The translations under genes and the position numbers were made by a program. The notes under the pieces are model-generated. The model saw nothing but the letters and a program-made list of their open reading frames with translations, searched no databases and was not told the origin of the DNA. Positions 1 through 34,169 of a stretch of DNA of 34,169 nt are shown here, piece after piece; within the stretch, counting starts at the first letter, position 1; each line of letters begins with the position of its first letter. The stretch covers positions 1 through 34,169 of IMG/VR virus record IMGVR_UViG_3300007540_000043; one strand, 5' to 3'. The stretch comes from a virus.

Positions 1-462
1 AATATAATCCCAAACAGCTTTCTCATCTTCTTTAGATACAGTTTGTCCACCAACTTGTGCTTTAGGTAATGCGCTACCACCACACTTATGGCATGTAGAT
101 ACATCATTACCACCATCTGCTGCTTTCCAAGACCAACCACAGCTATTACACTTCATTGTTTTAGTTAAAAGACCTCCTCCATATTTAGCCATTGGCACTT
201 CAAACACTTGATCACCGGGAAACTGATAATTATTACCTGGTGTCATTATTTGACTATTACCTAAATTATCTGTCCCCATAACAGGAAAATCTACATCTTC
301 CATTGTAATATTTCCAGATGGTATAATATTATATGGATTGTTTACATCAGGGCTATTTCTTTTATATCCATCAATACTAAACATACCAGATACATGTGTA
401 ATATATTCATTTGGCCCACCCGGTAAACCTAAACTTTGTTTATAACTAAATTTTTTTTTCAT
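1..462 (-). CDS. Zinc-ribbon virion-associated protein (N-terminal part)
   Basis: The gene starts at 462 and runs off the window at 1, so only about 154 residues are visible. Its ATG overlaps the TAA of the upstream muzzle gene (TAATG at 464-460), so it is probably translationally coupled to it. After a lysine-rich start come Pro/Gly/Asn-rich segments, including DVNNPYNIIPSGNITM and GNNYQFPGDQVFEVPM, followed by a CxxC...CxxC zinc ribbon (CNSCGW about 25 residues before CHKCGG). I recall this Pro/Gly-rich segment plus ribbon from large virion proteins of crAss-like and marine Bacteroidota phages, where it sits next to the tail nozzle. A packaged (cargo) or tail-associated protein is my inference; the function is not established from sequence. 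Confidence 0.75.
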   Translation of the reverse strand, partial: MKKKFSYKQSLGLPGGPNEYITHVSGMFSIDGYKRNSPDVNNPYNIIPSGNITMEDVDFPVMGTDNLGNSQIMTPGNNYQFPGDQVFEVPMAKYGGGLLTKTMKCNSCGWSWKAADGGNDVSTCHKCGGSALPKAQVGGQTVSKEDEKAVWDYI

Positions 463-3400
463 TATCTAAAGGACATGTTTAATTTTGTATTTGCTAATTT
501 AAGTAGCATTTTTCTATTTCCAGAGACATTTCTTCTTAAAATAACTTTGTTGTAATAATGTCTAAACTTTTTATGTTGTAAAGATTCTTTTTTATAGTTT
601 AAATTAAAAGCATTTAAATCTCTAATGTATCCATTAAGTTGTGTAATAAAAATACTTTGTTCAAAATTAGTAAATTCACCTCTATCTCTAGTTGTATCCC
701 AAAATTGATTAAATCTATATTTTTGTTCTTCTTTAGAATATAATATTCTAATGTCATTAGTTCCAATTATAGGATATTGCAACATACCATAAGGATCTTC
801 TTTAGGATTAAGTTCTAATTTTAATAAACCTGATACTTGTTCTGAATTATATATAATAGATTCATCAAAGTTAAAATCTAAATCATGCCATCTATCATCA
901 GCACAGCCATTATAAAGATCACCTTTATAAACATAAGATTCTAATTGATATTCAATACTTCTTAAAGTTGTAACATTTTGACCTGTATTTTCAATTAACT
1001 CAACTTCCCAAGGATAATCAATACCATAAAAATTAGCAAATGAATCACATCTAACATTATGTCTCCATATACGACTTTCTTCATTATTTGCTGGTGTAGA
1101 TAATAAACCAAAATATGAACACAATAATGGATTTGGATTTACATAAGATAAATCACCAACTAAATATAAATCATCACATTCACCTGACTCTGTAGTTACA
1201 GAACCAGAAAATTGAGCCGGTGGACAATTACATTCTATCTTTCTACAAATAGGAGGAAAATTAGAATCATAAGAACCTGTTTCTAAAGTATAATTACCAT
1301 TAACATCTGAATATATTAATTCATATCCATTAGGGCATGATAAACAAGCTTGTGCAGATACAGCATCTGCTACAGCAGTAATTGTATTTGGTTGATTTGC
1401 AGCTATACCAAATTCATAAGCTGAATTATTACAGCTTATATTTGATAATACTCCTTGGTCATATGGAACAGGGTTTGTTGCTCCTGCAAATAAAGCAATT
1501 ATATATTGATAGCTTATTGCACTACCACCTAACAAAGATGATTGATAAGGACAACCTACATTTGTTGAAGGAGCTGTTGAAGTATCTGTTACAAATAATA
1601 TATATTGTCTAAAGTTATTGTTACTTGTTCTATCACCTAACTGAGAAATTGTTTTATTATTTAATATTGTTTGAGCATGAATTAAAGCTGGTTCAATACT
1701 TGTTCCACCACCTAACCATGTAGATGTAAACCAAATATCTACTTCCGATGGTGTAATTGTATTACTCATACTAAAACCTAAAGGATTCATTGATAGTTGG
1801 GATGAACCCCACATTGTAAAACCAACTTGAATTTTACCTGCTGCCATTCCAGAAGCAATAGATGTGTTATTTAAAACACCTTGAACAAGAGCTCTTTCTG
1901 CTGCACCAATAGCACCAGCAGCACCTCCAGTACTACCTGAAACATCAACAGCAAAAATAATATCTATAAGACAGTTTGAATTATTATCAGTGCTTATTTC
2001 ATCAATTAAAACAGATGCTTTAGTTGTTTCTTGATATACTTTTTCACATTGATTTGTAAGAGAATTAAAGTTATAACCATCAGGGCAATAAAATGTATCA
2101 GATATAGTTGTTTGAGTTGTAAGAAAATGATTAATACTAGGTAATACTAACTCAGGAAACCAATCATGAAATGATATCCAAGCTTTAGATTTAGGATCGT
2201 ACGATACAGTCCAAGATGCGTTATTAAAATAAAGAGGATTTCCAATTTTTAAAGGTATAGGTCTAGAATTTGGTTTTGATCTTATTACAAATTCATCATT
2301 TTCAAAAGATATATTATTTAAAAATTCTTCTTTTACAGAATAATCTTTTTTCATAAAATAAACTACATCATCATTTGCATCATATATAGTTTGACATCCA
2401 ATACCTATTACAGGGTTATCAGCTAATTTACTAAATTCTAAATCACGATATTGTCTTATAAGAGTTGATGGTAAATATTTGTTAAACCAAGCTTTCATAC
2501 CGGAATTAGCAATATTTTCTAATTGACCTGTGTAATGAAATATTTTACCTTGAGCTTGAGATATATAAAACACACCCATTGGTGTACTTACAACAGAACG
2601 GGCGTTTTCAGATGAACCGTATTCATTTGAAAGATCTGAATTTACAATATTTTGAAATGGTTGACTAAATAAACCACCATCCCCAATAGTAAGCTTAGTG
2701 CCTAAATCTGTTTGTAGTTGATCAATTCCTTGAAACATTTGAGGAGATTGATATGGAAAAAATATAATTGCTCCGTTTTTATTTATAGGTTTGATTACAT
2801 TAACTCTATTTTTAAAATCTTTATAATTGTTAGGTAAAAATACTCTCCAAAAATCTTTCTTAGCTTCTCTTTGTGCTTGTAAAGAATAAATTAATCTTTT
2901 AGGATAATACTGGTAACAGTTTTCTGCAATTAAAGGATCATAATCTCTTTCTTGGACATTACCAAAAGAACTAACTTGAGTTATCATTTTATCAATGCTT
3001 AATGACAAATCATATTTATAAAAATTACCTTCTTTAATTATGTCTGCATGAAATAAATCATCAACGTTAGTGTACTGATAATTATCATAATGTCTACCTT
3101 TTGTTTCATCATCCCAATCTCTTTGTGCTAAATTATATTCAGATTCAACAAAGAAATCTTGTACGCCATTAACGTGAGTATACATATAGGCATATCTCAT
3201 TGCAAAAGCAGGATTAGGGTCACTGCTGTTAAACACGGCTCCCATACCTGATGCGCAACTATTAGAACCTCTATCTAAATAAAATAAATCATTTGGTAAA
3301 GCGTTTTTAGTATTTGCAAAACCCAAAGTTACAATTTCATCTGCTAATTGTGTTGTATCATATTTACGTGTATCCATCCAAAATCTTGGATAAGGTATAT

Positions 3401-6400
3401 TTATTCTTTGTAAATAATCATAAGAATATTGATTAGGTTGACCATTTAAAAAGTCAGCAAAAATTGGCATTATTGTTTTTTCAGTGTATCTATTAATATA
3501 AACATCACCAGCAAATATAGGTTTAGATTTAAATTTTTCTTGTGGTATTTTAATATCAACTAACTCTAAACAACCTCTCATTTGAATTTGTTTAACGCCA
3601 TCTAATTGACCGTATTGATTTTTAAAATTATATTTTAATGCCCCATATATTGCAGAAATAGATCTTGATTGTTCTTGTTCCGGATTTTTTATATAAGTAT
3701 TTCCATAATCATTAACCGTATCACCACCAATTGTATATCTTGATTTATCAACAACTAAAGGATTTTCTAATTCATTTTCAGTAGCAACTAAAACAGTCAT
3801 TGGTCTAAATAAATTATTTATTTTATAACCCTCAAATTCTTGAAATGAACTTCCTATGTAATTAGAATTTAAATTTTTAGTTCTAAATGTTAAATTACTA
3901 TTTCTAAGTGTAAAATTATTATAAAAACCATGTGAATTGTGTTTAAAAGCAAAATCTTCTTCACTAACAAGATTATAAAATAAATCTATTATTTCTTGAG
4001 CGCCTGTTGCAATATTTGTTTTTGCAATAACTAGTCCTAAAAAAGTACTTATAACTTTAGGTAATGCTCCAGAAGGATGTGTAACGTTATAAGTTTCATA
4101 ATACTTGCCGCTATTAATACCGGGTACTCCACTTGCAAGTAAGTTTGCTTCATTATTTATTCTAAGATTAAGTTGATTAGCTAATTTACCACCTGAGTAT
4201 AATGAAGCAAAAGAAGCTAAATCATCTAATAAAAGTTCAAAAATACCATATGTAATCAAAGAGGCTTCTATTGCAGCTGCAGCTGCAGTTACAGAAGATG
4301 CTAATTTCAGACCTGGAATTGAAAAAGATGTACCTCCAACAGCTATGTTTGGATCTGTATGTTGAGATAATCCTTCAAGACCATAAGATTGATTACCTTT
4401 AACTCTACTAATAGCATATCCAACACCAAATAATCCAGCAATTAAAGCACCTCCGTTTCTTAATAATTTATTTTGAGGATGATTTTCTGATTTAATAAAA
4501 TGACCTATAGCACTACCGTCAAGATCTCCGTAAACTCTTGTTTCATAAGCATTTAAAAAAGGTCTTCTAAACATTAACTCTGGAGAATGAAATGTAAAAT
4601 AATCTTTTTTATACCCCGTTAATGGTTTAAATGAAACTTTAGATTGAGTAAATGTATCACAACCATCTGTTCTATGATCACTGTTTTGTTTACCGTCATG
4701 AAAATAAACGTCAGGTCTTAAATCATTATAAGGATAGTTAGGATATAAACCTTTACTATTACCTAAAGTTTGGCCACCTTCAGGTATATTATATTCACGC
4801 ATATTTTTAAATATACCTTTTGCAAGAATAGATTTATGACCTTCTCTTGAACCTCTTAATATTTCATAACCAACAATGTTAGTTATAATGTTTCCATTAT
4901 TATCTAAAGGTGGAGATATATTTTCAAATTCAACACCTAATACTCTTATTGTTGTTCCATTTGTAGAAGATATTTGTAATTGAGATCCTATTTCTTCAGT
5001 AGGCATTTTATGATGTCTAATATTTTTACCGCATAAATTGTCCCATATATCAGGTCTAGTTGCTGGATATTTTTCAGTAGACTCCCAATAAGCCATATCA
5101 CCCTTAGCTATTATAATACCGTTATCTTCTGTTGGTATAGATAAATTACTATTTGTAACAGTTGCTGTATTATAAATTTCAAAATTCATTTCATCATTAG
5201 CTAAAGAATTTAATCCGCCACTAATAGCAATTTCATTTATTACTTGACCAAATTGATTTAATCCATTGGTTTTAGGTGCTCTACCTGGAATATGATATGA
5301 ACTAGATCTTTCACCTGTATTATAAATCCATCTAATAAAAAAAGCATACTGCTCATCTCTCATAAATCCTGTTTTATTACCTCCTTTATAATAATAAGAA
5401 GCAGGATACTCGGCAACAACCCATTTAGCTTTAATTTGATTTGCTAATGGTTGATAATTAAAATCAAATTGTTCTACAGGACCTTGTCTTATTAACCAAT
5501 CATTTACAACATACATTGTATCTGATTTTTCATAAGCAGGTGATCTTAAAGGAATTATTTCTAATGGTATACTAATTAATGATTGATCTATATAATCAAT
5601 TTCAATATCCATTTGTTCTGTGCTATATAATCCTATTTTTTTAGCTACAGTATTTTGTTGATTATTAGAAAGAATTACAAGTTCATAATAATCAAATTGC
5701 TTATCTAAATTTGATATTGTAATACGTAAAGAACCTGAAGTTCCTGAATGATCAAATAAAGATTGAACATTTGATACACCAATGTAATCTGTAACTTTTT
5801 GATTATTTACAGTATAAGCAACAAAAACTTGATATGATCCGTTTCTTAATTGACCACCACTTTCACCTTTATTTAATTTAATACACGGCGTATCAACCAA
5901 TGGGGCCAATCTTATTTTTTCACAATCTAATTCATTTGTATTTTCATAAATAAGACAATCAGCTCCAGGTTTTGAAGTTATTATTTGTTTCCATGGTATA
6001 TCATTTAAATTAAGAGTTCTTGATGGATTATTACCATCATCCCAATATGTTTGCCAAGAGCAATCAAAATTTTCTTTTGCTGCTCCAACAATTAAATGTT
6101 TTTTATTAAAGTTTAAACAAGGATCATTAACAAGAGTTGTATACTCACATTTACTATCATCAAATAATCCTATCTCAGAGTTTATATCATCTGTAGAATA
6201 TAAGACCCATTGATCAGAATAAGTATGTATAGCACCTATAATTGTATAAGGCACTTTAGCACATTCTAAATTTGAAGGTTCATTTCCTATAAGACCAGTA
6301 TCACCATCTACAGAATTATTTGCAGCATTACGAGCATGAGACCAAGCTTCTTTTGGTTGATAAGAAGATGACATATCTTTCATCATACCTTTAATAAAAA

Positions 6401-6455
6401 TTCTAGAGTCTATACTTGATGTATTTTGCACAGATGGTTCATTTTGTTTTGCCAT
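462..6455 (-). CDS. Giant tail nozzle (muzzle/stump) protein with inserted VWA domain
   Basis: This 1997-aa protein is the largest in the window. Its opening (IFIKGMMKDMSSSYQPKEAW, then ARNAANN...GNEPSN and GIIGxx-like strands) matches the pattern of crAss-like muzzle/stabilisation proteins, which form the distal tail tube and relate to T7 gp12/P22 gp10 nozzles. It follows two ring-type genes, as expected for a tail protein. Around residues 660-740 there are Gly/Ala-rich hydrophobic stretches (GGALIAGLFGVGYAI; VTAAAAAIEASLITYGIF) that could be internal helices or membrane-active. At about residues 1490-1700 lies a von Willebrand factor A domain with a complete-looking MIDAS: DVSGS, the Thr of GGGTS, and the Asp of VTDTS. 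The domain is flanked by two similar Cys modules (CPDGYNF...C before, CPNGYEL...C after), which suggests insertion into a Cys-rich loop. The tail role is confident; the VWA role in host adhesion is inference. Confidence 0.85.
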   Translation of the reverse strand: MAKQNEPSVQNTSSIDSRIFIKGMMKDMSSSYQPKEAWSHARNAANNSVDGDTGLIGNEPSNLECAKVPYTIIGAIHTYSDQWVLYSTDDINSEIGLFDDSKCEYTTLVNDPCLNFNKKHLIVGAAKENFDCSWQTYWDDGNNPSRTLNLNDIPWKQIITSKPGADCLIYENTNELDCEKIRLAPLVDTPCIKLNKGESGGQLRNGSYQVFVAYTVNNQKVTDYIGVSNVQSLFDHSGTSGSLRITISNLDKQFDYYELVILSNNQQNTVAKKIGLYSTEQMDIEIDYIDQSLISIPLEIIPLRSPAYEKSDTMYVVNDWLIRQGPVEQFDFNYQPLANQIKAKWVVAEYPASYYYKGGNKTGFMRDEQYAFFIRWIYNTGERSSSYHIPGRAPKTNGLNQFGQVINEIAISGGLNSLANDEMNFEIYNTATVTNSNLSIPTEDNGIIIAKGDMAYWESTEKYPATRPDIWDNLCGKNIRHHKMPTEEIGSQLQISSTNGTTIRVLGVEFENISPPLDNNGNIITNIVGYEILRGSREGHKSILAKGIFKNMREYNIPEGGQTLGNSKGLYPNYPYNDLRPDVYFHDGKQNSDHRTDGCDTFTQSKVSFKPLTGYKKDYFTFHSPELMFRRPFLNAYETRVYGDLDGSAIGHFIKSENHPQNKLLRNGGALIAGLFGVGYAISRVKGNQSYGLEGLSQHTDPNIAVGGTSFSIPGLKLASSVTAAAAAIEASLITYGIFELLLDDLASFASLYSGGKLANQLNLRINNEANLLASGVPGINSGKYYETYNVTHPSGALPKVISTFLGLVIAKTNIATGAQEIIDLFYNLVSEEDFAFKHNSHGFYNNFTLRNSNLTFRTKNLNSNYIGSSFQEFEGYKINNLFRPMTVLVATENELENPLVVDKSRYTIGGDTVNDYGNTYIKNPEQEQSRSISAIYGALKYNFKNQYGQLDGVKQIQMRGCLELVDIKIPQEKFKSKPIFAGDVYINRYTEKTIMPIFADFLNGQPNQYSYDYLQRINIPYPRFWMDTRKYDTTQLADEIVTLGFANTKNALPNDLFYLDRGSNSCASGMGAVFNSSDPNPAFAMRYAYMYTHVNGVQDFFVESEYNLAQRDWDDETKGRHYDNYQYTNVDDLFHADIIKEGNFYKYDLSLSIDKMITQVSSFGNVQERDYDPLIAENCYQYYPKRLIYSLQAQREAKKDFWRVFLPNNYKDFKNRVNVIKPINKNGAIIFFPYQSPQMFQGIDQLQTDLGTKLTIGDGGLFSQPFQNIVNSDLSNEYGSSENARSVVSTPMGVFYISQAQGKIFHYTGQLENIANSGMKAWFNKYLPSTLIRQYRDLEFSKLADNPVIGIGCQTIYDANDDVVYFMKKDYSVKEEFLNNISFENDEFVIRSKPNSRPIPLKIGNPLYFNNASWTVSYDPKSKAWISFHDWFPELVLPSINHFLTTQTTISDTFYCPDGYNFNSLTNQCEKVYQETTKASVLIDEISTDNNSNCLIDIIFAVDVSGSTGGAAGAIGAAERALVQGVLNNTSIASGMAAGKIQVGFTMWGSSQLSMNPLGFSMSNTITPSEVDIWFTSTWLGGGTSIEPALIHAQTILNNKTISQLGDRTSNNNFRQYILFVTDTSTAPSTNVGCPYQSSLLGGSAISYQYIIALFAGATNPVPYDQGVLSNISCNNSAYEFGIAANQPNTITAVADAVSAQACLSCPNGYELIYSDVNGNYTLETGSYDSNFPPICRKIECNCPPAQFSGSVTTESGECDDLYLVGDLSYVNPNPLLCSYFGLLSTPANNEESRIWRHNVRCDSFANFYGIDYPWEVELIENTGQNVTTLRSIEYQLESYVYKGDLYNGCADDRWHDLDFNFDESIIYNSEQVSGLLKLELNPKEDPYGMLQYPIIGTNDIRILYSKEEQKYRFNQFWDTTRDRGEFTNFEQSIFITQLNGYIRDLNAFNLNYKKESLQHKKFRHYYNKVILRRNVSGNRKMLLKLANTKLNMSFR

Positions 6456-6459
6456 GATA

Positions 6460-7338
6460 TTATCTTATTGTAGGTGTGCTTTTAAACATGTTATAATAAT
6501 TGTGGTATTGAGCTTTTCTATTTACTTCCCACATTTTTTTTAATTCAGCAAAGTCAGGTGTATTAATAAAACTTAATGCATTATTTCTAGAAGCTCTAAG
6601 TCTTTGTTCTATTAGTCCCATTTGGTTACTTACATTCTCACCAGCAAACATCATATTTTCAAGTATTCTTTGCTTTAAAGCATACTCATAATATTCATTA
6701 CAATAAGGATGATCTAATACAAGAAGATTACCTTCATTATCTTCCATTGCTCCTTGAAAATTTAAATATACTTTTCCTGAAGTAAAATTAGTTTTTATAA
6801 AACCGTCTTTAATTTCAGCAAGATTTTGAGATCTTGTATTTATATTTGGACAATCACATGTTGCATCATTAATAGTTGTTATCGTTAAAGGTTCAAATGT
6901 ACTATAAGATCTGTATTGACTAGTTCCAACTTTTTGAACAAGTTTATATTCCGAATCACCGCAAGCTGTTAAAACACAAACATCATTACATTTAGAATCT
7001 TCACATGGTCCGGTCATACCCGGATCAGGAACATAATTAACATCTACAGTTTCAACATGTGTACCGGAAGGCATTTTTGTTTCAATAGTATATTCGTTAC
7101 AAATAAAAGCATAATTTAAATAAGCAAAATCATGGGGTAGTCTAGCTTTATTATGCTCAATATCTAAAACAACTTGTTTAGTTCTATTAATTTTTAAACC
7201 TAAATCATAATTTACTCTTGTTGCAACTTTAATAAGTTGTCCAGGTTCTATCATACCCTCAAGAGCATAGCTAGAAAAATCAATCGTTACATCATTTAAT
7301 AATTGATTAAAAGTTCTATATTTATGTGATACGCTCAT
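6460..7338 (-). CDS. Ring/adaptor-type tail connector protein (292 aa)
   Basis: Opening with MSVSHKYRTFNQLLNDV, the protein has a basic-hydrophobic N-terminal half, a Cys-rich middle (CEDSKCNDVCVLTACG, then CDCP), and a helical C-terminus containing YYEYALKQRILENMMFAGE. This architecture, and its place directly upstream of the muzzle gene (four bases apart), resembles crAss-like ring proteins that connect portal and muzzle. Its ATG overlaps the stop of the preceding ring-type gene (TAATG at 7340-7336), so the two are probably made in fixed ratio. The Cys cluster could bind metal or form disulfides in the mature tail. The connector class is likely, but which ring it forms cannot be told from sequence alone. 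Confidence 0.7.
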   Translation of the reverse strand: MSVSHKYRTFNQLLNDVTIDFSSYALEGMIEPGQLIKVATRVNYDLGLKINRTKQVVLDIEHNKARLPHDFAYLNYAFICNEYTIETKMPSGTHVETVDVNYVPDPGMTGPCEDSKCNDVCVLTACGDSEYKLVQKVGTSQYRSYSTFEPLTITTINDATCDCPNINTRSQNLAEIKDGFIKTNFTSGKVYLNFQGAMEDNEGNLLVLDHPYCNEYYEYALKQRILENMMFAGENVSNQMGLIEQRLRASRNNALSFINTPDFAELKKMWEVNRKAQYHNYYNMFKSTPTIR

Positions 7339-8006
7339 TATCTATGTAAATTAATTTTGTTATCTGAATCTTCAGCCGGTATACTTAAAGTGTTAGTCAT
7401 AACAAGCATAACTTGTTGTTCTATTTCAGCAAATAATGCTTCAGGTATATTTATTTTTTGTAAGTATCTTGGTATACATTCATCTTTTTCAGAAGTCCAT
7501 TTTGAAATATCACCATTAAATACACCTTCTAATTTAATTGCATCCCATTCTATATTAGGAAAATAAAGATAACCATTAAGATACCAAAAATATTTTGTTT
7601 TGTTATATCTAAAAGATGTAGTATTACTCATAGAAGTATAAGTGCCAGGATGCGTAGGTTGTAATTCTGTAGATCCATCTATAGAACTTACTGTCCTGAT
7701 TAATGGACCCCAATAACCTTCAATCATGTGAGGTAGTTTATCTTTAGTTCTTTTTATTATACAACCGCTTTTTATTCCAGTACAAGTAGCTTCTACTTTA
7801 TCTACTTCTATTAATTCAATAAACGGTAAAGTTTGCCAAACTGAATTAAATTTCATTAATTTGTTAGCGTTGTCTTGCCTTCTCATTAATAATTGAGAAA
7901 ACTTTTGTATCAAACTATATACATATCTGTCTGTTACAAAAGCATCTTGTACTTCAGCTTTTACTTGACCTCTTATTCTTGATATAACTTCTCCTATTGT
8001 TGTCAT
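7338..8006 (-). CDS. Ring/adaptor-type tail connector protein (222 aa)
   Basis: The N-terminal half is helical (GEVISRIRGQVKAEVQDAFV, DRYVYSLIQKFSQLLMRRQD), followed by a beta-rich middle and a C-terminal helix (IPEALFAEIEQQVMLVMTNT). This helix-beta-helix layout and size fit the P22 gp4-like/crAss ring proteins that dock under the portal. It is translationally coupled to the 292-aa connector downstream and shares a unit with the muzzle. It shows no Walker, protease or nuclease motifs. I favour a head-tail connector ring; confidence rests on layout and context rather than a signature motif. Confidence 0.7.
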   Translation of the reverse strand: MTTIGEVISRIRGQVKAEVQDAFVTDRYVYSLIQKFSQLLMRRQDNANKLMKFNSVWQTLPFIELIEVDKVEATCTGIKSGCIIKRTKDKLPHMIEGYWGPLIRTVSSIDGSTELQPTHPGTYTSMSNTTSFRYNKTKYFWYLNGYLYFPNIEWDAIKLEGVFNGDISKWTSEKDECIPRYLQKINIPEALFAEIEQQVMLVMTNTLSIPAEDSDNKINLHR

Positions 8007-8011
8007 GATGT

Positions 8012-8578
8012 TTATATTTTAAATTCATCATAGTTCTTTAACGCTTCTTTAGTATTAAGAGGATCAGAGTCATACAGTTGTGAAACTTTTATTTTAGTCT
8101 GCATCTTTAAATATTTAGTCCAATTTTTTAAATATTCTTTAGACACTGTTCTTTTAAATTCTCTTCCTGCTGTGAAAGACCAAAGCTCTCTGTTTTTAAA
8201 TCTATACTTTGTTGACCAATTAGTATAAAATATTTTACATATGTTGCCGTCTGTTTCCCAGTTTTTATTTCTTAATACTTTACCGTATTCATTAGATTTT
8301 GAATAATCAACATTTATAGATTTTGCTGGTGGGCATGTGCCTATAAATAAATAACCTAAAGAATCAGGTAGTTCTACACCTTCTCTATGTTTTATGACAC
8401 CTTCCCATAATGCTTTATTGTATAGCTTAATTATTTCTTTTAATTTGCTATTATTAATATTTGCATATAATGGTTTTTTGTCTTTAAATTCCTTAAATGT
8501 TTTTTTGTTCAGAAAGCTTAATATTTTTTTCCTATATCTAGGCGCATTTAAATCAGGCTTTTTAAAATTATTATTCAT
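8012..8578 (-). CDS. Conserved phage protein of unknown function (188 aa)
   Basis: A basic protein rich in Lys, Tyr and Trp. The central part has the striking segment FIGTCPPAKSINVDYSKSNE and then IFYTNWSTKYRFKNRELWSF, rich in aromatics and charged residues. I recall similar proteins in other Bacteroidota phages, but not a function. There are no transmembrane segments or recognisable catalytic motif. It is the first gene after the metallophosphoesterase terminator and leads the unit that contains the ring proteins and muzzle, so a tail-assembly or accessory structural role is possible. A DNA- or RNA-binding role would also fit the composition. Confidence 0.6.
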   Translation of the reverse strand: MNNNFKKPDLNAPRYRKKILSFLNKKTFKEFKDKKPLYANINNSKLKEIIKLYNKALWEGVIKHREGVELPDSLGYLFIGTCPPAKSINVDYSKSNEYGKVLRNKNWETDGNICKIFYTNWSTKYRFKNRELWSFTAGREFKRTVSKEYLKNWTKYLKMQTKIKVSQLYDSDPLNTKEALKNYDEFKI

Positions 8579-8592
8579 ACTATTATATTATT

Positions 8593-8603
8593 AATTTACA
8601 AAA
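8593..8603 (-). promoter_or_regulatory. Candidate late promoter element overlapping a terminator tract
   Basis: On the minus strand this reads TTTTGTAAATT, matching the TTTTGTAnATT motif seen in other late-gene gaps. It lies within and just after the T-run of the metallophosphoesterase terminator and only about 15 bases before the ATG at 8578, much closer than the other copies, so the transcript would have a very short leader. Confidence 0.4.
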
Positions 8604-8648
8604 AAAAGAGCACTTATGAAAGTTTATACGTTGAACTTTTATAGTGCT
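8601..8648 (-). terminator. Rho-independent terminator of the metallophosphoesterase gene
   Basis: On the minus strand a long stem (AGCACTATAAAAGTT pairing with AACTTTCATAAGTGCT, with one bulged base and one G-T type mismatch) is followed by CTTTTTTTT. The right arm on the plus strand includes the gene's own stop codon, so the hairpin starts inside the coding end. Confidence 0.85.
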
Positions 8649-9862
8649 TGATAAGTTAACTCACATATGTTACCTTTAATGGGATCTTGCAGCTCTAATT
8701 TACCTGATCTTTTGTTACCAACATATTTATTACTGTAATGATAATAATCCGTTTTACCTAAACTAGGAAGTGTTTTTTCTACAAATCCAGCTGTTTCATT
8801 AGACGTCATATATTCTACTTTTCTATCTGTGTGAATATGACCTTTATACAATGTTCTATTAGTTGTATTACCCCATTGTTTAGGATATTCAGATGCATAA
8901 ATCAAAGGATTATTTTTAGAAGATTTATCTCCGTGTTCAAATGCATTAAAATTATTATGCCATACATGCACTTTTCTTTCTTCATATTTTACATCCCATA
9001 TAATTTCATCTGATTCAATTGATTTAGATAAAGCATGCGCTAAATGAAATGATGATAATCTATCATGGTTACCCGGAACATAAACAACAACTAAATTTTT
9101 ACAAAAATTTTTAATGTATCCAATGGCCCAATGCATTGCATCAAATGCTTGTTTGTAAGCTTCTGTTGCACTCATGCAATTATCTAAAGGTGTGCCGCTT
9201 GTTGTAGTTCCTGTAAATGTGTCCATATTAATTAAGTCACCACCGACAACAAAATACATTGTTTCTATATAATAAATTTTATCAGCTCTACCTAACAAAT
9301 CTATTATGGTATCTTCAAAGTCTTTATCAATTGTTTCATTACCTTGTTTGCCAAAATGTATGTCCTGTAAAGAAATTATACCACAAACTTTTTGTAATTT
9401 TTTTAAATTGCTAATATTTGTTTTTGGTAATTTATATGTTTTAGGTTTCCAGCTTTCTAATAATTTTTTTAAATTGTCTGTATCTGTATTTTTTAATTTA
9501 GTTACTAATGCTGAAACTCTCCAATGATCTCCCATTTGTTTGTTCCAGTATTGAGACAATTTCCATTCTTTTGTATCAATTTTAAGTAAAGATATAATTT
9601 CTTCTGAATTTTTTGGTTCATTTGTAAATGTACCAGAAACAGTTTTTTCTCCTTTATCTAAGTTTACTGATTCTGCTATTTGTGAATGTTCAGCAGCTTT
9701 GGTAAAAAACTTATCTTTTTTCTTATTGTTTTTTCTATCAGCAAGAACTTGTTTTTTTAATTTTATATAATACTCTTGAGATATACCTAATCTTTTAGCA
9801 GAATAAGAGGGATCTTTTTTCCATCTTAAACTTTCAATTATTTGTTTTGTTAAATTATTCAT
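8639..9862 (-). CDS. Calcineurin-like metallophosphoesterase with N-terminal HTH
   Basis: The complete metal-binding set of the calcineurin-like phosphoesterase fold is present in order: DIH (D167, H169), GGD (D209), GNHD (N265, H266), HGD (H310) and GHIH (H342, H344). The family hydrolyses phosphomono- or diesters, including nucleic acids, with two divalent metals. The first 40 residues contain a helix-turn-helix-like segment (SYSAKRLGISQEYYIKLKKQ), and residues 40-75 are highly charged, suggesting a DNA-binding head on the nuclease/phosphatase body. The gene lies among tail and fibre genes but has its own promoter-like motif at about 9895-9908 and its own terminator at 8601-8648, so it is probably expressed separately. 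A DNA-processing or repair role (SbcD-like chemistry) is inference. Confidence 0.88.
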   Translation of the reverse strand: MNNLTKQIIESLRWKKDPSYSAKRLGISQEYYIKLKKQVLADRKNNKKKDKFFTKAAEHSQIAESVNLDKGEKTVSGTFTNEPKNSEEIISLLKIDTKEWKLSQYWNKQMGDHWRVSALVTKLKNTDTDNLKKLLESWKPKTYKLPKTNISNLKKLQKVCGIISLQDIHFGKQGNETIDKDFEDTIIDLLGRADKIYYIETMYFVVGGDLINMDTFTGTTTSGTPLDNCMSATEAYKQAFDAMHWAIGYIKNFCKNLVVVYVPGNHDRLSSFHLAHALSKSIESDEIIWDVKYEERKVHVWHNNFNAFEHGDKSSKNNPLIYASEYPKQWGNTTNRTLYKGHIHTDRKVEYMTSNETAGFVEKTLPSLGKTDYYHYSNKYVGNKRSGKLELQDPIKGNICELTYQAL

Positions 9863-9894
9863 AATAAGTTAATTACAAAAGTTTATAAATACAT

Positions 9895-9908
9895 CAAATA
9901 TAACAAAA
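9895..9908 (-). promoter_or_regulatory. Candidate promoter element for the metallophosphoesterase
   Basis: The minus strand reads TTTTGTTATATTTG, combining the recurring TTTTG block with a perfect Bacteroidota-type TAnnTTTG element. It is followed by GATGTATTTATAAAC and lies about 35 bases before the ATG at 9862, downstream of the terminator at 9912-9947. Confidence 0.5.
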
Positions 9909-9911
9909 AAT

Positions 9912-9947
9912 ATTTAATAAAAAAGAAGGCCTCTGTAGAGACCTTCT
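9912..9947 (-). terminator. Rho-independent terminator after the Cys-rich FN3 protein gene
   Basis: On the minus strand, AGAAGGTCTCT pairs with AGAGGCCTTCT (one G-T pair) and is followed by TTTTTTATTAAA. A weaker hairpin (AGTAGT...ACTACT, 9957-9984) precedes it directly downstream of the stop codon at 9994. Confidence 0.9.
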
Positions 9948-9993
9948 TCCAACGTCAGTAGTAGAAAACCAACAAACCACTACTTTTTTGTTG

Positions 9994-10554
9994 TTATATT
10001 AATGTTTTAATAAGAATCTCTAAGGTATCGCATGTTCCGTTACCTGTTGTTGATTGTAATTTTATTTTATATTCAGTATCTGGATTTAATTCTGTAATAG
10101 TAAAATCAGAAACTGTTGGTATTAATAAAGATGTATTTGCTTGAATCCATCCAGATGGTGAAATTACCGTATCATAAAAAACATTTACGCCAATACTAAT
10201 TGATGAAATACCATTCCATGTAATTGATGTTGTAGTATTAGTAATTGTTTCAGCATATAAATTATAAGGAGCATGATGCACATTATCTGCAGTACAAGCA
10301 CCTAAACCCTTTGTAATTATTAATGCAAATTTTTGAATTATTTGGTCAAGTCTTTCTCCTGATTCTACTTTTAAAATACCTCCAGGTGATTCAATTTGAA
10401 ATGATGTACCACAATAACTAACACATTCAGCACATTGGACATCGTCACATCTTTCATTACCAACACCACATTGAGTATAACTACACGGTGTAGTTAATGT
10501 TGTGTCTTTACATCCACAAGGGTTATTTGAACTATTACAATTATTACAAGCCAT
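9994..10554 (-). CDS. Cys-rich virion/adsorption protein with fibronectin III-like domain (186 aa)
   Basis: The first 50 residues are very Cys-rich (CNNCNSSNNPCGCKD, then CSYTQCG, CDDVQCAECVSYC), consistent with a metal- or disulfide-stabilised anchor. Residues 50-85 contain an amphipathic segment, ESGERLDQIIQKFALIIT, resembling the GDTISDVIAKLAEELCLI module of the neighbouring 548-aa protein. The C-terminal roughly 95 residues look like one fibronectin type III domain (ITWNGISSIS, then TITELNPDTEYKIKLQSTT). It is the second gene of a two-gene unit, 21 bases after the 548-aa gene, and ends at a strong terminator. A tail appendage or receptor-binding subunit is likely; cell-wall targeting is an alternative. 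Confidence 0.7.
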   Translation of the reverse strand: MACNNCNSSNNPCGCKDTTLTTPCSYTQCGVGNERCDDVQCAECVSYCGTSFQIESPGGILKVESGERLDQIIQKFALIITKGLGACTADNVHHAPYNLYAETITNTTTSITWNGISSISIGVNVFYDTVISPSGWIQANTSLLIPTVSDFTITELNPDTEYKIKLQSTTGNGTCDTLEILIKTLI

Positions 10555-10575
10555 TTTAATTTATTTATTATTTTA

Positions 10576-12222
10576 TTAATTTGCAGGACAAGGACCACCC
10601 GTTAAACTAAAAGTTTCAGTACTACTAATAATTGATCGACCACATATTGTTGTACTACAAATTGGAGATGAACATGTCTCTGTTCTATTTTGCTGAATTC
10701 CATTACAATCAATATAACTGTATGTAATACTAGTATCATAAGGAGCAGATTGCCATTCAAGACATTGAAAATTAGTTGTTGTAAATAAAACATCTGAACA
10801 AACAGATTCTTTACCGTTTATTTGTGTTGTTACTCTAATAGCATAATCAGTTAGATCTATAAGACCAGTAAATATTTCCGATATATTTGTTCCAGGTGCT
10901 GTAACATTTCTTGTTGCAGTTACAGCATTTGTAGCAACATTTATTAATTTAATTATATAAGATGCTGTATTACCAAGATTATTATTAAAAGTTACAGTTA
11001 CACCATCAGGTTCAATATTAGTAGCTGCAATATTGCTTGGACATGGTACGGTTAAATTTATAGTTTTATTAATTGTTTCTTTACATTCATTTACACCGTC
11101 AGTTAAACAAAAAGCAATACTAACATTTAAATTATCAAAAACATTTAAATTAGTTAAAGGTACATTAACAGAAGTTGCTGTACCAGCTACAGCATTAAAA
11201 TTAAATACACTTGAAGAAGTTAATCCATTTACATCTGTTACTATAGCATTTGTACTACCTCCGCAATCTGTATATCCCGAAGAAGTAATCGCTGTATTAA
11301 AATTTAATGCAACATTAGTTGGTATTTCCAAATTATCTTTAACAACAGATGCTGTATAGTTATACACTATTGAATCACAAGCTCCAGGACAACAATTTAA
11401 TTTAATATCTTGAATAGCTTGATACATATCGCATACAACAAGCCATAAATTTTTATTTGATTCAGCTAATGTATTAGTATTTGTAACCCAACCAGGTATG
11501 GAAGAATAAGTTGAATTGCCATTTAACATATTATCACTTCCTAAAATACACTGTGCGTTTATAGCTGTTGTTATAAGTGAAGGTGATCCTACAGCAGATT
11601 CTAAATTACAATGTACTCTTTCAATCTCTAATAATAATGTAGAAGCATTAATTAATGTACCTCCAGGTATTAAACAAGAAGATAAAACTTGAGCTTCATT
11701 AACGTTATTAGCAGAACATGGTAATACGCAATTTTCTAATACAATAAGTCTAGCTTCATGATCATCTAGTGTAGTTTGAATTAAAGTAATTGTGCTTAAT
11801 ATGTTGCATATTTTATTACCTAGTAATATAGAAAATTCTTCAATAGGTAATACAGTTACTAAATTACCAAGATTATCATTATATTTAAGACATTCAGCTA
11901 ATGTTATATTAATAGGATCCGCTGCTGCTGTTTGTGTTATGTTACATACGTAATCAATTATAAGTTGTAATATTTCTTCTAATGTGCTAGGTTCAGTTTG
12001 ACCATCTGGTAATACACAAAATAAATCCAAACCTGTAAGATTTGGTTCAGTTGCAGTACTATTTATTATTAAACAAAGCTCTTCTGCAAGTTTAGCAATA
12101 ACATCGCTTATTGTGTCACCGTTACATAGATTTATACAAGGAATATCAGGACCTTGCCAAACAACACAATTTGAAGATATATTTGAGCATGGATTTATGC
12201 TTCCTGTATTTGTTGGTATCAT
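10576..12222 (-). CDS. Cys-rich repeat fibre protein with FN3-like domain (548 aa)
   Basis: Short helical modules ending in a Cys recur through the N-terminal half (CINLCNGDTISDVIAKLAEE, LEEILQLIIDYVCNI, FSILLGNKICNI, LLLEIERVHCNLES, LWLVVCDMYQAIQDI). These look like repeated oligomerising segments, as in trimeric fibres. Residues 395-480 form a fibronectin III-like domain (IEPDGVTVTFNNNLGNTASY, TGLIDLTDYAIRVTTQ). The C-terminus is again Cys-rich (CSSPICSTTICG). It leads the unit with the 186-aa protein, with a promoter-like motif 46 bases upstream of the ATG. There is no signal peptide, so it is likely a virion protein rather than a secreted one. The receptor-binding role is inferred from context and domain type. 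Confidence 0.7.
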   Translation of the reverse strand: MIPTNTGSINPCSNISSNCVVWQGPDIPCINLCNGDTISDVIAKLAEELCLIINSTATEPNLTGLDLFCVLPDGQTEPSTLEEILQLIIDYVCNITQTAAADPINITLAECLKYNDNLGNLVTVLPIEEFSILLGNKICNILSTITLIQTTLDDHEARLIVLENCVLPCSANNVNEAQVLSSCLIPGGTLINASTLLLEIERVHCNLESAVGSPSLITTAINAQCILGSDNMLNGNSTYSSIPGWVTNTNTLAESNKNLWLVVCDMYQAIQDIKLNCCPGACDSIVYNYTASVVKDNLEIPTNVALNFNTAITSSGYTDCGGSTNAIVTDVNGLTSSSVFNFNAVAGTATSVNVPLTNLNVFDNLNVSIAFCLTDGVNECKETINKTINLTVPCPSNIAATNIEPDGVTVTFNNNLGNTASYIIKLINVATNAVTATRNVTAPGTNISEIFTGLIDLTDYAIRVTTQINGKESVCSDVLFTTTNFQCLEWQSAPYDTSITYSYIDCNGIQQNRTETCSSPICSTTICGRSIISSTETFSLTGGPCPAN

Positions 12223-12267
12223 AAATATTTTATTTTACAACTAATTGATTCTATTAGTATATACTAT

Positions 12268-12278
12268 AATATACAAAA
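12268..12278 (-). promoter_or_regulatory. Candidate late promoter element (fibre unit)
   Basis: The minus strand reads TTTTGTATATT followed by ATAGTATATACTAATAG, in a gap of about 100 bases that holds no gene. It lies 46 bases before the ATG at 12222 and matches the copies at 17092, 18419, 20745 and 24095. Confidence 0.5.
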
Positions 12279-12325
12279 GTTTTTATAATCAAACAAGTAG
12301 TTTAATTAAATTATTACTATTAAGC

Positions 12326-12646
12326 TCATACAGACCATGGCGGAGAAGATGTTTCTTTTGAAGGATTTGTAATAGACTCTATTTGTGATATAACACTTTT
12401 TTTAATATCCTCGACATCAATATTAGATTCAAGCCATTTAATAACCTCTTCTTCTGATATTTCAGAGTATGGCGTAAATGATTCATAATTAGGTTCATTA
12501 AGTTTTTGAGAACCATAAACTTGACCTGTTATTCCATTTTCATCTTTTCCAATATATCTCCAATGAACTTCTGTAATTACATCTGCAAGTCCTTTCAAAA
12601 TAAATTGTTTTTCTACCGCTGGTATTGTCCATTTATATGTTATCAT
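12326..12646 (-). CDS. Small virion-associated protein, DUF7936-like (106 aa)
   Basis: It begins MITYKWTIPAVEKQF, has LADVITEVHWRYIGKDENG and a YGSQKL turn, then FTPYSEISEEEVIKWLES, and ends in SPPWSV. This pattern (KWTI, VHWRY.G, FTPY, EE.V..WLE, PPW) is widespread in marine phages including cyanophages, and I associate it with DUF7936. It directly follows the large fibre gene, 19 bases apart, as small fibre-associated or assembly proteins often do. The precise function is not known. The occurrence supports an aquatic origin for the phage. Confidence 0.65.
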   Translation of the reverse strand: MITYKWTIPAVEKQFILKGLADVITEVHWRYIGKDENGITGQVYGSQKLNEPNYESFTPYSEISEEEVIKWLESNIDVEDIKKSVISQIESITNPSKETSSPPWSV

Positions 12647-12665
12647 TATTTTTATTTTTAATTAT

Positions 12666-15600
12666 TTAAAAAACAGCATTTGTAACTAACGTTCCATTAT
12701 CTGCAACTGTAATTCTGTGTCGTGTTCCATTTGGAGATTTAATTATAATACCACTTGCAATATCTTCAATCTCTACATCTTTTTTAACATTTACTCCACC
12801 GCTATTAGAAAATATAATTTTTTTACCACCTCCTGGAACATCACTAAAAACTAAATCGTTAGTAGCGTTTAGTCTAACAGTAACCTCAGGAGTTTGACTA
12901 CTCCCTAAAGAGCCAAAAAAAACACTATCTCTCGCAAATATGCCCCCTTGAACATCTAAAGTCGCGCCTGGATTAGTTGTTCCTATACCCACTCTTCCGT
13001 TTTTATTTAATGACATTATATTACCTACACCACCAGACGAATTACCCATAAAAAAGTCAAGTCTGTCCGAGTCATTTCTAATAATGGAATGTGTTACATA
13101 TCCTTCAAGTATAACGCCTTTAACACCTGCAATATATGCGCCAAAAGATAAAGTTGAAAAACATTTTAAATGATTTACTTGAGAAATGCCATCTAAATCT
13201 ATATAATATACTACAGACGCTCCCGTTTTGTAATATCTATTAGCTGATATGTTTACTGGAAACGTTAAATCGCTTGTGTTTTCCCATCTGCTATTTGCTT
13301 CGTTGTACATTAATATTTGACTATTGACAGGATTGTCAATATTTACATCGTGTAGTTCCCCTAACTCATATCCATTATCCACTTTAACAAATATCTTACC
13401 ATTATTTTGGTGAGCATATTCTACAAACCCCACAATAATAAGATGGTTTGGTGAAATTGGTTTAACGTTTGTTAGAACCCCTGGAGTCACTGCTGACAAA
13501 TAAAGTACGTCACCATCGCTCCATGTTTCTCCTTGCAATGAACCAGTTGTATTTACTTTATTAATAGTTCCTTGAGTTGTTATAAAGCCTTCTTGATTGT
13601 TATTTATATCCTCAGTGACTAAACCTATTGTAGTTGCTGAATTAGCATCAGAATTAGCTTGAGCTAAATCTACTTGTAATCTTTGACCTTGAGCACCTAC
13701 AACTTTAACTGCTCTATATTGAGATTCTAATAAATTAGAGTTTGTTCCGTTTACAACTCTTATGACTTGCTCTTGTCCTATTTGTAATGTTACATTACCT
13801 CCTTTTAACCCTAAGTCTAAAGTACCGTCAGTATCATTCCATCTAACAACACCTACACCTTCTAATCCTAAAGGTAATTGATCTAAAACACCATTTCCTG
13901 TTGATTTTATTTTTAATCCATCATGTAAAATTAAAGGCTTTTTAATACCCAAGTGATGTTCATCTAAAGTAGGTTGTGTTTGTATAGGATCTATTACAGG
14001 TTCTACAGCATACATTATATTACCATAGTTATCATTTAAATAAAGATTTCTACCTTGATTGTAAAAACCTCTATTATTAAAAGCATCGTAATAATTATTT
14101 AAACCACCGTTTGTAGTGTATAAATGAACCTTACCTGGCGTAATTGTAGGAAATGATGTAGCTACATTTTTATGAGATGTAATTATTATTCTATTTGCTC
14201 TTTCATCAAGAGCAACGTATCTACCAAATCTATGAAAGTATTCAGGATCTTCATTTCCAAATTGAATTTTAATATCAAATTCATTAGTAGTTTCGTTATA
14301 GTCAAATAAATAAACTTGACCAGTAGATTCTCCTCTTGTTTTATTATTCCCTTCGTATAATCCAGTTGGGTCTGAAATGGAAGTTCCATCAAAAAGTCTT
14401 ATGTAAGCATCTAAACCATCTCCTTCTTCCCAAGTCCAAGAACCTATTCCTAATGTTTTTCCATCATTTGAAATTCCCATACCTGAAGCAAACCAATCAT
14501 TAAAGCTTCTATCAGGTGCTGTTATAGTTTGTTTGTATTTAAAATTAGTACCGTCATGTTGATAATAAAATGCAGCACCAAGTTGAGTTTTTTTCATGTT
14601 TAAATAAAACTCTTCAGGCGTTGGTTGAGATAAATTTGCAGGAATAGTTCCTTCTCCGTAACCAGACATCCCAATAATAATTTTAGTACCATCTCCACTT
14701 ATTGAAACTGAAGCACCAAATCTAGGTTGCATAGATGCAAAATTAGACAAAATACCATTTGGTAAAGCATATTGCTGATCTTCTAGTGGAAAATTAGTTG
14801 TACTATTTTTAAAATAATCTGATTCAGCTTGACCCAGACCTCCAAGCCAATACTGTTTAGTAGTATGATAAACAATGTTATCCATAATATCAGGTGGACA
14901 TAAAAACGTTTGTTCTCTACTCCAACCTCCTAGGTTTTTTACAAAGTAATGAGCTGTGCCTGCCTCAGCATAATCTCTTACAAAATAAGAAATATTATTA
15001 GTTGAGTAATCACGATAATACTCTCCAACTACAAGTTTTGTTCCTGAGTCATCTAAGTCTACTCCAATACCAAATCTACTTTCAGTTTGAGGTCCTTCTA
15101 CATTTCCGTACCCTGGTGACAGTAAAACATCTCTATAATCCCAAGAATTAGTTGTATTATTCCAATCATAAGTAAATACGGCGCCTGCTTGCGTAATAAT
15201 ATCAGTAGTGTTTAATACCGTATAATTTGCATAATCGGCTCCTACAACCATTATTGTACCATCTCCATTTAAAGCACAACTTATACCATAATAAGATTCA
15301 TTACTAACACTAGGTTCTGGATATGTCCTACACACAAAAATCCAAGTAGATCCATTCCAAGCATACGTTGTTACGCTTCCTCTATCTGCAGTATCTTCAG
15401 GATCTGTATTTCCAAATATATTACCTACAATTAATTTAGAACCGTCAGAACTAATAGCTGCTGATGAGCCAAATCCCATTCCATTTGAATCAAACCCTAA
15501 TTCATTTGAAGGTCCTCCAACTATAGAACTTATATGCTGCGGAATATTATTTTTTTGAATTTCAGCATCAATTTTAATTTCTAAAAAATTTATAAATTCA

Positions 15601-15809
15601 TCTGACTGTTCTTTTGTATAACTTGATATCCACTTCGAACCTTGCCAAATTTCTATTACTTTTAATGTTTCATTATACATTATTTGACCTTCTATAGGTT
15701 CAGAAGGTCTATTTTCAGTTGTTAAAGGTTGTATTATCGCATTAGATAATACATTTTGCAGCATATTAATATTTAAAGTTTTTATGTCAGAAAGATAAGT
15801 AAGCGCCAT
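12666..15809 (-). CDS. Tail fibre with FG-GAP beta-propeller repeats (1047 aa)
   Basis: After an N-terminal attachment segment (residues 1-100) with the ubiquitous phage pattern GQIMYNETLKVIEIWQGSKW, six FG-GAP-like blades can be read: FGSSAAISSDGSKLIVG (about 113), YGISCALNGDGTIMVVG (180), FGIGVDLDDSGTKLVVG (252), FGASVSISGDGTKIIIG (372), a degenerate FASGMGISNDGKTLGIG (443), and FGRYVALDERANRIIIT (533). FG-GAP propellers, as in integrin alpha chains, bind calcium and partner proteins. From about residue 640 the protein changes to common tail-fibre modules: GDVLYLSAVTPGVLTNV near 768, GELHDVNID near 816, and GRVGIGTTNPGATLDVQG near 941. There is no S74 peptidase motif at the C-terminus. The coding DNA of the C-terminal part seems richer in G+C than the propeller part, suggesting mosaic assembly. 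Receptor binding is the probable role. Confidence 0.8.
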   Translation of the reverse strand: MALTYLSDIKTLNINMLQNVLSNAIIQPLTTENRPSEPIEGQIMYNETLKVIEIWQGSKWISSYTKEQSDEFINFLEIKIDAEIQKNNIPQHISSIVGGPSNELGFDSNGMGFGSSAAISSDGSKLIVGNIFGNTDPEDTADRGSVTTYAWNGSTWIFVCRTYPEPSVSNESYYGISCALNGDGTIMVVGADYANYTVLNTTDIITQAGAVFTYDWNNTTNSWDYRDVLLSPGYGNVEGPQTESRFGIGVDLDDSGTKLVVGEYYRDYSTNNISYFVRDYAEAGTAHYFVKNLGGWSREQTFLCPPDIMDNIVYHTTKQYWLGGLGQAESDYFKNSTTNFPLEDQQYALPNGILSNFASMQPRFGASVSISGDGTKIIIGMSGYGEGTIPANLSQPTPEEFYLNMKKTQLGAAFYYQHDGTNFKYKQTITAPDRSFNDWFASGMGISNDGKTLGIGSWTWEEGDGLDAYIRLFDGTSISDPTGLYEGNNKTRGESTGQVYLFDYNETTNEFDIKIQFGNEDPEYFHRFGRYVALDERANRIIITSHKNVATSFPTITPGKVHLYTTNGGLNNYYDAFNNRGFYNQGRNLYLNDNYGNIMYAVEPVIDPIQTQPTLDEHHLGIKKPLILHDGLKIKSTGNGVLDQLPLGLEGVGVVRWNDTDGTLDLGLKGGNVTLQIGQEQVIRVVNGTNSNLLESQYRAVKVVGAQGQRLQVDLAQANSDANSATTIGLVTEDINNNQEGFITTQGTINKVNTTGSLQGETWSDGDVLYLSAVTPGVLTNVKPISPNHLIIVGFVEYAHQNNGKIFVKVDNGYELGELHDVNIDNPVNSQILMYNEANSRWENTSDLTFPVNISANRYYKTGASVVYYIDLDGISQVNHLKCFSTLSFGAYIAGVKGVILEGYVTHSIIRNDSDRLDFFMGNSSGGVGNIMSLNKNGRVGIGTTNPGATLDVQGGIFARDSVFFGSLGSSQTPEVTVRLNATNDLVFSDVPGGGKKIIFSNSGGVNVKKDVEIEDIASGIIIKSPNGTRHRITVADNGTLVTNAVF

Positions 15810-15830
15810 AATTTTTATTTATAAAATTTT

Positions 15831-16349
15831 TTAATTTAAATAAGCTGTACCAGTAATTGGTATAACAAAGATTATATTTAATGTATTAATATTAAGATAA
15901 TTTATTTCTGCTATAATATCATTACCTTCAGCATCTTCTATTCTGACAGAAGGATTTTTACCAAGGTTATGATTTATTGTCCAAATACTTAAAGGTACTT
16001 CTTGCGTATGAACATAATTTAAATCACTTCCACTTAAAGGTTTAGCAGCTTCAAGAATTTCAATTCTATTTATTAATTCTTGTATGTCAGCAGATGTCCA
16101 AGAAACAATTCCCGCATCAGAAGCTGTTTGACAAACTTGAATATTTGCAATAGACGAGTTAACATCAGATATAGCTACAAGATTTAAATTTAAAGCATCC
16201 CAATCACACAATTCTTTTTTTATTGTAGCTGATTCTACATCTAGAATACAACACGGTTCCATACCAAAACGCATTGCTGTAAAGTTTTTATAAATAGCTG
16301 TAGCAAATTTTGTTTTAGTTTCTATAATTTTACGTGTGATTGCACTCAT
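15831..16349 (-). CDS. Tail/head fibre-like structural protein (172 aa)
   Basis: The N-terminal part is helical (TRKIIETKTKFATAIYKNFT) and includes CC and single cysteines; residues 85-100 form a short heptad-like segment (SADIQELINRIEILEAAK). The last 65 residues match a common phage fibre end module: YVHTQEVPLSIWTINHNLGK, PSVRIEDAEGND, then TGTAYLN. This W.I.HNLGK.PSV module is frequent in fibre and baseplate proteins across unrelated phages. It sits directly upstream of the propeller fibre gene, 21 bases apart, so it may trimerise and carry or anchor that fibre. Confidence 0.7.
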   Translation of the reverse strand: MSAITRKIIETKTKFATAIYKNFTAMRFGMEPCCILDVESATIKKELCDWDALNLNLVAISDVNSSIANIQVCQTASDAGIVSWTSADIQELINRIEILEAAKPLSGSDLNYVHTQEVPLSIWTINHNLGKNPSVRIEDAEGNDIIAEINYLNINTLNIIFVIPITGTAYLN

Positions 16350-16351
16350 TT

Positions 16352-16480
16352 TTATTTTGTTTTAGTTACAACTTTTGCTTCATATTCTTTAAGACAAGTT
16401 TTATGAACTATTGTTCCATCAGAAGCTTTTATTTTTTGACATCCACAAGTAAATCCTTTATTACAGTGTTTACAATTCAT
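16352..16480 (-). CDS. Small Cys-rich zinc-binding protein (42 aa)
   Basis: A 42-codon ORF fills the gap between its neighbours and ends two bases before the next ATG. It opens MNCKHCNKGFTCGCQK, giving CxxC...CxC, and continues DGTIVHKTC, which adds a His and a Cys for a plausible zinc knuckle. I recall similar mini-proteins in other Bacteroidota phages next to the same 183-aa neighbour. The in-frame fit between genes and the motif quality argue for a real gene. Function is unknown; structural zinc-stabilised protein or regulator are options. Confidence 0.75.
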   Translation of the reverse strand: MNCKHCNKGFTCGCQKIKASDGTIVHKTCLKEYEAKVVTKTK

Positions 16481-16501
16481 AATATATTGGTTTTTAATTA
16501 G

Positions 16502-17053
16502 TTAACATCCTATAGTTTTACAAGATATTTTTTGTAATCTTTTTTTAGCGTGGTTATATAATTCCATTCCTTCACCTGGGCTATTACAATATTCTGTTTT
16601 TGCAATAGCAGCATCTATAATTGTTCTGATATATTTTATCTCATCAATTAAATCCTTTCTTTCGCTGTGAGGTTCACAACTAGTAACATCTATATGACAT
16701 AAAGTTTCATAATAAAGTTTAAGTAAATTTGTTGTTCTTAAATGATTATATTCAACAAAAACTTTATTTGTTGGAGCAACGCTATATTTAATAATGTAAA
16801 TACCATCTGTTAAAGCAGTTCTCATAGTTCCACAATTTTGAGTTTGCGTACCTAATAAACAACCATTTAAATTTAAATTAAAATTAGAATTTAATTTAAT
16901 TAATACAGGTGTATTATATCCAGGAGAAGTAATAAGCAATTCTTCACAATCTATGTCAAGATTAGATGCATATTGACTAGTATCTTTTATACTTAAAATT
17001 TCAGAGTTTGCAACTGTAGGAACTTCAAGGCTTAATATATGTTTATTTGCCAT
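16502..17053 (-). CDS. Cys-containing structural protein of unknown function (183 aa)
   Basis: The N-terminal half is beta-rich, with strands such as HILSLEVPTVANSEILSIKD and VLIKLNSNFNLNLNGC, ending in GIYIIKYSVAPTNKVFVEY. The C-terminal half is helical (TNLLKLYYETLCHIDVTSCE, DEIKYIRTIIDAAIAKTEYC) with several cysteines, and the last residues are SCKTIGC. It leads the fibre unit and is preceded by a promoter-like motif 39 bases upstream. Its position between the abundant 395-aa protein and the fibres suggests a tail or adsorption component. I recognise it as recurring in related phages, without a function. Confidence 0.6.
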   Translation of the reverse strand: MANKHILSLEVPTVANSEILSIKDTSQYASNLDIDCEELLITSPGYNTPVLIKLNSNFNLNLNGCLLGTQTQNCGTMRTALTDGIYIIKYSVAPTNKVFVEYNHLRTTNLLKLYYETLCHIDVTSCEPHSERKDLIDEIKYIRTIIDAAIAKTEYCNSPGEGMELYNHAKKRLQKISCKTIGC

Positions 17054-17091
17054 TTTAATTTAATTATAAATATTTGCATTCTTATATATAC

Positions 17092-17102
17092 AATATACAA
17101 AA
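17092..17102 (-). promoter_or_regulatory. Candidate late promoter element (fibre/adsorption unit)
   Basis: The minus strand reads TTTTGTATATT followed by GTATATATAAGAATGC, 39 bases before the ATG at 17053 and just downstream of the terminator at 17123-17154. Confidence 0.5.
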
Positions 17103-17122
17103 AAAACTAATCATATTAAAAT

Positions 17123-17154
17123 AAAAAAAAGTGAGAGATTACTCCCTCACTTTT
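17123..17154 (-). terminator. Rho-independent terminator after the 395-aa structural gene
   Basis: On the minus strand AAAAGTGAG pairs with CTCACTTTT around a 10-base loop and runs into a T-rich tract. It begins about 22 bases after the stop codon at 17177. Confidence 0.9.
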
Positions 17155-17176
17155 AGTGTTTATAATTCTATTAATA

Positions 17177-18364
17177 CTATTGATCAATAGCATCTTCAAT
17201 TGCAATTGGATTTCCAGAAGAATTAGCTGCTGTAACAAGTTTAGCTAATAATGCTTCAACTTCAGTTTGAGTTGCTGTATCACTACATTTAACAAAAATT
17301 TCATAAACATATTGATCATTATCAAACACGCTAGTTGCATTATTTAATCTTGGAACACTATGTTGTACATAATAAGTTTTGTATAAAGCTGTGCGGTCTA
17401 CTGCAGCAATAACTAAATCAGAACCTTCAATTTCACGCATACGCGTAGAATCAATATTTCCTTGATGATAAGGATCTTGTCCATAAGCTCCACTTAACAA
17501 TAATTGTCTAAGTACAGTTTCACCAGAAGTTTGTTGCATTGTACCAGGAGTAGAAGTTGATAAACCACAATCATTACATGGGTTTCCTGTTTCATCCATT
17601 ACCGATGCAATTAATTGTACAGGCTCTTTACCATAGTAATCACGTGTATCAAAAGAACAATCTCCAAATTTAGTATCAACATAAGCACCAACAAAAGTCA
17701 CTTTAGCTGAAACAACGTCAGTAACTGGATCAAGAGATGGCGTATAAGTTCCATCAAGAACTTCAGCAATTGTATAAGTAGTAGCAACACCATCAACTGT
17801 TACAACAACACCACCTTCCGTGATAAAAGGAGCAACAATAGGATCAGCTAAAACCATTTTAGCTGCTTCAGCTATAACCAATGCTGGATCTAAAAAATCT
17901 TGACCTTCAACACAACAAATATTAGCTGAGTCACCAATAGCATATGCATTACGATTTAAAAAACGTAAAGCAGGAGCGCCTTTAACATCTAATCTTATTA
18001 AAAGAGAAGTATTACAAGGAGCGCATTGAGGACCAACTTCAATAGAAGCTGTAGCTGCAGTAGCAGATATACAATTAGATTCCCATACTCTAGTTAAGTA
18101 TTTAGGATTAATCCCTTTAGATTTTATGGATTCTGCGTAACCACCATGGTTTTTGTTTCCACCAATAGTATCATTTGTACGCAAAGAACCCTGAACAAGG
18201 TAAGCTAAACCAGGTACAGGAAAAGTTCCAGTTACAGCAGTCCAGTTTTTACCATCAACTAATGCTAATTGACCTGCAGTCAAAGCACTTGTTTTAGTTC
18301 CGTTAGCAGCAGAAGCGTCTGTTGCTAAAAAGCTTTTATAAAAAGCATGATTAAAATAAGCCAT
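17177..18364 (-). CDS. Putative abundant virion structural protein (395 aa)
   Basis: It begins MAYFNHAFYKSFLATDAS and includes TAGQLALVDGKNW, a start seen in several major structural proteins of Bacteroidota phages. The body is beta-rich with paired cysteines (CAPCN, CCVEG, CNDCG), a DPYHQGNIDSTRMREIEG segment and a VQHSVPRLNN segment. No enzyme motif is visible. It has its own promoter-like motif, its own strong terminator, and coding DNA richer in G+C than most neighbours, like the capsid gene; these features suggest high expression. Candidates are a capsid decoration, tail or head-fibre protein. A monocistronic unit argues for a high copy number, but the exact position in the virion is unknown. 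Confidence 0.65.
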   Translation of the reverse strand: MAYFNHAFYKSFLATDASAANGTKTSALTAGQLALVDGKNWTAVTGTFPVPGLAYLVQGSLRTNDTIGGNKNHGGYAESIKSKGINPKYLTRVWESNCISATAATASIEVGPQCAPCNTSLLIRLDVKGAPALRFLNRNAYAIGDSANICCVEGQDFLDPALVIAEAAKMVLADPIVAPFITEGGVVVTVDGVATTYTIAEVLDGTYTPSLDPVTDVVSAKVTFVGAYVDTKFGDCSFDTRDYYGKEPVQLIASVMDETGNPCNDCGLSTSTPGTMQQTSGETVLRQLLLSGAYGQDPYHQGNIDSTRMREIEGSDLVIAAVDRTALYKTYYVQHSVPRLNNATSVFDNDQYVYEIFVKCSDTATQTEVEALLAKLVTAANSSGNPIAIEDAIDQ

Positions 18365-18418
18365 TTTTAAAAAAATTTAAATTTATAAATAAAGTTTTTG
18401 TGCTATATGCACATACAT

Positions 18419-18429
18419 AATATACAAAA
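18419..18429 (-). promoter_or_regulatory. Candidate late promoter element (395-aa gene)
   Basis: The minus strand reads TTTTGTATATT followed by ATGTATGTGCATATAGC, 55 bases before the ATG at 18364 in an otherwise empty gap of about 80 bases. Confidence 0.5.
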
Positions 18430-18445
18430 TATTTTTAATAATTCA

Positions 18446-18967
18446 TTATGCTAAGAATATTAATTTATATTTAGCGCTATTAATTGCTAATTTAGTGTTA
18501 TCAAGCTCATTAACAATTTCACTATGAGGCATAACTTTTTGTAAGTTTGCAATTTTTAAATTAATATCCCTAATATATTCAATAGCAGATTCTACATCTG
18601 GTAAATTAATCGGAGCTTGTGTTGTATATTCTAATATAACTTCGCAAGCACCTTGATATCCTTCAGCAATAACATCCGCTAAACCAGGTAAAGAATCATA
18701 TATTTCATTTAAAGCTGTGTGTTGAGCATATGAACCTTCACCTTTAACTCTTAAATGTAATCTATGAAAACTTGTAGCAGCATTCATTAACTCTTGCACT
18801 AAAGTTCCTGTCATTTTATCAACCTTTTGCATTTCAGGAGTTCTTTCCATAACACCTGTTTTATAAGTCATAGATTCCATTTTTTCATCTTCTAATTCAG
18901 ATTCTTCTGAATAAGTTTTTCTAGATAATCTTTTAGGTTGTTCCATTTTTTTTAATGTTCTTTCCAT
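18446..18967 (-). CDS. Dps/ferritin-like protein, DUF5856-type (173 aa)
   Basis: The first 50 residues are charged and probably disordered. Residues 53-110 hold LVQELMNAATSFHRLHLRVK, GEGSYAQHTALNEIYDSL and LADVIAEGYQG, which reads like the first helices of Dps/ferritin-like bundles and like the phage family I know as DUF5856. Possible metal ligands are H68, H71, H83, E88, D91, D98 and E102. Dps proteins bind iron and protect DNA, while the phage members have no established role. It shares a unit with the 338-aa and 233-aa genes, two bases after the latter. A virion-associated or DNA-protective function is inference; a purely structural four-helix bundle is equally possible. Confidence 0.6.
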   Translation of the reverse strand: MERTLKKMEQPKRLSRKTYSEESELEDEKMESMTYKTGVMERTPEMQKVDKMTGTLVQELMNAATSFHRLHLRVKGEGSYAQHTALNEIYDSLPGLADVIAEGYQGACEVILEYTTQAPINLPDVESAIEYIRDINLKIANLQKVMPHSEIVNELDNTKLAINSAKYKLIFLA

Positions 18968-18969
18968 TA

Positions 18970-19671
18970 TTAATTGTTTCTTTCAGCTGTTTGTTGATTA
19001 GTTTGATATTGATTAAAATTTTCTATATCTCCCGCAATTAATGATGCTGCTTCATCTAATAATACTTCAACAACATCATTTTTAAATTCGCAATTAATAT
19101 CTTTTAATGTATTTTTTCCATTGTAAGGATTTTGACAACCTGCTATTTCTATAAGTATAGGTTGTCTGTAATATGTTAATATTACATCTTTAATATCAAA
19201 ATCTGTTTTATAAACTCTAACTTTGTTTCCTATCCAAGTACAAAAAGTTTCACCCCATTCATAATCAGGACGTTTTAAAGGGTCTCTAAAAATTAAATCT
19301 ACATTAGCTTCTTCTGATAAATAAACAGTCATAAGCCTTGGTTCTGAACAACATTCACTTGTAGCATAAGCTTTTATTCTTTTATATTCCATATAATTAT
19401 CTGGAATACCTGAACTTTCAAAATAAGTATCTGTAATAGAACCCGTAAGATTTATTTCTTTTAATAAAGGTTGTAAATCATCAATTCTTCTTTTAGACAT
19501 TTCATCCCCTTCACGATACATGTTATTACCATGAAGTTGTCTTCTTACCCATTCAGTTTGAGCTTTATTAAATGCTTCAACAATTTGCCAGCACTCTATG
19601 TTATCATAGTCATTGCTGGCCAATTTGTTTAATCTTTGTTTTAATTTAATTTGTAGAGTTTGATTATTCAT
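18970..19671 (-). CDS. Ring/adaptor-type head-tail connector (233 aa)
   Basis: The N-terminal region is helical (TLQIKLKQRLNKLASNDYDN, then WQIVEAFNKAQTEWVRRQLHG), the middle is beta-rich, and the C-terminus is a helix (NDVVEVLLDEAASLIAGDIE). This is the layout of P22 gp4-like/crAss ring proteins and matches the 222-aa and 292-aa genes near the muzzle. Unlike those, it lies in the capsid-proximal cluster, suggesting it is the ring closest to the portal. The C-terminal tail is Gln/Asn-rich. Confidence 0.7.
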   Translation of the reverse strand: MNNQTLQIKLKQRLNKLASNDYDNIECWQIVEAFNKAQTEWVRRQLHGNNMYREGDEMSKRRIDDLQPLLKEINLTGSITDTYFESSGIPDNYMEYKRIKAYATSECCSEPRLMTVYLSEEANVDLIFRDPLKRPDYEWGETFCTWIGNKVRVYKTDFDIKDVILTYYRQPILIEIAGCQNPYNGKNTLKDINCEFKNDVVEVLLDEAASLIAGDIENFNQYQTNQQTAERNN

Positions 19672-19681
19672 GTTTTATGTG

Positions 19682-20698
19682 TTAAGCGTTCCAATAAGGT
19701 TCAACTTTAGCCAATAAACTTAATAATGTATCTTCATTAGATGGGTCTTTTAAATAATCCATAACTTCACCCGGTCTTTTACCTAATTTTTCTGAACTAA
19801 ATATTGTTTCAATCCAACCAGAAGCTTTTGTTACTAAAAATCTATAATATAAAGCATCTTTTACTAAAGCTCTAACTTTTAAATCTTCCATGGAAGAGTT
19901 GGCCGCTTCAATAAATCCTTGAGCTGCTCTTTTTTTATTAGACTCATTACCATCACCATTAATAAATGCATCCATGTTTTCATAAATAACATCATTAGGT
20001 GTAGATTTAGTATATTGAACGCTATCAATATCAACAGCCTTAGCTACATACATTAACTTAGTAATATTTTTATCATAAAGTTTTTGTAACTCTACTAAAG
20101 CTTTATTTCTAAGTTTAGTATATTGAGTTCTTTCACTAATAGTTTCTTCCAATTGATCCAAATAAAACTTAGGTGCATTAACTGCTTTTTTAGCATCTTT
20201 TAAAGATTTAGCAACAATTGAAAAACCACCAGCATTAATAGCATAAATTTTTACTAAATCATAAGCATCTTTAATTGGATCTAAAAATACAGGATCATTA
20301 CCACATCTTAAACTAATTCTTGACCAAAATTTATCATTATCAGGTTTAAGTAAAGTTACTTTATTCCAGAAATCTTTATCTTCAACATCAAGCACATTAG
20401 ATGCTAATTCAGCTTCTAATTGAGCAACAGTTTTTCTAATTTCTTTAATCTTAGCTTCTTTTTCTGCAGGAGGTAACATTTTTACATCTGGTGCAAATTC
20501 ATTTAATCCAGTAACATATCTTTTAACCCCATTGAGTTCTAAGCAAGCTAAGTTTTCTTCATGCCATACTCCGTCATGAAGTGCCATTCCATAATTTTCT
20601 AATCCCATGTTTTGCTTATTAGAATTAAAAAATGGACGTATGGCAATAGTTTTACTTTTGTTTTGCTGATACTTTTCTACAATTGTGTAATCATTCAT
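19682..20698 (-). CDS. Capsid-associated conserved protein (338 aa)
   Basis: A mostly helical protein with charged coiled segments (PPAEKEAKIKEIRKTVAQLE, KFYLDQLEETISERTQYTKL) and the motif NDKFWSRISLRCGNDPVFLD followed by LVKIYAINAGGFSIVAKS. I recall orthologues next to the capsid gene in other Bacteroidota phages. It leads a unit with the 233-aa ring and the Dps-like gene, with a promoter-like motif 45 bases upstream. No catalytic signature is seen. An auxiliary capsid or internal head protein is the best guess. Confidence 0.6.
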   Translation of the reverse strand: MNDYTIVEKYQQNKSKTIAIRPFFNSNKQNMGLENYGMALHDGVWHEENLACLELNGVKRYVTGLNEFAPDVKMLPPAEKEAKIKEIRKTVAQLEAELASNVLDVEDKDFWNKVTLLKPDNDKFWSRISLRCGNDPVFLDPIKDAYDLVKIYAINAGGFSIVAKSLKDAKKAVNAPKFYLDQLEETISERTQYTKLRNKALVELQKLYDKNITKLMYVAKAVDIDSVQYTKSTPNDVIYENMDAFINGDGNESNKKRAAQGFIEAANSSMEDLKVRALVKDALYYRFLVTKASGWIETIFSSEKLGKRPGEVMDYLKDPSNEDTLLSLLAKVEPYWNA

Positions 20699-20742
20699 TT
20701 TTATTTTGGTTTTTGTTAATTAATAATTTGTTTAGGTTTAAT

Positions 20743-20763
20743 CAAATGTACAAAATATTGTAC
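20743..20763 (-). promoter_or_regulatory. Candidate late promoter overlapping a dyad (338-aa gene)
   Basis: The minus strand contains TTTTGTACATTTG (20755-20743), matching both the recurring TTTTGTAnATT motif and a Bacteroidota TAnnTTTG element, 45 bases before the ATG at 20698. A perfect inverted repeat, GTACAA-AATA-TTGTAC (20748-20763), overlaps it and could be an operator. Confidence 0.5.
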
Positions 20764-20784
20764 GGTTATTATTAATATTTCTAA

Positions 20785-20848
20785 TGCTGATTTAAATCAG
20801 CAAAAGTTATTTGATTTAAATAACAAACTTTAATAATATATATTATTA
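20785..20848. repeat. Cluster of three perfect AT-rich palindromes
   Basis: Within 64 bases lie TGCTGATTTAAATCAGCA (20785-20802, an 18-base perfect palindrome), GTTATTT-GATTT-AAATAAC (20806-20824) and TAATAATATATATTATTA (20831-20848), the last containing the stop codon of the small upstream gene. They fill most of the 147-base gap before the 338-aa gene, which otherwise holds only the promoter-like motif. They may act as weak terminator/processing hairpins or protein-binding sites. Confidence 0.6.
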
Positions 20849-21022
20849 AGGTGTTTCTAACGCAGTAACTCTAACAGCTAATTGTTCAACTGTTGTTTGC
20901 AATGCGTTAATGTAAGTAACTAGCTCATTAATATGAGCAAATTTTGGTATTCCGTATTCTGCTTTAGTAGCGTTTGCTAATACAGAATCTTCATTAACTT
21001 GTTTAAATTTTTTAAGTGCCAT
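20846..21022 (-). CDS. Small trimeric coiled-coil structural protein (58 aa)
   Basis: I start the gene at 21022 (MALKKFKQVNEDS) rather than at an in-frame ATG further upstream, because the longer version would begin inside the capsid-gene terminator. The protein has a segment EYGIPKFAHINELVTYINAL followed by heptads (TTVEQLAVRVTALE), the usual look of a short trimeric coiled coil. I recall similar mini-proteins beside capsid genes of related phages, possibly head-fibre or capsid-decoration subunits. It lies between a terminator and the palindrome cluster, with no obvious promoter motif of its own, so read-through from the capsid gene may drive it. Confidence 0.7.
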   Translation of the reverse strand: MALKKFKQVNEDSVLANATKAEYGIPKFAHINELVTYINALQTTVEQLAVRVTALETP

Positions 21023-21050
21023 GTTCTTATTTTTTTGTAATGTTAAAATT

Positions 21051-21086
21051 AAAAAAAAGGGGAGATATTTAATCATCCCCTTTTTT
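21051..21086 (-). terminator. Rho-independent terminator after the capsid gene
   Basis: On the minus strand AAAAAAGGGGA pairs with TCCCCTTTTTT around a 12-base loop, followed by more T, starting about 13 bases after the capsid stop at 21099. Confidence 0.92.
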
Positions 21087-21098
21087 AATTATTTAATA

Positions 21099-22718
21099 CT
21101 AGAATGATCCGCCGGTAATTGGGTTTCTCATAACTATTTTAAGAACTTTAGTTGGATCTTTAACCCAGATAGCAGGCATTGTTTGTGACATCATTACTCT
21201 GTATCCATTAAAGTTACCAGATGAAGCGAACCCTTGAGTACGTCCCATATAATCCATGGTACCATTTTGATAGAACCATTTTAATTGGTTATCCCAAGAC
21301 AATTTCAATAAGTGAATGTTATCATTACCACCGTCAGTGATATCAAAGATAATAAAGCTGTAAGAACTTAATGGACGTCCGTCAATTAATGGATTCTCAA
21401 CATCATTAGTATGTAAGTTATCAAAAGCAGGATTCAATACAAACTTAACATTAGCTAAGAAAGGAATAGTAAAGCTTGTGTAAGCAAAACCATAATCTAA
21501 ATCCATACCTTTACCTTTAACAGCACCAATGTCAGAAGCATTCTGAACTAAACCAGAACCATATACTTCATCAGCAATAGCTTTATTAATTAATTGCATA
21601 CCACCAATACCAGTTTGTACAACTAATTGACGTTGTGGATCCGGTCCTTTGAATTCAACTTTACCTTGGTAGAAGTTATATAATTCAGATTTAAACATAT
21701 CTAAAGTAAATGAAGACTTGTTATATACCCTTTTAAAAGAGTTATCTAACTGTGACCATAAACCTACTGATAATCTAATATCATCTGGACCATCTTGTTT
21801 TACTCTACCACCTTTACCCCACATAAGGTAAGTTTCAATATCATTTGCAATTTTAGATAAGTGAGCTGCTTCAAGATTAGTAACAAAAGTTCTTGATAAT
21901 TTACCACTTTCAAATGCATCACGCGCTCCAGATTTACCCATTCCAGCAACTAATTCTTCAATAGAAGATACAGAAGGATTAGCAGCGTTTTGATCAAAGT
22001 TTCTCCAGATTTCAGTTACAGGAACTGTACCATCTGCATTTAAACCACCTTTGATCATTAAATCAGCACGACTAGATATTGAATAATGTACATGTGCTTC
22101 AGCTCCTCCTACAAAGTTGTAAAATTCACGGAAACCAGAACCAGTTTCAATATCAGAAAATCTTTCTCCGTATTCTCCACGGGCAGAACCTTTTCTAAAG
22201 AATTTAGTTCCTGATGTTAAATAAGCGCTATCTAATGTAGAAGCACTATTGTTATTTACTAACTGCACAGTATAGATAAAACCATCACCAGCAGGGATAA
22301 TATCATCAGCTGTAATGTAAAGTTCTAAACCATTGTACTTGTCATAAGTAATAATATCACCATGTCCAAAAGCTCTTTTAGAAAGCTTAATTTTGAATGT
22401 AGTTCCATCAATACCTTTTTCACTGTTTGCAGGCTCAATGTCTGCTACTACGAAAGGTAAATCTTGCGCAATTGGTGTTTGCCATTTGTACTCACCACGA
22501 GCGTTGTCTACCATAATTGTGTTCTTTCCACCAAAAGAAGCCATTTGATAAAGGGGCATTTCAACTTTTTGAGTCATTGCCCACAAATCAACAGGTCCCA
22601 TATCCATAGGCTCAGCAGAACCAAGCATTTGGGTAAGGTGATAAGAATCAACGTGAGAACTTGCTTTATAAGAAGTATCTCTAAGGAAAATTCCATTATT
22701 TAATACAGGAGTTGCCAT
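21099..22718 (-). CDS. Major capsid protein (539 aa)
   Basis: Length, position three genes after the terminase, and an even mix of strands and helices fit an HK97-fold capsid protein of crAss-like phages. It begins MATPVLNNGIFLRDTSYKAS, includes FGGKNTIMVDNARGEYKWQT, then a region with SGFREFYNFVGGAEAHVHYS, and ends DPTKVLKIVMRNPITGG. Coding DNA is noticeably richer in G+C than most neighbours (25 of 60 bases in one hand-counted line, against 16 of 60 in a muzzle line), as expected for an optimised, highly expressed gene. It lies 40 bases after the acidic 431-aa gene, and is followed by a strong terminator. Confidence 0.85.
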   Translation of the reverse strand: MATPVLNNGIFLRDTSYKASSHVDSYHLTQMLGSAEPMDMGPVDLWAMTQKVEMPLYQMASFGGKNTIMVDNARGEYKWQTPIAQDLPFVVADIEPANSEKGIDGTTFKIKLSKRAFGHGDIITYDKYNGLELYITADDIIPAGDGFIYTVQLVNNNSASTLDSAYLTSGTKFFRKGSARGEYGERFSDIETGSGFREFYNFVGGAEAHVHYSISSRADLMIKGGLNADGTVPVTEIWRNFDQNAANPSVSSIEELVAGMGKSGARDAFESGKLSRTFVTNLEAAHLSKIANDIETYLMWGKGGRVKQDGPDDIRLSVGLWSQLDNSFKRVYNKSSFTLDMFKSELYNFYQGKVEFKGPDPQRQLVVQTGIGGMQLINKAIADEVYGSGLVQNASDIGAVKGKGMDLDYGFAYTSFTIPFLANVKFVLNPAFDNLHTNDVENPLIDGRPLSSYSFIIFDITDGGNDNIHLLKLSWDNQLKWFYQNGTMDYMGRTQGFASSGNFNGYRVMMSQTMPAIWVKDPTKVLKIVMRNPITGGSF

Positions 22719-22758
22719 AATTGTTAATTGTTTTTGTTTGTGTTAATATAATTGTTTA

Positions 22759-24054
22759 CTAAAATCTTTTAAAAATATTATTATTTCTTTGAATTTTTCT
22801 GTTTGATTTAGAACGTTGGTTATCACTTTCTCTTTCTTCTACCCCAAGTGATGATCCTCCAGCATTAGCTTGTTCAGTCTTAAGTTTTCTTACAGTGCTT
22901 TCAACACTTTTTTGAGCACCTTTATCCATAATTTTAGATTTATATCCATCTGGATCAGAAAGCAACCATAATGCTTCCGAAATCAAATTATAATTTGGTT
23001 CTACAAATTGATACTTTTCTAATAAATGACCTAACAAGTTTGTATTTCTTCCACTTACAGAAGGGTAATCGGCTTTAACTAAACCATTATAAAGCATTGA
23101 TTGTGTTTTTTTATCAAGCTTTACATCTCCTAAAGAACCTTCTTTAAGTGTGTTATATACATTCTCCATATATTGATGAGATGCTTGTTCTTGTTGTTGC
23201 TTTCTCATTTGTTGTTCCTCCAACTTTTTAGCAATAACTTTTTCTTGCATCTTGTCTAACTTAGGTTTAAATTTAGCAGCTTGTTGTTCAAGCTTTCCTA
23301 AGTCTTTCCAGATTTCAATTTCTTCCGCAATCTCTTCAGCATTTCCGTAACCTGTAGCTTGTAAATAGTCTTTGATAATTGTTTCTTGGTGTGATTCATT
23401 AGTGATATCTAATGATTTTTTTTCTTCACTTTGTGCAAGTGTTGAAAACAAACCTTTTAAATCTTGACCACCATCTGCTACATAACGCGCTGCAATTTGG
23501 AGTTCTTCCGGTAAACTTTCAAAGAACTGTTTTGGGGTTTCTCTTCTAACTTGATTTGCTCTTTCTTCTAAATTAGCTTCTATTAGTTCCTCCCAATCTT
23601 TAGCTGTATATTCCGCTAAATCTTTATCATCATCAAAAGGAACAATTTTATCATCTTTAATAAGTTTTGTAAATACATCATTTATTCCAGTAATAGCTTT
23701 TCTCCCTCTTGTTTCTTTATTTTTTGCTTCATCATTATCTTGATCATCTTCTTCATCATTAGATAATAATTCATCAATTAATTCTTTTCCTGTTTCTTTA
23801 TTATTTTTTGTTTCAATAACTGGTTTTGCAATTTCATCATCTTGATTTTCATCTTCATTAGTATCTTCATTATCACTATCTTCATTAGGATCAGTAAATG
23901 AAAAATCAGCTTTTTCTTTTACTGGACTAAATATTGATTTTGCTTTTGATTGTTCTTCTGGTAGAGTTACACTTCCAACACCTACGCCAGGATTAAACAT
24001 TTCATCTAAATCAATTTCAACTTGACTAACATTTGTTTGGTTTTTTGTTTCCAT
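22759..24054 (-). CDS. Acidic scaffold-like protein between portal and capsid (431 aa)
   Basis: The N-terminal 130 residues are extremely acidic and low-complexity (DPNEDSDNEDTNEDENQDDE), the middle is helical with coiled-coil heptads (KPKLDKMQEKVIAKKLEEQQ, MRKQQQEQASHQYM), and the C-terminus is basic (RSKSNRKIQRNN). Placement directly before the capsid gene, high helicity, and an acidic/basic split are typical of capsid scaffolding proteins. A promoter-like motif lies 41 bases upstream. There is no protease motif. The scaffold role is inferred; an internal head protein is an alternative. Confidence 0.65.
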   Translation of the reverse strand: METKNQTNVSQVEIDLDEMFNPGVGVGSVTLPEEQSKAKSIFSPVKEKADFSFTDPNEDSDNEDTNEDENQDDEIAKPVIETKNNKETGKELIDELLSNDEEDDQDNDEAKNKETRGRKAITGINDVFTKLIKDDKIVPFDDDKDLAEYTAKDWEELIEANLEERANQVRRETPKQFFESLPEELQIAARYVADGGQDLKGLFSTLAQSEEKKSLDITNESHQETIIKDYLQATGYGNAEEIAEEIEIWKDLGKLEQQAAKFKPKLDKMQEKVIAKKLEEQQMRKQQQEQASHQYMENVYNTLKEGSLGDVKLDKKTQSMLYNGLVKADYPSVSGRNTNLLGHLLEKYQFVEPNYNLISEALWLLSDPDGYKSKIMDKGAQKSVESTVRKLKTEQANAGGSSLGVEERESDNQRSKSNRKIQRNNNIFKRF

Positions 24055-24094
24055 TATATTATTGGTTTATATAATTATTAATACTTACATATAT

Positions 24095-24105
24095 AATATA
24101 AAACT
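24095..24105 (-). promoter_or_regulatory. Candidate late promoter element (scaffold-capsid unit)
   Basis: The minus strand reads AGTTTTATATT followed by ATATATGTAAGTATTAA, a weaker copy of the recurring motif, 41 bases before the ATG at 24054. The surrounding 139-base gap holds no ORF I can support, only a perfect TTTATTTAAATAAA palindrome at 24107-24120. Confidence 0.4.
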
Positions 24106-24193
24106 ATTTATTTAAATAAACTTATAAAATGCAAGTAATTTTTATCTTTTGTTGCAGTATATAGCTATCATTAGTTTTATATGTTTTTATTAA

Positions 24194-26950
24194 TTATTTT
24201 TTATCATTTTTGCTATTTTTAAAATCATATTTGTTTTTATTTTCTCTTGCTATTTGAAGTTGTTTGTCAGCAATTTCTCTCTTAGCGTTAAGCTCTTCTC
24301 TTTTAATTTGCAGTTTAGAATTTTCAGCGCTATTTTTTATAGATGCTTGTTCTCTTTTAAAATTAAAGTCTTCACGTCTTTCATTACTACTTCTAATATC
24401 TTTCATTGCATCTTGATAATCACTTACTTTATTTTCATTAATGTCAACTGTAGCTCCATAACCAGCAGCTCTAATTTCAGCAACTGTAATATCTTTCTGA
24501 CGTTCTTTTTCATTTTCATCTAACTCACTTTGCAATTTCATTTGATATTCTTCAGTTCTTGCTTGTAATTCTTTTTCTTGCATTTCTCTTTGCTGCTGCA
24601 TTTCTTGTTCTCTTAATTCACTTTGTTTAGTTTCAGCATCTTTAAGTATGTCAGTTACTTCAGCAACAGAATGAGATTTAATAATATTACCTAAATCGTA
24701 AATACTAGCACCTGAAGTATTATTTTGCATTGCTAATTGCTTTAGTTGTTCTAAAGTTTGTCTATGATTTGTTTTAGTTGTAGCAAAAACATTAAAGTCT
24801 CTTAATAGTAAATCGGTACCATTCATTGTAAAATTTACTTTTTCTGCTTCACTGCTTGTATATGATAATCTTATGCTTGGATTTTTGCTGTGATAGTATT
24901 GAGATAAATCAGTACGCATTTGATGAACTCTTGGCATTAAATGATCGCAATGTTGAGTAAAGTAAACTTCAGTTTGAGCGTAGGATTGATTTAAAGCTTG
25001 GGTTATACCAGTAGCAGTTTCTTGAGCAATTGGAGCACCTAATCTTTGAGGATTAATACCTATTGATTCAAATGCTTGTTGCTTAAAATAATTAGCTAAT
25101 TGTATTCTAGACATTAATCTACCAGTTTGCTCCATATTAAGAGTTTGATAATGATTAAAGTTTGTAGCATTTTCAGTGTTTGTTATAGATGTATCTAAAG
25201 GTAACATTTGAAAATCTTTCATTGCAACAAATGCTTTACTATAATTACCCTTACCCCAATCTTCTCCCATTGAATGTCTAGGTAAAGCATTCTGATCAAA
25301 CATTATAATTGTACCTAATTCATCAACAAGTATATCTGCAATTTGATTGTTTACCATGTTATAACCAATCTGAAATGATTTCATTAAATCAATTAATGAT
25401 GTAGATCTAGTATTACGATCAGAAAATACTCTGCCTTCAACGGGTAATTTACAACCATATAAAGTTGAATCACCTTTAAACTGAAAAGGTATTCTTCCTG
25501 GATGTGCCTTATTTATACCTAAATATATAGGGCTTATATTATCTGAGGCTTCGGTGCGCCATGTCATTGGTAAGTTAGGACCTAACTTAACACCACCCCA
25601 TGTTTCATTAATCCATATCCAATCTATATGTTCACCATATAAAAGATTTTCTTTATTTTTATTTTTAAACAATGATGTATCATAAATTGGTTTTTCAGTA
25701 ATAATATATGTTTCATCTATAATTTCTTGAAATACTTCACCATCTTCTGTTATTTTTACTAAATGTCCTACTTTACGTTGAGTTTTCCAATATATAGTTG
25801 ATACCCTCATTAAAGAACTTTCTCCCCACGTTGGTAAATCTTCTCCTTCATTAAGAATTTTATTTAAAATATCATCACCTAAAGTTTTACCATGTTGTGT
25901 ATTACTCATAAACTGTCTGTAAGACAAACTTGGTGAATCAGTATTCCAACTATGTGATTTGGTAGCATCATAGTATGCTCCATCATTTTGATAACCATTT
26001 AATTGATATTGAGCTCCTGATTTAGGATGTATTTCTTGAAGTGAACGTAATTGTTTTTCATCCATTAAATAACCATACTTATCTATAACATCAGCAACCG
26101 TCATTAAATCAAGTTTACCTACATAATTTGATTCTGATATATATCTTGTATCCGGAGATTTATGATAAAATGTAAGTACGGGATTCCACAATTCAACATC
26201 ATAATCATCTTCCATCATTCTAAAATGCCAAAATTCTCTATCTGTAATAAGCATATCACGAAAACCTCTTTCTTCTAACTCAGCCATTTTAAATCTTTCT
26301 TCATCAACTGTAGTTTGATGTGTGGCCCATTCTTCAACTAAAGATCTATAATCTTTAGAGAAAAATTCTTCAATTTCAGGAAGAGTTTTTAAATTTTCAG
26401 GAGCAAGTCTTTTTTGAATTTCAGGATCTTCCATGTCAGCACCCATTTCTAACATGTTAAGAATCATTTTATTAGCCGCATCAGCTAATAAATTTTCTTC
26501 TATTTGTGTTCTTTTTTGCTCAAGCATTTCATTATAAGATAAATCATCTACAGCTCTAAATTGAACTTTAGAATATCTTTTAGAAAATTCTCCTGATAAT
26601 ACATTTATTACACTTGGAATAATAGGATAGAATTTAAGCTCTAAAGCTGATTCATCTTCTTTAGTTAATACATCAACTAAATCTTTATATTCATTATCTT
26701 CTTCAACTATATAATCTGTTTTATCTATAATACCTTTTGCAAGTTTATAGTTTTTTAACATTTTTCTTGAATTTTGTTTTAAGAAATTCATACCTTGAAC
26801 TTCTAACCAATCCAAATTCCAAGCAGCCCAATTAGCATCTTTTTTTTTAGCGGAAATAAACTGTATGGGTTGGGTTAAACTGTTGCTAGCACTATAACTA
26901 CTTTCGGCTTTAGCACCATTTTTTAATTGCATTGCATTAAATACTTTCAT
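24194..26950 (-). CDS. Portal protein (918 aa)
   Basis: The gene follows the terminase with two bases between stop and start, and its length fits the long portals of crAss-like phages. Residues 1-250 contain wing-like helices and charged segments; the core has strand-rich blocks such as VELWNPVLTFYHKSPDTRYI and WIWINETWGGVKLGPNLPMT. About residues 520-700 are helical (LIDLMKSFQIGYNMVNNQIA, ANYFKQQAFESIGINPQRLG), corresponding to portal stem and crown. The final 150 residues are a long Gln/Glu/Lys coiled coil (LREQEMQQQREMQEKELQAR) that may project into the capsid. The portal ring forms the DNA entry channel at one capsid vertex and docks the terminase. Confidence 0.85.
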   Translation of the reverse strand: MKVFNAMQLKNGAKAESSYSASNSLTQPIQFISAKKKDANWAAWNLDWLEVQGMNFLKQNSRKMLKNYKLAKGIIDKTDYIVEEDNEYKDLVDVLTKEDESALELKFYPIIPSVINVLSGEFSKRYSKVQFRAVDDLSYNEMLEQKRTQIEENLLADAANKMILNMLEMGADMEDPEIQKRLAPENLKTLPEIEEFFSKDYRSLVEEWATHQTTVDEERFKMAELEERGFRDMLITDREFWHFRMMEDDYDVELWNPVLTFYHKSPDTRYISESNYVGKLDLMTVADVIDKYGYLMDEKQLRSLQEIHPKSGAQYQLNGYQNDGAYYDATKSHSWNTDSPSLSYRQFMSNTQHGKTLGDDILNKILNEGEDLPTWGESSLMRVSTIYWKTQRKVGHLVKITEDGEVFQEIIDETYIITEKPIYDTSLFKNKNKENLLYGEHIDWIWINETWGGVKLGPNLPMTWRTEASDNISPIYLGINKAHPGRIPFQFKGDSTLYGCKLPVEGRVFSDRNTRSTSLIDLMKSFQIGYNMVNNQIADILVDELGTIIMFDQNALPRHSMGEDWGKGNYSKAFVAMKDFQMLPLDTSITNTENATNFNHYQTLNMEQTGRLMSRIQLANYFKQQAFESIGINPQRLGAPIAQETATGITQALNQSYAQTEVYFTQHCDHLMPRVHQMRTDLSQYYHSKNPSIRLSYTSSEAEKVNFTMNGTDLLLRDFNVFATTKTNHRQTLEQLKQLAMQNNTSGASIYDLGNIIKSHSVAEVTDILKDAETKQSELREQEMQQQREMQEKELQARTEEYQMKLQSELDENEKERQKDITVAEIRAAGYGATVDINENKVSDYQDAMKDIRSSNERREDFNFKREQASIKNSAENSKLQIKREELNAKREIADKQLQIARENKNKYDFKNSKNDKK

Positions 26951-26952
26951 AC

Positions 26953-29139
26953 TTATCTAAAATTTTTATATGCTGATCTTTTGATCTTCAGACCACCAAT
27001 TGCAGTTTTTCTTTTTCCTATATTACTAAACGGACTATACTTTAATTTATACAAATTTTTTGACTTATCCAAGTTATTATCGTCAGATTCAGTTCTTTTT
27101 AAATAACCTCTGTTTGATTGTTGTATTCTAACAAAAGCAATTAATGCAGAAAAAGCAACAAGTCTATCTACGTTTAACCCAGGATAATAAGCTAACATTT
27201 CCGTAAGTAACATTTTATCAGGTATTCTTTCAATACCTAAAGTTGTACTTAAAATATTACCATCAACATCTGTTTCTTCATCTATTTCTTCTCTTAAAAA
27301 TTCAATTGCATAAGAAATAAGATGTTGTTTAAATAAAGTTCCTGTATTTTTCCAACCATATTCTTGATATACAGTTTTGTTTGAGCCAAGATCTTTTAGA
27401 AAAAGAATTTGTTGTTTTGGTACAAGATATTTTTGCTTTCTTTTAGCAATCATGTGTTGTATAAATAATGAAATATTATTTTCAACAAGAGTCCACGCAT
27501 TAAACCATTCAATAATTAATTCTAATTGTTCATGTGTTTTATTAATATCATCATATCTACCGCACCAAGCAGCTACAATTTTATCACCTTCAATAAAGCG
27601 TTCTAAGCCATTAGAAGTTTCTCTAGTAACCTCAACACTATTCTTATAGACAAAGATTGAACAGAGAGAGTCTGAGGTAGTTGTTTTACCTTCTGATACG
27701 GGATCCACAGATGCATAATAAGCTCCAAATCCAGGATTAGCTACGGGTCTTTCCCATACAACAAGACATCCTGTTTTGTCTTGCATTTTTTTATCTACTG
27801 GAAATTTATTAATTGGTAATTTATTAGAGCGTTTTACATTAATACTTTCATTAGTTCTTTCAAGTTCTATATGCTCAAAAGCATATTCTTTATCTTCAAT
27901 TTTTTTAAGTTGTTTGGATATAATACCTTGAGGAAATAAAGATTCATTTCTATAAGCAAATGCTTCTGCTATGTTAGTAGGTTTTTGTGATATACGTAAT
28001 TGATATTGTTCAGCATTAAGTTCTGATTTCCATCTTTTTCTTTCTAAAGCAATTGCTTCTAACGCATCTTCAATTAATGAGTTGCCATATTTATCTATAT
28101 GTGGAGGCATTGACCATTGTTCAGGTATAAATAAACCTGAAATACCAATAGTTCCATCTTTATCTAAAAGGTTGGTTTTTACAGGGTAAATATCATTGTT
28201 AATTGGATTCATTACCATATCTTTCAATGGTTCACATTGATTTAAATCCCCCACAGATCCTGCTGCAATAAACATACCTGTTGTAATCATACCCGAAGAC
28301 ATTGCTGGACGCAAGTATTCATATGTCTGCATCATCTTAGGTGCAATACCAGCTTCTTCATGAAAGAAATAAGTTGTTGGTCCTCCTACACCGGCTGTTG
28401 CATTTTTTTCAAAAGATGCACCCTGTATTTTAGATTTTAATCCTCTTGATGTTTTTCTATTACCTATTTTAACTTCAATTTGTTGTTGCCATAGTAAAAC
28501 TTTTTCTGGATTACTTGGTCTATACCAGGCAGTATGTTCATTAAGAAATGTTTTATATTCATCTAAGAACTTCCAAGATCCTTTATCATTAATGTAATCT
28601 TTTAATGAAGCTCCTATTTTACATGTACTACCTTCTTCAAACCAATAAGTATTAATAAGCTTACCCATGTGAAAATATGAAGAAGCTATTTGACGTTTTT
28701 TTAATATAGCTGAATGTTTGTAATGTAACTCTGCTAATAACTCATATAAAGCCATATGATACTGAGCATCACGTACTTTAGCAAAACCATACTTTTTTTC
28801 TTCTTTATCATAAATAGGTAAAAAGTTTAACCACATATAATAATCACGGGTTAAATACCAAGTAAGGGGTCCATCTTTGTAAATGACCCCTTCTCTGCAT
28901 TTATCTTTTTCTTCATTCCAATATATAATAAAATCTTTAGATCTAAATGGAGCTAAACAATAAACACCTTCATTATTAAATCTTCTTGCTTGTAGATTAA
29001 ATAACTTTGACATTTCTGTAAATTGATATTCTCCAGGCTCTTTAAAAATTGATTTTATAAACGTAATAAAATCTTCTTGTGTTTCAAACTCTGTTGATAC
29101 CCATTCACCATTATCATACGTTGGAATAATTTTAAACAT
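26953..29139 (-). CDS. terL: Terminase large subunit (728 aa)
   Basis: The packaging motor: an N-terminal ATPase and a C-terminal RNase H-like nuclease. Near residue 150 the segment KKRQIASSYFHMGKLI fits the degenerate adenine-binding/Walker A region of crAss-like terminases. Near residue 260, TTYFFHEEAG fits Walker B with its catalytic Glu. Near residue 476, GAYYASVDPVSEG carries the first nuclease Asp, and near 658, LNVDRLVAFSALIAF fits the last nuclease Asp and helix. The start ATG overlaps the stop of the GroES-like gene (TAATG at 29141-29137), and the portal follows directly. The C-terminal 60 residues are basic, possibly for DNA or portal contact. Confidence 0.88.
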   Translation of the reverse strand: MFKIIPTYDNGEWVSTEFETQEDFITFIKSIFKEPGEYQFTEMSKLFNLQARRFNNEGVYCLAPFRSKDFIIYWNEEKDKCREGVIYKDGPLTWYLTRDYYMWLNFLPIYDKEEKKYGFAKVRDAQYHMALYELLAELHYKHSAILKKRQIASSYFHMGKLINTYWFEEGSTCKIGASLKDYINDKGSWKFLDEYKTFLNEHTAWYRPSNPEKVLLWQQQIEVKIGNRKTSRGLKSKIQGASFEKNATAGVGGPTTYFFHEEAGIAPKMMQTYEYLRPAMSSGMITTGMFIAAGSVGDLNQCEPLKDMVMNPINNDIYPVKTNLLDKDGTIGISGLFIPEQWSMPPHIDKYGNSLIEDALEAIALERKRWKSELNAEQYQLRISQKPTNIAEAFAYRNESLFPQGIISKQLKKIEDKEYAFEHIELERTNESINVKRSNKLPINKFPVDKKMQDKTGCLVVWERPVANPGFGAYYASVDPVSEGKTTTSDSLCSIFVYKNSVEVTRETSNGLERFIEGDKIVAAWCGRYDDINKTHEQLELIIEWFNAWTLVENNISLFIQHMIAKRKQKYLVPKQQILFLKDLGSNKTVYQEYGWKNTGTLFKQHLISYAIEFLREEIDEETDVDGNILSTTLGIERIPDKMLLTEMLAYYPGLNVDRLVAFSALIAFVRIQQSNRGYLKRTESDDNNLDKSKNLYKLKYSPFSNIGKRKTAIGGLKIKRSAYKNFR

Positions 29140-29429
29140 TAAGCTTCTTCTATTACGGCAAAAACATCACCTATATTAATTAATAAGTGTTTTTCACCGT
29201 TATGTTTCATTTGAGTTGGTACACAAAAATCAGCATATTGTATAGTATCTCCTACTTTAATTTCTCCCGCTTCCATTACATCTTTACCTACAGCTATAAC
29301 AATTCCTTTATATTCTTTTTCTAAAGCCATATCAGGAATTATAATGTTTGTACCCGGCACAAATTTACTTTGCTCTGCTGTTTTTATTAAAACTTTCTTT
29401 CCTATTGGTTTTACTATTAATTTTTTCAT
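29139..29429 (-). CDS. GroES-like co-chaperonin (Cpn10 fold, 96 aa)
   Basis: Length and pattern follow GroES: an initial strand KKLIVKPIGKKVLIKTAEQ, a mobile-loop region SKFVPGTNIIIPD, then KEYKGIVIAVGKDV, the KVGDTIQYADF strand, and a final GDVFAVIEE strand. GroES caps the GroEL chamber; phage-encoded versions such as T4 gp31 adapt the host GroEL to fold the capsid protein. No GroEL gene is in the window, so it would work with the host GroEL. Placement just ahead of terminase, portal and capsid fits a role in capsid folding. The usual GGI of the loop is replaced by a GTNIII sequence. Confidence 0.85.
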   Translation of the reverse strand: MKKLIVKPIGKKVLIKTAEQSKFVPGTNIIIPDMALEKEYKGIVIAVGKDVMEAGEIKVGDTIQYADFCVPTQMKHNGEKHLLINIGDVFAVIEEA

Positions 29430-29508
29430 CTTTATTATTTTTTAATTTATCATTAAATACAAAATCATCCCAGTAACAAAATACCCAGTTATCTTTTTTT
29501 TCTAACAT
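29365..29508 (-). CDS. Possible small protein (47 aa) overlapping the GroES-like gene
   Basis: An ORF starts one base after the TAA of the 172-aa gene (TAA-A-ATG) and fills the 80-base gap upstream of the GroES-like gene, then runs 65 bases into it in another frame. Residues 1-20 are aromatic and acidic (DNWVFCYWDDFVF), the rest is Lys/Asn-rich, partly an effect of the overlap. The close tiling supports translation; the low-complexity end argues for caution. It might be only a leader that couples translation into the GroES-like gene. Confidence 0.4.
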   Translation of the reverse strand: MLEKKDNWVFCYWDDFVFNDKLKNNKDEKINSKTNRKESFNKNSRAK

Positions 29509-29509
29509 T

Positions 29510-30028
29510 TTAAATTTGATCATAAGCTAATCCAGCGCCACCTCTTACTGAACTTTGTTGTTCTTGTTGCATATCATTAAAAGCTCCTTTATAAGAGTTA
29601 CGTATTTGTTCAAATTTAGCTGCTGCATTTACCATAGAATTAATGTTACCATCTCTACCATGCTCAATAGCTGTAGTTTCCATATATCTAGCTAATCTAT
29701 CAAGCATAGATTTAATTCCTTTGTATGCTCTATAAGTTGGCGTTTCATAAAGCTTAATACACATTTCCATTGAGTATCTAATTTTAGCATCTTCTGGAGA
29801 TTCTTCTAATCCTATTTGCTCTATAATTAAATCTTCTTTTTCATGTTCAGGTACATTAAAAAATGGGTTTAAATCTGGATTAGGGCAACTCATATAAAAT
29901 AAGTATTGATATATTGACATATAAGTATTAGGATAATCTTGCATTAAATCTTTTAAAAATGTTAAAGTATAGCAATGTTCTGTTGGTATTACTTTACCGT
30001 TTTGTATGTCAAATAACTTTACTATCAT
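29510..30028 (-). CDS. Conserved terminase-adjacent protein (172 aa), possible small terminase
   Basis: A helical protein with SPEDAKIRYSMEMCIKLYE, RAYKGIKSMLDRLARYMETT and, near the C-terminus, AAKFEQIRNSYKGAFNDMQQ. It overlaps the nuclease gene upstream by ATGA, and with the GroES-like gene it lies between that nuclease and the large terminase. Similar proteins sit at this position in related phages. By position and helix content it could be the small terminase subunit, which binds DNA and hands it to the large subunit, but I see no clear helix-turn-helix, so this remains a suggestion. Confidence 0.6.
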   Translation of the reverse strand: MIVKLFDIQNGKVIPTEHCYTLTFLKDLMQDYPNTYMSIYQYLFYMSCPNPDLNPFFNVPEHEKEDLIIEQIGLEESPEDAKIRYSMEMCIKLYETPTYRAYKGIKSMLDRLARYMETTAIEHGRDGNINSMVNAAAKFEQIRNSYKGAFNDMQQEQQSSVRGGAGLAYDQI

Positions 30029-30840
30029 TTTTTATGATCTTTAAACCACATTATAAGATTATTAACTTCATCTTTTAAATACGGTACATTATACATTTTA
30101 ATTTTTTCTATCATAGGTTCTCCGTTTTCTATTTTAGAAATAGGATAACCATGAGCATCTTCACCTACAGTTTGAAATTTAACATGTTGAACTACAAGCT
30201 TTCCTATTTTTAGTTTAGGGTTGTGCTTTTTAATAATATACGCATAAATACTGAGTTGTAAGTTATAATGATTTAAATTACAATCATCTAAATTATTTAC
30301 AGGTTTAAACATTTTAGAAGTAATACCTTCCCAATTAGTAAATCCTTTTTCTTTAATTTCTTTGTTTGTTTTGTAATCTGTAATGTTTATTTCACCATTA
30401 ACAACTTCAACTAAGTCAGCTTGACCGCAAATACCTAAAGACTTTAAGTATACAAAATGTTCTGGATATACACCATCTTTTAGTTTTTGATCAGGTGCTG
30501 TTTTAACACCATCCTCACTTACTAAAGGTTTTATGATAGGTAATTCAACACCTTCACGACCAATTGTTTGAAGATCAAGTAAATCTGATTCACGTTGATT
30601 GTGATACCAGTTACCTAAACCGATAGCTCTTTGAGTTTCAGATTCCCATGCAGCTAATATTTCTTTTTCAGTCATACCAAACCATTTAGAATTTTTATTC
30701 TTAGCTGATTTTTTAGCTTGACCTTTTGCATCAAATTTAGGTTTAAACATTCCTATAAAGGATGTTACACTTGTCCAATCTATTTGATCTTGGTCATTAC
30801 TTTCGTAAACGTGACCTTCTTCTTTAAATATTACACTCAT
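30025..30840 (-). CDS. PD-(D/E)XK nuclease, RecB/Cas4-like (271 aa)
   Basis: The signature elements of the RecB/Cas4-like branch are seen: a GLGNWYHNQRE helix (H80 and E84), GQAD (D142), and ITDYKTNK with D155 and K157 as the D-x-K pair. The family cuts DNA with a divalent metal, usually as an exonuclease. I start at 30840 (MSVIFKEEGHVYE) rather than at the upstream in-frame ATG at 30867, because a 28-codon ORF ends two bases before 30840. It lies just before the terminase cluster and may process DNA ends for recombination or packaging. The last residues overlap the next gene by ATGA. Confidence 0.82.
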   Translation of the reverse strand: MSVIFKEEGHVYESNDQDQIDWTSVTSFIGMFKPKFDAKGQAKKSAKNKNSKWFGMTEKEILAAWESETQRAIGLGNWYHNQRESDLLDLQTIGREGVELPIIKPLVSEDGVKTAPDQKLKDGVYPEHFVYLKSLGICGQADLVEVVNGEINITDYKTNKEIKEKGFTNWEGITSKMFKPVNNLDDCNLNHYNLQLSIYAYIIKKHNPKLKIGKLVVQHVKFQTVGEDAHGYPISKIENGEPMIEKIKMYNVPYLKDEVNNLIMWFKDHKK

Positions 30841-30842
30841 AT

Positions 30843-30929
30843 TTATGTTATTGTTGCGTACCACCAATAACCTTCTTGGTTAGTAATAATACTGGTTATT
30901 TTATCTTTGTATATGTAATTAATTTGCAT
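30843..30929 (-). CDS. Possible small protein (28 aa) between zinc protein and nuclease
   Basis: Its ATG overlaps the TAA of the zinc-protein gene (TAATG at 30931-30927), and its TAA lies two bases before the nuclease ATG at 30840. It therefore fills the gap exactly. The peptide is short, with an aromatic C-terminal part, EGYWWYATIT. Tight coupling at both ends, and the same TAATG junction used elsewhere in this genome, favour real translation, either as a peptide or as a coupling leader for the nuclease. Confidence 0.5.
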   Translation of the reverse strand: MQINYIYKDKITSIITNQEGYWWYATIT

Positions 30930-31228
30930 TATTTTAATTTTTCTTCTTGTTCTTCTGTTAATAAAGCTAACCATTTTTCTTTTGGACAAGCTGATGATGG
31001 GGATCTAACTTTAAATTTAAGACTGCATCCGCAATCACTACAACAAGGTTGTGTTCCAGGTGCAAAACAATTATCACCTTTATTATCAATAAATTCACAA
31101 CTATTACAAATATCCATTCTTGTAGTTGCCATAATTTCTATATGCTCTTTTTTAAAAATAGTATTAAAAGTTCCTTCATAGATCTTATCTATATTTTTAA
31201 TTGCATCAAGTATGTTTTTAATTTTCAT
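30929..31228 (-). CDS. Cys-rich zinc-binding protein, DUF6171-like (99 aa)
   Basis: I start at 31228 (MKIKNILDAIKNIDKIYEG), overlapping the IHF-like gene by 11 bases, because the longer version would extend further into that gene. The C-terminal half carries eight cysteines, C41 and C44 (CNSC), C54, C62, C63, C66 (CCSDC), C68 and C81 (ACPKEKW). This CxxC ... CxxCGC ... CP..KW pattern is the phage family I know as DUF6171. It is likely a zinc-ribbon protein; no function is established. It lies between the IHF-like gene and the nuclease. Confidence 0.7.
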   Translation of the reverse strand: MKIKNILDAIKNIDKIYEGTFNTIFKKEHIEIMATTRMDICNSCEFIDNKGDNCFAPGTQPCCSDCGCSLKFKVRSPSSACPKEKWLALLTEEQEEKLK

Positions 31229-31583
31229 TCTTTTTGGCTTTAAAGTTTTTTCTTTCTTCATGCAGCTCATTCATTTTTGTTTTTGCTTTTTCAAGCAATT
31301 CTAACTTTTCTATAACACCCAAATGTTTTTTATATCCATTAAAAGTATTTTTTTCAAGGTTACCTAAACAGCTTTTATTTTTTTTAATTGCGTTATCTAG
31401 CTTTTGTTTTCTTAATGTAAAAATACCCAAACCAAAAACAGATATGTTTGGGTATTCTACATTCGATAAACTGCTTCTTAGCTTGCTATAATAAAAAGCG
31501 ACAAAATCATCTACAACATCTTGATGAACTCCTACTTTATTAGCGATACCTGTTTTAAATTCTTTATAATGCTTTGGTCTCAA
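31218..31583 (-). CDS. IHF/HU-like DNA-binding protein (121 aa)
   Basis: The N-terminal 50 residues match the helical dimerisation part of the HU/IHF family (IANKVGVHQDVVDDFVAFYY, KLRSSLSNVEYPNISVFGLG), followed by GIFTLRKQKLDNAIKK in the beta-arm region. IHF-like proteins bend DNA; crAss-like phages commonly encode them near the structural module. The C-terminus after residue 85 is a charged helix, longer than in host HU. The start overlaps the end of the 123-aa gene by 20 bases, which suggests coupled translation. Possible roles are genome condensation, packaging or promoter architecture. Confidence 0.75.
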   Translation of the reverse strand: MRPKHYKEFKTGIANKVGVHQDVVDDFVAFYYSKLRSSLSNVEYPNISVFGLGIFTLRKQKLDNAIKKNKSCLGNLEKNTFNGYKKHLGVIEKLELLEKAKTKMNELHEERKNFKAKKNEN

Positions 31584-31935
31584 TACCTAATATTTTATAG
31601 TCTAACAATACAGTACCTTCTGTTTGAACATTTATTCCTGTATAGAGAGAGATTTTCTTTTTATTATTTCCAATCTTTATGATTAGATTTTTTTTGCTTG
31701 CTTTTGCAATTGAGTTACGAGCTGACTGAGGGCTTTTAAAAATACCCTTATCCGTTAAGTTATTGCAAAATACTGTAAGCTCAATTTCTTTTTGTTTAGC
31801 TAATTCAGCTAAGCACTTTAAATCAGCATTGCTAATTTGTAACTTATTAAAAAAACAATATGTAATTATTTGATATTCAATTATTTCATCAAGACTTACT
31901 TTTATTTTTTTATCTACTTTATTTACTAATGTCAT
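31564..31935 (-). CDS. Putative winged-helix DNA-binding protein (123 aa)
   Basis: Helices at residues 15-60 (LDEIIEYQIITYCFFNKLQI, DLKCLAELAKQKEIELTVFC) lead to GIFKSPQSARNSIAKASKKN, which looks like a recognition helix, and LIIKIGNNKKKISLYTG as a beta wing. This is the order of a winged helix-turn-helix. It lies directly before the IHF-like gene, with overlapping ends. I recall conserved small proteins at this position in related phages. A regulator of the late genes would be a natural guess, but the evidence is only the fold-like pattern. Confidence 0.55.
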   Translation of the reverse strand: MTLVNKVDKKIKVSLDEIIEYQIITYCFFNKLQISNADLKCLAELAKQKEIELTVFCNNLTDKGIFKSPQSARNSIAKASKKNLIIKIGNNKKKISLYTGINVQTEGTVLLDYKILGIETKAL

Positions 31936-31939
31936 ATTT

Positions 31940-32857
31940 TTATAATTTTAATAACATTTCAATTAATTTAGGATTAGGATAACAATCAAACTTATCTCTT
32001 CTAACATTAGTGTGTGTAAGTAATCCTTTAACTTTACCTTGATAAGCTTCTTGTTGAAATTCAAATGCTTTAGTTGGCCCGTATTTTTTAATCCATTGTA
32101 CTAAACCTACTCTTAAATCAATAGCATCTCTTTCACCAATGTGTCTTAAACATTTTTCTAATTCTTCAATTTGTTTGTTAGAATAATTATGCCAAGTAGT
32201 ATATCCTTTAAAAGGTTCTTTTAATTTGCATATTTGAGATATAGCTGCTTTCTGGCCAACGTATGTTTTTAATTCTTTACTCAAGTATCCAAAATTACAA
32301 AGCTCAATACCTACGGATTTTCTATTCATAATACCCGATCCGGTTTTACCTAAGTGCCAACCCTGACCTCCATCAGGAAAAGCTTGTAAAGTAACACCAT
32401 CATAAGTATCATCACCGTTAGTTATTTTTTGACCACCTAAAACAAACTCAGTTGCAATTTGACCGCGATTATCTCTACCCCAACTATCAATACACTTATA
32501 AGGATTTTCCCATCCAGCAGTGTGGTGAATAAAAACATATTCATTTTTAATAGGACCTTTAATGTATTCATGTTTAGGTAAATAATGTCTATGAATTATT
32601 TGATTATAATTAGTGGTGTAAAATTGACCCATAACATCAGTGTCTTCATCAATAGCATTTTTTTCTGAGTTTATTGTAAAAAGCAAAGACCATAAATTAT
32701 TATTAACTATACCATCAGGATTAGAGTTAACATTTAACTGATATTTAATAACTGCTTTTTTTGTTTTTGGTCCAAATACACCATCAGGATTAATACCTAA
32801 AAGTATTTGGAGTTTTTTAACGTCAGCTCCTTTAGAACCTTCTTTTAAAAACTCCAT
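31940..32857 (-). CDS. N-acetylmuramoyl-L-alanine amidase with peptidoglycan-binding domain (305 aa)
   Basis: An endolysin-type enzyme that cleaves the bond between muramic acid and the peptide stem. Residues 3-60 form a PG_binding_1 domain (GADVKKLQILLGINPDGVFG, then PKTKKAVIKYQL). The amidase_2 domain spans about 105-300, with the zinc-ligand and catalytic pattern HHT (H111/H112), GWHLG (H168), GIELCN (E185), and H282 and C292 in GLLTHTNVRRDKFDCYPNP. No signal peptide or membrane segment is seen and no holin is recognised in the window, so release to the periplasm needs another factor. Its ATG overlaps the stop of the coiled-coil gene (TAATG at 32859-32855). Confidence 0.9.
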   Translation of the reverse strand: MEFLKEGSKGADVKKLQILLGINPDGVFGPKTKKAVIKYQLNVNSNPDGIVNNNLWSLLFTINSEKNAIDEDTDVMGQFYTTNYNQIIHRHYLPKHEYIKGPIKNEYVFIHHTAGWENPYKCIDSWGRDNRGQIATEFVLGGQKITNGDDTYDGVTLQAFPDGGQGWHLGKTGSGIMNRKSVGIELCNFGYLSKELKTYVGQKAAISQICKLKEPFKGYTTWHNYSNKQIEELEKCLRHIGERDAIDLRVGLVQWIKKYGPTKAFEFQQEAYQGKVKGLLTHTNVRRDKFDCYPNPKLIEMLLKL

Positions 32858-33138
32858 TACTTTATTTTTAATTTGTTATTTAATTTTTCTTTTGTAAAAT
32901 CTTTAGCTGCTTCTGATTTTTCATCTGAATTTTTTTCAGTATACATTTGAGCTAAAATCATTTGAGCTTGAATTTTTTCTACTCTGGCTTTTTCTATATC
33001 TCTAAGCAGTTCTTCATATTCTTTCTGAACTTTAAGATGCTCAATGTTTGTTTTGTAAAAAGCTGTAATTTCTTCTCTACGTTTTTCTAATTCTTCTTTA
33101 GTAAGACTTGCATTTTCATTTGTTTCATTCTGTACCAT
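32857..33138 (-). CDS. Coiled-coil protein of unknown function (93 aa)
   Basis: Almost entirely helical and charged: EELEKRREEITAFYKTNIEH, then EKARVEKIQAQMILAQMYTE. Coiled coil from about residue 12 to 65, followed by a basic tail. It is coupled to the amidase by TAATG and lies upstream of it. It has no transmembrane segment, so it is not a typical holin or spanin. An internal virion protein or lysis accessory are both possible; I recall similar short coiled-coil proteins by the amidase in related phages. Confidence 0.6.
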   Translation of the reverse strand: MVQNETNENASLTKEELEKRREEITAFYKTNIEHLKVQKEYEELLRDIEKARVEKIQAQMILAQMYTEKNSDEKSEAAKDFTKEKLNNKLKIK

Positions 33139-33163
33139 AACATGTTGATTTATATGTGAAGTA

Positions 33164-33171
33164 CAAATATA
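33164..33171 (-). promoter_or_regulatory. Candidate Bacteroidota-type promoter element (amidase unit)
   Basis: The minus strand reads TATATTTG, a perfect TAnnTTTG match, 26 bases before the ATG at 33138. I see no convincing upstream -33 TTTG box at normal spacing. Confidence 0.35.
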
Positions 33172-33211
33172 AGAAATAAAGTTTAAATTTGATAAGTTTA
33201 AAATATTATTC

Positions 33212-33526
33212 TTAAAGCTTTGTAGTTAACATTTTATGTAATACAGCACATTTTTCATATTCTTCATTTTTTTCATAATATTTAATTATTCCATTAAGTA
33301 TATTTTCAGTTAACTCTTCATCAATATTATGTGCAATTATTGTAATTGGATTAGATGTTTTTATGTTATTATTAATTAAATCTTTAAATGTTATTTTTTT
33401 AGTTATAATATCATATGAATTGTCAAAAGCTTTTTTTATAAATTCTTTACTTTCTAAAAAACTCTTTATTACTTCAGTACTTAATTCATCGTCATCTAAA
33501 TCTTCAAAATCATCATAATTATTCAT
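33212..33526 (-). CDS. Acidic small protein of unknown function (104 aa)
   Basis: The N-terminus is highly acidic (YDDFEDLDDDELSTEVIK), followed by helices (SFLESKEFIKKAFDNSYDII) and a C-terminal helix NGIIKYYEKNEEYEKCAVLH. I recognise no domain. It is the most upstream minus-strand gene before the divergent control region and is separated from the coiled-coil gene by about 70 bases. Its acidic character could fit a regulator or anti-restriction-type mimic, but nothing in the sequence decides this. Confidence 0.6.
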   Translation of the reverse strand: MNNYDDFEDLDDDELSTEVIKSFLESKEFIKKAFDNSYDIITKKITFKDLINNNIKTSNPITIIAHNIDEELTENILNGIIKYYEKNEEYEKCAVLHKMLTTKL

Positions 33527-33769
33527 AGTAGTTATTTTATTTGTTATAGGAATACATCCTTATTAATATACTAATTTAAAACATCAAATATAATTATTTT
33601 TTTGATCTGTAACAACAAGCCCCCCTTCTTATACAAAAAATAATGACCCCCCTGGTACTTATAATTATTTATGTATTGCATAGGCTAGGGGACATAGGAT
33701 ATTGCTCCCCTCCTAAATATTGAGCGGCATGTACCCCGTATAAGTCTAACATTTAAATTTTTAATTACC
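33527..33769. promoter_or_regulatory. Divergent control region between late and early directions
   Basis: This 243-base gap has no ORF I can support. On the minus strand TATATTTG (33592-33585) is a TAnnTTTG element 59 bases before the ATG at 33526. In a low-GC genome it also holds odd G/C tracts: CCCCCC at 33620-33625 and 33647-33652, and an AGGGGA...TCCCCT inverted repeat (33687-33692 with 33706-33711). A further TTTTTTGTATAA on the minus strand lies at 33629-33640. It marks the switch of coding direction and is a candidate for early promoters, possibly an origin. Confidence 0.55.
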
Positions 33770-34114
33770 ATGAAAAATCAAGTTTATTTCAGCAAGATGA
33801 GAGTAAATGCTAACACGAAAAACGTAACCATTTACGTCACATCTGAACCAAGGCAACGCAAAGACCTAGAAGTCTTAGGTTTTGCCATGGCACTACGCGT
33901 CCAAGACAATGTCTTGAATGGTCAGCTTAATCTAGTAGACCCTGAAACGGGAACTAGCATGAAGTCTAACCATCCCTTGGTACAGAAGATGCAATCATCT
34001 CTTAAACCAGGAGACGCTATGCCAGGATTAACAATAAATCCTGACAACCCAGTGACAAGCCTTGAAACAGGCGAGCCACTACGTAACCTGTATTGGGTAG
34101 AAGCAGCAGTATAG
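33770..34114 (+). CDS. Uncharacterised protein in G+C-richer early-side segment (114 aa)
   Basis: It begins MKNQVYFSKMRVNANTKN, has strand-like segments (VTIYVTSEP, FAMALRVQDNVLNGQLNLVD) and ends EPLRNLYWVEAAV. There are no cysteines, signal peptide or recognised motif. Codon choice (CGC, GTC, CTA, CCC) and composition (29 of 60 bases G+C in one hand-counted line, 27 of 60 in another) differ clearly from the minus-strand genes. The A-rich leader TTTTTAATTACC before ATG fits Bacteroidota initiation. It could be a strongly expressed early protein or a recent acquisition. A nucleic-acid-binding role is possible but unsupported. Confidence 0.75.
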   Translation: MKNQVYFSKMRVNANTKNVTIYVTSEPRQRKDLEVLGFAMALRVQDNVLNGQLNLVDPETGTSMKSNHPLVQKMQSSLKPGDAMPGLTINPDNPVTSLETGEPLRNLYWVEAAV

Positions 34115-34120
34115 CTGCTT
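34101..34120 (+). promoter_or_regulatory. Hairpin over the stop codon of the 114-aa gene
   Basis: AAGCAGC-AGTATA-GCTGCTT forms a perfect 7-base stem spanning the TAG stop (34112-34114). No T-run follows, so it is not a standard terminator; it may be an RNA stability or processing element between two early genes. Confidence 0.4.
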
Positions 34121-34145
34121 TGACCCGCAAAGGTTTAAATTAATA

Positions 34146-34169
34146 ATGAAAGATCGCCTGTTACGCACA
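34146..34169 (+). CDS. Possible start of a second plus-strand gene
   Basis: An ATG at 34146, after the A/T-rich leader TTTAAATTAATA, opens a frame of eight codons (MKDRLLRT) that runs off the window. The composition resembles the preceding plus-strand gene. Too little is visible to say what it encodes. Confidence 0.3.

Follow-up and report, generated by a model that had tools for sequence, protein, structure and literature searches.

The window, a stretch of 34,169 nt of viral DNA (IMG/VR record IMGVR_UViG_3300007540_000043), is the structural region of a crAss-like phage. Its genes for the capsid, Ring1, Ring2 and the muzzle are all on the minus strand: Crass_capsid at positions 21099-22718 (Pfam, E=1.2e-31), Ring2 at 7338-8006 and Ring1 at 6460-7338 (both by Pfam), with the muzzle gene beside them at 462..6455. 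The preliminary description had taken the 1997-aa product of this last gene for a crAss-like muzzle, and profile searches bear this out: the protein matches the family profile (Pfam PF25731, crAss_MUZ, E=4.7e-23; PHROG 37948, E=8.8e-42), Ring1 and Ring2 adjoin its gene, and a crass capsid is encoded in the same genome. An identical muzzle is encoded by IMG/VR 3300025543_000016, locus L001 in our numbering of the relatives. The gene after the muzzle in L001 (12994-18486) encodes 1831 aa and, by reading, is of a cargo type with LysM- and amidase-like stretches; the relatives of its product have the N-terminus in common and are divergent beyond it. Another minus-strand gene of the window, at 12666-15809, encodes 1047 aa with FG-GAP_2 repeats (Pfam, E=1.3e-10); this repeat type is that of integrin alpha propellers, and here it occurs in a phage that also has a VWA-bearing muzzle.

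Within the muzzle lies a von Willebrand A (VWA) domain with a complete set of metal ion-dependent adhesion site (MIDAS) residues. The domain covers residues 1495-1704 (1344..1973, minus strand), as delimited by the family alignment, Pfam searches with family members, profile matches in the PDB, an AlphaFold (AF2) model and Foldseek. It is closed by a near-invariant pair, Cys1495 and Cys1704, kept in 71/74 and 68/74, respectively, of the relatives that carry the domain at the same site. The three MIDAS motifs are where the preliminary description had placed them, all on the minus strand: DVSGS at residues 1504-1508 (1932..1946), GGGTS at residues 1582-1586 (1698-1712) with Thr1585 at 1701..1703, and VTDTS at residues 1622-1626 (1578-1592) with Asp1624 at 1584..1586. 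Each metal-ligand position is kept in 70 to 74 of the 74 relatives: D1504 and S1506 in 72 each, S1508 in all 74, T1585 in 70 and D1624 in 71. In an alignment of 51 relatives the MIDAS D, S, S and T are invariant and the last Asp is kept in at least 90%. The main-site inserts of L051 and L075 contain a VWA-like domain in which the first motif is replaced (QADDST type); metal binding of the usual kind is improbable for these two.

A profile search against VWA families, as had been suggested, succeeded for family members and not for the window copy alone. Pfam searches with 51 members gave matches to VWA for 12 and to VWA_2 for 18 (best E=2.9e-8), and a family profile run against the PDB matched only the I domains of integrin alpha-1 and alpha-2 (best E=0.0036). 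The window VWA sequence by itself had no Pfam match at 0.01, and nothing in PHROGs, NCBIfam or PDB sequences. Since the window copy alone passes no sequence threshold, the VWA assignment rests on the family and the fold. The AF2 model spans muzzle residues 1130-1997, and the VWA part (model residues 367-575) is an alternating beta/alpha, Rossmann-like structure with strands and helices in the order of a VWA domain (pLDDT ~85-91), as the preliminary description expected; the model is not a reliable guide to how the domain is oriented on the scaffold (pTM 0.45). The top PDB matches of the predicted fold in Foldseek were VWA domains, namely TRAP, CMG2 (TMt 0.69-0.73), integrin alpha-I, collagen VI and tip pilins. 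Together, the family and fold data confirm the segment as a VWA domain, and the predicted MIDAS would be expected to bind metal. All 71 loci found in viral contigs with the VWA profile (71/71) were muzzles. A tblastn search of 50,697 phage records with the L013 VWA found nothing, so this VWA is absent from deposited phage records at the sensitivity of that search.

The VWA domain is part of a larger inserted cassette of 345 aa, residues 1450-1794 (1074..2108, minus strand), at what we call the main hairpin; its limits come from insert extraction with flank HMMs and from alignment with outgroups. Profiles of both flanks, run on all fetched loci (109 different muzzle ORFs), gave inserts of 2-10 aa in 17/109 ORFs, 39 aa in one, 130-143 aa in eight and at least 343 aa in the rest, proportions that overestimate the frequency of the cassette, as VWA-bearing or cassette sequences served as the queries for fetching the loci. 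Outgroup alignment places a short turn of ~10 residues or fewer at this hairpin in crAss001, csAssE-Sib, phi4:1, Fpv1 and Lbo-JY46. Because all five of these named crAss-like phages have the short turn only, the insert-free form is probably ancestral. The segment is thus not universal among muzzles, and its presence or absence at one and the same hairpin agrees with the earlier proposal that the VWA was inserted into a pre-existing loop.

Two Cys modules were also described as flanking the VWA, which they do, as if it had been inserted into a pre-existing loop; the modules themselves are not part of that loop. The N-terminal module CPDGYNFNSLTNQC occupies residues 1457-1470 (2046..2087, minus strand) and opens with CPDGY at residue 1457 (2073-2087). 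The C-terminal modules, CPNGY...C...CNCPP...C...C, occupy residues 1707-1779 (1119..1337, minus strand), with CPNGY beginning at residue 1707 (1323-1337). Both are retained in L073, L020, L029 and L059, which have no VWA, and L056, L050 and L055 have neither modules nor VWA at the main hairpin; the modules therefore belong to the cassette and not to the ancestral loop. Comparison of L021 with L073 reveals a near-clean excision of the VWA. A relationship of the modules to complement receptor 1 (weak phmmer match, E=0.27) was rejected, as was one to CBM14 or EGF (Pfam matches); all of these look like matches of cysteine spacing. The existence of phages with an empty site indicates that the VWA is dispensable, and hence that other receptor-binding proteins must exist.

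The main hairpin also accepts other cargo. Seven muzzles have a different domain, a beta-sandwich predicted at pLDDT 88.7, in place of the VWA, and L051 apparently has both at the main site. Fold matches of the beta-sandwich are weak; they include carbohydrate-binding modules and lectins, and many, such as haemagglutinin, are spurious, so that a putative identity as a carbohydrate-binding module serves only as a lead. In L167 (7626-13904) and L169 (7638-13868) the beta-sandwich is near the muzzle N-terminus and the main site is empty. The beta-sandwich and CPxGY modules also occur in non-muzzle ORFs (L161:7656-11006 and L163:7686-10658), so that modules may be common to the muzzle and other proteins. 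The muzzle of L218 (2589-9821) has, by eye, tandem cadherin-like or Ig-like repeats after CPxGY modules, which may be a third type of module subject to exchange.

A second insertion site is found in the preceding hairpin, which in the window is a plain loop (residues ~1373-1402; 2250..2339, minus strand). VWA matches fall at this position in L084, L093, L198, L148, L151, L152, L153 and L222. L084 and L093 have just a two-residue turn at the main hairpin and carry their VWA in the second hairpin (scaffold 1379 to ~1384-1395), with 49% and 41% identity, respectively, to the window VWA. L198 has another VWA in the second hairpin, accompanied by CPxGY modules, and L148, L151, L152 and L153 have VWA matches at both hairpins. 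By path length, the VWA of L084 is nearest to those of L009 and the window, on a branch that is not well supported, and its scaffold is only ~40% identical to the window scaffold. No second-site domain has starred support in the VWA tree, which came from a quick search.

Where on the muzzle do these sites lie? According to the crAss001 structure paper, the crAss001 muzzle gp44 consists of a ring-joining domain, a seven-bladed propeller, IG1 (163-292) and IG2 (318-1021), with the crass fold inside IG2 (PMC10172136). In a multi-outgroup alignment, the insertion point corresponds to gp44 residue ~1231, C-terminal of IG1, IG2 and the crass fold. This alignment is the basis for placing the site; an hhalign comparison of the C-terminal profile with gp44 was weak (probability 21%, E 0.001). 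Because the insertion point is C-terminal of all gp44 inserts, the main site would be a hairpin of the late part of the seven-bladed propeller, judging from homology and a reading of the strands. With strands read by eye, each site appears to be a turn that joins strands two and three of its blade, the two blades being consecutive. From its size and site, the VWA would be exposed on the outside of the muzzle. The preliminary description put it at the tip of the nozzle, a position that homology does not establish. We considered that both hairpins might be distal since IG1 hangs below the propeller, and dropped this idea as the planes of nozzle propellers stand radially in T7 (PMC6702177). In SU10, blades 4-6 line the channel (PMC9509320). 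With propellers arranged as in these two nozzles, lateral or upper-outer display of the VWA is as likely as display at the tip.

It is clear that the VWA is exchanged between muzzles. A tree of 104 scaffolds, built by a quick search after removal of the main-site cassette, requires nine changes of the VWA label, at least seven of which are forced by well-supported branches. The VWA of the window is closest to that of L009, and the scaffold of the window is closer to those of L044 and L038. L005 and L007 have flanks that are 98-99% identical and VWA domains that are 43% identical. At the DNA level the edges are sharp: identity is 99% up to 11549, 39-62% over 11550-12292 and 96-100% thereafter. 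Synonymous divergence (dS) for this pair is 0.06 and 0.04 in the flanks and 0.92 in the VWA. Since VWA dS is far above flank dS, the domain has been replaced by import. A domain exchange with sharp DNA edges is also found between L147 and L221, and L016 and L017 resemble L005 and L007 in having nearly identical muzzle flanks and different VWA domains. VWA exchange includes indels and whole-domain replacement. A diversity-generating retroelement makes neither of these.

The VWA also evolves rapidly in place. Among 74 relatives (2701 pairs), median pairwise identity is 63% upstream of the domain, 35% within it and 66% downstream, and in 98% of pairs it is the VWA that has the lowest identity of these segments. 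In other close pairs (L043/L052, L011/L022 and L008/L054), dS in the VWA is similar to that in the flanks and dN is raised. Values of dN/dS for the VWA and the upstream segment are ~0.67 and 0.07 for L043/L052, 0.8 and 0.17 for L011/L022, and 0.4 and 0.08 for L015/L026. Across nine close pairs, differences occur at 109/710 positions (15.4%) in loops of the MIDAS face and 33/478 positions (6.9%) in loops of the opposite face (p=6.9e-6), and at 6.2% of positions in helices and strands; the loop regions were set from the predicted fold ahead of counting, and their assignment to top or bottom relies on that fold and on a reading of VWA topology. A conserved metal centre with fast-changing loops around it is the pattern to be expected of a binding surface whose ligands change. 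Alternatively, the fast evolution of the VWA could be due to escape from host defence or to relaxed constraint.

We propose that the cassette is an exchangeable, metal-dependent surface-binding adhesion module by which the muzzle grips the host surface, and assign this reading a probability of roughly 0.7. Cys-rich linker modules would present a VWA with a complete MIDAS, plugged into a C-terminal propeller hairpin, in six copies per virion if the muzzle is a hexamer like that of crAss001. The VWA would use Mg2+ or Mn2+, together with the surrounding variable loops, to hold a host-surface ligand that is either acidic or a glycan. Specificity could then be altered by point changes on the metal face, by recombination of the VWA, by substitution of the beta-sandwich, or by loss. 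Phages so equipped would adhere to the host envelope not only through their tail fibres but also at the muzzle or close to it. Receptor binding by the VWA is plausible from its sequence, and a component of the host surface is the ligand we would expect.

An alternative function for the cassette is as a sensor that controls the channel: ligand binding would shift the conformation of the VWA, move the blade hairpin and cause the muzzle to open. Integrin alpha-I domains change conformation on ligand binding, and the muzzle, like integrin alpha, would have a VWA in a beta-propeller. Moreover, the channel gate is in blade 4 of the same propeller according to the crAss001 paper (PMC10172136), and opening of the T7 gate requires displacement of whole propellers (PMC6702177). 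However, muzzles with an empty site must open without a cassette. We consider control of opening unlikely, and it is in any case compatible with adhesion rather than exclusive of it. Rather less likely still is that the VWA is a dock for a phage tail fibre or tailspike near the propeller, and co-varies with this partner. Fibres of T7 and SU10 dock at the propeller end or blade 1 (PMC6702177, PMC9509320), next to the blade in which we place the insertion, and the tail genes around the muzzle are also mosaic; in L005 and L007 the next gene diverges after its N-terminus. That gene reads as cargo-type, with its LysM- and amidase-like stretches, and not as a fibre, and sister phages dispense with the whole cassette. 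Furthermore, in crAss001 it is hubs attached to rings R1 and R2, rather than the muzzle, that carry the fibres (PMC10172136).

The many losses on the tree, the elevated dN and the loss of MIDAS residues in L051 and L075 would also fit a tolerated insertion that drifts under weak constraint and has no binding function. Nevertheless, we regard neutral decoration as very improbable, because drift would neither spare the metal ligands, which are kept in 70-74/74 relatives while the adjoining loops vary most, nor focus changes on one face. A co-chaperone-type role in tail assembly, as for MoxR/AAA+ systems, is suggested by the VWA-MIDAS proteins of ATV, haloviruses and some jumbo phages that pair with AAA+ ATPases (PMC7911831, PMC7824862), and can be virtually dismissed for a domain inserted within a structural protein, given that sister muzzles lacking the insert presumably assemble and that a Pfam scan of 15 window ORFs gave no AAA+ match.

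In integrin alpha chains with an alpha-I domain, a MIDAS-bearing VWA is in a loop of a seven-bladed propeller, as it would be in the muzzle, and alpha-I domains are among our profile and Foldseek matches. The alpha-I domain sits between propeller blades 2 and 3, and the chain pairs with a beta subunit. In contrast, the window VWA is near the C-terminus, after IG2 and crass, in what is probably a late-blade hairpin; it has Cys linkers, which integrin alpha lacks; there is no counterpart of the beta subunit; and the propeller is of another family, that of the nozzle, with a match to crAss_MUZ and not to integrin. The likeness is best seen as an analogy between independently assembled proteins, and not as whole-protein homology. 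It is a doubtful extension that the muzzle is an independently reached counterpart of integrin alpha, in which a VWA on a seven-bladed propeller acts as a metal-dependent receptor sensor under conformational control, which on binding its ligand shifts the propeller blade and helps to open the gate, and in which adjacent blades offer, in their hairpins, general docking sites for interchangeable adhesion domains.

VWA domains with a MIDAS on extended surface structures are also found in the tip pilins RrgA, SpaC and GBS104, in Plasmodium TRAP and in CMG2; these adhesins and receptors are cell-borne, and identity in the Foldseek alignments is only ~10-18%. Extracellular contractile injection systems (eCIS) are phage-tail-derived particles with horizontally acquired binding domains that include VWA (PMC12923769); there the VWA is carried by fibre proteins, whereas in the window it is carried by the nozzle scaffold. 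Haloviruses, ATV and jumbo phages also encode VWA-MIDAS proteins (PMC7911831, PMC7824862), but these are separate genes paired with AAA+ and proposed to be chaperones or adaptors, and not part of a muzzle. A further comparison is with crAss001 gp44, which is of the same protein family and has no insert at the main hairpin. The crAss001 paper reports that muzzle length varies through insertions able to alter surface properties, and puts this variation in the crass and IG2 regions (PMC10172136); the window cassette is C-terminal of both. As to contact with the cell, the paper offers only the suggestion that it is made by exposed loops of the muzzle, and its available part contains no mention of VWA (PMC10172136). 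In the open-access papers searched we found no publication that pairs crAss-like phages with von Willebrand domains, which is not proof of absence. Muzzle insertions in general (PMC10172136), VWA in eCIS fibres (PMC12923769) and separate viral VWA proteins were already known; the combination of a VWA with a muzzle, and the behaviour of the putative propeller hairpins as swap sites, appear to be new.

The window cassette represents a defined, natural, swappable module in a nozzle scaffold, with a candidate metal site, and probably offers a phage counterpart of the VWA-on-propeller layout of integrins. The L005/L007 and L016/L017 pairs are natural material for asking whether nozzle inserts set host range. 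All of the domain-bearing relatives that we found are metagenomic contigs. Three loci from bacterial genomes are in metagenome bins of Pseudomonadales and Campylobacteraceae, and are probably misbinned phage contigs. A muzzle-related ORF on a 245 kb contig (L070:6962-19042) encodes 4027 aa, about twice the usual size, and has VWA-like motifs. Lastly, locus L079, the Leptolyngbya phage Lbo-JY46 (PP438436), has a crAss-type muzzle that is annotated as hypothetical; the record of this phage gives a cyanobacterium as the source.
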